Positions 1-64,000 of a stretch of DNA of 64,000 bases are shown here, in pieces; within the stretch, counting starts at the first letter, position 1; the number at the start of each line of letters is the position of its first letter. The notes under the pieces are model-generated. The model did no database searches. It saw nothing but the letters and a program-made list of their open reading frames with translations, and had not been told where the DNA came from. Source of the stretch: Acidobacteriota bacterium (GTDB lineage: Bacteria > Acidobacteriota > Terriglobia > Bryobacterales > UBA6623). The stretch spans positions 310,001-374,000 of the forward strand of contig WGMB01000007.1 in assembly GCA_016125275.1 (NCBI GenBank), given 5' to 3'. Made by a program: the position numbers and the translations under genes.

Positions 1-101
1 ACGGGCCGTTGGACCGAGAAGGTTGCCACCGCCGATCCCATCTCGGCGGATGCGTCGTGCTCCTCGTCCTGCGGTCGGCGGTGCGATTCGTTCTCGATCA
101 T
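1..101 (-). CDS. RND efflux permease, second copy, N-terminal fragment (cut by window edge)
   Basis: This reading frame is absent from the ORF track because it runs off the window. On the minus strand an ATG at 99-101 opens a frame of 33 complete codons with no stop. It starts with a polar acidic stretch (MIENESHRRPQDEE) and ends in FSVQRP followed by the first two bases of a Val codon (GT). That matches the 'S(V/I)xRPV' element that precedes the first membrane helix of RND permeases; the complete neighbour has SEIAIRRPV at the same place. A purine-rich AGGGGGA lies about 7 bases upstream of the ATG. The gene follows the first permease by only 22 bases, so it should be the third gene of the operon. 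Tandem inner-membrane permeases of the MdtB/MdtC type are known in this superfamily. The assignment rests on a short fragment. Confidence 0.6.
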   Translation of the reverse strand, partial: MIENESHRRPQDEEHDASAEMGSAVATFSVQRP

Positions 102-123
102 GAGCCGTCCCCCTGTGTGTCGC

Positions 124-3486
<3,363 letters not shown>

Positions 3487-3509
3487 GGGATGCGGGGCGC
3501 TCCTGACGC

Positions 3510-4745
3510 CTACGAGTTCACGATGCGGGTCTTGTCGCCGTCCTTGAGCTTGCCCTGGCCGGCGACGATGATCTGGTCGCCGGCGGAGACGCCCGAACGG
3601 ACCTCGACGGCGTCGCCGTCCTCATAGCCGAGCTCGACGGCTTGGCGCCGCGCCGTCTCGCCGTCCTTGACGAAGACGAACGTCTCGCCGTCGCGCTCGA
3701 TGACAGCGCGCTTGGGGATCAACGTGGTCTCCTCGCGCGTATCGGTTTGGATACGCACCCGGACGAAGGCGCCCGGGCGATAGGCCGGATTGGTGGCGTG
3801 CAGCCGCACCGTGACCTTAACCGTGCCAGTCTGATTGTCGACGACCGGGCTCACCCGCTCGACTCGGCCGATCACGGGTTCCTCGGCTCCTTCCAGCAGA
3901 ATCTCGGCCGACTGGTTCTCCCGCACGCGCCGCGAGTCGAGCTCGGAGACGAACACGTCGGCATAGAGCGGATCGAACGAAGCCAGGTTGAACAGCGGGT
4001 CGGCCGCCGTGATCGTCTGGCCCACTTCGACGCTGCGCTGCGTAATGCGTCCGGCGAACGGCGCCAGGATGTGCGTCTGGGCGATCTGCATCTCGATCCG
4101 GGCGATCTCGTTCTCGAGCTCCTCCACGCGGTACTGACTCTCTTTGACGACCACGCCTTGCCGCTTCTCATCGAGCTCCAGCTCGGCGAGCTGATTGCGC
4201 AGTAGGGTTACGTCGGTCTCGCTGACCAGTCCCTCGGCCAGGGCGTCGGCGTTGCGCTGCACCTCGGCGCGCTTGTGCTCGATCTGCGCCTGGTTCTTCT
4301 CGCGCAGGATCGCCGCGCTCTCGAGCTGCACCCTGGTCTGGGCCAACTGCTGACGGCCCTGCTCCAGGTTGATCTTCAGCTCCCGGTCGTCCAGCGTCGC
4401 CAGTTCCTTGCCCGCGCTCACATAGGCGCCTTCTTCCACCAGCACGCTGCGCACCACGCCGGCGGCCTGCGACTTGATCTCGACGTTGCGCAGGGCCCGC
4501 AGGTTCGCCGTCGACAGCACGTGCGAGGAGATCGCGCCGCGCTGGGCGACCGAGATCTCCACCGGCACACCCTCGTCCTCTTTCGCCTTGGCCTCTTCGC
4601 CCGGCTTGTCGGACTTGGCCGCCGCCTTGGTCTTGGGCTTGGGAGGCCAAGCCTTGAGGTCATAGTTCTGTTGTAGGTACCAGCCGCCCGCCCCGACGAG
4701 GGCGGCGACGGCCAAGAAACCATAAACCGCGGTGCGTGATTGCAT
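3510..4745 (-). CDS. RND efflux periplasmic adaptor (membrane fusion protein, HlyD/AcrA family)
   Basis: This periplasmic adaptor links the RND permease to an outer-membrane channel. I choose the ATG at 4745 (MQSRTAVYGF), which starts directly before the N-terminal anchor helix and gives 411 residues. The track uses an in-frame GTG at 4781 that adds 12 residues; neither start has a clear Shine-Dalgarno. After the helix comes a Lys/Pro/Ala-rich linker. The first lipoyl half is IKSQAAGVVRSVLVEEGAYV, followed by a long alpha-helical hairpin rich in Gln, Glu and Leu. The second lipoyl half is ILAPFAGRITQRSVEVGQ, and beta-barrel and membrane-proximal domains end in AGQGKLKDGDKTRIV. The gene is first in the efflux operon, with 23 bases to the permease. 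Confidence 0.93.
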   Translation of the reverse strand: MQSRTAVYGFLAVAALVGAGGWYLQQNYDLKAWPPKPKTKAAAKSDKPGEEAKAKEDEGVPVEISVAQRGAISSHVLSTANLRALRNVEIKSQAAGVVRSVLVEEGAYVSAGKELATLDDRELKINLEQGRQQLAQTRVQLESAAILREKNQAQIEHKRAEVQRNADALAEGLVSETDVTLLRNQLAELELDEKRQGVVVKESQYRVEELENEIARIEMQIAQTHILAPFAGRITQRSVEVGQTITAADPLFNLASFDPLYADVFVSELDSRRVRENQSAEILLEGAEEPVIGRVERVSPVVDNQTGTVKVTVRLHATNPAYRPGAFVRVRIQTDTREETTLIPKRAVIERDGETFVFVKDGETARRQAVELGYEDGDAVEVRSGVSAGDQIIVAGQGKLKDGDKTRIVNS

Positions 4746-5079
4746 AAAAGTAAACGCCGGCGGACCGGCCGATGAAGACACTACGAGCTTCGCGTCGAGG
4801 TTGTTCCCTCTATTACCTTCGTCGGGAGCCCGAAAAACCAGTTTGACGCAGCAACCTCGGTTTCGTGTACCCGGAACTTGCCCTGAAACGTATTTTGGCC
4901 TGACCGTCAGAATGTTTCGCGAAATCGCTGCACGAAAACACCCCTGACGCTGTCATTCCCTGTAGCGCGGCGGGAACTGATCTTTTCGACGCGCTTCGTT
5001 CGGGCCCGGACGACGTTTTCTTTCGACAACCGGCTAATCCGGAGGCAAAGGCCTGCGGGTTTGCCCCAGGAGGAAGCCC
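4746..5079. promoter_or_regulatory. Divergent intergenic region between the efflux operon and the VIT/vWA gene
   Basis: About 330 bases separate the minus-strand adaptor from the plus-strand VIT/vWA gene and should hold both promoters. It is less GC-rich than the flanking genes. On the plus strand a TTGACG hexamer occurs at 4843-4848, but no convincing -10 follows at 16-18 bases. No strong inverted-repeat operator was found. A 71-codon ORF in the track (4732-4947) has no recognisable features and is probably chance. At the right end AGGAGGA (5068-5074) is a strong Shine-Dalgarno for the GTG start at 5080. Confidence 0.4.
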
Positions 5080-7476
5080 GTGCTCATTCAGCGCATCGTC
5101 CGTCTTCTACTGTGGATCATCGGCGTCCCGGCCACGCTTTACTATCTCGTGCCGGCCTTCGATTCGTCGACCGAGCATTCCCCTTATATTCTGCACGCGG
5201 CCGGAGCCGCCGCTGCCACCGAAGGAACCCTGGCGGTTCTCGACCTCGACGGCTCCGGAACCCAGCGGCTGTGTCCGCTCGAGCACACCGCCGTGCGGGC
5301 CCGCATCAGCGGCCACTTGGCGCGCGTGGACGTCACGCAACGCTTCAAGAACCCGTATGACGAGCCGATCGAGGCCGTCTATGTCTTCCCGCTGCCCGCC
5401 GCCGCGGCTGTGGATGAGATGACCATACGGGTCGGCGAGCGCACCATCCGCGGCCGCATCGAGCGCCGCGAGGAAGCCCAAAGAATTTACGAAGCGGCGC
5501 GCGACCGGGGCCAACTGGCAGCCCTGCTCGACCAGGAGCGCCCGAACATCTTCACCCAGGCGCTGGCGAACATCCGCCCCGGCGAGTCGGTCGAGGTAAA
5601 TATTCGCTATGTCGAGACGCTGGTCTACGACGCCGGCTCCTACGAGTTCGCCTTCCCGATGGTGGTCGGCCCGCGCTACATGCCCGGCGATCCCACCGGC
5701 AAGCAGGCCGGCGGCTTCGCCCCCGACACCGGCCAGGTTCCTGACGCCTCGCGCATCTCTCCCCGGCCGGTCCCGCCGGGCATGCGCGCCGGGCACGATC
5801 TGTCGCTCGAGATCGAGCTCGACGCCGGCGTGGCCCTCCGTGGGCTGGCAGCCAAGAGCCACGAGATCCTCGTCGAGCGTCCGGCGCCGACGCGCGCGGT
5901 GGTGCGGCTCAAGGAGCAAGCCGTGATCCCGAACAAGGACTTCGTGCTGCGCTATGACGTGGCCGGCGAAGAGATCGGCGATGTCACGATGGCCTACCAG
6001 GACCGCCGCGGCGGCTACTTCTCGCTCGTGCTCGAGCCGCCCCGGCGCTTCACCGTCGAGGACGTGACCCCCAAGGAGCTGGTCTTCGTGCTCGACGTCT
6101 CCGGCTCGATGAGCGGCTTCCCCATCGAGAAGGCCAAGGAGACCATGAAGCTCGCGCTCGACGGCTTGTATCCGCGCGACGCCTTCAACCTGATCACCTT
6201 CGCCGGCGAGACCAAGGTGCTGTTCCCGCAGCCCGTCCCGGCCACGGCGGCCAACCTGGCCCACGCCCAGAAGTTTCTCGACAGCCGCGCCGGAGGGGGC
6301 GGCACCGAGATGATGCAGGCGATCCGCACGGCGCTCGAGCCGTCGGACGCGTCCGAGCGCGTCCGCATCGTCTGCTTTATGACCGACGGCTACATCGGCA
6401 ATGACATGGCCGTGCTCGACGAGATCCGCAAGCACCCCAACGCCCGCATCTTCTCCTTCGGCATCGGCTCGTCGACCAACCGCTTTCTGCTCGACAAGAT
6501 GGCCGAGCTGGGTCGCGGCGAGGTCGAGTACGTCAGCCTGCAAGACGACGGCTCGGCCGCCGCGCGCCGCTTCCACGAGCGCGTTCGCAATCCGCTGCTG
6601 ACCGACGTGCAGCTCGACTTCGAGGGCTTGGAGGTCTCCGAAGCCTACCCCCAACGGCTGCCGGACCTGTTCTCTGCCAAGCCGGTGGTGGTGACGGGCC
6701 GTTTCGCCGCCCCGGCGAAAGGGACGATCGTGCTGCGCGGCAAGGTCTCCGGCGAGGCTTGGCAGCGTCGGATTCCCGTCGACTTCTCCACTGGTCTGGA
6801 CCGTCACGACGTAGTGGCGACCCTGTGGGCTCGCGCCAAGGTGGCGGACTTGATGCAGCAGGACTTCGCCGGAATCCAGGGCGGCTCGCCGCGGCCGGAG
6901 ATCCGTGAGGGGATCACCCAGTTGGGGCTGGACTACCGCCTGATGACGCAGTTCACCTCCTTCGTGGCCGTGGAGGAGTCGGTGGTCACCGAGGGCGGCA
7001 AGCCGCGCCGCGTGGAAGTCCCGGTGGAGATGCCGGAAGGCGTCAGCTACGAAGGCGTCTTCGGCGGCTGCCCCACCTGCCAGGTAGCGAACGCGCCGGC
7101 CGCCGTCGGTGGGATGAGCATGCTGCGGCAGGCCGTAGGGTTTGCCGGCAGCGCCCCGACGGCCGACCGGGCGGCGGCCTCGCCTCTGGTGCTGAAGTCC
7201 GAAGCCAAGCCCAAATCCGCGGCGGACGCCGACGCGGATGCGCTGGCCAAGCTCGACCCCAAGCTCCGCGCCCTGGTCGGCCAATCCGGCAAGCAGGTGG
7301 AGATCGAGGTCTGGCTGGCGGACGACTCCGCCGACCTGCTCGCCGCCTTGCGCGGGCTCGGCTATGTCGAGACCCAGGCCCCGAAGGTGGCCAAGATCCG
7401 TCGAGGCCGCATCGCCGCCGACAAGCTGCTGGCCTTGGCTCGGCTGGAAGGCGTCCGCTTCCTCAAGGCGATCTAA
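5080..7476 (+). CDS. VIT domain and von Willebrand factor A domain protein, membrane-anchored
   Basis: This 798-residue protein resembles bacterial relatives of inter-alpha-trypsin inhibitor heavy chains. GTG start with AGGAGGA five bases upstream. An N-terminal hydrophobic segment at about 8-27 (LLLWIIGVPATLYYLVPAF) acts as signal or anchor. A VIT domain covers about 60-190 (VDVTQRFKNPYDEPIEAVYV, then IERREEAQRIYEAA). The vWA domain starts near 335 with an intact MIDAS motif, FVLDVSGSMSG (Asp339, Ser341, Ser343), and later has MTDGYIGN. A vWA-C-like region follows, then a GGCPTC motif near 665-670. A small C-terminal alpha/beta region ends in LEGVRFLKAI. The family mediates metal-dependent protein contacts at the cell surface; the partner is unknown. 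It may be a sortase-target relative, but no sortase motif was seen. It appears monocistronic, with a hairpin before cheA. Confidence 0.88.
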   Translation: MLIQRIVRLLLWIIGVPATLYYLVPAFDSSTEHSPYILHAAGAAAATEGTLAVLDLDGSGTQRLCPLEHTAVRARISGHLARVDVTQRFKNPYDEPIEAVYVFPLPAAAAVDEMTIRVGERTIRGRIERREEAQRIYEAARDRGQLAALLDQERPNIFTQALANIRPGESVEVNIRYVETLVYDAGSYEFAFPMVVGPRYMPGDPTGKQAGGFAPDTGQVPDASRISPRPVPPGMRAGHDLSLEIELDAGVALRGLAAKSHEILVERPAPTRAVVRLKEQAVIPNKDFVLRYDVAGEEIGDVTMAYQDRRGGYFSLVLEPPRRFTVEDVTPKELVFVLDVSGSMSGFPIEKAKETMKLALDGLYPRDAFNLITFAGETKVLFPQPVPATAANLAHAQKFLDSRAGGGGTEMMQAIRTALEPSDASERVRIVCFMTDGYIGNDMAVLDEIRKHPNARIFSFGIGSSTNRFLLDKMAELGRGEVEYVSLQDDGSAAARRFHERVRNPLLTDVQLDFEGLEVSEAYPQRLPDLFSAKPVVVTGRFAAPAKGTIVLRGKVSGEAWQRRIPVDFSTGLDRHDVVATLWARAKVADLMQQDFAGIQGGSPRPEIREGITQLGLDYRLMTQFTSFVAVEESVVTEGGKPRRVEVPVEMPEGVSYEGVFGGCPTCQVANAPAAVGGMSMLRQAVGFAGSAPTADRAAASPLVLKSEAKPKSAADADADALAKLDPKLRALVGQSGKQVEIEVWLADDSADLLAALRGLGYVETQAPKVAKIRRGRIAADKLLALARLEGVRFLKAI

Positions 7477-7516
7477 GCTTCGGACAATTTAATCCCGCCG
7501 CAACCGTAAAGCCCCT

Positions 7517-7553
7517 CCCCGGTAGGCCGATATCACTCAAGAGCCTACCGGGG
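7517..7553 (+). promoter_or_regulatory. 11-bp perfect hairpin immediately before the cheA start codon
   Basis: CCCCGGTAGGC (7517-7527) and GCCTACCGGGG (7543-7553) form a perfect 11-bp stem around a 15-base loop. The cheA ATG lies at 7563, nine bases past the stem, and the only purine-rich ribosome-binding candidate (GGGG of the right arm) is inside the helix. There is no T-run, so an intrinsic terminator for the upstream gene is less likely than an RNA element that limits cheA translation. A DNA-binding site is also possible. Confidence 0.55.
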
Positions 7554-7562
7554 CTGGGTGCG

Positions 7563-10220
7563 ATGGACGAACAACAAGAAATCGTCACTGAATTCCTGAT
7601 CGAAAGCGCGGAGAACCTCAACCAGCTCGATCAGGACTTTGTGGAGCTCGAGCAGAGTCCGGACGACCGGGAACTGCTGTCGAGCATCTTCCGCACGATT
7701 CACACCATTAAAGGGACGTGCGGTTTCCTTGGCTTTCATACGCTCGAAGCGGTCACGCATCGAGCGGAAAATCTACTGAGCCAGTTGCGGGAGGGGGAGC
7801 GGCGGCTGACGCCCGAGCTCACCACGCTGCTGCTCGAAACCGTCGACGTGGTCAAGGGTATCTTGGGCTCGATCGAGAAGACCGGCGGCGAGGGCGACGA
7901 CCAGTACAGCGCCTTGCGCGAACGGCTCGAAGCCGTAGCCGACGCGCCGGACGGACTCGACGCCGCCGAGGCGGAGGACGATCTCGACGAAGCGGTCGAG
8001 GAAGCCGACGACGTCGAAGCCGAAGCCGATTCGATCGCGACCGCCGAGGACGATTCGAGCTCCGAGGACGACTCGGTCGTCGAGCTCACGCCTGCGGCTG
8101 CGCGAAAACCGGCGCCGCAAGCCGCGTCCGCTGCGCAGGAGCACGACGAAGAGCGCTCGGCGCACCCGCACCGGCTGCACGCCGCCGACGCCAACATCCG
8201 CGTCGACGTCGATTTGCTCGACAGCTTGATGAATCTGGTCGGCGAGCTGGTTCTGGCCCGCAACCAGATCCTGCAATATACCGACACGCAGGAAGACGCC
8301 GGCTTCACCGGGGCCTCCCAGCGGCTGAACCTGATCACCACCGAGCTGCAGGCCAACGTCATGAAGACGCGCATGCAGCCGATCCGCATCGTCTGGAGCA
8401 AGTTCCCGCGCGTCGTGCGCGATCTGGGCCAATCCTTCGGCAAGCAGATCGAGCTCGCCATGGAGGGCGCCGACACCGAGCTCGACAAGACGATCATCGA
8501 AGCGATCAAGGACCCGCTCACGCATATCGTGCGCAACTCCTGCGATCACGGCATCGAGAGCCCCGAGGTGCGCGTCGCCGCCGGCAAGCCGCCGCGGGGA
8601 CGGCTGCTGCTGCGGGCCTACCACGAGGGCGGCCAGGTCAACATCGAGATCTCCGACGACGGCGGCGGTATCGACACCCAGCGCCTCAAGCAGAAGGCGC
8701 TGCAGAAGGGGCTGATCCAGCCCGAGCAGGCCGAGCGGATGAACGAGCGCGAGCTGCTCGAGCTCATCTTCCTGCCCGGCTTCTCCACCGCGGCCAAGAT
8801 CACCAACGTCTCCGGACGCGGCGTCGGCATGGACGTCGTCCGCACCAACATCGAGAAGATCGGCGGCTCGATCGACCTGCACAGCCGGCTCGGCGAAGGC
8901 GCCACCATCAAGATCAAGATTCCGCTGACGCTGGCGATCATCCCGGCGCTGGTAGTCACCTGCGGCGGCGAGCGCTTCGCCATCCCGCAGGTCAACCTGC
9001 TCGAGCTGGTCCGGGTCGAGCCCGGCCAGGAGCAGCAGATCGAGCAGATCCACGGCTCGCCGGTGTTCCGCTTGCGCGGTAAGCTGCTGCCGCTGGTCTT
9101 TCTGCACGAGGTCTTGCAGCTCGAGCCGCAGGCCGAGGACGAGTCGGTAAACATCATCGTGCTGCAGGCCGACGAGCAGGCCTTCGGACTGGTCGTCGAC
9201 GGCGTCAGCGACACCGCCGAGATCGTGGTCAAGCCGTTGAGCAAGCTGCTCAAGGGCATCAGTTGCTACGCCGGCGCGACGATCATGGGCGACGGCAAGG
9301 TCGCTCTCATCCTGGACGTGATGGGGCTGGCGCAGATGGGAGGAGCCTTGACCGAGACGCGCTCTCACGGCCGTTCCTCGGTCGAGTCCAGCCAGGACAC
9401 GGCGCTGGACAAACAGGCCGTGCTGCTGTTCCGCTGCGGCGACCGTGATCGCCTGGCGGCGCCGCTGGCGCTGGTCGACCGGCTCGAGGAGTTTCCGCGC
9501 GACCGCGTGGAGCGCTCCGGCGGCCGCCTGGTCGTGCAGTACCGCAACCGCATCCTGCCGTTGGCCCCGTTGTCGGACACCATCGGCGGCGGAGGCGGCG
9601 GCTATGACGACGACAAGCTGCAGGCCGTGGTGTTCAGCTACGGCGATCGGCGGGTCGGCGTGGTGGTCGACGAGATTCTCGACATCGTCGAGGAGCAGAT
9701 CCGCGTCCGCTCGGCCTCGAGCGAGCGCGGAATCCAGGGCACGGCGGTCGTGGGCGGCAAGGTGACCGAGTTCATCGACCTGCGCAGCGTGCTCGCCGGC
9801 TGCGACGAAGACTGGTTCGACGGCCGCAGCGAGGAGACCTCCCAGCCCGCGCGGGTGCTGCTGGTCGAACCTTCGGCGTTCGCCCGGGGCTTGATGCGCG
9901 GCGACCTCGAAGGCGCCGGCTACCGGGTCGTGGAGGCGATCCAGGCCGAAGACGCTCTCTCGCGGCTGCGGCGGGGCGAGTACGATCTGCTCGCCTGCAG
10001 CCTCGATCTGCCCGCGCCCGGAGCGGCGGCCCTAGTCGAACGCGCTCGGGCCCAGTCCGACCATGCCCGCCTGCCCGCTCTGGGGCTGGCCAACCCCGGC
10101 TCGACGACTCACGTCCCGGGATTCGACCGCTGTCTCGACAAGTTCGACCGTTCGGCGTTGTTACGCGCCGCCGAAGAGCTCACCGCGCCCGCCTCCGAGG
10201 CGGCAGGAGTCCTGCGATGA
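7563..10220 (+). CDS. cheA: Chemotaxis histidine kinase CheA with two CheW-like domains and a degenerate C-terminal receiver
   Basis: This hybrid kinase autophosphorylates in response to receptor arrays and passes phosphate to CheY and CheB. Order in 885 residues: an Hpt/P1 domain with His47 in IFRTIHTIKGTCGF; an acidic Ala/Glu/Asp linker at about 120-190; a P3 dimerization helix pair (LLDSLMNLVGELVLARNQ, near 215-235); and a P4 ATPase with N-box DPLTHIVRNSCDHGIE and G-boxes ISDDGGGID and VSGRGVGMDVV. A P5 CheW-like domain runs to about 575 and a second CheW-like domain covers about 610-745. A receiver-like domain ends the protein (about 765-880). That receiver starts VLLVEPSAF, lacking the acidic pair, and has Ser instead of the phospho-accepting Asp in LLACSLDLPAPG; a Lys near DKFDRSALL remains. 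The gene overlaps cheW by ATGA and heads the operon. Confidence 0.95.
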   Translation: MDEQQEIVTEFLIESAENLNQLDQDFVELEQSPDDRELLSSIFRTIHTIKGTCGFLGFHTLEAVTHRAENLLSQLREGERRLTPELTTLLLETVDVVKGILGSIEKTGGEGDDQYSALRERLEAVADAPDGLDAAEAEDDLDEAVEEADDVEAEADSIATAEDDSSSEDDSVVELTPAAARKPAPQAASAAQEHDEERSAHPHRLHAADANIRVDVDLLDSLMNLVGELVLARNQILQYTDTQEDAGFTGASQRLNLITTELQANVMKTRMQPIRIVWSKFPRVVRDLGQSFGKQIELAMEGADTELDKTIIEAIKDPLTHIVRNSCDHGIESPEVRVAAGKPPRGRLLLRAYHEGGQVNIEISDDGGGIDTQRLKQKALQKGLIQPEQAERMNERELLELIFLPGFSTAAKITNVSGRGVGMDVVRTNIEKIGGSIDLHSRLGEGATIKIKIPLTLAIIPALVVTCGGERFAIPQVNLLELVRVEPGQEQQIEQIHGSPVFRLRGKLLPLVFLHEVLQLEPQAEDESVNIIVLQADEQAFGLVVDGVSDTAEIVVKPLSKLLKGISCYAGATIMGDGKVALILDVMGLAQMGGALTETRSHGRSSVESSQDTALDKQAVLLFRCGDRDRLAAPLALVDRLEEFPRDRVERSGGRLVVQYRNRILPLAPLSDTIGGGGGGYDDDKLQAVVFSYGDRRVGVVVDEILDIVEEQIRVRSASSERGIQGTAVVGGKVTEFIDLRSVLAGCDEDWFDGRSEETSQPARVLLVEPSAFARGLMRGDLEGAGYRVVEAIQAEDALSRLRRGEYDLLACSLDLPAPGAAALVERARAQSDHARLPALGLANPGSTTHVPGFDRCLDKFDRSALLRAAEELTAPASEAAGVLR

Positions 10221-10675
10221 ATCCCACCGCCGCCTCGGATGCCGCCGGGGAAGCCCGCAGCCGCCAGTACGCCACCTTCATGGTCGGCGACCTGTACTTC
10301 GGCGTGGATGTGTTGCAGGTGCAGGAGGTGCTGCGCTACCAGCAGATGACTCCGGTCCCCTGCGCCGATCGCGTCATCGAAGGCTTGATCAATCTGCGCG
10401 GACAGATCGTCACCGCCTTCGACGTGCGGCGCCGGCTCGGCCTGCCGCCGCGCTCCTCCGATCGCACTCCGATGAACGTCGTCATTCGCAGCGACGACGG
10501 CGCCGTGAGTCTATTGGTGGACGAGATCGGCGACGTCATCGAAGTCCACCCGGACACGTTTGAGGACCCCCCGCCGACCATCGGCCGCGCCGCGCGCGAC
10601 CTGCTCTACGGCGTCTACAAGCTCGAAGACCGGCTCTTGCTGGCCCTGGCCGCTGACAAGATTCTCAAGGTCTAG
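10217..10675 (+). CDS. cheW: Chemotaxis coupling protein CheW
   Basis: This 152-residue SH3-like coupling protein bridges receptors and CheA. The fold signature is visible in [20 protein letters not shown], then [20 protein letters not shown], and [20 protein letters not shown]. The length is typical. The start codon overlaps the cheA stop (ATGA), which indicates translational coupling. The receptor gene follows after 62 bases. Because CheA already carries two CheW-like domains, this protein probably completes the hexagonal core-unit ring as in other arrays; that last point is inferred from known systems. Confidence 0.95.
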
Positions 10676-10737
10676 CAACCCGACAACAACCCGTTTGGCC
10701 TGAACACAACCCTGATTCGAAGGAGCGTCCGCCCGCC

Positions 10738-12573
10738 ATGGCCCGTACATCCACGAAGGACACAGATACGAGTTTGACGAAACTAGCCGCCGGCGTTTCC
10801 GGAGCCAAGCCGGCCCCGAGGAAAACCAAGCCCATGCCCACCGCTTCCACCCGCTCGAACGGCGCCGCTGTCGCCGAGGTCTCCGTCTCGGACCACGTCT
10901 TCCATCAGCTCGTCGAGAACGCGCCCACGGCGATGATGTGCGCCGATCTCGACTGCACCATCACCTATATCAATCCGACCTCGGCCAAGACGCTCAAGAA
11001 GATCGAGCGCTTGCTGCCGTGCAAGGTGGACGAGATCGTCGGCCAGTCGATCGACATCTTCCACAAGAATCCCGCGCATCAGCGGCGCCTGTTGGCCGAT
11101 CCGTCGAATCTGCCGCACCGCGCCAAGATCAAGGTCGGCGAGGAAACTCTCGACCTGCTGATGAACGCGATGTACGACGAGAACGGCGACTACATGGGCG
11201 CCATGGTGACCTGGGAGCTCATCACCGAGAAGCTCGTGCTCGAGGCGCGCAGCGCCGACTTCCAGAGCCAAATCGAGGCCGTCAGCCGCACCCAGAGCGT
11301 CATCGAGTTCGAGCTCGACGGGACGATCCGGACGGCGAATGACAACTTCCTCAAGGCGATGGGCTACCGCTTGGAGGAGATCCAGGGCAAACACCACCGC
11401 ATCTTCGTGGACGAGGCCTATCGCAGCAGCCCGGCCTACGGTGAGTTTTGGCAGAAGCTGGGGCGCGGTGAGTTCCAGGCCGGGGAGTTCCGCCGCATCA
11501 AGAAGAACGGCGACGAGATCTGGCTGCAGGCCTCGTACAACCCGATCCTCGACGCCAGCGGGCGGCCCATCAAGGTGGTCAAATACGTCTCGGGCGACAT
11601 CACCGAGCAGAAGCGCGCCGAGCAGCGGCTGAAGGGGTCGGTCAACCAGATGCTCGAGGTCGTCAAGCTGGCCAAGGCCGGCGACCTGACCGTCGAGGTG
11701 CCCGTCCGCGGCTCCGACGCCATGGGGCAGATGGGCGAAGGCCTCGAAGGCTTCATCGACGACCTGCGCGGCACCATCACCCGCATGTCCGAGAACGCGC
11801 AGCAACTGTCGGCCTCGGCCGAGGAGCTCACCGCCGTCAGCCAGCAGATGGCCAGCAGCGCCGAGGAGACCTCCTCGCAGGTGACCGTCGTCTCGGCCGC
11901 CAGTGAAGAGGTGACCCGCAACGTGCAGGTGGCCGCCGCCGGCGCCGAGGAGATGTCGGCGTCGATTCGCGAGATCGCCAAGAGCTCGGCCGAAGCCGCC
12001 AAGATCGCCAAGCAGGCCGTCGATGTGGCCGAATCCGCGAACTCGACCATCAAGGACCTGGGCGATTCGTCGGTGGAGATCGGCAAGGTCATCAAGGTCA
12101 TCACCTCGATCGCGCAGCAGACGAACCTGCTGGCGCTCAACGCCACCATCGAGGCCGCGCGCGCCGGTGAGGCAGGTAAGGGCTTTGCCGTGGTCGCCAA
12201 CGAGGTCAAGGAGCTGGCCAAGCAGACCGCCCAGGCCACCGAAGACATCTCGCAGAAGATCGAAGCCATCCAGCAGGGCTCCAAGGGCGCCGTCGAGGCG
12301 ATCGCCGAGGTCGGCTCGATCATCAATCAGATCAACGACATCTCCAACACCATCGCTTCGTCGGTGGAGGAGCAGACGGCGACGACCAACGAGATCAGCC
12401 GCAACGTCAGCGAGGCCGCTCGCGGTTCGGCCGAGATCGGCGAGAACATCACCGGCGTCGCTTCGGCTGCGGAGTCGGCCGCGCATGGCGCCAACGATAC
12501 GCTCCAGGCCGCCAAGGGGCTGGCGACGATGTCGGCGCAACTGCAAGAGATGGTCAGCCGCTTCAAGGTCTGA
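10738..12573 (+). CDS. Cytoplasmic methyl-accepting chemotaxis protein with two PAS domains
   Basis: This chemoreceptor of 611 residues has no membrane helices. After a Lys/Ala/Pro-rich tail of about 45 residues comes a first PAS domain ([19 protein letters not shown]) and a second at about 170-300 ([20 protein letters not shown], then [18 protein letters not shown]). A HAMP-like segment ([19 protein letters not shown]) joins them to the long coiled-coil signalling domain. The hairpin tip that contacts CheA/CheW is intact: [20 protein letters not shown]. Ala/Glu-rich heptads flanking it are candidate methylation sites for the neighbouring CheR/CheB. The PAS domains may bind haem or a flavin, but no ligand residue can be assigned safely. 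GAAGGAG lies about 12 bases before the ATG. With CheA and CheW it likely forms a soluble sensory cluster. Confidence 0.93.
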
Positions 12574-12605
12574 AGGCTTGGCGCGCGACCGTCCGAGGCA
12601 ACCCC

Positions 12606-12980
12606 ATGCAACAGGCGCTCATTATTGACGACTCCAAGGCGATCCGGAGGATCCTGGGCGCCACGATACGAGAGCTCGGCTTCGATGTCGCCGAAGCCGG
12701 CAACGGGAGGGAGGCGCTCGAGGAGCTCGCGCGCCTCCCCGGCCCCGTCCGCCTGATCCTCGTCGACTGGAACATGCCGGAGATGAACGGGATGGAATTC
12801 TTGTTGGCCCTGCAAGGCCGCGAGCGCCATCCCGACACCAAAGTGATGATGGTGACCACCGAGACGGCCATTGACCAGATGATCAAGGCCCTCGAGGCCG
12901 GCGCGGACGAATACATCATGAAACCGTTCACGCGCGATGCGATTGTCGACAAGCTGCGGCTGCTCGGCATCGTCAATTAA
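12606..12980 (+). CDS. Single-domain response regulator, CheY-like
   Basis: This 124-residue stand-alone receiver is the likely output of the CheA pathway. The acidic pocket is complete (LIIDDSKA), the phospho-accepting residue is Asp54 in LILVDWNMPEMNG, the switch Thr lies in VMMVTTET, and the conserved Lys is in YIMKPF. No DNA-binding or enzymatic output domain is attached, so it should act by protein contact, for example at a motility or type IV pilus machine. No such machine is encoded here. Start ATG at 12606 with GAGG about ten bases upstream. It sits 14 bases before cheB. Confidence 0.93.
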   Translation: MQQALIIDDSKAIRRILGATIRELGFDVAEAGNGREALEELARLPGPVRLILVDWNMPEMNGMEFLLALQGRERHPDTKVMMVTTETAIDQMIKALEAGADEYIMKPFTRDAIVDKLRLLGIVN

Positions 12981-12994
12981 GGCAGGTCTCGAAG

Positions 12995-14092
12995 ATGAGA
13001 ATGTCGCCCGCAGCGCAGGTTGGCGCTCACTCGCTGGGACGGACGGCCAGAGTCCTGATCGTGGACGATTCCATCGCCACGCGACGGCTGATCTCGATGG
13101 CGATGTCTTCGGAAGGCGGCATCGAAGTCGTCGGCTACGCCCCCGACGGCGCCATCGCGCTCGAACAGGTCGAGAAGCTCAACCCGGACGTGGTCACCCT
13201 CGACATCGAGATGCCGCAGATGGACGGCTTGGAGACGCTGCGGCGTTTGAAGAAGCAGTTTCCAGGGGTGAGGGTGATCATGCTGTCGTCGCTGACCCAG
13301 CGCGGCGGGCGTCATACGCTGGAGGCGCTGAGCCTCGGCGCGGACGACTACGTCGCCAAGAACAATGACGGCGTCAGCTTCGAGGCCTCCATCGAAGCGC
13401 TGCGCAGCGAGCTGATCCCAAAAATCCGGCAGTTCTTCGACGCTCAGCCGCGCGTGTCGCCGGCGACGGTTCGCCGGCTTGCGCCCCCCTCCGGCGAAGC
13501 CTTCCGGCCGGCGCACCGGCCGATCCGCATCGTGGCCATCGGCATCTCGACGGGAGGCCCCAACGCGCTGGCCGACGTGCTCCCGCGCCTGCCCGCGGAC
13601 TTTCCCCGGCCGATCGTGATCACCCAGCACATGCCGCCGACGTTCACGCGGCTGCTGGCCGAGCGGCTCGACGCGGCCTCGAAAATCCGCGTCGAGGAAG
13701 CGACCAACGGCAGCGTGGTCGAGCCCGGAAAGGCGTTGATCGCCGCCGGCTCCTACCATCTGCGGCTGGAGCGCCGGCAATCCGACATCGTAGCCGTGCT
13801 CGACGACGGTCCTCCGGAGAACTCCTGCAAGCCGGCCGTGGACGTAATGTACCGGTCTCTGGTCGATCTGTACGGCTCGGGCGTGCTCGCCGTGATCATG
13901 ACCGGCATGGGCCGCGACGGCCTGGCGGGAGCGGAGATGCTCAAGAAGCAAGGCGCCAGCGTCGTTGCGCAGGATCGCGATTCCAGCGTCGTCTGGGGCA
14001 TGCCGGGCCACATCGTCGAACACGGTCTGGCCGACCAGGTCGTCGCGCTGAACCGGATGTCGGAGGTAATTCTCCGGTACGTCAAGTCCTAG
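12995..14092 (+). CDS. cheB: Chemotaxis protein-glutamate methylesterase CheB
   Basis: CheB removes methyl groups from receptor glutamates and deamidates glutamines, resetting receptor activity. The N-terminal receiver (about 18-140) has VLIVDDSIATRR and phospho-acceptor Asp70 in VTLDIEMPQMDG. After a linker the methylesterase domain (about 172-365) carries the catalytic Ser185 in GISTGGPN, His212 in ITQHMPP, and Asp308 in IMTGMGRDGL. All catalytic residues are present and the 365-residue length is normal. It is preceded by the CheY-like gene (14-base gap) and followed by cheR (12 bases), so eraser and writer are co-expressed with their receptor substrate. Confidence 0.96.
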   Translation: MRMSPAAQVGAHSLGRTARVLIVDDSIATRRLISMAMSSEGGIEVVGYAPDGAIALEQVEKLNPDVVTLDIEMPQMDGLETLRRLKKQFPGVRVIMLSSLTQRGGRHTLEALSLGADDYVAKNNDGVSFEASIEALRSELIPKIRQFFDAQPRVSPATVRRLAPPSGEAFRPAHRPIRIVAIGISTGGPNALADVLPRLPADFPRPIVITQHMPPTFTRLLAERLDAASKIRVEEATNGSVVEPGKALIAAGSYHLRLERRQSDIVAVLDDGPPENSCKPAVDVMYRSLVDLYGSGVLAVIMTGMGRDGLAGAEMLKKQGASVVAQDRDSSVVWGMPGHIVEHGLADQVVALNRMSEVILRYVKS

Positions 14093-14104
14093 CTCGCCCA
14101 CGAG

Positions 14105-14956
14105 ATGAATCTGATGAATGCCAACAGCGCAGTGGCGGCAGAGCCGAAGATCGAACCTCAGAACTATCGCTACCTCTGCGAGATGGTGTATCGCGAGTCC
14201 GGCATCGTGCTCGACGAATCCAAGCACTACCTCGTGGAAGCGCGATTGACCCCCGTGGCGCGCGACGCCGGCGCGGGCGACCTCAACGCCTTGTGCAACC
14301 TGATGCGGGCCATCTCCGGCCGGCCGCTGCGAGACAAGGTCGTCGAGGCCATGACGACGAACGAGACGCTGTTCTTCCGGGACATCAAGCCGTTCGACGC
14401 CCTCCGCCAGGTCATCCTGCCCGAGCTGACCGCCAAGCGCCGCCCGGTGCAGACCCTGCGGGTCCTCTCGGCCGCCTGCTCCACGGGCCAAGAGGCTTAC
14501 TCACTGGCCATGTTGTGGAAGGAGATGAAGATCCCCGGCTGGGATCTCGACATTCTGGGCATCGACCTCTCCGACGAAGTCCTCGACAAGGCCCGCGGCG
14601 GCCGCTACCAGCAGTTGGAGGTCAATCGCGGGCTGCCGGCGATGTACTTGGTCAAGTATTTCCAGCGCGACGAGGCGGTTTGGCAGATCAAGTCCGAGAT
14701 CCGGTCGATGGCCCGCTGGCGCAAGTTCAACCTGCTCGATGATCTGACGCCCTTGGGGACCTTCGACCTGATCTTGTGCCGTAACGTCTTGATCTACTTC
14801 GACCAGCCCACCAAGTCCCGCATTCTCGGAGCGTTCCGAGGCCGCCTTATCTCCGGCGGCTATCTGTTCCTCGGCGCCAGCGAGACGACCCTCAACCTCG
14901 ACGACAAGTTTCTGCGCAGGCAGGTGGCGTCGGCGATCGCTTATCAGAAGCCTTGA
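14105..14956 (+). CDS. cheR: Chemotaxis protein methyltransferase CheR
   Basis: CheR transfers methyl groups from S-adenosylmethionine to glutamates of the chemoreceptor. The N-terminal all-alpha substrate-recognition domain (about 15-85, YRYLCEMVYRESGIVLDESK) precedes the Rossmann domain. The SAM motif is LRVLSAACSTGQEAYSLAM, and the later IDLSDEVLDKAR and FDLILCRNVLIYFD elements are typical of CheR. The 283-residue length is normal, and no C-terminal TPR extension or pentapeptide-binding addition is seen. A short basic patch in the N-terminal domain fits contact with the receptor methylation helix. CheX follows 20 bases later. Confidence 0.95.
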   Translation: MNLMNANSAVAAEPKIEPQNYRYLCEMVYRESGIVLDESKHYLVEARLTPVARDAGAGDLNALCNLMRAISGRPLRDKVVEAMTTNETLFFRDIKPFDALRQVILPELTAKRRPVQTLRVLSAACSTGQEAYSLAMLWKEMKIPGWDLDILGIDLSDEVLDKARGGRYQQLEVNRGLPAMYLVKYFQRDEAVWQIKSEIRSMARWRKFNLLDDLTPLGTFDLILCRNVLIYFDQPTKSRILGAFRGRLISGGYLFLGASETTLNLDDKFLRRQVASAIAYQKP

Positions 14957-14976
14957 AGTCCGTGGAGGCAAACGCC

Positions 14977-15489
14977 ATGACCAAATCTGAAACGCAGGAA
15001 CCCATCGCTGTCGGGGATTCCGTGAACCTCGACGAGCACGCGGAGTTGGCCGCTTCGCTGGTGCATGACGTCTTTTCGACGATGCTCGATACGGAGGCCG
15101 CGCCCGACCCGGCTTCGGCCGACCCGGCCCGCCGCTACCCCGTCGTCGGCGCCATCTACTTCGCCGGCGGCTTCAAGGGAGCCGTGCTGATTGAGCTGGA
15201 GCATTCGCTGGCCTTCGAGGCCACCGCCCGGCTGATGGACGTGCCCCGCCCCAGCCGCGTGGACGCGGACGTACGGGACGCCGTGGGCGAGCTGGCGAAC
15301 ATGATTGCCGGCAACCTCAAGGCCATCCTCCCGCCGGAGACGATGATCTCCATGCCGTCCGTGGTCGAAGGCAGCGACTTCGTGGTCTCGGTGGTGGGCG
15401 CCAACTCGTCGAGCCGCATGGCGTTCTCTTCGCCGCACGGCGCGATGAGCCTGACGCTGGTCGAGGTGAACCGTATGCGGCGGCGCTGA
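14977..15489 (+). CDS. CheX/CheC-family chemotaxis phosphatase
   Basis: This protein probably dephosphorylates the CheY-like regulator and so ends the signal. The track starts it at a TTG (14953) inside the cheR stop, but the ATG at 14977 has GGAGG eight to ten bases upstream and gives 170 residues, close to the family norm. The active helix shows the E-x2-N pattern in DAVGELANMIAGNLKAIL, with a single copy as in CheX. Beta strands around it (GAIYFAGGFKGAVLIELE, DFVVSVVGA) fit the CheC/CheX/FliY fold. No CheZ or CheD gene is present, so CheX is the only obvious signal terminator. It is the last gene of the che operon. Confidence 0.85.
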   Translation: MTKSETQEPIAVGDSVNLDEHAELAASLVHDVFSTMLDTEAAPDPASADPARRYPVVGAIYFAGGFKGAVLIELEHSLAFEATARLMDVPRPSRVDADVRDAVGELANMIAGNLKAILPPETMISMPSVVEGSDFVVSVVGANSSSRMAFSSPHGAMSLTLVEVNRMRRR

Positions 15490-15509
15490 TCCCTGCCGTC
15501 CCGCCATGC

Positions 15510-15515
15510 TCTAAT
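15510..15515 (+). promoter_or_regulatory. Candidate -10 element for a leaderless exonuclease III transcript
   Basis: TCTAAT ends seven bases before the GTG start at 15522, placing the predicted transcript start on or next to the start codon. The -35 region (TGATCC at 17 bases) is poor, and the gene has no Shine-Dalgarno. Confidence 0.4.
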
Positions 15516-15521
15516 CGGGAA

Positions 15522-16295
15522 GTGCGCATCGCGACCTGGAACGTCAACGGGCTGCGCGCCCGCCTCGATTTCGTCCGCCTCTGGCTGGAGTCCCGCCGGC
15601 CTGACATCGTCGGTTTCCAGGAGCTCAAGCTCGAGGACGAGCAGTTCCCGCACGAGCTCTTCGCCGAGATCGGCTATCACGCCGTCACCCACGGCCAGAA
15701 GAGCTGGAACGGCGTAGCCATCCTCACCCGCGAGCCCGCCGAGGTTCTCGAGCGCGGCCTGATGGGCCAGGAAGACTTCGGTTCCCGTTTGATCACCGCC
15801 CAGTTCGAAGACATCCGCTTCACCACGGTCTACGTGCCCAACGGCAAGTCCGTCGAGCATGAGGACTACCCCAAGAAGCTGCTCTGGCTCGAGGCCCTGC
15901 GCGACGCCCTGGCCGCCGCCGGCCACGCCGACCACCCGGCCGTGCTGTGCGGCGACTTCAACATCGTGCCGGCCCCGATCGACTCCTGGAACGAGGCCCT
16001 GCTGGCCGGCCACATCTTCCACACCGACGCCGAGCGCACCCGCTACCAGGCGGTGCTCGACACCGGCTGGTCAGACCTGTTTCGGCATCTGCACCCGGCC
16101 GAAAAACAGTTCTCCTGGTGGGACTATCGAGGTGGGGCGTTCCACCGCCGCATGGGCCTGCGGATCGATTTCTTGTTGGGGTCCCGTAGCCTGCTCGAGC
16201 GCGTCGAGTCGGTCCAGATCGACCGGGAGTTTCGCAAGAAGCAGGACGGCCTGACGCCGTCGGATCACGCGCCGGTATTCGCCGACCTGACTTGA
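15522..16295 (+). CDS. xth: Exodeoxyribonuclease III (AP endonuclease, ExoIII family)
   Basis: This DNA-repair enzyme cleaves at abasic sites and removes 3' blocking groups. The metal-dependent endonuclease/exonuclease/phosphatase fold is complete in 257 residues: MRIATWNVNGLRARL at the N-terminus, the metal-binding Glu in IVGFQELKLED, Tyr in TTVYVPNGK, the catalytic pair in VLCGDFNIVP, then RRMGLRIDFLL and the final SDHAPVFADL. GTG is the likely start, supported by conservation of the first strand and by the -10 box just before it. The 3' end overlaps the convergent methyltransferase gene by 31 bases, so the two share a tail-to-tail junction without room for a terminator. Confidence 0.95.
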   Translation: MRIATWNVNGLRARLDFVRLWLESRRPDIVGFQELKLEDEQFPHELFAEIGYHAVTHGQKSWNGVAILTREPAEVLERGLMGQEDFGSRLITAQFEDIRFTTVYVPNGKSVEHEDYPKKLLWLEALRDALAAAGHADHPAVLCGDFNIVPAPIDSWNEALLAGHIFHTDAERTRYQAVLDTGWSDLFRHLHPAEKQFSWWDYRGGAFHRRMGLRIDFLLGSRSLLERVESVQIDREFRKKQDGLTPSDHAPVFADLT

Positions 16296-16996
16296 TCGGC
16301 CGGCAGGGAGGCTTCGCCGAGGATCGACGCCCCCAACAAGCCTTCCATGCCCGTGCGCCGCAACGCCTCGTAGTAGGCCCGCGCCAGCCAAGCGCCCGGG
16401 CGGCAGAAGGCGAGGTACGGGCAGGGTTCGAGCTCTCGGGTCGTCAGGCGAATTTCGGCGAAGCCGGCCGGACCCAACGCGCGCCGCAGGGCGCCGGGCG
16501 TGTTGAGTCGGTACCAGGTGGGGAACACGTCGTCCTCGTCCACGCCGCGCGTCGCCTGGAGGATGCGGCGCTTCCAACTCGTCGGCAGAGCCCGCGAAGC
16601 CAGCGCCGCCGGGTGCCGGGCGTTCGGCGTCAAGAACAGGAGCCGCCCGCCGGGCCGCAGCACGCGAGCGGCCTCCCGCAAGAACGCCCGCGGGCGCTCG
16701 ACGTGCTCGAAGACGTAGCGGGCCAGCACCAGATCCGCGCAGCGGTCCTCCAGGGGCCAGCGTCCGGAGGCCGTGGGCTGGTGCACGGCCTCGGCCCAGG
16801 GGTGGTTGCGCGCGGCCGGGTCCGGGTCGACGCCCCAGAGCCGCACGTGCGGGTAGAGCCGCCAAGGGAACGGCGCCACCGCGCCGTCGCCGCAGCCGAC
16901 CTCCACCACGGTATGCGCCTCGTCGACGGCGCGCGCCACCAGCGCGTGGTAGGCTTCCCAGTCCTTCGTCCAGCTCGCTTCCGGGCGCCGCGTCAT
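16265..16996 (-). CDS. Class I SAM-dependent methyltransferase, specificity unknown
   Basis: I place the start at the ATG at 16996 (MTRRPEASWTKDWEAYHAL), giving 243 residues. The track's 17098 start would run into the divergent GNAT gene and adds a non-conserved tail. The Rossmann core has motif I VVEVGCGDGAV, an acidic residue after strand 2 (LWGVDPDPAA), DLVLARYVFEHV, and the VLRPGGRLLFLTPNA strand typical of type-11 methyltransferases. The C-terminal part (about 150-243) is specific to this protein and is rich in Arg and aromatic residues, and may bind the substrate, which cannot be named. It is convergent with xth and divergent from the GNAT gene. Confidence 0.8.
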   Translation of the reverse strand: MTRRPEASWTKDWEAYHALVARAVDEAHTVVEVGCGDGAVAPFPWRLYPHVRLWGVDPDPAARNHPWAEAVHQPTASGRWPLEDRCADLVLARYVFEHVERPRAFLREAARVLRPGGRLLFLTPNARHPAALASRALPTSWKRRILQATRGVDEDDVFPTWYRLNTPGALRRALGPAGFAEIRLTTRELEPCPYLAFCRPGAWLARAYYEALRRTGMEGLLGASILGEASLPADQVRSANTGA

Positions 16997-17076
16997 CCCA
17001 AAGGTCTCATCGGGCGGGGAGGCTCGGGGCGTTAGCTTCCCGGCGAAACCCTGGTTCGAAGGGCCCAGCCCGGTGG

Positions 17077-17082
17077 TATGAT
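17077..17082 (+). promoter_or_regulatory. Candidate -10 element for a leaderless GNAT transcript
   Basis: TATGAT ends eight bases before the ATG at 17091. No Shine-Dalgarno is present. The -35 region is weak (TTCGAA at a 16-base spacing). Confidence 0.45.
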
Positions 17083-17090
17083 CTCCAACG

Positions 17091-18059
17091 ATGGCCACGG
17101 CCCTCGCCAGCCACCAGGAAGTGCGCCTCGTGGATCTGCGGGATCTCCGCGGGGCCGATCTGGAGCCGTTGCTGGCCGGTCAGGCGCGGCGTTGGCGCGA
17201 GACTCTGCACTGGGACTTCGCCTCCGCGCAGGGCATCATCCGGCGCTTTCTCGACGGGCGCAACCTCTACGGCTACGCCCTGGCTTCCGGCGGCCGGCTC
17301 ACCGGCTATTGCTACTTCATCTACGAGGCGGGCAAGGCGCTGCTGGGCGACCTGTATCTGGCCTCGCCGGAGCTCGACCCGCTCGGCGAAGAGCTGCTGC
17401 TGCGCCGCACGCTCGAAGCCGCCGCCGTCTACCCCGGCGTGCGCCGCATCGAGGGGCAATTGCTGGACTTCGCCGGCGATCCTCGCGGACGCCTGCTCTA
17501 CCAGCGGCCGCTGGAGGTCTTCGAGCGGCTTTACATGGTGCGTCCGGACCTGGCGACGTTCCACGCTCCGGCCCTGGAGCGGCGCACGGGCCGGCTGCGG
17601 CCCTGGCGCGACTCCGATCTCGAGGGCGCGGCGCGGCTGATCGCTGAAGCCTACGTGGGACACGTCGACAGCCGCATCAACGACCAGTACCGCACGCCCG
17701 AAGGGGCCGGGCGGTTCGTCTTCAACACCATTCACCACACCGGCTGCGGCAGCTTTCTGGCCGGCGCCTCGATCGTCGCCGACCGGCGCTTCCGCTCGAG
17801 CCCGCTGGGCGTTTGCCTCTGCACCCGGGTGGCCTCCGACGCCGGCCACATCGCGCAAATCTGCGTCGACGCCTCGGTGCGCCGCCACGGCTTCGGCCAT
17901 GGCCTGCTGCGCGAGTCGCTGCTGGCGATGGCGCGCATGGGATTCAACGTGGCGAGCCTGACGGTGACGGCCAGCAACGTCGGCGCCGTGCGGCTCTACC
18001 GGCAGTTGGGCTTCGTCGAGTGGAGACGCTTTCCGGCCTTCGTGTGGGAGGCCGACTAG
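17091..18059 (+). CDS. GNAT-family N-acetyltransferase
   Basis: This acetyl-CoA-dependent transferase has 322 residues, about twice a single GNAT domain. The C-terminal half (about 165-320) is a clear GNAT: the acetyl-CoA binding loop is ASVRRHGFGHGLLRESLL, preceded by IAQICVD, and the final strand-helix is TASNVGAVRLYRQLGFVEW. The N-terminal half (about 20-150) has a similar alternation (GYCYFIYEAGKALLGDLYLA) without a P-loop and may be a degenerate second GNAT domain. The substrate is unknown. The stop codon directly abuts the next gene's GTG, so it probably leads an operon with the small membrane protein and the symporter. Confidence 0.85.
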   Translation: MATALASHQEVRLVDLRDLRGADLEPLLAGQARRWRETLHWDFASAQGIIRRFLDGRNLYGYALASGGRLTGYCYFIYEAGKALLGDLYLASPELDPLGEELLLRRTLEAAAVYPGVRRIEGQLLDFAGDPRGRLLYQRPLEVFERLYMVRPDLATFHAPALERRTGRLRPWRDSDLEGAARLIAEAYVGHVDSRINDQYRTPEGAGRFVFNTIHHTGCGSFLAGASIVADRRFRSSPLGVCLCTRVASDAGHIAQICVDASVRRHGFGHGLLRESLLAMARMGFNVASLTVTASNVGAVRLYRQLGFVEWRRFPAFVWEAD

Positions 18060-18512
18060 GTGGCGGGGAGCGCGGACCGCATCGCCGTCGGCGTGGGAGC
18101 GGCCTCGCTGCTGGCCTTGGCTCTCGGCTTGGCCGGGCAGCCGCGAGCCTTCAGCGCGGCGGCCGTCGTGGTTGTCATGCTTCCGCTGGTCTACGGCTGG
18201 AGCCGCCGCGGCTCGCTGCGCCCCGTGTACGGTTCCCTCACGGCTTGCGCGCTACTCTACATTGCGCTGCTGCTGGCTACTTTCGCCCTCGATCGGCCCG
18301 ACGAGCCGTCGCCGCGGCTGTTTTGGGGCTTTCCGGAAGCCACCGCGGTCTTCGTCTATCTGATCTGGCCCCTGGGAGCGCTGCCGGCCCTGTTGTACGG
18401 CCTGCGCTTTCCGCGGGAGGTCCTGCCGGAGCAGGATCTGACCGAGTTCCTCGCACGCTACTCCAAGCGCCGCTCGGGCGACCGACGCGCCGCTGACCGA
18501 CATGGCGCTTGA
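18060..18512 (+). CDS. Small four-helix membrane protein, function unknown, coupled to a symporter gene
   Basis: The 150-residue product is very hydrophobic, with about four predicted membrane segments: near 8-26, 34-49 (AAVVVVMLPLVYGW), 60-79 (LTACALLYIALLLATFAL) and 95-118. It ends in a basic soluble tail rich in Arg. The GTG start follows the GNAT stop without a gap, and the 3' end overlaps the symporter by 11 bases. Co-translation suggests an accessory subunit of the symporter, comparable in arrangement to small membrane proteins beside other SSS transporters (YhdT with PanF), but I see no sequence evidence for that family. The function is therefore open. Confidence 0.6.
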   Translation: MAGSADRIAVGVGAASLLALALGLAGQPRAFSAAAVVVVMLPLVYGWSRRGSLRPVYGSLTACALLYIALLLATFALDRPDEPSPRLFWGFPEATAVFVYLIWPLGALPALLYGLRFPREVLPEQDLTEFLARYSKRRSGDRRAADRHGA

Positions 18513-19971
18513 ATCCCCCTACATCCTCGGCTGCGTGGTCGGCTACCTCCTGGTCTGCTTTCTCATCGGCGCTTGGGCGATGGGGCGGACGCATTCGATT
18601 TCCGACTTCCTGGTCGCCGGCCAGACCCTCGGCCCCGTCGTCGTCGTGGTGGCGGCCATCTCGAGCGTGATGAGCGGCTTCGGCTTCGTGGGCGGGCCCG
18701 GCCTGGTGTTCGAGGCGGGCATGAGCTCCCTGTGGATGACCTTCGTGGCGCCGCTGGGGGCCGGCGTCTCGTGGATACTGCTGGCCAAGCGGCTGCGGCT
18801 GCTGTCAGAGGCGCGCGAGGTGCTGACCTTGGCCGACGCCGTGGCGGCGCGCTACGGCGAAGGCGTTCCGCGGCTGCTAATGGGGCTGGCGGTGCTGCTC
18901 GGCGTGCTGGGCTATCTGGGCACGCAGATCATGGCCCTGGGCTTCGTGTTGCGGGCGGTGCTCAACGTGGAGCTGCCCTTGGCGATGGCGATCGGCGTCG
19001 GCGTGCTGGCCTTCTACAGCGTCGCCGGCGGCATCATCGCCGGCGTCTACACGGACTTGTTCCAGGGAGTCATCATGGCCTTCGCCGCCGTGGCCGTCTG
19101 CTGGCGCTCGCTGGAGGCGACCGGCGGCATGGCGGCCATCAGCGAGACGCTGTGGCAGACCGATCCGGCGCTGATCGGACCCTGGGGCGATCGCGGGCCG
19201 CTGACGGCGCTGAGCTGGTATCTGTTGTTTGCGCTCGGCGCCGTCGGCCAGCCGCAGGCCATCACGAAGTTCCTGATGCTCAAGGACGTGCGCGACCTGC
19301 GTTGGGGGGCGCTCCTGTTCGGCGCCGGTTACGTGGTGCTGAGCCTGCTGTGGATGAGCGTGGGCCTGGCGATGCGGGCGCTGGTGGAGCGCGGGGCGCA
19401 GGCGCCGCTGGCTTCGCCCGATGAGGCCGCCCCGGCCTTCCTGCTCAGCCACACGCCGGAATGGTTGGCCGGCATCGTCTTCGCCGGCTTGCTCGCCGCT
19501 ATCATGTCCACGGCCGACAGCTTCGTCAACATCGGCGCCGCTGCCGTCGTGCGCGACATTCCCACGGCGCTGTTCGGCCGCCCGGCTGTGGCGGAGCTGT
19601 TCTGGACCCGCGTCGCCACCGGGCTGCTGTTGGCCGCCTCGGCCGTCTTCGCACTCTACATGGAGAATCTGGTCGCTTTGCTGGGGACCTTCGGCTGGGG
19701 CACCTTCGCCGCCGCCATCGTTCCCAGCGTGGCGTTGGGTCTCAACTGGAAACGCGCCACACGGGCCGGCTGCGTGGCGTCGATCATCGTCAGCCTCCTG
19801 CTGAACTTTGCGCTGGAGCTGGCCGCGCGCTTCGAGCTCTACCAAGTTCCCGGCGGCGTGGCGACCGGCTGCGTGGCCTTGTTGGCGTCGCTGGCGGCGT
19901 TCATCTTCGTCTCGCTCTTGACTCCGCCGCCGTTGCTCCACGATGATGTAGCCGCCGTGATGGACCTATGA
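18502..19971 (+). CDS. Sodium:solute symporter (SSS family)
   Basis: This is a secondary transporter of 489 residues with about 13 membrane helices. SSS features include the N-terminal YLLVCFLIGAWAMGRTHSI and DFLVAGQTLGP, the helix-break segment SSVMSGFGFVGGPGLVFEAG, and the family signature region VAGGIIAGVYTDLFQGVIM. The sodium-site helix is AGLLAAIMSTADSFVNIGAA. The substrate is not evident; sugars, amino acids or organic acids are all possible in this family. The ATG overlaps the preceding membrane-protein gene by 11 bases. The C-terminus is short, without a regulatory domain. The stop lies 118 bases before rpoD. Confidence 0.93.
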   Translation: MALESPYILGCVVGYLLVCFLIGAWAMGRTHSISDFLVAGQTLGPVVVVVAAISSVMSGFGFVGGPGLVFEAGMSSLWMTFVAPLGAGVSWILLAKRLRLLSEAREVLTLADAVAARYGEGVPRLLMGLAVLLGVLGYLGTQIMALGFVLRAVLNVELPLAMAIGVGVLAFYSVAGGIIAGVYTDLFQGVIMAFAAVAVCWRSLEATGGMAAISETLWQTDPALIGPWGDRGPLTALSWYLLFALGAVGQPQAITKFLMLKDVRDLRWGALLFGAGYVVLSLLWMSVGLAMRALVERGAQAPLASPDEAAPAFLLSHTPEWLAGIVFAGLLAAIMSTADSFVNIGAAAVVRDIPTALFGRPAVAELFWTRVATGLLLAASAVFALYMENLVALLGTFGWGTFAAAIVPSVALGLNWKRATRAGCVASIIVSLLLNFALELAARFELYQVPGGVATGCVALLASLAAFIFVSLLTPPPLLHDDVAAVMDL

Positions 19972-19981
19972 AATTTCAAGC

Positions 19982-20013
19982 TTGACGGGAGGGGTTTGGG
20001 CGTGTTGTAGAAT
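19982..20013 (+). promoter_or_regulatory. Candidate rpoD promoter
   Basis: TTGACG (19982-19987) is followed by TAGAAT (20008-20013). Both hexamers are good, but the 20-base spacer is longer than the 17 favoured by sigma-70. TTGTAG at 20005-20010 would give 17 bases with a poorer -10. It is the only convincing promoter-like sequence in the gap before rpoD. Confidence 0.45.
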
Positions 20014-20027
20014 GGGATCGCACGTTT

Positions 20028-20059
20028 GAGGGGACGCGCTATGGCGGCGCTGTCCCCTC
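20028..20059 (+). promoter_or_regulatory. Strong hairpin in the rpoD leader, with a short overlapping ORF
   Basis: GAGGGGAC (20028-20035) pairs with GTCCCCTC (20052-20059), and inside it GCGC (20036-20039) pairs with GCGC (20047-20050), leaving a one-base bulge and a 7-base loop. TTGTCG follows, so it resembles a terminator or attenuator without a full T-run. An ATG in the loop (20041) opens a 22-codon frame that ends at 20109, past the rpoD GTG at 20090, in a different frame. AGGGAG precedes the rpoD start. Confidence 0.5.
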
Positions 20060-20089
20060 TTGTCGATTGCGCCCGTGTGAGGGAGTTTC

Positions 20090-21697
<1,608 letters not shown>

Positions 21698-21707
21698 CCC
21701 CCTGCAG

Positions 21708-23132
21708 CTAGAGCGGCCGCCGGCGCGAGTACTCGTGGACGACTCCGCCGTCCACGTCGTGCAGCCGGATGGTCGCGACGCTCTCGGCGCCCTGCCGCTC
21801 GATCGTCACCGACGCAAAGCCGCCCTTCTGGCGATGGAACAGGTGGTACTCGGGCTCGAACCCCGGGCTGCCTCCGGCGTGCGAGTCGCTCGCCGGGCCG
21901 CAGCCGATCTCGTGGAGTCCCAGCCCCGGATAGACCGAGTGATACTGCCAGTGCCGATCGCCGGCGATGAGCAGGAAGTTGTCTCCCAGGTCGGTCAGAA
22001 AGCGGCGGATCTCGCGGCCCTCGGTGCGAAAGGCGTCGTTGGCGTGGTTGTCGGCCTTGCCGGAGCGATCAGGCCCGACGATCGGCGTGGGGTTCACGAG
22101 GATGCGCCAGCCGGCCGTGCTGGCCGAGATGGTCTCCTTGAGCCAGCGCTTCTGGCGTTCGCCGTAGATCGTCTTGAAAGGGCCGTCCTTGCTGCGGTTG
22201 GGCGAGCGGAACTCGCGAACCTCCGTCAGCCATATCTCCGCCAGCGCACCCCAGCGCACGTTGCGGTACGGCCTCTCCGACTGTGGGTTGTTCAGTCGAA
22301 AGATCTTCAAGCCTTCGGCAAAGGTGAGCTCGCCGAGCGGCTCCATGCCGGGGTAGGCCTCGTCTTGCAGAATGTCGTGGTCGTCCTTCTCCCAATAGGC
22401 GGGCACCAGCGCGTGGAACTCGTATAGCCACGGCAGCTCATACATCCGCCGCCAGCGGTTGAGCGCTTGCCGGTAGGTGACCGCTGAAGCTCCGCCGCGG
22501 TCGAGGTAGACCGTGTCGCCGGTGAGCACGACGAAGTCGGGCTGTAGCGCCTGCATCGCCGGATAAATCTTGAAGCCCCTGGTGTCGTCGATGTGGTCGT
22601 AGCGTTGGCAGGTGACCACGGTGAAGACGACGCGCGCCGGCTGATCCTCGGCCGGCGCGGTCCGGAAACGCCCGACTCTGGGCTTGTGCGCCGGACGGCC
22701 CTCCAGGTCTCGGCCCTGCACCTCGAACTGGTACTCCGCGCCGGGCTCCAAGTCGTCGAGCTCGAACTGATGGGCGTAATCGTCGCCCTCGTCCACGTCT
22801 TCCCAGTCCGACCAGTCGGCCTCTTGCAGCGAGGGGTTCCTGGAGAGCCGGAAGCGCATCTCCATCTCGCCGCCGCGCAGCATATTGGCCAGAGCCCTGC
22901 GCCAGTTCCGCGGCCGGTTGGGGTCGTACCCCTGCGTGGGCGGAACCCGGGCCCACAACACGGCGCTATGGGCGGTGACCTCGCCCACCTTCACGCCGAT
23001 GCCGATCACCCGCTGCGCCATCTTCGGCGAAATCGGGCCCGGCGCTTCGGGGTCTTGCCCTGGCAGGACGGCCGCTACCGCCGTCGCCAAGACCGCGGCG
23101 CAGACCATCCCCATGGATTTCGATCGTCCCAT
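21708..23132 (-). CDS. PhoD-like metallophosphoesterase / alkaline phosphatase D family, secreted
   Basis: This 474-residue extracytoplasmic phosphoesterase probably hydrolyses phosphomonoesters or diesters with a metal centre. An N-terminal signal peptide ([17 protein letters not shown]) is followed by a fibronectin-like PhoD N-domain ([12 protein letters not shown]). Metal-site motifs of the catalytic domain include [55 protein letters not shown] and [13 protein letters not shown] near the C-terminus. The PhoD-typical Cys in VVTCQRYD is present. The protein is well below the size of fused PhoD forms. The HpcH-type gene lies upstream on the same strand, with a 77-base gap holding a hairpin, and rpoD is convergent. 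Confidence 0.85.
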
Positions 23133-23167
23133 CCAGACCGCAGGCTACCGAATGCAGCCCCGCGCGC

Positions 23168-23196
23168 GCAGGTCCGCCGGCTTCGGCGGGGTCTGC
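23168..23196 (-). terminator. GC-rich hairpin between the HpcH-type and PhoD-like genes
   Basis: CCGCCG (23174-23179) pairs with CGGCGG (23184-23189) around a 4-base loop, extended by an outer GCAG/CTGC arm with mismatches. It lies just after the minus-strand stop at 23210. There is no T-run, so termination efficiency is uncertain; it could also be a processing or stability element. Confidence 0.4.
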
Positions 23197-23209
23197 GCTG
23201 TATCGAGCC

Positions 23210-24175
23210 CTACCAGGGCATCTGCCGCTTGGAGTACTTGCGGCCCTTGTCGGCGGTCTCCGGTCCGCCGCCCGCACCGATCATCACGCCCTCGTCGATC
23301 ATCGCCGTCACGTCGCTTTCGCGCACCGTGTTGAGGAAGGCCAACCCGTTCTTCTTGCAGGCCGCCAGCACCTTGGCGCGGGCCTCGCGCATCAGCGGAT
23401 GCAAATCCTCGTTGGCGGCGTGGCCGTCGGGCAGGTTCAATGACATGCCCATATCGCCCGGGCCCCATTCGGCGAAGCCGATGCCGGGCACCGCCGTCAC
23501 CAGCTCCGCGTTGGCGAGGGCGTAGCGGTCCTCCACCTTCAGCCCCAGCAGGAACTCCCCATTGGGGTTGAGCGGCCAGGGGTCGGCCACCTTCGTGTAC
23601 TCCGACGACGAGATGCCCCAGATCTGCGAGGCGTAGCCCTGGCTGCCGTTGCCCAGCAAGCCCTCTTCCAGCCCCGGAACCCTCGGTTCCGCGTGCGGAT
23701 ACCGCGAGGCGCGCACCATCCACTTGATGGCCTCGGGGTCGCGGGCGTGGCACAGCAAAATGCCGTGGACGCCGCAAGCCAGCGTCTGCTGGACGACCCA
23801 GAAGTTCGCCCGCATGTGCATCTCGTCCACGCCCAGCACCGGCAACGTGCAGATGACCGCCGGCGTGCGGTGGCCGCTCTTGGTGGGGCCGCCGTCGACC
23901 AAGCCTTTCATGAAAGCCCGCAGCGCGGTAAAGTCCAGCGCGCCGTGCTCCATCTCATAGTTGATGTAGTCGGCGTAGGTCTGGGCCGAAGCCTTTCCCT
24001 CTTCGTATCCGCCGTGGCCGCCGGTGTAGTAGATCGGCTGCTTGGCCTCCAGCAACTCGATCGCTTTGTTCACCCTCTTGGGTTTCCAGGAGCCGGCGGC
24101 GGAAGACGGGCTCGCCGCCACGCCGGCCGCAGCGGCGGCGACCAACGGGGTCGTGAGAAATTGCTTGCGGGTCAT
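23210..24175 (-). CDS. HpcH/HpaI aldolase-family protein with an export signal
   Basis: The family catalyses metal-dependent (retro-)aldol cleavage of 2-keto acids. The start is the ATG at 24175 ([20 protein letters not shown]), giving 321 residues; the track's longer start reads through the divergent promoter. That N-terminus resembles a Tat-like signal (TRKQF rather than RR) ending near SPSSAAG, so the protein seems exported, although most HpcH enzymes are cytosolic. The TIM-barrel features include AVICTLPVLGVDEMHMR, GVHGILLCHARDPEAIKWMV and the metal/substrate motif GIGFAEWGPGDMGMSL. The C-terminal DEGVMIGAGG fits the family end. It is divergent from the GMC module. The substrate is unknown. 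Confidence 0.82.
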   Translation of the reverse strand: MTRKQFLTTPLVAAAAAGVAASPSSAAGSWKPKRVNKAIELLEAKQPIYYTGGHGGYEEGKASAQTYADYINYEMEHGALDFTALRAFMKGLVDGGPTKSGHRTPAVICTLPVLGVDEMHMRANFWVVQQTLACGVHGILLCHARDPEAIKWMVRASRYPHAEPRVPGLEEGLLGNGSQGYASQIWGISSSEYTKVADPWPLNPNGEFLLGLKVEDRYALANAELVTAVPGIGFAEWGPGDMGMSLNLPDGHAANEDLHPLMREARAKVLAACKKNGLAFLNTVRESDVTAMIDEGVMIGAGGGPETADKGRKYSKRQMPW

Positions 24176-24184
24176 CGTCCGTGA

Positions 24185-24213
24185 ACAATACTCCAGAGGC
24201 TGAGTGGAGTCAA
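24185..24213 (-). promoter_or_regulatory. Sigma-70 promoter of the HpcH-type gene
   Basis: On the minus strand TTGACT (24208-24213) and TATTGT (24185-24190) are separated by exactly 17 bases. The -10 ends nine bases before the ATG at 24175, so the transcript would have almost no leader. No Shine-Dalgarno is present. Confidence 0.65.
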
Positions 24214-24250
24214 GAGACTCTCTCGTCCCGCCCCCCAATCTCTCGTTGTC

Positions 24251-24256
24251 TATAAT
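24251..24256 (+). promoter_or_regulatory. Consensus -10 box for the GMC module
   Basis: A perfect TATAAT lies 16 bases before the ATG at 24273. The -35 region is C-rich and does not match TTGACA. The transcript would have a leader of roughly 8-10 bases. Confidence 0.5.
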
Positions 24257-24272
24257 CAGCCCGAAACCCGCC

Positions 24273-24764
24273 ATGCAGAAACCCAGCCGCCGCGAGGCGC
24301 TCGTGACGATTGCCGCGGCCGCCGCCGCAACCCAAGCCTGTTCCGGGGACGGCGCCGCCGGTTCCTCCCTCTCCGCTGAGGAAGTTCGGCGACTCGGCCT
24401 GGCGCTCGACACCATCCTGCCCGCCACCGACACCCCCGGAGCCGTCGGCGCCGGCGTTCCCGAGATGATCGCCTACGACGCCGGCTATCACCCTGACCTG
24501 CTCGAGAGGGTCCGCAAGCTGCTGGCGACCTTCGACCAAGCCGGCTTCTTTGACCAGGACGCCGCCGGCCGCGATGCCGTGATGATGGCGATGATGGACG
24601 GCGACGAGGCTCGCCGGGCGGCCTTCGAAGACGCCAAGTCGCTGGCGATCGACTACTACTACAGCACCGAAGTCGGGCTCGCCCAGGAGCTGGGCTATCA
24701 GGGCGGGACCTATCTGGCGGAATTCCCCGGCTGCACCGACGAACATCTGGTGGAGGGCGCCTGA
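24273..24764 (+). CDS. Gluconate 2-dehydrogenase subunit 3-like small subunit of a GMC oxidoreductase, Tat signal
   Basis: This 163-residue small subunit probably escorts the large flavoprotein through the Tat pathway and stabilises it. The ATG at 24273 is chosen because the Tat signal follows directly (PSRREALVTIAAAAAATQA), including the twin arginine; the track adds 23 upstream residues. The mature part is helical and acidic, with LSAEEVRRLGLALDTILPAT matching the start of gluconate 2-dehydrogenase subunit 3 (PF13618-type) proteins. The C-terminal GYQGGTYLAEFPGCTDEH is likewise family-like. The large subunit lies 3 bases downstream and has no signal of its own. The usual third partner, a multihaem cytochrome c, is not adjacent. 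Confidence 0.82.
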   Translation: MQKPSRREALVTIAAAAAATQACSGDGAAGSSLSAEEVRRLGLALDTILPATDTPGAVGAGVPEMIAYDAGYHPDLLERVRKLLATFDQAGFFDQDAAGRDAVMMAMMDGDEARRAAFEDAKSLAIDYYYSTEVGLAQELGYQGGTYLAEFPGCTDEHLVEGA

Positions 24765-24767
24765 GCC

Positions 24768-26402
24768 ATGGCCTACGAAGACGTCGATGTAGTGATCATC
24801 GGCTCCGGCGCGGCCGGCGGCATGGCCGCCTGGAACCTCACCCGCAAGGGCGCCAAGGTGCTGATCCTGGAGGCCGGCGAGAAGTTCGACCGCGCCGACT
24901 TCTGGTCTCACGTCAAGCCCTGGGAGGCTCGCGAGCGCTACAAGCGCGGCGAGCATCCGCCGGATTTCGAAGGCCTGCCCCTGAAGGAGAGCCCCTACGT
25001 CGTCGAGCCGGGGCAAAAGTTCCTGCTGCGGCGCGTGTGGGGCGTGGGCGGCAAGACGAACATCTGGGGCCGCGTGTCGCTGCGCTTCTCGGACTTGAAT
25101 CTCTCCGAGCCCGCCAAGGACGGCTGGGAAATCCCCTGGCCCATCACTTACGCCGAGCTCGCTCCCTACTACGACAACGTCGAGAAGCTGATCGGCGTCT
25201 GCGGCGGCGACGACGACTCGCCCTTCCTGCCCGGCTCGAAGAACCATCTGCGTCCGCCGAACCTGCGCTGCGGCGAAGTGCTGATGCGCCATTTCGGCAA
25301 GAAGGCCGGCTACAACATCGTGCACGGCAGGCGCGCGGTGCTCACCGAGCCCTACCACGGCCGCGCCCAGTGCCACTTCTGCGGAGCCTGCGGACGCGGC
25401 TGCGACATCGGCGCCTTCTTCAACTCCTACGACTATTTGCTGGCTGATGCGCTCGATACCGGCAAGCTCGAGATCGTGCAGAACGCGATCGTCTCGCGCA
25501 TCTTGACCAACGGCGAAGGCCGCGCCGACCGTGTGCAGTACTTCGACCGGCTGACCGCAAAGGAGGTCCAGGTCCCGGCCAAGCGCGTGATCGTGGCCGC
25601 CTCGGCCGTGGATTCCACCCGCATCCTGCTCAATTCCAAGTCCACGCGCCACCCCAACGGCCTCGGCAACGGCTCCGACGTCATCGGTCGGTACCTCGTG
25701 GAGCAGATGCGCTTCCACATCATGGCCTTCGCGCCGCAACTGGTGGGCCGCCCTGCCACCAACGACGACGGCATCTCCGGCGGACACATCTATATGCCGC
25801 GCTTCGAGACGACCGAATCCAAGCGCGACTACCTGCGCGGCTTCGGCGTGCAGTTTTGGGGCATGGGCTGTGGCGCCGGCGCCGGCTACGCCAAGTCGCT
25901 GCCCGGCTTCGGCAAGGACTGGAAGAAGTCCGTCAAAGACCACTATCCCTCGCTGGTGGCCTTGCATCCGTACGGAGAAGTGCTGCCGTACAAAAACAAC
26001 CGCATCACCGTGGACGAGGACCGCAAAGACCGCTTCGGTACGCCGCTGCTGCGGATCTCCTATCAGCTCGGCGACAACGAGCGGAAGATGGCCGAGCGCA
26101 TGTACGACGTGGCCGAGGAGCTGCTGCACGCCATGAAGGCCGAGCCGCTGCCGTACAAGCGCGGCGACATGGACGAGCTGGGCAGCGCCATCCACGAGCA
26201 CGGCTGCGTCCGAATGGGCGACGACCCCAAGCGTTCGGCTCTGGACAAGAACCTCAAGATGCACGAGGTCGACAACGTCTGGGTGATGGACGGCTCTTCG
26301 TTCCCCACGCCCACGGAGAAGAACCCGACGCTGACGATTCTGGCGAATTGCTGGCGAGCCACGGACTATCTGGCGGCGCAAATGAAGAAAGGCGAGGCGT
26401 AA
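24768..26402 (+). CDS. GMC-family FAD-dependent oxidoreductase (large subunit)
   Basis: This flavoprotein of 544 residues oxidises a hydroxyl group of a sugar or alcohol. The FAD-binding motif is at the N-terminus ([21 protein letters not shown], with LILEAG). [15 protein letters not shown] matches the GMC signature. A cysteine cluster, [14 protein letters not shown] (near 204-217), has the CxxCxxCxxxC spacing reported for Fe-S bearing FAD-glucose dehydrogenases and may bind a cluster that passes electrons onward. The C-terminal domain contains [11 protein letters not shown], where the catalytic His is expected, and [18 protein letters not shown]. There is no signal peptide; export with the Tat-tagged small subunit 3 bases upstream is the likely route. 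The substrate is unknown. Confidence 0.9.
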
Positions 26403-26664
26403 GACTCGATACAGCCCGTCAATAGTCCGGGTTCCGCTCCATCCCCCGCGCGTGATAGTCTTGAGGCCGGGCGGGGGAATTCGTGTGATTGTTTCGAACC
26501 GGTTGCGGCCCTTGACCGCAATACTTCGGACATTTCCGTCCCTTTAGAACAGACATAGCATTTTCGGGTTTGGCGCCGGGAGGCTTCTCCATGGCGTTTG
26601 CCGGAAGCGCCTGCATCCGACCGGAGGATGCGGTTGAGCCGGGTGTGGAATTGGGGGGGAGACG
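26403..26664 (+). promoter_or_regulatory. Structured leader upstream of the 1571-residue secreted protein gene
   Basis: This 262-base gap has no gene but several inverted repeats: TTGCGG/CCGCAA (26503-26521), GGAC/GTCC (26528-26541), GGCGTTT/AAGCGCC (26593-26611) and GCATCC/GGATGC (26613-26631). The last two are separated by one base and both loops contain CCGG. A G-U pair is tolerated in the third hairpin only if RNA is read from the plus strand, which fits a leader of the downstream gene. A TTGACC at 26512-26517 lacks a good -10. A G-run with GAGA precedes the ATG at 26665. No known riboswitch class was recognised. Confidence 0.45.
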
Positions 26665-29600
26665 ATGGTGAGACGGCTTGGTTTTTTGGCGGTTCTGCTT
26701 TTGCTGCTGGGCGGGGGTGAGCGGGCTGCTGCGGAACTTCAGATCTACTGCAGCGAGATCGCCACACCGGCGCAAGTCAAGGCCCAAGGGACGGCCGAGC
26801 CCCTCGGAGATATCCTCATCCTCTGCAACGCCAGCCGCTATCCGCCGGCGCCCACGGAGTTGCAGATCGACATTCAAGTGACCCTCAACTCCACGTTGGC
26901 TAATGCGGACCTAGGCAACGGCATCACCAGCGCCGTCCTGACTGTCAACGAGAATGAGTGTGAAACCCCGGCCGCGACCGGTGGAACCTACTCGAGCTGC
27001 GGTGCGCCGGATTCGCGGTTTCAGGACCCGCAATCGGGTCTCAAGACCGCCAACAACACGCTGAAATGGAAGTCGGTCCGATTCCCGGTCCCTGGTGCGC
27101 CGGCGACGGGCGGAGCTGGTTGTTCGGACTGTTATCCCATCATTACCGTATTGCGTCTCACCGGAATTAGGTCGACCGTCCCCGAAGCGGAGGTTGTGGC
27201 GTCTCTTTCGATCACCGGTTCACAGGAACTCTACTTTCTCAATAAGAAACTCGTGGTCGGGCGCGCTTCCGATACGGTCGGGGGCGACTATGGCAACGCG
27301 TCCCCCGGCGAGTCGGGCACGGCCTCTTGCGGCTTGTCCGCCGGAGTTCCGCCGCTCGACTCGGCGGGAACGACGGAGCGCCTCGGGTCAATCCTGCTCG
27401 ATTGCAGCAACTTCACGCATCCGTCGTTCATCCCACAGCCCCAGGGACTGCTGTTTGACCTAGTTCTGGAGCTCAACGTCGACTTTACCGGGCCCACGTC
27501 CATCGAGCCCGATGGGACGGTGCTGACCGAGGTAACCCTGACAATCGACGGCGATCAGGCGGGAGCCTACTTGGCGGAGCTCGAGAGCCCAAGAAAGATC
27601 CGATTTCGCGAAGTTGCGCTTCCCTTTTCAGTCGATCATCCGTTGGCCAAGGCGGTGATCGACAACTTGATCGCGGACAGCTCTCAAGTGATGGCGGTTC
27701 CGGCCCCCGGAATGGCGACGGCTCTGGTCTCGGTGTCCGGGAGCAGGGCCCTGGCGATGTCCGTCAGCGAGCTGAACGTAGGCGTTCTAGGCGACGAGCC
27801 TTTCGATGTTAGCCACGATTTGGCAATTCCGCTTGAGTGTGGCGTTAACGCCACCCCGCTAGTGCTCCGAGCGCAGGCAATTACAAGCCTCCAGGCTGAT
27901 ATTGTCCTAACCTGTATTCATTCGGGCTTGCTGCCGGGTGACAACCCCACGTTCACGGCCGATCTTTTCTTGGACTTGAACGTCGATGTGACCAATAACA
28001 TCGGATTCTCCGGCGCGGACCTGACGGACGCTGTGCTTGTGGTGAATGAGAATAACTGCTTCTCCCCAGCGGCCGCCGGTTCGACCTTTGGGTCCTGCGG
28101 CGCTCCCTTTCCAGAGATGCAGGACCCCCAATACGGTCGACTGATCAGTCCCCATCGCATCGTTTGGGAGGACGTGGCGGTTCCCGTCCCCGGATTCGAT
28201 CCCGACGGCGGCGGGCCAGCCACCGCTTATCCGTTGGTCACGACGCTCAGGCTGACGGGAGTCCGTGGGAACAGCTCTCAACTGGGGATTCCGTCAGTCC
28301 CCAGCTTCCCGAGGGCGGAAGTCACCGCATCTCTCACCGTCGGAGGCACTGCAAGCCTAGCCCTCCGCACGAATGTCCTCGATACCGGACTCCCGCTTCT
28401 CGGAATGATCACGAGCCTTAGCCCCGGACCGGTGGTCGCCCAGCAGTGTCGCTCCGGCGAAGGCCAAACGGCGATTCGCCTCAATGAGGCCTTCACCAAC
28501 GCGTTCAAGTTGGAGGGCTCCCCAGACTTCGTTTCCTACAACGCGCAGTGGGAGTCCGGCTACTATGCGCCGGGCTCGAACAACGGGGGCGGGGCTTCGC
28601 AGGCCACGCGGTTTCTTTTGCGGTTCGTCAATGTGCCTTCCGGGGTGCAGGTGGACCTGCCGCGGCACGTTGATACGGGGTCGGACCCCGCCGTCACCGG
28701 CGACGCGCTGGAGCTGCGGCTGCTGGAGGGGACCGACGAGCGAGGCGCCGGCGGAGCGCTCGTCGCCGGGGAAGGACTGCAGTCGGTCGCGTTGAGCTCC
28801 GGCACCGGCTCCGCCGTCTACGAAGTTGTCGACGAAGACCCATTCAGACTAGACACGATCGACATTCCCATCAGCGTAAGCTGGACCTCCGATACAGCCA
28901 ACGGGATGCCTGGCCTGGGCGACGCCCGCGTGATCGCCACGTTGGCGCCGTTGAGCACGGTGCTGGAAGCCAGCGGGCCGGAGCCCGAACCTCGCTTCGT
29001 GGACAACGGCGGCGAGGGGCTGGTGTTCTTCTCTTCCGTCCCGTGCACGACGACGCTCTTGTTCTCCACGGTCAGCAACCAGCAAGGCTCCGACACGCGG
29101 ATCGCGATAGCGAACACGTCCGGGTTGTCGGCGGGCGGCGAGGGGGAGGCTGGGGCTTGCACGGTGCACTATCACGGTGCGATGGAGGGCGGGGGGGCGG
29201 CTCCGTCGGATCAGACGTCGGTGATCCTGCAGCCCGGCGAGCAACTGGATTTCACGCTCTCCGGCGGCAGCATTGCGCAAGGCATTCCTGGCGCGCCTGG
29301 GTTTGCGGGCTATGTGATGGCGGAGTGCGAGTTCGATGGCGCAGTCGGCCGGTCGAACCAGGCCGCCCAGCAAGTTGAGATCGAAACTGCGCCGGAGACT
29401 GTCCTCCGTGACGCGCAGCGAGTGCGGCAGAGCCAAACACTGGGTCTGGTTCTGGATTTCGTCTCCGACCGGAATGACCTCGACACGGAGATCTCCGTGA
29501 TCAACACGACGGAAGATTGGTTCGGAACGCAGCTCGAGAGCGGCCAGTGCTTCGTAAAGCTAGGGTCGACGGGTTTTCAGACGCCGGAGATCCTGGGCGG

Positions 29601-31380
29601 GGAGACCTACACGTTCCAAGTGTCGAGCATCTCGCCGGGCTTTGAAGGGATGGTCAGCATCGACTGCGCGTTCGCCGAGGCGCGGGCCTTCGCGAAGGTG
29701 ACGCGCACGCCGACGCCGGGGCAGCCGGCGCCGCAGGCCTTCGGGCTGACCGCCGAGCGGCGGCCCGCCGCGGCAGGCTCCTCCACGCAGCTCCTGCTGC
29801 CGCACATCGACAGCCGCAACCGGCTGCACAGTTGGCTGGTGGTGACGAACACCTCGGTGGGCTTGGGAGCCTCGACGCCGACCGGCGGAACGTGCACGCT
29901 GAGCTACTTGGGCGACGCCGGCAGCCCGACGATTGCGCCGCAGACGCTGGCGCTGGCCGCCGGCGAGCAGGTGCGCTTCCGGCTCTCGGAAGGCTTGCCG
30001 GCAAAAGGGATCGCCTCCGCCTCGGACTTCTTCGGGTCGCTGGCGCTGAGCTGCGACTTTCCGCTGGCTCGGGCCACGGCGCTGAGCTTCGAAGGGACCG
30101 GCGGCCGATCGCGGGCGAGCTTCGCGCAGCAAGCCGAGGTGATCTCCGCGCCACGCAGCACGTTGGTGCACAGCGTGACCTTCCCCGGCTTGGCCGACAC
30201 GGCCCAGCGCCAGCCGATCGTGACCCTGACGAACACGACGCTGGACGTCTTCGGCACGACGCCACAGGCGGGAAGCTGCCTGCTGGACTACCGCGGAACG
30301 GCGCCGGGCGGCGTGCCGTCGCCCACGGCGGTCAGCCTCGCCGCCGGCGAACGGCTGCGCTTCGCGATCAGCGAAGGGCTGGCGGCGAAGGGCGTCCCGG
30401 CGGCGCCGGGGTTTGTGGGATTCCTGGTCGCCACCTGCGACTTCCCGCTGGCTCGCGGACTGCAGTTTCGGCGCAAGGCCGTCACGCCGCTGCAGTTGAG
30501 CCAGCGGCCGGGCGTGTATCTGGACGGCGAGTGGCGGTTGGACGTGGACGGCGACGCGGTGTTCAACCCGGCCGTGGACAAGCGCATCTTCCTGGGCTTC
30601 CCGGGAGCGACGCCGGTGGTGGGCGATTGGAACGGAGACGGCCGCGACGACGTGGGCGTCTACGCCGGAGGTTTCTGGTTCCTGGACTTTGACGGTGACG
30701 CGAACTGGGATGGCGGGGTGAACGACAAGCTGTTCGCCTACGGCTTTGCGGGCGCTGAACCGGTGGTGGGCGACTGGAACGGAGACGGCCGCGACGACGT
30801 GGGCGTGTACGCGAAAGGCTTCTGGTTCCTCGACGCCAACGGCGACCAGTTGTGGGACGGCGGCGTGCAGGACACGCTGTTCGGCCTGGGCTGGCCGGGC
30901 GTGACGACGCTGGTGGGGGACTGGAACGGGGACGGTCGCGACAAGGTGGGCGTCTACGCGCTGGGCTTCTGGTTCCTGGACTACGACGGCGACGCGAACT
31001 GGGATGGCGGGGTGGTCGACCGGCAGTTCGGCTGGGGCGGCTGGTCGGGGATCAAGCCCATCCCAGGGGACTGGAACGGCGACGGAAGGGACCAAGCGGC
31101 AGTGGCTCCGGTCAATCAGACGGGCTCCTGGTTCGTGGACTACGACGGCGACGCGCAGTACGGCCCGGCGGACCGCTCGATCCCGCTGGGCTTCAGCGGA
31201 ACCGAACCCGTGCCGGGCGACTGGAATGGCGACGGCCGGATGACGCCGGGCATCGTCAACGCGAAGACCTTCTGGTTCCCGGACGTGAACGGCGACTACC
31301 TCTGGGCCCAGCCTGGCGACCCGATCTGGACCTGGGGCCTGGGCTCCCTCAACTCCGTCATCTTCCCCGGCCGCTGGTAA
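26665..31380 (+). CDS. Very large secreted multi-repeat protein with C-terminal GDWNGDGR (FG-GAP/VCBS-like) repeats
   Basis: The 1571-residue protein has a signal peptide (GFLAVLLLLLGGGERAAAE). Residues about 25-590 hold three related modules of roughly 180 residues, two of which share VNEN(E/N)C and SCGAP with paired cysteines. After a transition (about 590-780) come four modules of about 115 residues, each with TNT/NTT, a Cys before an aromatic strand, an AGE(Q/R) turn, and a closing Cys-Asp/Glu-Phe. The last 350 residues carry five GDWNGDGR units spaced 49-50 residues, alternating with FWFLD(F/Y)DGDANWDGG, a pattern expected to bind calcium in beta-propeller or VCBS-type repeats. No sortase, PEP-CTERM or type IX sorting tail is evident. 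It may act in adhesion or matrix. The first 1.8 kb is less GC-rich than the rest. Confidence 0.8.
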   Translation: MVRRLGFLAVLLLLLGGGERAAAELQIYCSEIATPAQVKAQGTAEPLGDILILCNASRYPPAPTELQIDIQVTLNSTLANADLGNGITSAVLTVNENECETPAATGGTYSSCGAPDSRFQDPQSGLKTANNTLKWKSVRFPVPGAPATGGAGCSDCYPIITVLRLTGIRSTVPEAEVVASLSITGSQELYFLNKKLVVGRASDTVGGDYGNASPGESGTASCGLSAGVPPLDSAGTTERLGSILLDCSNFTHPSFIPQPQGLLFDLVLELNVDFTGPTSIEPDGTVLTEVTLTIDGDQAGAYLAELESPRKIRFREVALPFSVDHPLAKAVIDNLIADSSQVMAVPAPGMATALVSVSGSRALAMSVSELNVGVLGDEPFDVSHDLAIPLECGVNATPLVLRAQAITSLQADIVLTCIHSGLLPGDNPTFTADLFLDLNVDVTNNIGFSGADLTDAVLVVNENNCFSPAAAGSTFGSCGAPFPEMQDPQYGRLISPHRIVWEDVAVPVPGFDPDGGGPATAYPLVTTLRLTGVRGNSSQLGIPSVPSFPRAEVTASLTVGGTASLALRTNVLDTGLPLLGMITSLSPGPVVAQQCRSGEGQTAIRLNEAFTNAFKLEGSPDFVSYNAQWESGYYAPGSNNGGGASQATRFLLRFVNVPSGVQVDLPRHVDTGSDPAVTGDALELRLLEGTDERGAGGALVAGEGLQSVALSSGTGSAVYEVVDEDPFRLDTIDIPISVSWTSDTANGMPGLGDARVIATLAPLSTVLEASGPEPEPRFVDNGGEGLVFFSSVPCTTTLLFSTVSNQQGSDTRIAIANTSGLSAGGEGEAGACTVHYHGAMEGGGAAPSDQTSVILQPGEQLDFTLSGGSIAQGIPGAPGFAGYVMAECEFDGAVGRSNQAAQQVEIETAPETVLRDAQRVRQSQTLGLVLDFVSDRNDLDTEISVINTTEDWFGTQLESGQCFVKLGSTGFQTPEILGGETYTFQVSSISPGFEGMVSIDCAFAEARAFAKVTRTPTPGQPAPQAFGLTAERRPAAAGSSTQLLLPHIDSRNRLHSWLVVTNTSVGLGASTPTGGTCTLSYLGDAGSPTIAPQTLALAAGEQVRFRLSEGLPAKGIASASDFFGSLALSCDFPLARATALSFEGTGGRSRASFAQQAEVISAPRSTLVHSVTFPGLADTAQRQPIVTLTNTTLDVFGTTPQAGSCLLDYRGTAPGGVPSPTAVSLAAGERLRFAISEGLAAKGVPAAPGFVGFLVATCDFPLARGLQFRRKAVTPLQLSQRPGVYLDGEWRLDVDGDAVFNPAVDKRIFLGFPGATPVVGDWNGDGRDDVGVYAGGFWFLDFDGDANWDGGVNDKLFAYGFAGAEPVVGDWNGDGRDDVGVYAKGFWFLDANGDQLWDGGVQDTLFGLGWPGVTTLVGDWNGDGRDKVGVYALGFWFLDYDGDANWDGGVVDRQFGWGGWSGIKPIPGDWNGDGRDQAAVAPVNQTGSWFVDYDGDAQYGPADRSIPLGFSGTEPVPGDWNGDGRMTPGIVNAKTFWFPDVNGDYLWAQPGDPIWTWGLGSLNSVIFPGRW
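30622..31240 (+). repeat. Five tandem repeats of 147-150 bp encoding GDWNGDGR units
   Basis: The Gly-Asp-Trp-Asn unit recurs at 30622, 30769, 30916, 31066 and 31216, giving periods of 147, 147, 150 and 150 bases. The first three copies are close at nucleotide level, which suggests recent duplication and makes the copy number prone to change. Confidence 0.85.
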
Positions 31381-31386
31381 TAAAGC

Positions 31387-31409
31387 GGGCGCGCCGTTCC
31401 GGCGCGCCC
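31387..31409 (-). terminator. Perfect 9-bp hairpin between convergent genes
   Basis: GGGCGCGCC (31387-31395) and GGCGCGCCC (31401-31409) form a perfect stem with a 5-base loop. On the minus strand it is followed by GCTTTATTA, a modest T-rich tail, so it best fits the end of the lpxB operon. It could also help stop plus-strand transcription. Confidence 0.65.
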
Positions 31410-31418
31410 CTGGCCGCC

Positions 31419-33458
31419 TTAGTAGATCCGTTCCTGCCGCTTCTCACGGCGGTAGGGGTTCTCCAGGTACTTGCGGGCCTCGTCCTGCGCGTTCTGGGTG
31501 TTGTCGCGTGTGCGGATGGCGAGTTGGTACTCGTTGACGGCGCGGTCGCGCTGGCCGGTCACGTCAAAGATCTTGCCCAGGTTGATGTGGGCCCAAACGA
31601 CCGTCCACTCCGGCTGTTGGTCGCCGTTGATGGACTCGCGGAACTCGTTGGCCGCCGACTGGTAGTTGTTCTGCAGGAAGAACACCTCGCCGATGCGGTA
31701 GTGCGCCAGCGAGCTGTAGCGGTTGATGTCCAGCGACTTCTGGTACTCCTGCAGGGCATCGGTATAGTAGCCCAGTTCCACCAACTGCTCGCCCTTGCGG
31801 ATCGCCACCTTCACGCGGATGTCGTCGTCGAAGCGTAGGATGCGGTTGTTGGGGTCGAGTTCCACCTTCTTCGGCTTGCCGAAGGCTTCCACCGAGTAGT
31901 CCGACGAGGCGCCGACGACGTTGATCGTGCGGTACTCGGGCTCGCCTTCGGTGTCGATGCGGAGTTCCACCGGCATCGAGAAGGTGTCCATATCCTGCTT
32001 GACCTTGCCCAGCACCCGGAAGCCCTTGCCCTGGCCTAGCCGGTAGATCGTGTACTCCTGGGTGAACTCCGGCGTCGCCACCGACTCGATCCACTGGATG
32101 AAGAACGGGCTCAGGTCGCGGCCGGTGACGCGCTCGGCCAACTCCTGGAAGTCCTGCGTGGTGGCGGACTTGTAAGCGTACTCGCTGGCGAAGGTCTTGA
32201 GCACTTCGTCGAACTTCTCCGGCGTGATCATCCAGCGCAGCATGTTCATGACCATGGCGCCCTTGGCGCCGGCCAGCGCGTCGAGCTCCGGAGAAAACTC
32301 CGGCAGCCGGTCGGACTGGATGATCGGGATCTCGTTATAGGTCAGCGCCTCGACCCGCGTGGCCTGGATCTCCTGGTCGAACGCTTCCTGCCCCTGGGAG
32401 TCCTGGATCTCGAGCAACGCCGAGTACCAAGCCAAGCCGTGGTCGAGCCACACGTGCCGGCGGTTGCCGGGCGTGACGATCGAGCGCCACCACTGGTGCG
32501 CCACCTGCGTTCCCAGCAGCCGCCGGTTGACGGCCTGCCGGATGCCGTAGGGGCTCATGAAGATGACGCCCGGCGCGGCGAAGGCTTCCGGACCGTAGTC
32601 GCCGATCTCGACCAGCGTGAGCGACTGCGAGTACGGCGAGCCGAAGCGCTCGGTCATGTCGGCCATGATCTCGCCGGTGGCCTCGCCGTAGGCCCGGGCC
32701 AAGTCCTCCGAGGCGGTCTGGAAGTAGACCGTCGTGGTGACGCCGTTCTTCTCGGCGCGGGTCGGCTCGCCCTTTACGAAGGCCACGCTGCCGGGGAACG
32801 ACTGCTGCGAGAACTCGAACTTGTGCTCCACGCCGTTGACCACTTCGCTCGAGCCGCCCAGGCCGCTGCCGATCCCCTTGTACCCCGGCGGCGTGGTGAT
32901 GCGAATCGAGGCGGCGAACTGATCGGCGCCGTAGCCATTGACCGGGAACCAGCGGCCCGGGTAGAGCAGATAGGAGCCGTCGGGCGCGATCGACGCCAAG
33001 TCCAGCCCCTCGACCGGCGAATTCTCATAGCCCTTGAGCTGACCCTCGTACTCGAAGGTCACCGCCATGGGCTGGCCGATGACGAGCTGATCGGGAAAAG
33101 TCACCCGCACGCTGGAGTCCTGCCGATACCGCAGCGGGCTCAGGTCCGTACCGTCTTCGAGCTTCACGCTGCGGACGTCGAGTCCGTTGTGCAGCTCCAT
33201 GACGATGTGGTTGGTCGCCTCGCGCGGAATGAAGGTCACCTTGGCCTGGGCTTGCAGGGTGGACGAGCCGGGGTCGATGCGGCCTTCGATGTCGTAACGC
33301 TGCACATCGATCAGCGGACGGTCCTCGGCGCTCTGCGCGCCCGCTTGGCCCGCCCACAGCAAGGCCAGGGCCAGCAGACCGGCTGCCGTCCAGAGCCATT
33401 GCCGGGCAGGGGCCCCCTGGAGGGCCTCGACCTTGACCGTTGCATCCTTTCTCTTCAT
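31419..33458 (-). CDS. M1 aminopeptidase-like protein with destroyed zinc site, plus C-terminal TPRs
   Basis: Start ATG at 33458 overlaps the lpxB stop (ATGA), has GGGTGGA upstream, and gives 679 residues with a signal peptide (LLALALLWAGQAGAQS); the track's longer version is not supported. The N-terminal beta domain and catalytic-like domain resemble M1 metallopeptidases. The canonical HExxH-18-E zinc motif is kept in spacing but not residues: GTQVAHQWW (Thr317, Gln318, His321) and WLDHGLAWY (His340 in place of the Glu ligand). The exopeptidase GAMEN element is replaced by EAFAAPG. Activity as a zinc peptidase is therefore improbable. Residues about 560-660 form about three TPRs (YYTDALQEYQKSLDINRYSS). 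A periplasmic scaffold or chaperone role is plausible but inferred. It is the last gene of the DUF72-lpxB operon. Confidence 0.82.
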   Translation of the reverse strand: MKRKDATVKVEALQGAPARQWLWTAAGLLALALLWAGQAGAQSAEDRPLIDVQRYDIEGRIDPGSSTLQAQAKVTFIPREATNHIVMELHNGLDVRSVKLEDGTDLSPLRYRQDSSVRVTFPDQLVIGQPMAVTFEYEGQLKGYENSPVEGLDLASIAPDGSYLLYPGRWFPVNGYGADQFAASIRITTPPGYKGIGSGLGGSSEVVNGVEHKFEFSQQSFPGSVAFVKGEPTRAEKNGVTTTVYFQTASEDLARAYGEATGEIMADMTERFGSPYSQSLTLVEIGDYGPEAFAAPGVIFMSPYGIRQAVNRRLLGTQVAHQWWRSIVTPGNRRHVWLDHGLAWYSALLEIQDSQGQEAFDQEIQATRVEALTYNEIPIIQSDRLPEFSPELDALAGAKGAMVMNMLRWMITPEKFDEVLKTFASEYAYKSATTQDFQELAERVTGRDLSPFFIQWIESVATPEFTQEYTIYRLGQGKGFRVLGKVKQDMDTFSMPVELRIDTEGEPEYRTINVVGASSDYSVEAFGKPKKVELDPNNRILRFDDDIRVKVAIRKGEQLVELGYYTDALQEYQKSLDINRYSSLAHYRIGEVFFLQNNYQSAANEFRESINGDQQPEWTVVWAHINLGKIFDVTGQRDRAVNEYQLAIRTRDNTQNAQDEARKYLENPYRREKRQERIY

Positions 33459-34585
33459 AGCGTCCACCCGAATCTGTCGCATACTACCTCCGCCGCTCGT
33501 TCCGCCGCCGCCTGGTCGCCCGCGAGCCGTTCGTGGATGGCGGCCAGCTCGCGCTTCATCTCTTTTCGGCGAGCCGGATCGGCGAGCAGCCTCTCCGCTT
33601 CCGCCGCCAGCCGCTCGGCGGTGCAGTCGCCCTGAATCAGCTCCGGGACGACCCGCCGTTCGGCGAGCAGGTTCACCATGCTGTAGAACGGCACGTGCAC
33701 CAACAATTTGCCCACCAGCCAACTTGCCGGCGTGACCCGGTAGAACACCACCATGGGGGCTCCGAGCAACGCCGCCTCGACTGTCGCCGTGCCGCTGGCT
33801 ACGAGCGCCAAGTCACAGTGGGCGAGCGCGTTGTGCGTGTCGTTTTCAACTATAGTGACGGACCGCCCGCCGATGCGTTGCCGAAAAAATGCGTCGCCGG
33901 TGGTGGAAGAGGCCGGCAACACCGCCTGAATCGGGCGGTTTTCGCGCAGGCGGTCGAGGGCTCCGAGCACGGCGGGCAGATGGCGCTCGGCTTCACCCCG
34001 GCGGCTGCCCGGCAGCATCGCCAGGATCGGCTGATCGTCCCTCAGTTCGTACCGATCCAGGAACGTCCGACGGTCGACGGTGGGCTCGAGCGACTGCGTG
34101 AGCGGGTGGCCGACAAAGACGGTACGAACGCCGCGCCGGTTGAACCAATCTTCCTCAAAGGGAAAGATGCACAGCAGCAGGTCGAGCAGCCGTCTCAGTT
34201 TCCGCACCCGCCACGAGCGCCAGGCCCACACCTGTGGGGCCACGTAGTAAACGATGGGAACGCCCTGCCGCTGGAGCTTGGCGGCGACGCGCAGGTTGAA
34301 GTCCGGGGCGTCGGTGAGGATCGCCAGGTCGGGCTTCTCGGCTTCGGCGGCGCGCAGCAGCTTACGGAACTCGCCGTAGATGCGCGGAATGTGCCCGAGG
34401 ACCTCGAAGATCCCCACCACGGCGAGCGATTCGGTCTCCACCACCGCCCGCACGCCTTGCTCTCGCAGGCGTTTGCCGGCGCAACCGAAAAATTCCGCCT
34501 GCGGCAACCGCCGGCGCAACGCCGCCACCAGCTCGGCGGCATAGCGATCGCCTGACGCTTCGCCGGCGGAAACCAGGATCTTCAT
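33455..34585 (-). CDS. lpxB: Lipid-A-disaccharide synthase LpxB
   Basis: LpxB joins UDP-diacylglucosamine and lipid X to form the lipid A disaccharide at the inner face of the inner membrane. The 376-residue protein has the GT19 hallmarks: MKILVSAGEASGDRYAAELV at the N-terminus, FFGCAGKRLREQGV, LTDAPDFNLRVA, VYYVAPQVWAWRSWRVRKLRR, FPFEEDWF and VFVGHPL, then MLPGSRRGEAERHLP and a C-terminal sugar-nucleotide region (SGTATVEAALLGAPMVVFYR). It is complete and of normal length. It shows the organism makes LPS. No other lpx genes are nearby. DUF72 is 29 bases upstream, and the M1-like gene overlaps by 4 bases. Confidence 0.96.
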   Translation of the reverse strand: MKILVSAGEASGDRYAAELVAALRRRLPQAEFFGCAGKRLREQGVRAVVETESLAVVGIFEVLGHIPRIYGEFRKLLRAAEAEKPDLAILTDAPDFNLRVAAKLQRQGVPIVYYVAPQVWAWRSWRVRKLRRLLDLLLCIFPFEEDWFNRRGVRTVFVGHPLTQSLEPTVDRRTFLDRYELRDDQPILAMLPGSRRGEAERHLPAVLGALDRLRENRPIQAVLPASSTTGDAFFRQRIGGRSVTIVENDTHNALAHCDLALVASGTATVEAALLGAPMVVFYRVTPASWLVGKLLVHVPFYSMVNLLAERRVVPELIQGDCTAERLAAEAERLLADPARRKEMKRELAAIHERLAGDQAAAERAAEVVCDRFGWTL

Positions 34586-34614
34586 GGACGAAGATCCCAG
34601 TGTATCGGACGCCT

Positions 34615-35595
34615 TCAGGCGCGGGCGTAGACCGCCGCCACGCCGATCCGCCGCGGCGGAATGCGGTGTTGCGGCGCCCGCCGCTGGTCAAAGAACAGCG
34701 ACCGCTGCGGCGGCAGGTTGCCGGCGACCTGGTTGAGCTCCGGGTAGTGCTCGATCAGCGACGGCGGCGTCAGAACGCGTTCGCCGGTCGCCTCCGAGAG
34801 GATCTGCAGGGCGTTCACGACGGCCTGGCCCCGAAAGTGGTTGTTGGTGATCACGTAGGTCGTCTCGGCCTGCGCCGTGATCCGCTCGATGCGGGCGTTC
34901 CATTTGGAGAGCTGCTCCGGACTGTAGAGGTAGTCGTAGCGAGCCTCCACGCCGGAGCGGCCGTCGGGCAGCCGACCTTCCTCGAAGCGGAACCAGTCCT
35001 CATAGTTACGCCCGTGCAGCCGAACGTATCCGATGGGGCCGGTGACGTGAGCCGTCGGGCCGAGGCAATGGTTCAGTTGCGGCTGGTCGATGTTGCAGAA
35101 CGAGACGCCCAGCCGGGACAGTGCGTCCAAGGCTTCGTCGCAGTCCCAGCTCGAATGCCGCATCTCAGCCACCAGCGGATACTGCCCGAAGGCCTGAACC
35201 AGCCGCTCCAGGTGCGCACGGTTCTCCGGCGTCCGGCGGAACGACCAAGGGAACTGCATCAGCAAGCAGCCAAGCTTGCCGGCGTCGATCAAAGGCTCCA
35301 GCCCCTCGCAGAATTCCTGGATCTCGCGCCGCTCGAGCCGCTGATCGTGAGTAAACGCACGATACAGTTTGGCTGTGAAGCGGAATTCGCGAAACCTCTC
35401 CAGCTTCTTCATCCACACTTGCGATAGCTGGGGACGCAGAGGGCGGTAGAACGAGCTATTAATTTCAATTGTTGAAAAGAAACTCGCCAAATATTCTGCT
35501 TCGTGAAACCCAGGAGGCCTCCGATTGGGGTACACAACCCCGTTCCAGTCCCGATAAGACCAGCCCGCAGGCCCGATTCTGAGCTCGTTTCGCAT
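34615..35595 (-). CDS. DUF72 family protein (YecE-like)
   Basis: The 326-residue protein belongs to the DUF72 TIM-barrel family, whose biochemical role is not established. Recognisable elements are RIGPAGWSYRDWNGVVYP, FFSTIEINSSFYRPL, FRFTAKLYRAFTHD, LLMQFPWSFRRTPE, VAEMRHSSWD, and the C-terminal TTYVITNNHFRGQAVVNALQ. The length exceeds the usual 240-300 slightly. The ATG at 35595 has AGGAGGG nine bases upstream, one of the best ribosome-binding sites in the window, and a near-consensus promoter lies 56 bases upstream. It heads the operon with lpxB; why a DUF72 protein accompanies lipid A synthesis is unclear. Confidence 0.9.
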   Translation of the reverse strand: MRNELRIGPAGWSYRDWNGVVYPNRRPPGFHEAEYLASFFSTIEINSSFYRPLRPQLSQVWMKKLERFREFRFTAKLYRAFTHDQRLERREIQEFCEGLEPLIDAGKLGCLLMQFPWSFRRTPENRAHLERLVQAFGQYPLVAEMRHSSWDCDEALDALSRLGVSFCNIDQPQLNHCLGPTAHVTGPIGYVRLHGRNYEDWFRFEEGRLPDGRSGVEARYDYLYSPEQLSKWNARIERITAQAETTYVITNNHFRGQAVVNALQILSEATGERVLTPPSLIEHYPELNQVAGNLPPQRSLFFDQRRAPQHRIPPRRIGVAAVYARA

Positions 35596-35650
35596 AATGG
35601 AACGCCCTCCTTTCGCCGAAACTTTTTTCTCTCTTCGCTGTTTGTTCGAT

Positions 35651-35679
35651 TCTAGAGGGTCGCAAAGGGGCTGTCAACG
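35651..35679 (-). promoter_or_regulatory. Near-consensus sigma-70 promoter of the DUF72-lpxB operon
   Basis: On the minus strand TTGACA (35674-35679) and TAGAAT (35651-35656) are separated by exactly 17 bases. Predicted start is near 35644, giving a leader of about 49 bases before the ATG at 35595. It is the strongest promoter match in the window. The remaining gap up to ileS (35680-35824) is AT-rich and shows no gene. Confidence 0.85.
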
Positions 35680-35824
35680 CTGACGTAGGGTCGGCGCTGA
35701 AAAATATTTCAAAAGTAGTGATAACCAATTCCCGGCGAGCGGCGTCTACTAGGAAAACCCCGTTTCCGGTGGGCGCACTTCACCCCTATTCCCTAACCCC
35801 AACGCGCCCGCCGTTTCGAGCCCC

Positions 35825-38800
35825 TCAGGCCGAAGCTCTTCGGAGCAGAAGCTTGAGGGGCTCACCCTCTAACTCCACTTCTCGAACATCCGGCCCGACG
35901 GTCATCGCCGGCCCCACGTGCATCCCGGAAAGCAAGGCTTCTCCGCGCAGGTGCTCCTGGTTGGCGGCGAGGATGGCTTCGACGCGCTCGCTGCCGTGGA
36001 CGGCCAGCTCGACGCGCTCGGTGTAGGCCACATCCAGCTCTTTGCGCAGGTCCTGCACGCGCCGCAGAATCTCCCGGTACAGCCCTTCGTCGAGCAACGT
36101 CTGGTCGATCTCCGTATTAAGCACGACCACGGCGGAGCGGTCGCCCGCGGCGGCAAAGTTCTCCGCCGCCTCCACCAGCACTTCCACGTCCTCGGGCTCC
36201 AGGCGGAGCGGGTCGCCGTCGAGCACGATCTCGGCGGCGCCTTGGTCGAGCAGTTGCGCCCGCACGGCGGCGGCGTCGAGCTCGGCGAAGGCCTTCTTGG
36301 CGAGCTTCATCTTGGGGCCGAGCTTGGGGCCCAGGCGGCGGAAGTTCGGCTTCATCACGTACTGCACGTGCGCCTTCTCCGCCGGCGTGAAGGCGAGCTC
36401 ATGGACGTTGAGCTCTTCTTCGATCAGGCTCCGGTAGGGCTCCAGGCGGGCGCCCAGCTCGGGACGGCTCAGCACGACCTCGGCGCGCGCCAGCGGCTGG
36501 CGCACCTTGAGCTTGTGCTCGGTGCGGACGCGCAACCCCAGGGAGACGATGTTGCGAACCGCCGCCATGTCCTCGGAGAGCTCTTGGTCGATCTCGGCCG
36601 CGACCTCTTGGGGCAGGTCGCGCAGGTGCACGCTCTCGGCGGCGTCGGGGAAGGCCCGCCGCACGAGGTTCTGGTAGATCTCCTCCGACAGGAAGGGCGT
36701 GAACGGCGCGGCCAGCTCGATGACCGTCGTCAGGCAGCGGTAGAGAGTGGCGTAGGCGTCCTGCTTGTCGGCGTCCATGTCGCCCTTCCAGAAGCGGGCG
36801 CGGGAGCGGCGGACGTACCAGTTGGAGAGGCCGTCGACGAAGGAGTTGAGGGCCTGGGCGGCCTCGTAGGCGCGGTAGGCGTCCATGTGCTCGCGCACGG
36901 CGCGCGTCGTCAGGGCAAGCTCGGAGAGGGCCCAGCGGTCCAGAACCGGCCGCTCGATGGTCGGGCGTCCGGTGTGTACGGCCGGGTCGAAGCCGTCGAT
37001 GTTGGCGTAGATCGTGAAGAACGAGTAGACGTTGCGGAGCTTGAGCGGGAACTCCTTCTGGATGGTCCGCACGAAGCCCAGCGAGTGGCGCTTCTGCGAC
37101 CACGGCGGGTTGCCGGCCAGGAACAGCCAGCGGAAGGCGTCCGCGCCGGGCGCGGCGGGCACGGGGCTTTCCACCAAGACGCGCTCGTCAGGGTCGAGCC
37201 ACATCACCTCGTTCGGCTTGATGTCGCGGCCGTGCTTGTTGACCTTTGCGCCGAGCACCAGCCGGTCGGCGGAGTCGAGCAGGATCACCCGTCGCGGCAT
37301 CCCCTTGCCCGGATGCATCTCGAGGATGAGCGAGCAATCCGGCGCGTCCTTGCAGTAGACCTTCATCTTGGCGCCCGGGTTGAGGTCGAGCGCTTCCAGA
37401 TCCTCGCGCGCGATGAACGCCCCGCCGGGAAAGCCTTCCAGCCCGCACTGCTCGGCGGTCACCACGGCGAACTCCTGCGCGACCCGGTCGAACACGGCGT
37501 CGGGCGGCGTGTAGTTGCCCTTCGATTTGGACTCCTTCTTGCCGGCCGGGTCGGTCACGTGCCCCAGCACGATGCAGGTCTTGTAAGGGTGCGGATACGG
37601 GCGCACCGGATCGAGGCCCATCCGCAGTTGGCACTCTTCGTCGAACACCAACGTCGAGACCATCAACTGCGAGTAGAACCAGCCGCGCGTCTGGTCGATC
37701 GCCTCGGTGATGTAGTCGGCCGGGAACGATGACAGGAACTTGTCCTGCCGCTGGTGCGGAAAGCCCCACTGCGCGAAGGGCACGCAGCCGGAGTCGAACC
37801 AGCAGTCGATGACCTCGGAGACGCGGCGATAGACGCCCGGCTCGCCCGGCTCGGTCCACGTCACCTCGTCGATCCAAGGCTTGTGGACCATCAGGTGATC
37901 GGAGAGGTCCGGGTTCTCCTGCTTGGCCTTGTGCCAGTGGTCGAAGGCGTGCGGGTTCTTCGCCAGGATCTCGGCGACGGAGGCGGGAGCCTGCATGGCC
38001 CCGGTCTCGTCGTTGACCCAGATGTTGAGCGGCGTACCCCAGAAGCGCTCGCGCGACAGGGCCCAGTCCACGTTGTTGCGCAGGAAGTCGCCGAAGCGGC
38101 CCGTGCCGATGTGCTCGGGCAGCCACTGGATCTCAGCGTTGTTGGCCAGGACCTCCTTGTTGCGGGCGGTCGTCTTGATGAACCAGGCGGGACGGGCGAA
38201 CTGGATCAGCGGATCATCGTCTGCGCGCCAGCAGAAGGGGTACTCATGGCGGTACTGCTCGCGCAGGACCAGCACGCCGCTGTCGGCCAGCATGCGGGCC
38301 AGGACTTTGTCGGCGTCCTTCACGAACTGCCCTTCCACGTCGGGCACGCTCGCGTCGAACTTGCCGTCGGGCAGCACGGGGCAGAGCAGCGGAATCTCGT
38401 CGGCGTTGGCGTAGGCCGAGATCGTGTTGCGATGCAGCTCGTAGTCGACCTCGCCGAAGGCCGGCGCCTCATGCACCAGGCCTGTGCCGGAGTCGAGCTC
38501 CACGAAGTCGGCCGCCAGCACGCGCCACAGGGCGGGGAAGCGGTCACCGGTCTTGCCGACGGCTTCCAAGTCCTTGTACTGCGGGTAGAAGTAGTCGAAC
38601 GGCGGACGGTAGCGGCGCCCGAGCAGGTCGTCGCCCTTCATCTCCCGCTGCACGGGCAGCTCGCGGCCGAGCTTCTTCTCGATCGTTTCGCGCAGGGCGG
38701 CGGCGATGATCAGGCGGCCGTGCTCGGCGTCGAGCACTTCCACATAGTCGTACTCCGGACGCACCGCTACGTACTGGTTCGAGGGCAGCGTCCAAGGGGT

Positions 38801-39487
38801 CGTCGTCCAAACCAGCATCGCCAGGTCCGGCTCGTCGACCAGCGGCATCTTCACGTAGACCGAGGGGTCGTCGACGGTCTTGTAGCCCTGGCCGACCTCG
38901 CCGGCAGAAAGCGCCGTGCCGCCCTGCGGCCACCACCAGACGATCTTGTGGCCTTGATACAGCAGGTCCTTCTTGAAGAGCTCGCTCAGCGCCCACCACA
39001 CGCTCTCCACGTAGCTCTTGTGATAGGTGACGTAGGCGTCTTCGAGGTCGACCCAGAAGCCGATCTTCTCGGTCATCGTTTCCCATTCCTGGGTGTAGCG
39101 GAAGACCGACGCTAGGCAGCGCTTGATGAACTCCTCGACGCCGTAGGCCTCGATGGCCTCCTTGCCGTGGATGCCGAGCTCCTTCTCCACCTCCACCTCG
39201 ACCGGCAGGCCATGGGTGTCCCAGCCGGCCTTGCGGGGCACGTAGTAGCCGCGCATGGTGCGGTAGCGGAGGAAAACGTCTTTGAAGACGCGCGTGAGCA
39301 CGTGGCCGTTGTGCGGCAGGCCGTTGGCGGTGGGAGGTCCCTCGTAGAAGGTGAACTGGGGTTGGCCGCGGCGGAGCTCGAGGCTCTTCTCGAAGATGCC
39401 GTTCTGCTTCCAGAATTCCGCAATGCCGCGCTCGACCTGCGGAAAATCGACGATGGGTTTGGCTTGCTCGAACTTGCCGGCGCTCAT
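35825..39487 (-). CDS. ileS: Isoleucyl-tRNA synthetase with a large insertion after the KMSKS loop
   Basis: This enzyme charges tRNA-Ile and edits misactivated valine. The ATG at 39487 (MSAGKFEQAK) gives 1220 residues; an in-frame ATG 11 codons earlier is possible. The class I signature is PTANGLPHNGH (HIGH = HNGH, 59-62). The CP1 editing domain follows with WTTTPWTLPSNQYVAV. The KMSKS equivalent is KESKSKGN (about 651). Normally GADALRW follows within about 20 residues; here GADAFRW lies near 781, so about 105-110 extra residues intervene, beta-rich and including VYCKDAPDCS. The anticodon-binding domain (LSNWYVRRSRARFW) and a long C-terminal domain complete it. Overall features resemble the IleRS2 branch. 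Confidence 0.95.
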   Translation of the reverse strand: MSAGKFEQAKPIVDFPQVERGIAEFWKQNGIFEKSLELRRGQPQFTFYEGPPTANGLPHNGHVLTRVFKDVFLRYRTMRGYYVPRKAGWDTHGLPVEVEVEKELGIHGKEAIEAYGVEEFIKRCLASVFRYTQEWETMTEKIGFWVDLEDAYVTYHKSYVESVWWALSELFKKDLLYQGHKIVWWWPQGGTALSAGEVGQGYKTVDDPSVYVKMPLVDEPDLAMLVWTTTPWTLPSNQYVAVRPEYDYVEVLDAEHGRLIIAAALRETIEKKLGRELPVQREMKGDDLLGRRYRPPFDYFYPQYKDLEAVGKTGDRFPALWRVLAADFVELDSGTGLVHEAPAFGEVDYELHRNTISAYANADEIPLLCPVLPDGKFDASVPDVEGQFVKDADKVLARMLADSGVLVLREQYRHEYPFCWRADDDPLIQFARPAWFIKTTARNKEVLANNAEIQWLPEHIGTGRFGDFLRNNVDWALSRERFWGTPLNIWVNDETGAMQAPASVAEILAKNPHAFDHWHKAKQENPDLSDHLMVHKPWIDEVTWTEPGEPGVYRRVSEVIDCWFDSGCVPFAQWGFPHQRQDKFLSSFPADYITEAIDQTRGWFYSQLMVSTLVFDEECQLRMGLDPVRPYPHPYKTCIVLGHVTDPAGKKESKSKGNYTPPDAVFDRVAQEFAVVTAEQCGLEGFPGGAFIAREDLEALDLNPGAKMKVYCKDAPDCSLILEMHPGKGMPRRVILLDSADRLVLGAKVNKHGRDIKPNEVMWLDPDERVLVESPVPAAPGADAFRWLFLAGNPPWSQKRHSLGFVRTIQKEFPLKLRNVYSFFTIYANIDGFDPAVHTGRPTIERPVLDRWALSELALTTRAVREHMDAYRAYEAAQALNSFVDGLSNWYVRRSRARFWKGDMDADKQDAYATLYRCLTTVIELAAPFTPFLSEEIYQNLVRRAFPDAAESVHLRDLPQEVAAEIDQELSEDMAAVRNIVSLGLRVRTEHKLKVRQPLARAEVVLSRPELGARLEPYRSLIEEELNVHELAFTPAEKAHVQYVMKPNFRRLGPKLGPKMKLAKKAFAELDAAAVRAQLLDQGAAEIVLDGDPLRLEPEDVEVLVEAAENFAAAGDRSAVVVLNTEIDQTLLDEGLYREILRRVQDLRKELDVAYTERVELAVHGSERVEAILAANQEHLRGEALLSGMHVGPAMTVGPDVREVELEGEPLKLLLRRASA

Positions 39488-39521
39488 GAGGTTCTCTCGA
39501 GCGGGCGCCTGAATGCGCAAC

Positions 39522-39552
39522 GTCCCGCCCGAACCGATCGGTTCGGCGGGAC
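39522..39552 (-). promoter_or_regulatory. Long imperfect palindrome in the ileS leader
   Basis: GTCCCGC (39522-39528) pairs with GCGGGAC (39546-39552) and CGAACC (39530-39535) with GGTTCG (39540-39545), with one bulged C and a central GATC. It sits 35 bases before the ileS start, in the gap after the LysR gene. It may be a LysR-gene terminator (no T-run), a leader hairpin, or an operator. No T-box features (specifier loop, NGGN bulge) were recognised. Confidence 0.45.
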
Positions 39553-39647
39553 TGCTGCGCCTCGGCGGACCCGAAACCTTCAGTGTATCCCGAGCGGAGG
39601 TAAGTTCTTGGTTTCCGGGGGCGACGGCGGACGCTCCGCCGCGCGCT

Positions 39648-40568
39648 TCAGCCGCCTTTGCGCGCCCCGCCGGTCGACGCGCTGTCGAGGCGCAGCGTGC
39701 GGATCAGGGCCGACAGAGCGGCCGGCTGCTGGCGTCGGCTCGGATAGTACAAGAAGAAGCCGGGAAACGGCTGGCACCAGGCTTCGAGCACGCGAACCAG
39801 CTCTCCACGGGCGCAGTACGGCGCGGCGTGATCTTCGTTCATGAAGGCGAGGCCCACGCCGTCCAGCGCGGCGCGCGTGACGAGCTCCAAGGCGTCCACG
39901 ATCAGCGGCCCGTTGACCCCGATGGAGAGCGACTTCTTGCCCCGCTCGAACTCCCAGCGATAGACGCCGGCCGAGCCGTGACGGAAGTTGATGCAGCGAT
40001 GCCCCAGCAGTTCGCGCGGCGATTTGGGCCGCGGATGCGCCTGGAAATATCCCGGCGAGCCCACGATCGCCGGCCGGTGGTCCGGGGAGACGCGCACGGC
40101 GATCATGTCCTTTTCGATGTATTCGCCGAACTGGATGCCGGCGTCGAACCCCGCCGCGACGATGTCCATGCGGCTGTCATCGGTGGTCACGTCGAGCGTC
40201 ACGTCCGGGTAGTCGCGCGCGAACCGCCCGAGCTTCGGAGCGAGCACAGTGGTCGCGGCCAAGCGCGGGACGAGCAGGCGTACCCTCCCCGCCGGCTTGT
40301 CGCCGAATCGTGAAACCTCCTCCACGGCTTCGCGAATGTCGACGAAGGCCGGGCGCACCCGCGCCAACAGATGCTCCCCGGCGCCCGTCGGGGCCACGCT
40401 GCGGGTGGTTCGCGAGAGCAGACGCACCCCGAGCTTCTCCTCCAGTCCCCGGATCGCGTGGCTCACCGCCGAGGGGGAGACGCCCAGGCGCTTGGCAGCC
40501 CGCGTAAAGCTTCGCTCCTCGGCCACCAAGAGCAACGAGGCCATTACGGAGAGGCTGTCTCGATCCAT
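39648..40568 (-). CDS. LysR-family transcriptional regulator
   Basis: This 306-residue regulator has an N-terminal winged helix-turn-helix (about 1-60: [31 protein letters not shown], with the classic [16 protein letters not shown]) and a C-terminal periplasmic-binding-like effector domain (about 90-300). A TAGAAT box ends six bases before the ATG, and no Shine-Dalgarno is seen, so the transcript is probably leaderless. It is divergent from the tautomerase-dehydrogenase-cupin operon, the standard arrangement for a LysR protein controlling its neighbours. The effector is unknown. The family is of the CrgA-like AaeR group by general appearance only. Confidence 0.92.
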
Positions 40569-40659
40569 TCATGAATTCTACTCACAAGACCTTGTACTTT
40601 CCAGTGTCTTCTCAAACCAGTCGCCGACCCCTACCGTAAGAACCAAAGGGAGAAACGCA
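40569..40659. promoter_or_regulatory. Divergent LysR / tautomerase-operon control region
   Basis: The 91-base gap is AT-richer than its flanks. ATTCATGAAT (40567-40576) is a perfect palindrome overlapping the LysR start codon. TAGAAT (minus, 40575-40580) is the likely LysR -10. On the plus strand TTGTAC (40592-40597) is a possible -35, but no -10 is clear, consistent with activator dependence. GGGAGA upstream of 40660 is the tautomerase ribosome-binding site. Confidence 0.5.
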
Positions 40660-40887
40660 ATGCCGCACGTGATCGTGAAGATGTGGCCGGGCAAGTCCGA
40701 ACAGCAGAAGACGCGTCTGGCCGAACGAGTAACGGAAGCCGTCATGGAGACCCTCCACTACGGAGAGGACTCGGTTTCCGTCGCGATCGAGGAGATCGAT
40801 TCCGGGGAGTGGGCCCGAAAGGTCTACCAGCCGGACATCCAAGCGCGGTGGGACTCCCTCTACAAGAAGCCCGGCTACCGGATGTGA
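40660..40887 (+). CDS. 4-oxalocrotonate tautomerase-family protein
   Basis: This small tautomerase of 75 residues uses its N-terminal proline as general base, as in 4-OT and PptA. The sequence begins [20 protein letters not shown], so Pro1 is present after Met removal. A conserved helix follows ([20 protein letters not shown]), then the [11 protein letters not shown] strand and basic ARKVYQPDI. The longer ORF in the track (from 40249) runs back through the divergent LysR gene and is rejected. AAAGGGAGA lies a few bases before the ATG. The dehydrogenase gene follows after 18 bases. A role in quinone, aromatic or keto-acid metabolism is possible. Confidence 0.85.
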
Positions 40888-40905
40888 AGGCAAGGAGAGT
40901 GTGAG

Positions 40906-41922
40906 ATGAAAGGAACCGTTCTATACGCGCCCGGCGACATTCGCTTCGAGGACCGCGAAACGCCGACCATCGAAGAGCCGACCGACGCCGTGATTCGCAT
41001 GGCGGCGACCTGCGTGTGCGGCTCGGACCTTTGGCCCTACCGGGGGCTGCAGCCCACCAACGGCCCCACGCCGATGGGCCACGAGTACTGCGGCTTCGTG
41101 GAAGAGGTGGGCGGCGCCGTCCGCTCGGTGAAGCCCGGCCAGTTCGTGGTGGGCTCGTTCGCCACCTCGGACAACGTTTGCCCGCACTGCCGCTACGGCT
41201 ATCCGTCGGCTTGCGCGCAGCGAGAGTTCATCACGCGGGCGCAGGCGCCATTCCTGCGTGTGCCTCTGGCGGACGGGACGCTCGTGGCGACGGCCGAGGC
41301 GCCGTCGGGCGACCTGATTCCGAGCCTGCTGACGACCTCCGACGTGCTCGGCACGGGATGGTTTGCCGCCGACGCGGCCAACGTCAAGCCCGGTGCAACG
41401 GCGGTCGTCGTGGGCGACGGCGCGGTCGGACTGTTGGCCGTGCTGTCCGCCAAGCAGATGGGCGCGGAACGCATTATCGCCATGAGCCGGCACGAGGCGC
41501 GCCAGAATTTGGCGCGAGAGTTCGGGGCGACCGACATCGTGGCCGCACGCGGCGACGAGGGCGTGGAGCGCATCAAGGAGCTCACCGGCGGCATCGGCGC
41601 GGATTCCGTGCTTGAGTGCGTGGGAACCCAGGAATCGATGATGCAGGCGATCCGGTCCGCGCGGCCGGGAGGATTCGTGAGCTACGTGGGCGTTCCGCAC
41701 GGCGTGAAGCTCGAAGGAGCGGAGCTGTTCTTCGCCCACGTGCATCTGCACGGAGGGCCGGCCCCGGTGCGCCGCTATCTTCCGCACTTGATCGACCTCG
41801 TCCTGCAGGAGAAGATCAACCCCGGGAAGGTGTTCGATCTGTCGCTGCCGCTCGATCAGGTCGCCGAGGGCTACCGGGCGATGGACGAGCGCCGCGCGAT
41901 CAAGACGTTGCTGCGTCCCTGA
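40906..41922 (+). CDS. Zinc-dependent alcohol dehydrogenase (MDR superfamily)
   Basis: This 338-residue medium-chain dehydrogenase probably oxidises or reduces a small alcohol or aldehyde with NAD(P). The catalytic-zinc ligands are in CVCGSDLWPY and MGHEYCGFVEEVG. A structural-zinc lobe is only partly complete: VCPHCRYGYPSAC gives three cysteines where four are usual. The coenzyme fold includes VVVGDGAVGLLAVLSAKQMG and the acidic end is replaced by AMSRHEARQN, which favours NADP. C-terminal AGYRAMDERRAIKTLLRP-type residues (EGYRAMDERRAIK) are typical. GGAGAG precedes the ATG. It lies between the tautomerase and cupin genes under probable LysR control. Confidence 0.9.
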   Translation: MKGTVLYAPGDIRFEDRETPTIEEPTDAVIRMAATCVCGSDLWPYRGLQPTNGPTPMGHEYCGFVEEVGGAVRSVKPGQFVVGSFATSDNVCPHCRYGYPSACAQREFITRAQAPFLRVPLADGTLVATAEAPSGDLIPSLLTTSDVLGTGWFAADAANVKPGATAVVVGDGAVGLLAVLSAKQMGAERIIAMSRHEARQNLAREFGATDIVAARGDEGVERIKELTGGIGADSVLECVGTQESMMQAIRSARPGGFVSYVGVPHGVKLEGAELFFAHVHLHGGPAPVRRYLPHLIDLVLQEKINPGKVFDLSLPLDQVAEGYRAMDERRAIKTLLRP

Positions 41923-41934
41923 GGCGGGAAGGAA

Positions 41935-42420
41935 ATGGGACGCCGAGAATTCTGTGGCGTCGTCGGGACCTCGCTGGCGGGCCTGGCGGCTGCGAGATTG
42001 TACGCCGGCGCAAGGAGCATGGAAATGGAAATCACAAGACTCGGCTCGCAGCCTTCCTCAAAAGGGCCGTCGGATTGGTTCACGGGCGCGGTGCGCATCG
42101 ATCCGCTGTTCAAGGCGCCGGATCCGGCCCGTGTGCAGGGGGCGAGCGTGACGTTCGAGCCCGGCGCCCGCACGGCTTGGCATACGCATCCGCTGGGGCA
42201 GACGCTGCTGGTGACGGCGGGCCTGGGCCGCGTGCAGCGCGACGGCGGCCCGATCGAAGAGATCCGCGCGGGCGACGTGGTCTGGTTCGCCCCGGGAGAG
42301 AAGCACTGGCACGGCGCCGGCCCGGCGACCGGTATGACGCACATCGCCATCCAGGAAAGCCTCGACGGCAAGGTCGTGGAATGGATGGAGCACGTCAGCG
42401 ACGAGCAGTACGGCGCCTAG
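41935..42420 (+). CDS. Cupin-domain protein with Tat signal
   Basis: This 161-residue single-cupin protein has a Tat-like N-terminus ([20 protein letters not shown]), so it is likely exported. The metal motif is present: motif 1 [19 protein letters not shown] supplies two His, and motif 2 [15 protein letters not shown] supplies a third. The spacing resembles cupins of the (R)-hydroxynitrile lyase and carboxymuconolactone-decarboxylase-associated type. GGAAGGAA precedes the ATG. It is the last gene of the LysR-flanked operon; an exported cupin next to cytosolic enzymes is odd, so their shared pathway is uncertain. Confidence 0.85.
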
Positions 42421-42855
42421 GCCGCGGCGGTTCGGGCGTTTCCCGAGCGGATGTTGGGCTCGTGGTTTTTGGGCGCGGCGGGAGGCGGGGCGGACCTACG
42501 GCGTCCGGGTCGCGGTGCTTGGAGGGAAGAGTCGAACGCCCGGCGCGTCCCTGGGAGGGATCGGCCGGGCGTTCGCTCGTTGAAAAGGGGCGGGCCCCCA
42601 TACGCCGGGGCCCTATCTTCTGTCAGCCGGCTGAGGAGTGGAGTAACGGCTCAATGCCGAGGCGGGTGATTGATTACTGGGCCTCAATTCACCGAAAGGC
42701 CACTACGGCGCGTTTGTCCCTTCCCCCGGTCAAGAGGAAGGGAGACCTGCAGGCGCGCGCCGGGCGTTGCCGATTGCCCGGCGTTCTTCACCTTCAGGAT
42801 ACGGGCGTTGTCAAGAGGGGGCGCCTGCCGGACATCGACGGTGAAAGCAGAAGAC
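42421..42855. other. 435-base gene-free gap with two hairpins
   Basis: No credible gene was found; the small track ORFs here are unsupported. A 12-bp perfect inverted repeat, CGAACGCCCGGC (42533-42544) with GCCGGGCGTTCG (42564-42575), probably terminates the cupin operon. A second, GGGCCCC (42592-42598) with GGGGCCC (42607-42613), follows 16 bases later. The rest, up to the NHL-gene stop, is GC-rich with scattered short repeats. Confidence 0.5.
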
Positions 42856-45636
42856 TCATTGTCCAACCACCACCTGCACCTTCAGCGCCTTCTGGTCTTC
42901 CACGGTAGCTGAGACGTCAATCGCACCCTGCGAGCCAATGGCAGCCGGAAGGAGAATGTTCAACTGCACTACCCCGGAAACGAGCCCTGGCGCCTGACCA
43001 GCATAAAGCAACTCGGCTTCTTGATTTCCCACCATGACCTTGGGTTCATAGACAAGGGGGGCTAAAGACGATTGCGTGATGCGGCCGTCAACCTGTGGCG
43101 ATTCGAATGGCCCGAATCCCGTTCCAAAAAGAACGATGATGGACCCGAGCGGCGCTGGATTCAGCGGGCTATTGACGGAGCCATCCTGATTGAGCGCCGC
43201 GGCCAGACCCGTTCCGGAGGAGTCGGCGGTGAAGAAAGCCGGCGACGCCTCATTGAGCGAGGTAGGCGTGGGGGCTGATCGAATCCCATCGCGTTCCACA
43301 ACCAGGTCCACCAAAGGTCCAAATGGCTGCGTCGGACTGAGATTGAGGCTGCGCCACACCGGCGCGTTCCACGGCACGATCCCGCCGATTTGCCCCTCCG
43401 CCACAAAGATCAGCGGCGCAGGCTCGCCGTTGATCAGCACCCTCGTCCCGGCAATCTCAGTAGGAAATGAACCGCCAGACAACTGAGCCGTCTCGATCTG
43501 CTCCGGCCCCAGCCCCTGACCGAACACCGAAAAAATTGCGCCCGGAGCGGCGGCCGTTTGGAAGCTAGCTCCATTGAGCAATCCGTGGAGTGCGATCTGC
43601 GGCCCATCATCGGCTGGGCAATCGGCGACGTTGCGGATGCGACGCAATAACTTATCCCCATCGTCCCCAATGAGCAGATCGCCGTCGGTTGTGACCGCGA
43701 GGGATGTAATGGCCCCGAACAGCCCGTCCGACGAAGCGTTCCCCGCGCCTGCGTCCGTGCTTGGAAAGACGGCGGCTACCGAGTGGCGTCGCCCGGCCGC
43801 GTCCAACCGGTAGAGGCGTTGACGCGCGTAGTCGGGCGCGTACACGTCGCCGTTCGGATGCTGGACAACCGCAACAGAAGCCGAAAAGAATCCCGCCCAT
43901 CCGGGCCGCGGATATTCCCGCCGTCCGTCCGGCGGAAACGCCCAAAGATCTGCATTGGAATTGATCCCGAAGATGACAAGAAGCTCATCATCGAGGGTAG
44001 TCGCAAACGCGGTCACGTCATCGTAGAAGTTTCCACTCGGGTCCCGAATCGGCAAACTTTCGATCATGCCGTCCGGTCGGATACGGCGAACCCGTTGGAT
44101 GGGGCTAGCCTTCAGGCGCTCTCCCACGTAGATATTGCCCAACGAGTCCGCCACAACACCCTCGGTCTGGGGTATGGTGGCGTCCCGAGCCGGCCCGCCG
44201 TCACCGCAATTGGCGTCACGGCCAGGGCAGCGGGAGGCGGAGAGTCCTTGCCCGGCAACGCGGTAGAGCGTCCCATCCGACTCGATGCGCCAGACTCGGT
44301 CCCGGCGCTCGGTGTAGAGCACGCGAGCCTGGGCATCAAGGGCGACCCCGCTAGGTTGGGCCCCTGCTACCAGGGCCGGCATCCCTTCGTCGCTCGGGTC
44401 CGCGTAATCCCCTGTCCCTGCAACGCGCTGCATGACCCCGTCCGGGCCAATCTTGCGAATACGAAAAAATGAACCGTCGGCGTAGTAGACCGCGCCATCG
44501 GGACCCGCGGCTATTCCTTCGATCGAGCCGACCACGGCGTTTCGCGCCGGGCCTCCGTCGCCGCGAGCGCCGGTGAGTCCCGAGCCGGCGAACAACTCAA
44601 GAGCGCCGCCATCTGGAACCACAAACAGTTGGCTCCAGTCGATGTAGAAAATCTGGGCGCTCGGGCCCACGGTCAGGTTCGAAGCCGTTCGTCGATCTGG
44701 CAGCAGCGCCGCCGTCTCGAGCACACCGTCAAGGGGCAACCGACGGATCGCCTCGTACTCGGGCCAGTAGAGTCGGTCTTGATCGTCTATCGCCAACGCA
44801 TTCACGTTGGCGAGCGCGATCTCTTCCCGTGGAGTCCCTACGGGACTTTGGCCGAAGGTCCCCCCCACGAAGGTATCTATCATCCCGTCTGCATCTACGG
44901 TACGAATCCGGTCATTCTCGCGATCAAGAATATAGACAACGTTACTGGAGTCTGTCACTAGGGCTCCGGGGTTGTAGAGCAGCGCCTCGGCTGCGGGGCC
45001 GCCGTCCCCGCTAAAGAACGGACCCGGGAGGCCGGCGTGGTTCCTCCCGGCGAACAAAGAGATTCGCCCGTCCAACCCGATACGGAAAACCTGGTGCCCA
45101 AAGCCGGTTGAGAGATAGAGGATTCCTCTCGAATCCACCGCCAGCCCGGTATGCAAGCTCAAAGACGTTTCGGTCGCCAGGGCGCCGCTTTCGATCACGC
45201 CTACACTGCCGTTCCCAGCCACGGTCTGGATGATCCCGTCGGTGGCAACGCGCCGGATGCGGCGCTCATCGGCAAAGTAGAGTGAGCCATCGGGTCCGAA
45301 GGCTATTGGACCGGGTTGACTCAAAACAGCCTCGGCGGCCGGGCCGCCATCGCCGCTGAAGCCCCGCTGGCCTGTGCCGGCAAAGGTGCGAATGATTCCG
45401 TCGCTTCCCACGCGGCGAATCACGCGATGGCCGGGGTCGGAAATGTACACGGCGCCATCCGGGCCCACCCCAACATCCACAGGGGCGACCAGCTCGGCTA
45501 GGGCGGTCGGTCCACCATCGCCGGGCGGCGGCCCCTGAAAGTCTCCGGCGATCGTTTCGACCAAGCAGGATTGCGCGAACGCCGCGCAAGGCGCAGTGAT
45601 AGCGAGCAAGAAGCACAGAAGAACACGAAATAACAT
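42856..45636 (-). CDS. Secreted NHL-repeat protein with Solibacter-type C-terminal domain
   Basis: This 926-residue extracellular protein has a signal peptide (LLCFLLAITAPCAAFA). The bulk (about 25-690) is a series of NHL/beta-propeller repeats: FAGTGQRGFSGDGGPAAEA, VGPDGAVYISDPGHRVIRRV and LAVDSRGILYLSTG-type strands recur about a dozen times. The C-terminal 220 residues match the Solibacter C-terminal domain (TIGR03437 type): GASFQTAAAPGAIFSVFGQG, then GQIGGIVPWNAP, ASPAFFTAD and IIVLFGTGFGPF. Such domains are abundant in Bryobacterales secreted proteins and their role is unknown. AAGGGG precedes the ATG. It is less GC-rich than its neighbours and probably monocistronic. Confidence 0.88.
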   Translation of the reverse strand: MLFRVLLCFLLAITAPCAAFAQSCLVETIAGDFQGPPPGDGGPTALAELVAPVDVGVGPDGAVYISDPGHRVIRRVGSDGIIRTFAGTGQRGFSGDGGPAAEAVLSQPGPIAFGPDGSLYFADERRIRRVATDGIIQTVAGNGSVGVIESGALATETSLSLHTGLAVDSRGILYLSTGFGHQVFRIGLDGRISLFAGRNHAGLPGPFFSGDGGPAAEALLYNPGALVTDSSNVVYILDRENDRIRTVDADGMIDTFVGGTFGQSPVGTPREEIALANVNALAIDDQDRLYWPEYEAIRRLPLDGVLETAALLPDRRTASNLTVGPSAQIFYIDWSQLFVVPDGGALELFAGSGLTGARGDGGPARNAVVGSIEGIAAGPDGAVYYADGSFFRIRKIGPDGVMQRVAGTGDYADPSDEGMPALVAGAQPSGVALDAQARVLYTERRDRVWRIESDGTLYRVAGQGLSASRCPGRDANCGDGGPARDATIPQTEGVVADSLGNIYVGERLKASPIQRVRRIRPDGMIESLPIRDPSGNFYDDVTAFATTLDDELLVIFGINSNADLWAFPPDGRREYPRPGWAGFFSASVAVVQHPNGDVYAPDYARQRLYRLDAAGRRHSVAAVFPSTDAGAGNASSDGLFGAITSLAVTTDGDLLIGDDGDKLLRRIRNVADCPADDGPQIALHGLLNGASFQTAAAPGAIFSVFGQGLGPEQIETAQLSGGSFPTEIAGTRVLINGEPAPLIFVAEGQIGGIVPWNAPVWRSLNLSPTQPFGPLVDLVVERDGIRSAPTPTSLNEASPAFFTADSSGTGLAAALNQDGSVNSPLNPAPLGSIIVLFGTGFGPFESPQVDGRITQSSLAPLVYEPKVMVGNQEAELLYAGQAPGLVSGVVQLNILLPAAIGSQGAIDVSATVEDQKALKVQVVVGQ

Positions 45637-45762
45637 TGGAAGCCCCTTCGAACAAAAAACAACGCACTGCTACTTCGACTGAGGGACATGACCTCGGCGA
45701 CAGACAGTCGTCCCACTCCGTTGGCTTCGGCAGTCCGGTCAGCCGCCCGGCTCGAGCCGCCG

Positions 45763-46554
45763 CTACTTCGCCCCTTCCAGCTTCAGCATGGCCTCGGCGT
45801 AGCGCTTGCCCAGCTCGCGGGCCGACGCCGAATCGAGGTGCACGCCGTCGGGGCGGGCCGTAAAGCCTTCCGCCGTCACGTACGCTGTGTGGGGCAGGCG
45901 CTCGGGCAGGTGCGCGATGGCGGCGTTGATCTCCGCCGCGCCCGGGCTCTTTTCGTAGTAGAACTCCGCCAGTTGGGCCGCCACGAACGGCAGGTCGGGC
46001 TGTCGAAATTCCTTGCGGAAGCGTTGGACCAGGTCGACCAGGGCGTCCTCATACTCGGCCGTGTAGTCCTTGCTGTCGGACTCGCCCTGGTGCCAGATGA
46101 TGCCGTGGAGCTCGCCGCCTTCGAGCGCCAGCACGCGGAAGGTGCGTGAAAGAGCGTCGTCCCAGGGCGGCGACTGCGTGCCCTCGTGCATGGCGCGGTG
46201 CTGCCAGGCGCGGATGGAGCTGCCGCCGGCGGCGGCCGGGATCAGGCCGATGCGGACGTTCGGCTCGGCCTCGGCCATGGCGCGCCCGAAGGCGAAGCCC
46301 GGCCCGACGCCGACGATGTCCGGCTTGTCGAAGTGCAAGGGCTCCTTGGCGGGGCCCCACTCCATGGCGGAATTGAGCGCGAACACGCGCGGGACCGGGG
46401 TGCTGTCGATCTCCTCGACCGTGCCGCGCCCGGCCATGTTGGATTGGCCGGCGAGCAGGTAGAGATGCAGCGGCGGTTCGGCCGCCTGTTCGGGAGCGGG
46501 CGCGCCGGCGCAGCCGGCCAGCAGGAGCAAGAGGAAAATGCCGAGGTTTCGCAC
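45763..46554 (-). CDS. Sialate O-acetylesterase-like SGNH hydrolase, lipoprotein
   Basis: This 263-residue SASA-domain (DUF303) esterase probably removes acetyl groups from sugars. It starts with GTG and a lipoprotein signal peptide with lipobox LLAGC (Cys15), so it is membrane-anchored. The nucleophile motif is YLLAGQSNMAGRG (Ser38). IIWHQGESDS supplies the second block, and the catalytic Asp-x-x-His is in RPDGVHLDSAS. The glycine block is IPAAAGGSSIRAW. A -10-like TAACCT sits six bases upstream of the start, without Shine-Dalgarno. The Gfo/Idh gene lies 32 bases upstream on the same strand, suggesting a shared glycan pathway. Confidence 0.88.
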   Translation of the reverse strand: MRNLGIFLLLLLAGCAGAPAPEQAAEPPLHLYLLAGQSNMAGRGTVEEIDSTPVPRVFALNSAMEWGPAKEPLHFDKPDIVGVGPGFAFGRAMAEAEPNVRIGLIPAAAGGSSIRAWQHRAMHEGTQSPPWDDALSRTFRVLALEGGELHGIIWHQGESDSKDYTAEYEDALVDLVQRFRKEFRQPDLPFVAAQLAEFYYEKSPGAAEINAAIAHLPERLPHTAYVTAEGFTARPDGVHLDSASARELGKRYAEAMLKLEGAK

Positions 46555-46586
46555 GCGGCTAGGTTAGCGAAAACCCGGCGCAGGAT

Positions 46587-47873
46587 TCAGGCTTTGCGGT
46601 TGTCCCGCTCGAAATCCCACTCGATGACCTTCCGCTCGCGCACCGAAGCGTTCACCATGTGGGCGCAGGCCGCGGCGCGGTGGCCGGCCCAGACGTCTTC
46701 CACCGGCTGCTCGCGGGTGCGGATCGACGAGATCCAATTGCCCAGGTGCAGCCGCGTTTCGCCGATCGAGCGCTCGCGAAACTCCTCCGGCTCGGGCGCC
46801 TCCACGCGCTCGGACTCCTCAGGGTGCTTCCGCTCGTACTCGTCCTGCAAGGCGCTGGGCCACGACTCCACGATCCAGCCGTTGTTGTCCCGCGCCACGT
46901 CCTTGCGCAGCTCGTAGCCCACGTAGCCCAGCGAGATGGCGCCTTCGGTCCCCAGGAAGTCGAAGCCGTAGCCGCCGCTGCTGTTGTTGAACGTGGAGCT
47001 GAGGTTGACGGTAAAGCCTTCCGGGTAGCGCAGGATGGCGTTGAGCGTGTCCGGCACGTTGCGGCTCTCCTTCCAGCGGTAGAGCTCGCCGGAAGCGAAA
47101 ACGTCCGCCGGGGCTTTGGCGTTCATCACGTAGTGGATGGTGGTCGTCAGGTGCACGAACAGGTCGGTGGCGATGCCGCCGGAGTAGTCCTGGTAGCAGC
47201 GCCAGCGGAAGAAGCGCTCCAGGTTGAACGGGCGCTCCGGCGCGGAGCCCAAAAAAAGCTCCCAGTCGACGGTTTCCGGCGAGGCGTCGGGCGGGATGGG
47301 GTAGATCCAGGCGCCGGAGGCCGAGTTGCGGTTGTAGTAGGCGCGGATCATCGTCACGCGGCCCAACTGGCCGGACTGCACGATCTCGCGGACCTTCTGC
47401 TGGGTCTTGGTGCTGATCCCCTGGCTGCCGACTTGCAGGATCTTGCCGGTTCGCTCGACGGCCTTGGCGATCTCCAGGCCCTCGTCGATGGCCCAGGTCA
47501 GCGGCTTCTCGCAGTAGACGTCCTTGCCGGCCTCCATCGCCTCGATCACCTGCTTGGCGTGCCAGTGGTCGGGCGAGGCCACCACGACGGCGTCCACAGA
47601 GGGGTCGGCGAGGATGGCCTGGTAGGAGTCGGCGATCTTGGCGCGGCCTCCGGTGCGCTCCACGGCGCGTTCCAGGCGGCCCTTGTAGCCGTCGAACACT
47701 GAGACGATCTCGGTCCCCTGCGTTTTGAGCAGGCCGTTCATCAACTGGTGGGCGCGGGCGCCGCAGCCGATCATGCCGATCGCGACGCGGTTGGACGGGG
47801 CGGCTGAGAGAGCGGAGGTCGCCAGAGCGCCGGCTCCGGCGAGGAAAGTACGACGGGAAACGAAATCAGACAT
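46587..47873 (-). CDS. Gfo/Idh/MocA-family oxidoreductase with Tat signal
   Basis: This 428-residue NAD(P)-binding enzyme resembles periplasmic sugar oxidoreductases. The Tat signal is VSRRTFLAGAGALATSALSA. The Rossmann fold follows with VAIGMIGCGARAHQ, and the family block is VVASPDHWHAKQVIEAMEAG ahead of the CEKPL motif that holds the catalytic Lys. The C-terminal domain carries long substrate-binding strands (GYGFDFLGTEGAISLGYVGY). Many such proteins are found near sulfatases and DUF1080 enzymes in Planctomycetes and Acidobacteria, where they take part in oxidoreductive sugar cleavage. TAGAAT ends 11 bases before the ATG. Confidence 0.92.
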   Translation of the reverse strand: MSDFVSRRTFLAGAGALATSALSAAPSNRVAIGMIGCGARAHQLMNGLLKTQGTEIVSVFDGYKGRLERAVERTGGRAKIADSYQAILADPSVDAVVVASPDHWHAKQVIEAMEAGKDVYCEKPLTWAIDEGLEIAKAVERTGKILQVGSQGISTKTQQKVREIVQSGQLGRVTMIRAYYNRNSASGAWIYPIPPDASPETVDWELFLGSAPERPFNLERFFRWRCYQDYSGGIATDLFVHLTTTIHYVMNAKAPADVFASGELYRWKESRNVPDTLNAILRYPEGFTVNLSSTFNNSSGGYGFDFLGTEGAISLGYVGYELRKDVARDNNGWIVESWPSALQDEYERKHPEESERVEAPEPEEFRERSIGETRLHLGNWISSIRTREQPVEDVWAGHRAAACAHMVNASVRERKVIEWDFERDNRKA

Positions 47874-47884
47874 GGGAACGCTCG

Positions 47885-47932
47885 AATTCTAGCAATGCGG
47901 GTTCTTTGCCCGGAACCCATCTTTGGTATTCT
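47885..47932. promoter_or_regulatory. Divergent -10 boxes for Gfo/Idh and sulfatase genes
   Basis: On the minus strand TAGAAT (47885-47890) lies 11 bases before the Gfo/Idh ATG. On the plus strand TATTCT (47927-47932) lies 10 bases before the sulfatase ATG. -35 matches are weak on both strands. Neither gene has a Shine-Dalgarno, so both are leaderless candidates. Confidence 0.45.
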
Positions 47933-47942
47933 CACCGCTGCC

Positions 47943-49349
47943 ATGCGGTTTCTTCTGTTTGCTTTCGCTCTGCTGGCCGGTTCGGCCTCGGCCCGCATCA
48001 ACGTGCTCTTGATCACGGCCGACGATCTGGGCCTGCAGACCTCGAGCTACGGAGAGACGCTGATCCGAACGCCGGAGATGGACGCTCTGGCCGCCTCGGG
48101 CGTGCAGTTCGACATCGCCTACGTGGCGCAGGCTTCCTGCTCGCCCTCCCGCAGCGCCATGTTCACCGGGCTGTACCCGCACGCGAACGGACAGTACGGG
48201 CTCACGCCGGGCACGGGCTACTCGCTGCATCCCCACCTGCGCGATAAGACCATCCCGGCGCTGCTCAAGCCCGCCGGCTACCGCACCGGTCTGATCGGCA
48301 AGCTGCACGTGGCGCCGGAGGAGACGTTCCCGTTCGACTTCCGGCCCAAGATCAACATGCGCGTGGTGCGCGACGTGGCCGCCGAGGCCAAGAAGTTCTG
48401 GAGCCAGGGCGGCGACGAGCCGTTCTTCCTGATGGTCAACTACACCGACCCGCACGCCTACCGCGAGAACCAGCAGTCGAGCGAGTGGTCGTTCCCGCGG
48501 CAGGTGGACGGGCTGCCGGTGAACCCGATCGACCCGGGGCCGACCACGCTGTTCGGCTTTCAGCGGCTCGACACGCCCGAGCAGAGGGTGCGCACGGCGA
48601 ACTACTACAACACCGTGCTGCGGCTGGACGCCGGCGTGGGGATGCTGATGGACGAGCTGGAGGCGACGGGCAAGGCCGACGAGACCCTGGTGATCTTTTT
48701 GGGCGACCACGGGCCGCCGTTCGCGCGCGGCAAGACGACGGTGTATGAATCGGGCCTGCGGGTGCCGTTCCTGGTGCGCTGGCCGGGCGTGTCGAAGCCG
48801 ATGCGGAGCCCGGCGATGGTGTCCGCGGTGGACATTCTGCCGACGATCCTCGACGCCGCCGGGCTGCCGGCGCCGGGGCTGCTGCAGGGCCGCTCGCTGC
48901 GGCCGGTGATCGAAAAGATCGACGCGCCGTGGCGGCAGTTCCTGGTCGGCGAGTTCCACTACCACGGGGCCGAGCCGTTCTATCCAAGGCGGGCGATCCG
49001 GGATCGCCGCTGGAAGCTGATTCACAATCCGCGCGCCGGCGAGGAAAAACCCAATCCAGTGATCGACGGTGATCCGGCTTACCAGCTTTCCCGGCTGCCG
49101 CAGTTCGACGGCTCGGCGGCCCGGGCGGCGTTCGATGTGTTCGCCGACCCGCCGGAGTACGAGCTCTACGACCTGAAGGCCGACCCGGATGAGTTTCGGA
49201 ACCTGTCGGACGAGCCGACGCTGGCTTCGGTGAAGGAGCGGCTGGCGCAGGCGCTGCGGGAGTGGCAGTTCGCCACCGCCGACCCGTTTGCGGACAAGGC
49301 GTTCATCGACGAGATGGCCCGCAAGGGCGCGCCGGCGACCTGGAAGTAG
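47943..49349 (+). CDS. Secreted sulfatase (alkaline phosphatase superfamily)
   Basis: This enzyme hydrolyses sulfate esters, probably on sulfated glycans. The ATG at 47943 (MRFLLFAFALLAGSASA) gives a clean signal peptide and 468 residues; the track's 16 extra residues are rejected. The formylglycine site is ASCSPSRSAMFTGL (C-x-P-S-R). Metal ligands are in LLITADDLGLQ near the N-terminus and in LVIFLGDHGPPFARGK. TVYESGLRVPFLVRWPG is a typical block. The organisation fits S1-family heparan/N-sulfoglucosamine-type sulfatases, but the substrate is not determined. A formylglycine-generating enzyme would be required and is not in the window. Divergent from Gfo/Idh and convergent with DUF1080. Confidence 0.92.
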   Translation: MRFLLFAFALLAGSASARINVLLITADDLGLQTSSYGETLIRTPEMDALAASGVQFDIAYVAQASCSPSRSAMFTGLYPHANGQYGLTPGTGYSLHPHLRDKTIPALLKPAGYRTGLIGKLHVAPEETFPFDFRPKINMRVVRDVAAEAKKFWSQGGDEPFFLMVNYTDPHAYRENQQSSEWSFPRQVDGLPVNPIDPGPTTLFGFQRLDTPEQRVRTANYYNTVLRLDAGVGMLMDELEATGKADETLVIFLGDHGPPFARGKTTVYESGLRVPFLVRWPGVSKPMRSPAMVSAVDILPTILDAAGLPAPGLLQGRSLRPVIEKIDAPWRQFLVGEFHYHGAEPFYPRRAIRDRRWKLIHNPRAGEEKPNPVIDGDPAYQLSRLPQFDGSAARAAFDVFADPPEYELYDLKADPDEFRNLSDEPTLASVKERLAQALREWQFATADPFADKAFIDEMARKGAPATWK

Positions 49350-49367
49350 GCAGCCCTGCAAGGGGAC

Positions 49368-49435
49368 GGCCGGACAGGAATGTCCGGCCCCACGGAGGCT
49401 GCGCTCCTGGTGGAGACGGGCATTCTTGCCCGTCT
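49368..49435. repeat. Pair of perfect 9-bp hairpins between sulfatase and DUF1080 genes
   Basis: GGCCGGACA/TGTCCGGCC (49368-49389, loop GGAA) and AGACGGGCA/TGCCCGTCT (49414-49435, loop TTCT) stand 24 bases apart. Both have 4-base loops. They probably end the two convergent genes. The paired, similarly built hairpins also resemble dispersed intergenic palindromes; checking that needs the genome. Confidence 0.6.
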
Positions 49436-49437
49436 TC

Positions 49438-50151
49438 TCAGTGGTCCAGCTTGCGAACCCAGAGGTTGCGGAAGCGCATGGCCGTTTCAGCCACCTGCGG
49501 GTGGACGTGGGCCTGCAACAGGATCGGGCCGGGCTTGCAGGGGTCGAAAGGCTCCTTCAGGCCGCCGGGCGTGGGGCCTTGGAGCTCGAAGTGGTCCTGC
49601 ACGAGCACGCCGTTATGCAGAATCGTCATCGAGCCGGGGCCGATGATGTGTCCGCCGTAGCACTTGGGCGCGCGGTAGATGATGTCGTAGGTCTGCCACT
49701 GCTCCGGCGGACGGCTGGCGTTGACCAGCGGGGCGGACTGCTTGTAGATGGCCGAAGCCGAACCGTCGGCGTAGGTGGGGTTGTTGTAGGAGTCCAGCAC
49801 CTGCACCTCGTAGCGGCCCTGCACGTAGACGCCGGAGTTGCCGCGCGCTTGGCCGGTGGCCTCGCGCTGGTCGGGCGTGGCGAACTCCACGTGGATCTGG
49901 GCGCTGCCGAAGGTCTCCTTGGTCAGGATGTTGCCCGATTCGGTGTTGCAGACCATTTCGCCGTTCTTGACGGTCCACTTGGCGGGCGCGCCGTCGGCTT
50001 GCTGCCACCCGGAGAGGTCCTTGCCGTTGAACAGCACCACGGCGTCGGACGGCGGCTTGCCGGGGCCTCCGGGGTCGACCGCGACCGGCTGCGGCAGCTC
50101 GGCCGCACCCAGGGCGGCCGCCAGAACGAGGAGTCCGAGGCAGGCTTTCAT
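49438..50151 (-). CDS. DUF1080 family protein (3-keto-disaccharide hydrolase type)
   Basis: This 237-residue exported jelly-roll protein belongs to DUF1080, some members of which hydrolyse 3-keto-glycosides generated by Gfo/Idh-type oxidoreductases. I choose the ATG at 50151 (MKACLGLLVLAAALGAAELP), which starts a signal peptide; the track's longer form is unsupported. Family strands include VVLFNGKDLSGWQQADGAPA, FGSAQIHVEFATPD, RGNSGVYVQGRYEVQVLDS and WQTYDIIYRAPKC. C-terminal FRNLWVRKL is typical. TACGAT lies eight bases before the start, so the transcript may be leaderless. It is adjacent to a sulfatase and near Gfo/Idh, which supports the glycan role. Confidence 0.9.
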   Translation of the reverse strand: MKACLGLLVLAAALGAAELPQPVAVDPGGPGKPPSDAVVLFNGKDLSGWQQADGAPAKWTVKNGEMVCNTESGNILTKETFGSAQIHVEFATPDQREATGQARGNSGVYVQGRYEVQVLDSYNNPTYADGSASAIYKQSAPLVNASRPPEQWQTYDIIYRAPKCYGGHIIGPGSMTILHNGVLVQDHFELQGPTPGGLKEPFDPCKPGPILLQAHVHPQVAETAMRFRNLWVRKLDH

Positions 50152-50239
50152 CGCAGCGGATCGTAGCATACGAGCCGTTTTTACCGCGACTTTACAGGCT
50201 CCCGCTAACAACCGGTCGCCGGGGTCGCCTAACGGTTCA

Positions 50240-53200
50240 ATGCTCTCCCGCATTTCGCTTCTCCTTTCGCTGTTCGGGGCCATGGCCTGGGCGATCGAGC
50301 ACCGCGGCACGGTCCGGGCGGGCGACGGTCCCGCGCCGGGCGCGGGCGTGACGGCGACGGCGGGCGACCGGAAGCTGACGACCTACACCGACGCCGAGGG
50401 CCGCTACGCCTTTACGGACCTGCCGGAGGGCGAATGGACCTTGCGGGTGGAGCTGTTCGGCTTTGAGCCGGCCGAGCGCACGATCGCCGCCGGCGCCGCC
50501 GAGCCGACCGTGTGGACGCTCGAGCTGGCGCCTCCCCCAAGCGCCGCCCCGAAAGCGTCCGGCGCTCCGGAGCGTCCCGCCGCCCGCGGCCGACGCCGCG
50601 AAGACGCGGGCGCAGCCCCGGCCGCCGGCCCTGCGGCCGGAGGCGCCGGGCGAGGCCGCTTCGCGCAGGTGCAGGTGAGCCAAGTCGAAACACAGATCCA
50701 GCAGCTCGAGCAGCAGGCCTTGGCGCAGGACCCCTTTGTGGCCCAGCAGATGGCGCAAGGCGCCAATGAATCCTTTCTGGTCAACGGCAGCCTCAGCGCC
50801 GGCCTGAACGCACCGGCCTTCCAGGGGCCGGGAGGCTTCCCCGGCGGACCGGGGGGCTTCTCAGGCGGCTTCGACGGCCCCGGGGGAGTCGGCGCGCAGG
50901 CGCCCGGCGATCCCTTCAGCCAGGGCCGCAACGGCGAGCCCTCGCTCTCCGCCGATGCCGGTCCCGGACCGGGCGGCTTTGGGGGAGGCGGCTTTGGCGG
51001 TCCCGGAGGCCCCGGCGGCGGATTCGGAGGCGGGCGGGGACCGGGCGGCGGCGGTCCCGGCGGGCGCGGACCCGGGGCGGGACCAGGCGGCGGTCGAGGC
51101 CCCGGCGCCGACGGACGCCGGCCGGACCCCGAACGCGTCGCCGAGTTCATGCGCCGCCGCCGCAACATGGTGTTCGGCAACCGTTCCAACCGCGGCCGGC
51201 CCTCGATGAGGGGCTCGCTGGACTGGAACTTCGGCAACTCCGCGCTGGACGCCCGCCCGTTTTCGCTGACCGGCGAGAAGATCCAAAAGCCTTCCTACGC
51301 CCAAAACCGCTTCGGCGCGACGATCGGCGGCCCGCTGCGCATCCCCAAGCTGATCGACGACTCGAAGACGTTCTTGTTTCTGAGCTACCGCGGCTCGCGG
51401 TCGCGCAACGGCCAGACGCTGTTCGCCACGTTGCCCAGCGCCCTCGAGCGCGCCGGAGACTTCTCGCAGTCGGTGAACAACGTCTCGATCTTCGACCCCG
51501 CCACCGGCGAAGCCTTCCCGAATCAGCTCGTGCCGGCCTCGCGCATCGACCCGGCGGCGATCGGGCTGCAGAGCTACATCCCGCTGCCGAATCTGCCCGG
51601 GCAGGTCCGCAACTACCAGTTCGTCGCCTCGATTCCGAACAACTCCGACAACTTCTCGGCGCGGTTGATGCGCAGCGTCAGCGACAAGGACCGGCTGGCG
51701 CTCTCCTACAGCTTGCAGACGCGCAACAGCCAGGCGATCCAACTGTTCGGCTTCCGCGACTCTTCGTCGGGCAAGGGCCAGAACGCCAATCTCTCCTGGA
51801 CGCGCAACGTCTCGCCCAACGTCGTCGCGACCGTGCGGGTCGGCTACAGCCGCGACCGCAACGAGACGCTGCCGTACTTCGCCTACGGCGAGGATGTTGC
51901 CGGACGGCTGGGCATCACCGGGACTTCGGACAACCCCGTCAACTACGGGCCGCCGAATCTGTCGTTCACGAACTTCGGCAACCTCAACGACGGCTCGCCT
52001 TCGCTGCGGGCCAACCAGACGTTTTCCGTCACGCCGGGAGTGACGCTGGTTCGCGGCGACCACAACATCTCCCTCGGGGCTGATTTCCGGCAGTTGCAGC
52101 GCAACTCGATCGCCGAACCCAACGGCCGCGGCTCGTTCACGTTCTCGGGCGTGGGCACCAGCCAGTACGCCGCCGACGGCCGCGTCGTCCCCAACACCGG
52201 CTCGGACTACGCGGACTTCCTGCTGGGGATGCCGCAGTCGAGCTCCATCCGCTTCGGCAACCCCGATACCTACTTCCGGGCCAATGCCGCCAACGTCTAT
52301 GCGCAGGACGACTGGCGCATCGCCCCGAACTTCTCGCTCAACGCCGGCCTCCGCTGGGAGTATCAGCCGCCTTTCCACGAAAAGTACGACCGGCTGGCCA
52401 ACCTGGACGTAGCGCCGTACTTCACCGCCGTGGAGGCCGTGCGGCCGGGACAGTCAGGCAGCTACACCGGCGTCTTTCCACGCGGGCTGATCCAGTCCGA
52501 CAAGAACAACTGGGCGCCGCGCATCGGACTGGCCTGGAAGCCGCAGGCCAAGGAGTCACTGACGGTGCGGGCCGGCTACGGCCTCTACTACAACGGCTCG
52601 GTCTACAACCAAGCCGTCTCGCAGTTGGCTCAGCAACCGCCGTTCGCCGTGACGACCACGCTGATTTCGAGCGTCGACGGCCAACTCACCCTGGCCGACG
52701 GCTTCGCCTCCTATCCGGCCACCGACATCACCAACACCTACGCGGTGGCCCGCAACTACGTGGTCGGCTACGCCCAAACCTGGAACCTCTCGGTGCAGCG
52801 CAGCCTGCCTTGGGACTTGGTGCTGGAGGTGGGCTACCTGGGGACCAAGGGCACGAGGCTGGACATCCAGCGCTCGCCCAACCGCACGATCGAAGGCGAG
52901 GACCGCCAGATCTCCAACGCCGTCGGCTTCTTGTACGACAGCTCCGAGGGCAACTCGATCTTCCACGCCGGGCAGGCGCGGCTGGTGCGTCGCTTCCGCG
53001 GCGGCCTGTCGTTCAACTCGACCTATCAGTGGGCCAAGTCGATCGACAATGTCTCGACCTTCGGCGGGGGCGGGGCCGTGGTGGCGCAGAATGACCGGAA
53101 CCTGAGCGCGGAGCGGGGCCGCTCGAGCTTCGATGTGCGGCACACGTTCAACACCGGCTGGGTCTGGACCTCGCCGATCGGGCAAGGCTTCGGGCCGCAG

Positions 53201-53668
53201 CCCAAGCTGTGGTGGCAGCGGCTGCTCAAGAGCTGGACGCTGAACGGCAACGTGACGGCCAACAGCGGCGCGCCGCTGACGGCGCAGATCCGCGGCAACC
53301 TCTCCAACACCGGCGGCTCCGGCGTCATCGGCAGCGGCCGGGCCGACGCCACCGGCCTGCCGATCGACGCCGGCGACGGGTTCTTCAATACGGCCGCCTT
53401 CACCACCCCGGCGGCCAATGCGCTCGGCAACGCCGGGCGCAACACGATTCCCGGCCCGAAGATGTTCGCGGTGAACATGTCCTTCGGCCGCAGTTTCCGG
53501 CTCGACGACAGTCGGCGCTCGCTCGAGGTCCGGGCGCAGGCGCAGAACGTGTTCAACCAGGTGAACTACCGCAGCCTGGGCACGACCATCAACGCCTCGA
53601 ACTACGGCCTGGCCACCGCCGCCGCCGATATGCGCTCGCTCAGCCTGAGCCTGAGGATCCGATTCTGA
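50240..53668 (+). CDS. Oar-like TonB-dependent receptor with Gly/Pro-rich insert
   Basis: This 1142-residue outer-membrane receptor starts at the ATG at 50240 with a signal peptide (LLLSLFGAMAWA); the track's 134 upstream residues are rejected. A carboxypeptidase-regulatory-like beta-sandwich covers about 20-100 (DAEGRYAFTDLPEGEWTLRV). A Gln-rich helix follows, then a Gly/Pro-rich low-complexity stretch at about 196-302. No convincing plug domain was recognised; ANESFLVNGSLSAG may be what remains. The barrel begins near 340 (NRFGATIGGPLRIPK) and ends in a C-terminal Phe (SLSLRIRF), the outer-membrane assembly signal. Import of glycan fragments is plausible. The stop overlaps the next start (TGATG). 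Confidence 0.9.
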   Translation: MLSRISLLLSLFGAMAWAIEHRGTVRAGDGPAPGAGVTATAGDRKLTTYTDAEGRYAFTDLPEGEWTLRVELFGFEPAERTIAAGAAEPTVWTLELAPPPSAAPKASGAPERPAARGRRREDAGAAPAAGPAAGGAGRGRFAQVQVSQVETQIQQLEQQALAQDPFVAQQMAQGANESFLVNGSLSAGLNAPAFQGPGGFPGGPGGFSGGFDGPGGVGAQAPGDPFSQGRNGEPSLSADAGPGPGGFGGGGFGGPGGPGGGFGGGRGPGGGGPGGRGPGAGPGGGRGPGADGRRPDPERVAEFMRRRRNMVFGNRSNRGRPSMRGSLDWNFGNSALDARPFSLTGEKIQKPSYAQNRFGATIGGPLRIPKLIDDSKTFLFLSYRGSRSRNGQTLFATLPSALERAGDFSQSVNNVSIFDPATGEAFPNQLVPASRIDPAAIGLQSYIPLPNLPGQVRNYQFVASIPNNSDNFSARLMRSVSDKDRLALSYSLQTRNSQAIQLFGFRDSSSGKGQNANLSWTRNVSPNVVATVRVGYSRDRNETLPYFAYGEDVAGRLGITGTSDNPVNYGPPNLSFTNFGNLNDGSPSLRANQTFSVTPGVTLVRGDHNISLGADFRQLQRNSIAEPNGRGSFTFSGVGTSQYAADGRVVPNTGSDYADFLLGMPQSSSIRFGNPDTYFRANAANVYAQDDWRIAPNFSLNAGLRWEYQPPFHEKYDRLANLDVAPYFTAVEAVRPGQSGSYTGVFPRGLIQSDKNNWAPRIGLAWKPQAKESLTVRAGYGLYYNGSVYNQAVSQLAQQPPFAVTTTLISSVDGQLTLADGFASYPATDITNTYAVARNYVVGYAQTWNLSVQRSLPWDLVLEVGYLGTKGTRLDIQRSPNRTIEGEDRQISNAVGFLYDSSEGNSIFHAGQARLVRRFRGGLSFNSTYQWAKSIDNVSTFGGGGAVVAQNDRNLSAERGRSSFDVRHTFNTGWVWTSPIGQGFGPQPKLWWQRLLKSWTLNGNVTANSGAPLTAQIRGNLSNTGGSGVIGSGRADATGLPIDAGDGFFNTAAFTTPAANALGNAGRNTIPGPKMFAVNMSFGRSFRLDDSRRSLEVRAQAQNVFNQVNYRSLGTTINASNYGLATAAADMRSLSLSLRIRF

Positions 53669-55830
53669 TGACGAAGGTTGCACTCCGTTCGGGACGACGC
53701 ACGGGATTGTCCGTCTCTGCCTGGAGCCGGCTCCCTTTGGCCCTGGCGCTGCTGCTGCCCTGGGCGGCGTTCGCGCAGCAGGAAGGCCAGCCCTTCACCT
53801 TTGAGACGACCACCCGGCTGGTGGTGGTGAACGCGGCCGTGCAGGACCGCGACGGCAAGCCGATCGAAGGCTTGACCGCCGCCGATTTCCGGGTGCTCGA
53901 GGACGGCGAGCCGCAGAAGCTGGCGGTGTTCGAATACCAGCGCCTGGAGTCCCGGCCGCTTCCGCCGGCCGCACCGCCGCCGGTCGACCCCGCCAACCCG
54001 GCCGCGCCGATCCGGCTCGATTCCGAGATTACGCCGTCCAAAGAGGGCGAGCTGCGCTACCGGGACCGCCGCCTGCTGGCGTTCTACTTCGACTTTTCGT
54101 CGATGCCCGCGGCCGACCAGATCCGCTCGCAGAAGGCCGCCCTGAAGTTTCTCGACGAGCAGATGACCGAGTCGGACCTGGTGGCGATTCTGGTCTTCAC
54201 GTCGGACCTGAAGGTCGTGCAGGACTTCACCGACGACCGCGAGCTGCTGCGGACTGTCGTACGATCCTTCCGCGTGGGCGAGGGCAGCGAGCTCTCCGAG
54301 CTGTTCGAGACCGACGCGGAGCTGCTCGAGGACACCGGCGAAGCCTTTACGGCCGACGAGACCGAGTTCAACCTGTTCAACACCGACCGCAAGCTCAGTG
54401 CGCTCGAGCAGGCCGCCCGCATGCTGGGCTCTCTGCCTGAAAAGAAGGCGCTGATCTACTTCTCTTCCGGCGTGGGCAAAACCGGCGTGGAAAATCACTC
54501 GCAGTTGCGCTCCACGATCAACGCCGCCGTCCGCGCCAACTTGTCGTTCTACCCCGTGGACGCCCGCGGCCTGGTCGCCGAGGCTCCGGCCGGCGACGCA
54601 AGGGTGGGCAACCTGCAAGGGACGAGCCTGTTCTCCGGCCGCGGACAGGGCCGCCGCCGCGAGAAGTTTCTGGACCAGCAGGAGACCCTCTACAGCCTGG
54701 CCGAGGACACAGGCGGCAAGGCTCTGCTCGACGCCAACGACCTCAGCCTCGGCATCGTGCAGGCGCAGGAGGCGATCTCGAGCTACTACATCCTCGGCTA
54801 CTACTCCTCCAACGCCGCCACCGACGGCAAGTTCCGTCGCGTGAAGGTCGAGATCCCCTCGCAGCCCAAGGCCAAGCTCGACTACCGCTCCGGGTACTTC
54901 GCGCCGAAGGATTTCACGAACTTCACCTCGGCGGACAAAGAGCGCCAGCTCGAAGAGGCTTTGCTGCTGGAGGACCCCATTACGGACCTCACGCTGGCCA
55001 TCGAGCTCAACTACTTTCGGCTGACGCAGGACCGCTACTTCGTGCCGCTGGCGGTGAAGATTCCCGGCTCCGAGCTCGAGCTTGCAGGCAAGACCGGCAA
55101 GGAGAAGACGCGCCTGGACTTCATCGGGCAGGTGCGCGACGACCACGGCCGGCTGCTCGGCGCCGTGCGCGACCACATCGAGATTCAGCTCGACGACGAG
55201 CGCTCCAAGGCGCTGCTCGAGCGCCAGCTCCAGTACGACGCCGGCTTTGCGCTCACCCCCGGCGACTACACGCTGAAGTTTCTGGCGCGTGAGAACCTGA
55301 CCGGTAAGATCGGCACCTTCGAGACCGACTTCACCGTGCCCGATCTGGGCCGCAAGTCCTCCGAGGCCAGTCTGAGCTCGGTGGTGCTGGCCTCCCAGCG
55401 CGAGCCGATCCAGGAAGCCGTGGGCGGCGTGGCCGGCAAGCGGCTGATGCGTCGGCATCCGCTGGTGCAGGACGGTCAGAAGCTGATCCCGTCGATCACG
55501 CGGGTGTTTCGGCGCGATCAACCGCTGTACGTGTTCTTCGAGCTGTACGACCCGGGCTTGGGCCCGGACAAGGCGTCGACCAGCGTCGCCGCCCAGGTGA
55601 GCTTCTTCCAGGGGGCCACGAAGGCTTTCGAGTCGGCGCCGCTGCGGGTGGACGGTTTTTCCAAGCAGCGTGGCAGCGTCGGCGTGGAGCTCCAGCTCGC
55701 CCTGGCGGATCTGGCTCCGGGGCGCTACGACTGCCAGGTGAGCGTGATCGACGAGCTCGGCCGAAAGTTCGCCTTCCGGCGGGCGCCGATCGTCGTCCTG
55801 CCCGACGCCCTGGCTCGGCCGAGCCAATGA
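53668..55830 (+). CDS. Acidobacteria-type VWFA-related protein (TIGR03436-like)
   Basis: This secreted protein of 720 residues starts at the ATG that overlaps the receptor stop by one base. A signal peptide (LALALLLPWAAFA) is followed by an N-terminal Ig-like segment (VQDRDGKPIEGLTAADFRVL) typical of this family. The vWA domain is at about 130-360, but its MIDAS reads FYFDFSSMPA, where the fifth position of DxSxS is Met, so metal binding may be weak. IYFSSGVGKTGVE and YYILGYYSSN are further family blocks. The C-terminal half has Ig-like strands. The one-base overlap indicates co-translation with the TonB receptor, so it may be part of its surface complex; this is inferred. Confidence 0.85.
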   Translation: MTKVALRSGRRTGLSVSAWSRLPLALALLLPWAAFAQQEGQPFTFETTTRLVVVNAAVQDRDGKPIEGLTAADFRVLEDGEPQKLAVFEYQRLESRPLPPAAPPPVDPANPAAPIRLDSEITPSKEGELRYRDRRLLAFYFDFSSMPAADQIRSQKAALKFLDEQMTESDLVAILVFTSDLKVVQDFTDDRELLRTVVRSFRVGEGSELSELFETDAELLEDTGEAFTADETEFNLFNTDRKLSALEQAARMLGSLPEKKALIYFSSGVGKTGVENHSQLRSTINAAVRANLSFYPVDARGLVAEAPAGDARVGNLQGTSLFSGRGQGRRREKFLDQQETLYSLAEDTGGKALLDANDLSLGIVQAQEAISSYYILGYYSSNAATDGKFRRVKVEIPSQPKAKLDYRSGYFAPKDFTNFTSADKERQLEEALLLEDPITDLTLAIELNYFRLTQDRYFVPLAVKIPGSELELAGKTGKEKTRLDFIGQVRDDHGRLLGAVRDHIEIQLDDERSKALLERQLQYDAGFALTPGDYTLKFLARENLTGKIGTFETDFTVPDLGRKSSEASLSSVVLASQREPIQEAVGGVAGKRLMRRHPLVQDGQKLIPSITRVFRRDQPLYVFFELYDPGLGPDKASTSVAAQVSFFQGATKAFESAPLRVDGFSKQRGSVGVELQLALADLAPGRYDCQVSVIDELGRKFAFRRAPIVVLPDALARPSQ

Positions 55831-55993
55831 AAGCGCTTTGAAATAACAGATTGCAAAACAGTTAGCTCACTTTTCTTGAATCCTGCCGGCGGCAGACGGC
55901 GTCTAGTGAACTGTGGCGCGAGGGACCGATCGGAGATGCGGCCGCATCCGTCCCGGTCCTCCGCGCGACACGAACAAGAAGGAGCTAACGATC

Positions 55994-56545
55994 ATGCTGA
56001 AATCCATCCGAAATCTCTCTCTGGGACTGTTGCTGAGCGTGGCCGCGCTGCCCCTGGCGGCCGCCAACCTGTCCGCGACGGCGACGCCCGAGGCCCGCAC
56101 CGCCGAGCAGGTGCGCCGGCAGATTGCCAAGCTGCCGTTCCTGAGCGTGTTCGACAACATCTCGTTCACCCTGCAAGACGGCGTGGTGACCCTCGACGGC
56201 GACGTCTACCGCCGCTCCCTGCGCAAGTCCGCCGAGCGCGTGGCGCTGCAGGTGGAGGGCGTGACCCGCGTGGAGAACAACATCGAGTTCCTGCCGGTCT
56301 CGAACTTCGACGACCAGATCCGCGTGCAACTGGCGCGGGCCCTGTTCACGCACCCGGCGCTGGACCGCTACAGTTTGCAGGCGAACCCACCGATCCGTAT
56401 CATCGTGCGCAACGGCAACGTGACCTTGGCCGGCGTGGTCAACCGCGAGATGGAGAAGAACGTGGCCGGAGTGCTGGCGAATCAGATCCACGGAGTCTTC
56501 TCCGTGACGAACGACCTTCGCGTCGAAATCCCTAGCAAGAGCTGA
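55994..56545 (+). CDS. Periplasmic BON-domain protein (two BON domains)
   Basis: This 183-residue exported protein starts at the ATG at 55994 with AAGGAG a few bases upstream and a signal peptide (LLLSVAALPLAAANL). Two BON domains follow. The first is about 40-105 (VFDNISFTLQDGVVTLDGDV, then AERVALQVEGVTRVENNIEF). The second is about 110-180 (RIIVRNGNVTLAGVVNREME, ending GVFSVTNDLRVE). BON proteins (OsmY type) act in periplasmic stress tolerance and bind lipids. It is followed by a strong intrinsic terminator and appears monocistronic. The 163-base gap upstream is AT-richer and shows no gene. Confidence 0.9.
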   Translation: MLKSIRNLSLGLLLSVAALPLAAANLSATATPEARTAEQVRRQIAKLPFLSVFDNISFTLQDGVVTLDGDVYRRSLRKSAERVALQVEGVTRVENNIEFLPVSNFDDQIRVQLARALFTHPALDRYSLQANPPIRIIVRNGNVTLAGVVNREMEKNVAGVLANQIHGVFSVTNDLRVEIPSKS

Positions 56546-56578
56546 GTGGTTTCTCTCCCCAATCCACCGGCGCGACGC

Positions 56579-56616
56579 CCGGCGGCTCCGACCCAAGGAG
56601 CCGCCGGTTTTTCTTT
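56579..56616 (+). terminator. Intrinsic terminator of the BON-domain gene
   Basis: CCGGCGGCTCC (56579-56589) and GGAGCCGCCGG (56597-56607) form a perfect 11-bp stem with a 7-base loop, followed by TTTTTCTTT. This is the most canonical rho-independent terminator in the window. Confidence 0.92.
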
Positions 56617-56687
56617 GTCCGCGGACGCTCGCCGGGCGGGGGACCGAACGATATCCTCCGCCGGCGGGGGCTCGACTGCGGCGGCCC

Positions 56688-56693
56688 TACAAT
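56688..56693 (+). promoter_or_regulatory. Candidate -10 for the AI-2E family transporter
   Basis: TACAAT ends nine bases before the ATG at 56703. No -35 match and no Shine-Dalgarno; a leaderless candidate. Confidence 0.4.
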
Positions 56694-56702
56694 AGCGGTA
56701 GC

Positions 56703-57800
56703 ATGACGCTGCCGGATTCGCCCAAGGCGAACGTACTGATCTATCTGGCGGCTTTCTGCGTCGTCATCGCGGGCCTCAAGGAGGCCCGCGATATCGTTTT
56801 GCAGGTGCTGATCGCCGGCTTCGCCGCGATCGCGGTGGCGCCGCCGATCTTCTACCTCAAGAGCCGCGGCGTGCCGTTCGTGCTGAGCCTGATCCTGGTA
56901 ATGGCGCTGCTGCTGGGGATTGTCGGCTTCATGGCCGGGGTCGTAGGCTCGTCGATCAACGACTTCACCGACCAGCTCCCGATGTACGAGGATCGCGGCC
57001 GCGAGGCCATCGGCCAGATCGTGGAAGTGCTGCATCGCTTCGGAGTGAACGTGGCGGTGGACGAGGCCATCGCGGGGCTGTTCGACCCGGGGCAGATGAT
57101 GGGCTGGGTCGGCGGACTCTTCGCCGGGCTGGGGTCGGTGCTGGCGAACTCCTTTCTCATCTTCATCATGGCGATCTTTTTGCTGCTGGAGGCTTCGACG
57201 TTCCCGACCAAGCTGCAGGCTGCGTTCGGCGACCAGAACCGCGTAGTCGAACGGTTCCAGAACCTCGGCTCCAGCATCAATCACTATCTGGTGATCAAGA
57301 CTTGGGCGAGCCTCGCGACGGGTGGTTTGGCGGCGGGGCTGTGCTTTGCCTTCGGGCTGGACTTCGCGCTGCTGTGGGGCCTGCTCGCGTTTCTGCTCAA
57401 CTACGTGCCCAACGTCGGCTCGGTCGTGGCCGGGGTGCCGCCGGTGCTGCTGGCGATCGTGCAACTCGGGTTGCTCAAGGCGTCGCTGATCCTGGTCGGC
57501 TACATCCTGATCAACAACATCCTGGGCAACTTCATCGAGCCGCGCTTCATGGGCAAGGGGCTCGGGCTGTCCACTTTCGCCGTGCTGGTCTCGTTGGTCT
57601 TCTGGGGCTGGGTGCTGGGGCCGGTCGGCATGCTGCTGTCGATTCCCCTGACAATGGCCGTGAAGATCGCGATGGAAGGGCGGCCGGAGACGCTATGGAT
57701 CGCGGTGCTGCTCGGGCCGGGCGCCGACGCGGAGGTTCGCCTGGAGCGGATGCAGTCCGGAGAGATCGAGGCGTTGCCGACCGACGGATCTACTGGGTGA
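56703..57800 (+). CDS. AI-2E family transporter (PerM/YdiK-like)
   Basis: This 365-residue membrane protein has about eight helices. Helix pairs at about 11-55 and 60-85 are followed by a soluble segment (SSINDFTDQLPMYEDRGREA) and more helices. The family signature is AFLLNYVPNVGSVVAGVPP, and the late NNILGNFIEPRFMGKGLGLS is equally conserved. Some members export autoinducer-2, others act as Na+/H+ antiporters, so the name does not fix the substrate. The ATG is preceded by a -10-like TACAAT and no ribosome-binding site. The gene is downstream of a strong terminator and 79 bases before the cytochrome protein. Confidence 0.9.
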   Translation: MTLPDSPKANVLIYLAAFCVVIAGLKEARDIVLQVLIAGFAAIAVAPPIFYLKSRGVPFVLSLILVMALLLGIVGFMAGVVGSSINDFTDQLPMYEDRGREAIGQIVEVLHRFGVNVAVDEAIAGLFDPGQMMGWVGGLFAGLGSVLANSFLIFIMAIFLLLEASTFPTKLQAAFGDQNRVVERFQNLGSSINHYLVIKTWASLATGGLAAGLCFAFGLDFALLWGLLAFLLNYVPNVGSVVAGVPPVLLAIVQLGLLKASLILVGYILINNILGNFIEPRFMGKGLGLSTFAVLVSLVFWGWVLGPVGMLLSIPLTMAVKIAMEGRPETLWIAVLLGPGADAEVRLERMQSGEIEALPTDGSTG

Positions 57801-57862
57801 GCAGACGGCCGTGTGGGTCCCGACGGCTGTAAGCGTTTACGGAGATACGCTCCGCAGTCTGC

Positions 57863-57868
57863 TAAAAT
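57863..57868 (+). promoter_or_regulatory. Candidate -10 for the PSCyt1/DUF1549 gene
   Basis: TAAAAT ends 11 bases before the ATG at 57880. No -35 match. The preceding gene ends at 57800. Confidence 0.35.
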
Positions 57869-57879
57869 CATGCGCCAGT

Positions 57880-60354
57880 ATGCGTTGCGCGCTGGTCCTC
57901 GCCCTGCTCCTGTCGGCCGTTCCGGTCTTCGCGGAGGACTTGGCCGAGAAAGCCTACGGCATCCTGGAGAAGAACTGCCAGGCCTGCCACGGCGCGGCGA
58001 TGCAGATGTCGAAGCTCGACCTGCGGACCCGCGACCAGGCGCTCGCAGGCGGCGAGCGCGGGCCGGCCGTCAAGCCCGGCAACCTGGAGCGGAGCTGGCT
58101 GTGGCGCGTCGCCAGCCACTCCGTGAAGCCCGAAATGCCCCCGGGCGGCAAGCTCGCCGACGAGGACCTAGAGACGCTGCGGCAATGGATCATGGCCGGC
58201 GCTCCGTTTCCGGAGGCCGCCCAGACCGATGAGGAAGCGGCCCGCAAGGCGGCGCTGAAGAAGCTCGAAGAGCGGCCGATCACCCCCGAGGAGCGCCAGT
58301 GGTGGGCCTTCGTGCCGCCTGTTCGCCACGATCCCCCCGGCGCGCAGGACGCCAACCCGGTGGACGCCTTTCTGGCCGCGCGCCTGGCCGAAAAGGGCTT
58401 GACGCCCAGCCCGGAAGCCGACCCGCGGACGCTCGTACGGCGGCTCTATCTGGATCTGCTGGGGCTGCCGCCGACGCCCGAGCAGGTGGACGCCTACGTG
58501 GCCGACGCCTCGCCGGACAAGTGGGCCCGGCTGGTGGACGAGCTGCTGGCCTCGCCGCACTACGGCGAGCGCTGGGGCCGCCATTGGCTCGACCTGGTGC
58601 ACTACGCCGACTCGGGCGGCTACGAGCGCGACTTCGACTGGCCCACCATGTGGCGCTACCGCGACTACGTGGTGAAGGCCTTCAACGAGGACAAGCCCTA
58701 CGACCGCTTCATTCTCGAGCAGATCGCCGGCGACGAGGTGGACCCCGACAACCCCGAAGCCCACATCGCCACCGGCTACCTGCGCATGGTGCTCGACAAC
58801 AACATCAAGGACGAGCGCACGCGGATGGACGAGCTCGACGACAACGTCGGCACTACGGCGCTGACGTTCCTGGGCATGACGGTGGGCTGCGCACGCTGCC
58901 ACAACCACAAGTTCGACCCGATCCCGCAGAAGGACTACTACCAGATGCAGGCCGTCTTCTTCCCGACCGAGGAAGTGGACTACCCGCTGGTGTCCGACGA
59001 AGTCGTCCAACGCTACAAGGCCGAGAATCAGCGCATCAAAGAAGGCCAGGAGCCCCTGCGGGACCGCATCGGCGAGCTCGAGAAGCCCTACCGGGCGCAA
59101 CTGTTCGAGGAGAAGCTCGACGAGCTGCCGCCGTATTACCGCAAGGCCTGGGAGACGCCCGAGGACGACCGCACCGAGGGCCAGCGGCTCAACGCTCGGC
59201 AGGTGCAGGCGCTGACCAAGCAGATCAAGATCGAGGACGTGCTGGCGCGGATGAGCGCCGCTGAGAAGGACGATCGCGACAAGCTGGAGCTGGAGATCGC
59301 GCAGCTCGACGCGCAGCGCCCCGAGCCTTATCCCACCGCGCGGGCGGTGGCCGAACGGGGCTCCGAGCCGTTGCCGAGCTACTTTCTGCACCGCGGCGAC
59401 CCGGGCTCGAAAGGTTCGGAAATGGACCCGGGCGTGTTGACCGTGGCGGCGCGGCAGCCGGTGTCGTTCGAGCCTCCTCCGCCGAGCGCGGAGTCGAGCT
59501 ACCGCCGCAAGCATTTTGCCGAGTGGATCGCCTCGGAGCGCAACCCGCTGACGGCGCGGGTGATGGTCAACCGCATCTGGCAGCACCACTTCGGGGAAGG
59601 CATCGTGCGGACGGCGTCGAACTTCGGCAAGACCGGCGAAGCGCCTTCGCACCCGGAGCTGCTGGACTGGCTGGCGACGGAGCTCGTGCGCTCCGGCTGG
59701 TCCGTGAAGCGGATGCACCGCGTGATGCTGACCTCGCGCGCCTACCGCCAGGCCGCCGACGACATTGCGGCGAACCTGAAGGCCGACCCGGAGAACCGCT
59801 TGTTCTGGCGCGCTCCGCGGCGGCGGCTGGAGGCCGAGGCGATTCGGGACGAGATTCTGGCCGTGGCGGGCACGCTGGACTTGCAGACCGGCGGCCCGGC
59901 CGTGCGCCCCTACATCGACCCGGACCTGTGGCAGTCCTCGACCTCGCGGGTCTGGGGCGGCAAGGAGGTCGGCGACCGGGCCACTTGGCGGCGTAGCGTC
60001 TACGTCTTCTCCAAGCGCTCCATTCGCTATCCGATGTTCGAAGCCTTTGACCAGCCGGACATGGTGGGCCACTGCGCCGAGCGCACCAGCTCCACCGTGG
60101 CGCCGCAGGCCTTGCTGCTGATGAACAACGCCGAGATCCTGCTGCAGGCGAAATTCTTCGCCCAGCGGCTGCTCGAAGAAGCCGGGCCGGACCCGGCGGC
60201 GCAGGTGGAGAGGGCCTTCGCGCTGGCTCTGGCCCGCGAGCCCAAGCTCGACGAGAAGCTGCAGGCGGTGGAGTTCATCGAACGGAACCCGACCGGGCTG
60301 GTCGACTTCTGCCAGGCCGTCTTCAACCTCAACGAGTTCGTCTACCGGCCCTAG
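57880..60354 (+). CDS. PSCyt1/DUF1549/DUF1553 (PSD1) cytochrome-like secreted protein
   Basis: The start is the ATG at 57880 ([18 protein letters not shown]), giving a signal peptide and 824 residues. A planctomycete-type cytochrome c domain has haem motif NCQACHG near 35. DUF1549 follows ([49 protein letters not shown]), containing a second CxxCH in [18 protein letters not shown]1553 covers about 540-820 ([39 protein letters not shown]). These large proteins are common in Planctomycetes and Acidobacteria; their reaction is unproven, and a role in oxidative glycan attack has been proposed. The usual DUF1501 partner is missing; an ankyrin protein follows 11 bases later. Confidence 0.9.
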
Positions 60355-60365
60355 CCCGGACGGCC

Positions 60366-61376
60366 ATGCGGAACGCGGCGCGCACGACCCTGTTGATGGC
60401 GATGCTGGCGGGGCCGGGTTGGGCCGCGCAGCCGACCTCGGAGCTGATCGACGCCATCGAGAACGGCGACGCCGCGGTGGCGGACGCTCTGCTGCGCCAA
60501 GAGATCGACCCCAACGCCAAGGCGTCCGACGGACGGACCGCCCTGACCGTCGCAGCCGCTCGGGGCGAGCTCGGCGTCGTCAAGAAGCTCCTGTCCCTCG
60601 GGGCGAATCCGCGACTGCGCGGGCTGGACGGCGTGATGCCGATTGTGGCGGCTGCCGAGAGCGGCGACAGCCGGACGGTCGAGGCCTTGATCAAGGCGCT
60701 CGACGAGCCGCGAGCGATGGCGCAGGCCCTGCTCGTGGCCGTGGCCAAAGGGCGGCTGAGTCTGGCCCGGGCTTTGCTGGAGAGCGGCGCCCTCGCGCCG
60801 TCCGACCCGAGCATGGCCGCCGCCGTCCACCTCGCCGCGGATCATGGGCTGGCCGACGTGCTGGAGCTGCTGCTGGACTTCGGCGCCGATCCGAACGGCG
60901 CGCTCGCTTCCGGCGAATCCGCGGCCTACGCCGCTGTGAAGAACGGACGCGTCGAAACCCTGGAGCTGCTGCTGGCCCGCGGCGCCGAGCCCAACCGCGC
61001 CGAGTCCAAGGACGGTCGCACGGCATTGCATCAGGCCGTGGAGCAGGGCCGGACCGAGTGCCTGCGCCTGCTGGTCGGCTACGGCGCCGACGTCAACGCG
61101 CCGGATCGGGAACGGCGCACGCCGCTGCATCTGGCCGCCGCGGGGGTCTATCCCCGAGTGATCGACGTGTTGGTCTCCTACGCGGCCGAGGTCGATGCGG
61201 CCGACGCCCAAGGGCGCACGCCACTGCACCAGGCCGTCGCGTCGGGCCGGGGGGAGAACGTCCGCCGGCTCCTGGCAGCCGAAGCCGATCCCGCGATTCC
61301 CGACGGCGCCGGGGTCACTCCGGCGCAATTGGCGCAACGCGGCCGCCGAGCCGACATCGCCGCGCTGTTCGACTGA
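60366..61376 (+). CDS. Secreted ankyrin-repeat protein
   Basis: This 336-residue protein has a signal peptide (TTLLMAMLAGPGWA) and then about nine ankyrin repeats to the C-terminus. Clear units are GRTALTVAAARGELGVVKKL, VHLAADHGLADVLELLLDFG, GRTALHQAVEQGRTECLRLL, RRTPLHLAAAGVYPRVIDVL and GRTPLHQAVASGRGENVRRL. The fourth and fifth repeats are less regular. Ankyrin stacks mediate protein binding, so the protein could hold a partner in the periplasm. It follows the PSD1 gene by 11 bases and is probably co-transcribed; an ankyrin inhibitor for a periplasmic oxidase is known in catalase systems, but that link is speculative here. Confidence 0.88.
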   Translation: MRNAARTTLLMAMLAGPGWAAQPTSELIDAIENGDAAVADALLRQEIDPNAKASDGRTALTVAAARGELGVVKKLLSLGANPRLRGLDGVMPIVAAAESGDSRTVEALIKALDEPRAMAQALLVAVAKGRLSLARALLESGALAPSDPSMAAAVHLAADHGLADVLELLLDFGADPNGALASGESAAYAAVKNGRVETLELLLARGAEPNRAESKDGRTALHQAVEQGRTECLRLLVGYGADVNAPDRERRTPLHLAAAGVYPRVIDVLVSYAAEVDAADAQGRTPLHQAVASGRGENVRRLLAAEADPAIPDGAGVTPAQLAQRGRRADIAALFD

Positions 61377-61680
61377 CCCGCATGTCGTTTGTACGATTTC
61401 GTACAGCGGCAAATTCTCGTCGCGCAACTGCCCGAGAATGATGGGGTTTCCTGACCACAGTGTAATCAGGCCATAGCGGATCTCTTGCAATAGATATCCG
61501 CTTCTTAGGTCGCAAACCGTAACAAGTCTGAGCGCCTCACTTGCCGACCCCTCGTTGGGAACGGGCGGGACTTGCTGCGCCGAAATTCTAAGGAATATTC
61601 CCCAATGGCGCCCACGATGAAAGCAGTGTTCACCCCGGCGCCGCCTATCTTTCCTGCGCATTCAAATAGGAGACGTCGCT
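61377..61680. ncRNA. GC-poor intergenic region with four consecutive hairpins (candidate structured RNA)
   Basis: The 304-base gap is noticeably less GC-rich than the window. Four stem-loops follow each other: TGTACG/CGTACA (61390-61405), ATTCTCG/CGAGAAT (61413-61439), CCTGA/TCAGG (61450-61470) and GCGGAT/ATCCGC (61476-61501). In the third, RNA from the minus strand extends the stem to 8 bp through G-U pairs, while the plus strand has C-A mismatches. In the fourth, the minus strand has a G-A mismatch instead of C-U. This favours minus transcription. The minus ORF there also reads protein-like, so a gene remnant remains possible. The remaining 180 bases lead to the TTG start at 61681. Confidence 0.45.
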
Positions 61681-63042
61681 TTGCAATATTCAGCATCGAG
61701 ACCGTGGGCGTGCGCCCTGGTTCTGACTCTGTCCCTGGTCGGTCCCTCCCTGCTCGTGGGGCAACGCCGGGGCGATCCCAATCGCGATCCCAATCGCCGG
61801 GACCGGCTCCCTCCGCCCGGCGCGCCGCCCGAAGAGGCCCCGGCCTCGGTCCTCGAGGACCGCAGCGGGTTGGCTACGGAGGCTCCCACGGGCTTCGACA
61901 ACCTCACCAACGGCTACACGCCCCAGGGGCCCGCGTTTGAAACCCTCAACGAAGAGAACGTGCAGCCGTTGCGCTCGTTCAATGACAATCGCTTCGTCTT
62001 CGAGGAGTCCGAAGGGATCGAAGACGGCCTCGGACCCACGTATAACGCCCAGAGTTGCCGGGAGTGTCACCAAAGCGTGGTCACCGGCGGCGCCAGCCAG
62101 ATTGCCGAACACCGCACGGGACATTCCAGCGATGGTATCTTTACCGAGTCTTTGGGCGGGACTTTGATACAATCTCGGGCTATCCACCCGGATATCGTCG
62201 AAAAGGTTTCTCAAGATGACAATGTTCGGACGTTTCGAATCTCGACGAATACTTTGGGCGGAGGCTTCGTGGAGGCCGTTCCGAACGGCGCATTGCTGGC
62301 GATTCGCGACAATCAACCGGCTGAGATGCGGGGGACGGCCGTGCTCGTGCCCGTGCTGGAGGCCGGCGGCGCCCTCCGCATCGGTCGGTTTGGTTGGAAG
62401 GGCCAGCACGCCAGCCTGGTGTCGTTCTCCGCGGACGCCTATCTGAACGAGATGGGCGTCACCAGCCCCTGGCTGGCGGAGGAGAACTCCGCTTCGGGGC
62501 TCTTCGTGGGCTGGGGTTCCAAGTACGACGCCGTGGAGGACCCCGAGGACGACGGCGAGGACGTAGTGGCGTTCGCCGAGTTCATGCGGTCGACGAAAGC
62601 GCCGTCGAGGGGAGCGATCACGCCGGATGTTTTGGACGGCGAGGTGACGTTTCGCCAGATCGGCTGCGCCGTCTGCCACGTGGAAACGCTCCAGACCGCG
62701 CCCGCGGGCGTGGCGGTCAACGGCGGTCAGCTCACGGTGCCGGCGGCCCTGGGAGACAAGCTGATCCACCCCTACAGCGACTTCCTGCTGCACGACGTGG
62801 GGACCGGCGACGGCATCGCCACGCTGGCAGGGGACGAGTATGCCGCCACGGCGAACCAGATGCGGACGGCTCCGCTGTGGTCGCTGCGGACGCGCAACCG
62901 GCTGATGCACGACGGCCTGTCGTTCACCGCCCAGGAAGCGATCGAGCGCCACGCGGGCCAGGCCGCCGCGGTCACCCGGCGCTATCGCGAGCTCAGCGAC
63001 CAGCAGCGCAACGCTTTGCTGGCCTTTTTGGCGTCGCTCTGA
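61681..63042 (+). CDS. Di-haem oxidoreductase / putative peroxidase (DUF1111 family)
   Basis: This 453-residue secreted cytochrome is predicted to carry two c-type haems. The TTG start is supported by AGGAGA about eight bases upstream, and the following signal peptide is ACALVLTLSLVGPSLLVG. A Pro/Arg/Asp linker precedes the first haem motif, AQSCRECHQS (near 127), in a DGLGPTYNAQ context typical of the family; the second is GCAVCHVETL. The final region NQMRTAPLWSLRTRNRLMHD and a helical end (GQAAAVTRRYRELSDQQRNA) match DUF1111 proteins related to MauG-like peroxidases. The natural substrate is unknown. It stands apart from neighbours, with 80 bases to the SDR. Confidence 0.88.
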   Translation: MQYSASRPWACALVLTLSLVGPSLLVGQRRGDPNRDPNRRDRLPPPGAPPEEAPASVLEDRSGLATEAPTGFDNLTNGYTPQGPAFETLNEENVQPLRSFNDNRFVFEESEGIEDGLGPTYNAQSCRECHQSVVTGGASQIAEHRTGHSSDGIFTESLGGTLIQSRAIHPDIVEKVSQDDNVRTFRISTNTLGGGFVEAVPNGALLAIRDNQPAEMRGTAVLVPVLEAGGALRIGRFGWKGQHASLVSFSADAYLNEMGVTSPWLAEENSASGLFVGWGSKYDAVEDPEDDGEDVVAFAEFMRSTKAPSRGAITPDVLDGEVTFRQIGCAVCHVETLQTAPAGVAVNGGQLTVPAALGDKLIHPYSDFLLHDVGTGDGIATLAGDEYAATANQMRTAPLWSLRTRNRLMHDGLSFTAQEAIERHAGQAAAVTRRYRELSDQQRNALLAFLASL

Positions 63043-63110
63043 CGCCGAGGGCGGGCGCGCGGTCCGGGCCGTCGGCTCGCGCGCTCGCTTCGGCGGCCTG
63101 CGGACGGGCA

Positions 63111-63116
63111 TACTAT
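63111..63116 (+). promoter_or_regulatory. Candidate -10 for a leaderless SDR transcript
   Basis: TACTAT ends six bases before the ATG at 63123. No Shine-Dalgarno is visible and the -35 region is weak. Confidence 0.4.
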
Positions 63117-63122
63117 TCGTTC

Positions 63123-63932
63123 ATGGATCTCGAGCTCCAAGGTCAGGCGGCCGTGGTAACCGGCGGCGCCAGCGGCATCGGTCTGGCTTGCGCGCGGGGG
63201 CTGGCCGCCGAAGGGTGCGCCGTAGCGGTCTGGGACCTGTCCGACCGGAGCGCGGAGGCCGCCGCAGCCGTGGCGGCGGACTTCCCGGTTCCGACCTGCG
63301 GCCTGCGGGTGGACGTGAGCGACTTCGAGGCCGTGCAGGAGGCTGTGCGGCAGACCGAGGCGGCCCTGGGGCCCATCGCACACGTCGTGCACGCAGCGGC
63401 CATGGGGTCGGGCAAGTTCGGCTTCCCCTTTACGCACCTGGAGCCGGGCGATTGGCCGCGCGTATTGCAAGTGAACGTGATGGGGATGGTGCACGTGGCG
63501 CAGGCCGTGGCGCCGGGAATGATCGAGCGGAAGGCGGGGACGATGGCCTTCATCGGCTCGGTCGCCGGACAGATCGGCTCCCAGACCGACCCGCCCTACA
63601 GCGCCAGCAAGGCCGCAGGCATCAACTTCGCGCAGTGCCTGGCGAAGGATCTGGCCCCGCACAACATCCGCGTGAATACCGTGAACCCCGGCATGGTGAA
63701 GACGCCGCTCAACCAGCGCGTGTGGCAGGCCTGGAACGACCAGCAGCCGCCGGAGAAGCGTCGTACCTACGAAGAGTGGGCGGGCGAGAAGGTGCGGACC
63801 GTCGCTCCGCTGGGCCGCTGGCAGGGGACCGAAGACATCGCGGACATGGTGGTGTTCTTGGCGTCCGCGCGGGCCAAGCAGGTGACCGGCCAGACGATCA
63901 ACGTCGACGGCGGCCAAGTGATGCACTGGTAG
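63123..63932 (+). CDS. Short-chain dehydrogenase/reductase (SDR)
   Basis: This classical SDR has 269 residues and acts on an unknown alcohol or ketone with NAD(P). The ATG at 63123 is used instead of the track's start, which lies inside the upstream gene. The cofactor motif is VVTGGASGIGLACARGLA with Asp in VAVWDLSDRS favouring NAD. The active-site set is complete: Asn in RVLQVNVMG, Ser in FIGSVAGQIGS, and YSASK with Tyr and Lys. The C-terminal NPGMVKTPLNQRVW and TGQTINVDGGQVMHW match the family. A -10-like TACTAT directly before the start suggests a leaderless message. No pathway can be assigned from the context. Confidence 0.92.
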   Translation: MDLELQGQAAVVTGGASGIGLACARGLAAEGCAVAVWDLSDRSAEAAAAVAADFPVPTCGLRVDVSDFEAVQEAVRQTEAALGPIAHVVHAAAMGSGKFGFPFTHLEPGDWPRVLQVNVMGMVHVAQAVAPGMIERKAGTMAFIGSVAGQIGSQTDPPYSASKAAGINFAQCLAKDLAPHNIRVNTVNPGMVKTPLNQRVWQAWNDQQPPEKRRTYEEWAGEKVRTVAPLGRWQGTEDIADMVVFLASARAKQVTGQTINVDGGQVMHW

Positions 63933-64000
63933 GCCCGTGAGCGGTGAACCGTGAGCCGTGAACCGCGGGGGCGGCGGCTAGTCGAGCAGCGTCGAGACGG
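63933..64000. repeat. Short direct repeats and possible 3' end of a minus-strand gene
   Basis: After the SDR stop, GTGAACCGTGAGCCGTGAACCG (63942-63963) contains a repeated GTGAACCG unit. On the minus strand a stop codon (63978-63980) is preceded by a frame reading VSTLLD that runs off the window; too short to identify. Confidence 0.25.

Follow-up and report, generated by a model that had tools for sequence, protein, structure and literature searches.

Predicted exported M1 pseudo-aminopeptidase-TPR proteins, probably non-catalytic binders, mostly encoded next to lpxB in much of the Acidobacteriota

The window, that is, the whole stretch of 64,000 nucleotides analysed here, carries on its minus strand an open reading frame (33458..31419, stop codon included) coding for a protein of 679 amino acids (P0001), which ORF and domain profiles mark as an M1-like pseudo-aminopeptidase with C-terminal TPRs (31419..33458). 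A Pfam search gave a Peptidase_M1 match above the curated cut-off (PF01433, E 6.6e-15, residues 318-456), a weak Peptidase_M1_N match (E 0.0025), and a TPR_2 match (E 6.3e-10; 38.8 bits against a cut-off of 27), the last in agreement with the TPRs proposed in the first-pass annotation. Pfam gave no M48 match in the 679-aa protein, for which no NCBIfam model exceeded its curated cut-off. Directly upstream on the same strand lies lpxB, encoding lipid-A-disaccharide synthase (33455..34585, minus; PF02684, 5.6e-98). The start of the pseudo-peptidase gene and the stop of lpxB share an ATGA (33455..33458, minus). The overlap of the two genes, noted earlier, was thus confirmed, with some doubt left only about which start codon is used. 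A GGAGG (33491-33487) closely precedes an in-frame ATG at 33482 (together 33480..33491, minus), and this ATG may be the true start, in which case the overlap would be 28 nt; the genes overlap with either start. Convergent to this pair, on the plus strand (26665-31380), lies a gene for an exported-looking protein of 1571 aa, whose C-terminus carries weak FG-GAP-type repeats and which has no other annotation.

The segment LLGTQVAHQWW...WLDHGLAWY aligned without gaps to the [AV]HExxHQWW...WLxEGxAxY of true M1 peptidases. In this alignment with HExxH-bearing M1s, Thr317, Gln318, His321 and His340 replace H, E, H and E while the 18-residue spacing is kept, exactly as had been claimed at first pass. 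The degenerate HExxH is TQVAH (residues 317-321; 32496..32510, minus), His340 stands where the third zinc ligand Glu is expected (32439..32441, minus), and Ala398 occupies the usual M1 Tyr column. An intact HExxH at another place in the protein, which would have changed this picture, was found neither in the 679-aa protein nor in about 144 orthologue sequences checked. As the zinc site and the general base are gone, the protein is, judged from its sequence, almost certainly unable to act as an M1 peptidase. The GAMEN exopeptidase motif was not found in the protein either. Its absence had been read as a further sign of inactivation; however, GAMEN is also missing from the closest M1s of the phylum that do carry HExxH (e.g. 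L078 and L083), and the loss of this motif is accordingly not diagnostic.

An AlphaFold2 model made with 55 Bryobacterales-type sequences as the input had a pLDDT of 89.3 and a pTM of 0.85. The top Foldseek matches of the model were IRAP, ERAP1 and PSA, with E of about 1e-31 (9e-32), 650-760 columns and a TM of about 0.6. By sequence profile (hmmsearch), the best M1 was M1dr of Deinococcus (6a8z, 2.6e-33), and the profile match to M1 spanned residues of about 50-460. Both the profile and the fold matches are significant and indicate that the protein is, by homology, a member of the M1 fold superfamily; the alignment and the model called for in the first-pass annotation thus agreed on an M1 fold, its site degenerate in the alignment. 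In the model, three domains with approximate boundaries precede the TPRs: a beta domain like M1 domain I (residues 48-245; 32724..33317, minus; from model secondary structure and Foldseek), a thermolysin-like domain II with the zinc site lost (residues 246-462; 32073..32723, minus; from Pfam, the model and Foldseek), and a beta-sandwich like M1 domain III (residues 463-540; 31839..32072, minus; from the model and Foldseek). A TPR solenoid of seven helices follows (residues 545-666; 31461..31826, minus), as indicated by Pfam, the model and conservation. Judging from the span of the Foldseek alignment, this solenoid seems to stand in for M1 domain IV. In most of the HExxH-bearing relatives checked, the chain stops near the position of residue 541 in the window protein; hence, the TPR part looks like an addition of the pseudo-aminopeptidase family.

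The N-terminus is signal-peptide-like (residues 1-41; 33336..33458, minus), with a basic start and a hydrophobic helix at residues 19-38, also seen in the model, and then AGA-QS. A hydrophobic N-terminus was found by a simple hydrophobicity test in 59 of 70 and 61 of 74 orthologues, in line with the signal peptide called earlier. The pseudo-aminopeptidase is predicted to be exported and most likely periplasmic.

Orthologues were searched for in 297 Acidobacteriota genomes. Strong orthologues were present in about 95 of them, about 200 had no clear orthologue, and lpxB was present in 272; 71 sequences, the window protein included, were aligned. A scan of genome contigs, of which the best 80 matches were listed, gave 80 further loci, nearly all from Bryobacterales/Terriglobia. 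None of 150 further orthologues, which come from many Acidobacteriota families and include the best 80 of the contig scan, had an HExxH, and a homologue with a working site was therefore not met with; the first zinc His was absent in all 151 proteins counted when the window protein was included. Across the 71 aligned sequences, the first zinc position was Arg, Asn, Thr, Lys or Ser and never His, the general-base position was Thr, Glu, Arg and others, and the third-ligand position was mostly Asn, Asp or Gln. The residue combinations at the old site differed between lineages. Among the matches listed in the contig scan, TQHH was found in the window protein alone, and its closest relatives (61-65% identical) had TLHD, RQHY and TEHL. 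The common trait is accordingly the loss itself and not particular substitutes, so that the idea that homologues beside lpxB would show the same substitutions held for the loss and failed for the residues. These alignments indicate that the loss of the site is old and family-wide over much of the Acidobacteriota. A pair of lpxB and pseudopeptidase genes (L168, 48% identity) was also seen in an entry titled Acidimicrobiia bacterium, which is probably a mislabelled acidobacterial MAG.

In the same 71 sequences, the column entropies at positions 317, 318, 321, 340 and 398 were 1.27, 2.43, 2.08, 2.09 and 2.61, respectively, against a mean of 2.03, whereas those of Q322, W323 and W324 were 0.19-0.31, leaving a nearly invariant QWW beside the lost site. 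Such a pattern is expected where the catalytic constraint has been relaxed and the structural one retained. Five residues, K399, E508, D535, D632 and R637, are invariant in the family and might be taken to serve some other catalysis by a zinc-independent or re-engineered site. However, the old ligand positions vary by lineage with no conserved substitute set, and no HExxH stands elsewhere in the sequences checked; we regard such catalysis as very improbable.

The dN/dS values of 17 non-overlapping close pairs were 0.04-0.21, mostly 0.04-0.08; for 16 of the 17, the TPR gave a lower value than the M1 part. In the 71-sequence alignment, conservation along the protein is highest in the TPR block 581-660. 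Values this low point to strong purifying selection and speak strongly against decay. That the gene is a decaying copy, or an active enzyme mutated only recently, is next to impossible in view of this selection, the lack of a working site in all 150 orthologues, and frames that are open across many families of the phylum; recent inactivation or a pseudogene was rejected on the family-wide loss and the purifying selection. The earlier description of a retained pseudo-peptidase thus stands: as far as sequences can tell, the protein is a pseudopeptidase, its catalytic residues lost and its gene kept under selection across species.

In a tree built without the five site columns, 40 of 41 sampled HExxH-less proteins formed one block. 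This block adjoins an HExxH-bearing protein without TPRs that is cut by a contig end (L079). The tree suggests that a single origin of the inactive family is likely, with the branch order near L079 open and some branches long. Two other TPR proteins were seen. One (L075, G101:C34, 4803-6866) is distant, has the degenerate M1 site DARSIGYLWW, and branches apart from the main family. The other (L074, G280:C310, ORF 41-2755, minus) is an M1 with C-terminal TPRs that keeps HEIGH, with a spacing to the Glu three residues shorter, and it is the only intact-site M1-TPR protein seen. As a family member with a working site it was rejected, because the tree puts it outside the family, on long branches and with an unsure placement; no close kin of it were found in a search of 42 genomes.

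Regarding gene order, 72 orthologue loci from across the phylum were compared, that of the window counted; 49 had lpxB as the immediate upstream gene in the same orientation, and two more had it within about 1.3 kb. Of the 80 Bryobacterales-type loci (the best 80 of the contig scan), 78 had it upstream in the same orientation, and the two genes often overlap in the orthologue loci. Of the family's three main clades, two keep the adjacency. It is missing in one clade (18 sampled loci), which makes up most of the exceptions, and in the singletons L025 and L063; hence, a direct link with LpxB is not a strict requirement. Genomes of the unlinked clade have lpxB elsewhere, the sole exception in the sample being G157, in which lpxB was not found. 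A presence strictly tied to lpxB was rejected, since lpxB occurs in 272 of the 297 genomes as against about 95 with an orthologue.

No widely conserved neighbour other than lpxB was found in the phylum-wide and best-80 loci, nor any conserved neighbour in the clade without the linkage. A longer conserved operon was rejected because lpxB alone recurs widely. The "LPS operon" of the first-pass annotation was thus overstated: lpxB is the only conserved lipid-A neighbour, the others vary, and one clade has no linkage. In 13 loci of other families (L034, L035, L037-L039, L043-L047, L056, L060 and L062), mnmA stands upstream of the lpxB-pseudopeptidase pair, and in several of these mnmA loci the preceding genes resemble an ECF sigma factor and a sigma-54 regulator. 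The order ileS-DUF72-lpxB-pseudopeptidase of the window recurs in L091. Directly downstream of the pseudopeptidase gene, a conserved exported protein, TonB-C-like at its C-terminus by eye, is encoded in L057 (7051-7941), L063 (614-1504) and L072 (3411-4253); it is a possible functional partner.

Overlapping genes may be co-transcribed for reasons besides a shared pathway. The protein could be a periplasmic binder of peptides or proteins in general, non-catalytic and unrelated to LPS, that is merely on the lpxB transcript. That lpxB is the sole LPS gene conserved nearby, with mnmA, DUF72 and ileS among the neighbours, would fit this explanation, as would the loss of the linkage in one clade and the many lpxB-bearing genomes without an orthologue. 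However, two of the main clades, out of three, retain lpxB as the neighbour with little else conserved, and we take an LPS-unrelated binder to be a lesser possibility, though one of some weight. From the linkage to lpxB alone, a role in the envelope is close to evenly balanced, leaning slightly to the negative. LptD- and LptA/LptD_N-type proteins are coded in the genome of the window, and LPS export is therefore likely present.

We propose that the protein is an exported pseudo-aminopeptidase that keeps the M1 fold of domains I-III without the zinc site and the general base. The TPR groove, the vacated cleft or both would hold a client or partner protein by non-catalytic binding. A gene that overlaps and follows lpxB would couple the amount of the protein to lipid A synthesis, and with such coupling the partner would most likely be part of LPS or outer-membrane assembly. 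Export, client binding and the envelope role are each inferred, and we give this scaffold as a whole an even chance of being correct. The further reading that the family is a dedicated non-catalytic factor of LPS or outer-membrane biogenesis in the phylum, made in step with lpxB and holding its client by the cleft and the TPR groove, is more tentative. Another explanation is a dead partner subunit needed for the control or assembly of an active peptidase or some other complex, in the manner of the mitochondrial processing peptidase, in which the alpha subunit does this for beta. Inactive homologues serving active ones are an established pattern (PMC11266112), and the genome has two M1s with HExxH and several M48 proteins. 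However, no active peptidase gene is conserved beside the pseudo-aminopeptidase gene, and we consider this explanation unlikely.

We found no paper on an M1 pseudo-aminopeptidase-TPR family in the open-access literature searched, and the proteins seem to form an unnamed family of exported members that probably hold other proteins instead of cutting them. An M1 pseudo-aminopeptidase that is under selection, predicted to be exported and coupled to lpxB in much of a major soil phylum is a concrete candidate for an as yet unrecognized component of the envelope. Among eukaryotes, pseudoenzymes are a familiar phenomenon. In one review, the only M1 case named is yeast Tma108, and prokaryotes are represented only by M16-type pairs (PMC11266112). 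Tma108 is proposed to bind nascent chains via its substrate pocket, probably without catalysis (PMC11266112); unlike the present protein, in which the site is lost, it keeps nearly all active-site residues and acts at the ribosome.

The pseudo-aminopeptidase has its fold in common with ERAP1, IRAP and PSA (M1, domains I-IV) over almost the whole chain, whereas it has neither the HExxH-E nor the Tyr in the usual column of M1 aminopeptidases. M1s of the PSA type comprise four domains, the fourth being of HEAT type, as against only two in M1dr (PMC10343166); in the model, the pseudo-aminopeptidase would have a short TPR solenoid in place of the HEAT-type domain of PSA. In the TFIID subunit TAF2, an M1 aminopeptidase fold of four subdomains is put to structural use within a complex (PMC6220335). 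TAF2, likened here by its described fold, differs in being eukaryotic and nuclear, without TPRs or a link to LPS. BepA of E. coli, an M48 metalloprotease, contacts BAM and LptD through its TPR and has chaperone activity besides proteolysis (PMC7950410). It resembles the pseudo-aminopeptidase as a periplasmic protein with an HExxH-type peptidase fold and C-terminal TPRs, and differs in belonging to an unrelated peptidase family and in its intact site. As an analogy only, BepA shows that a peptidase fold joined to TPRs can act on LptD and BAM.
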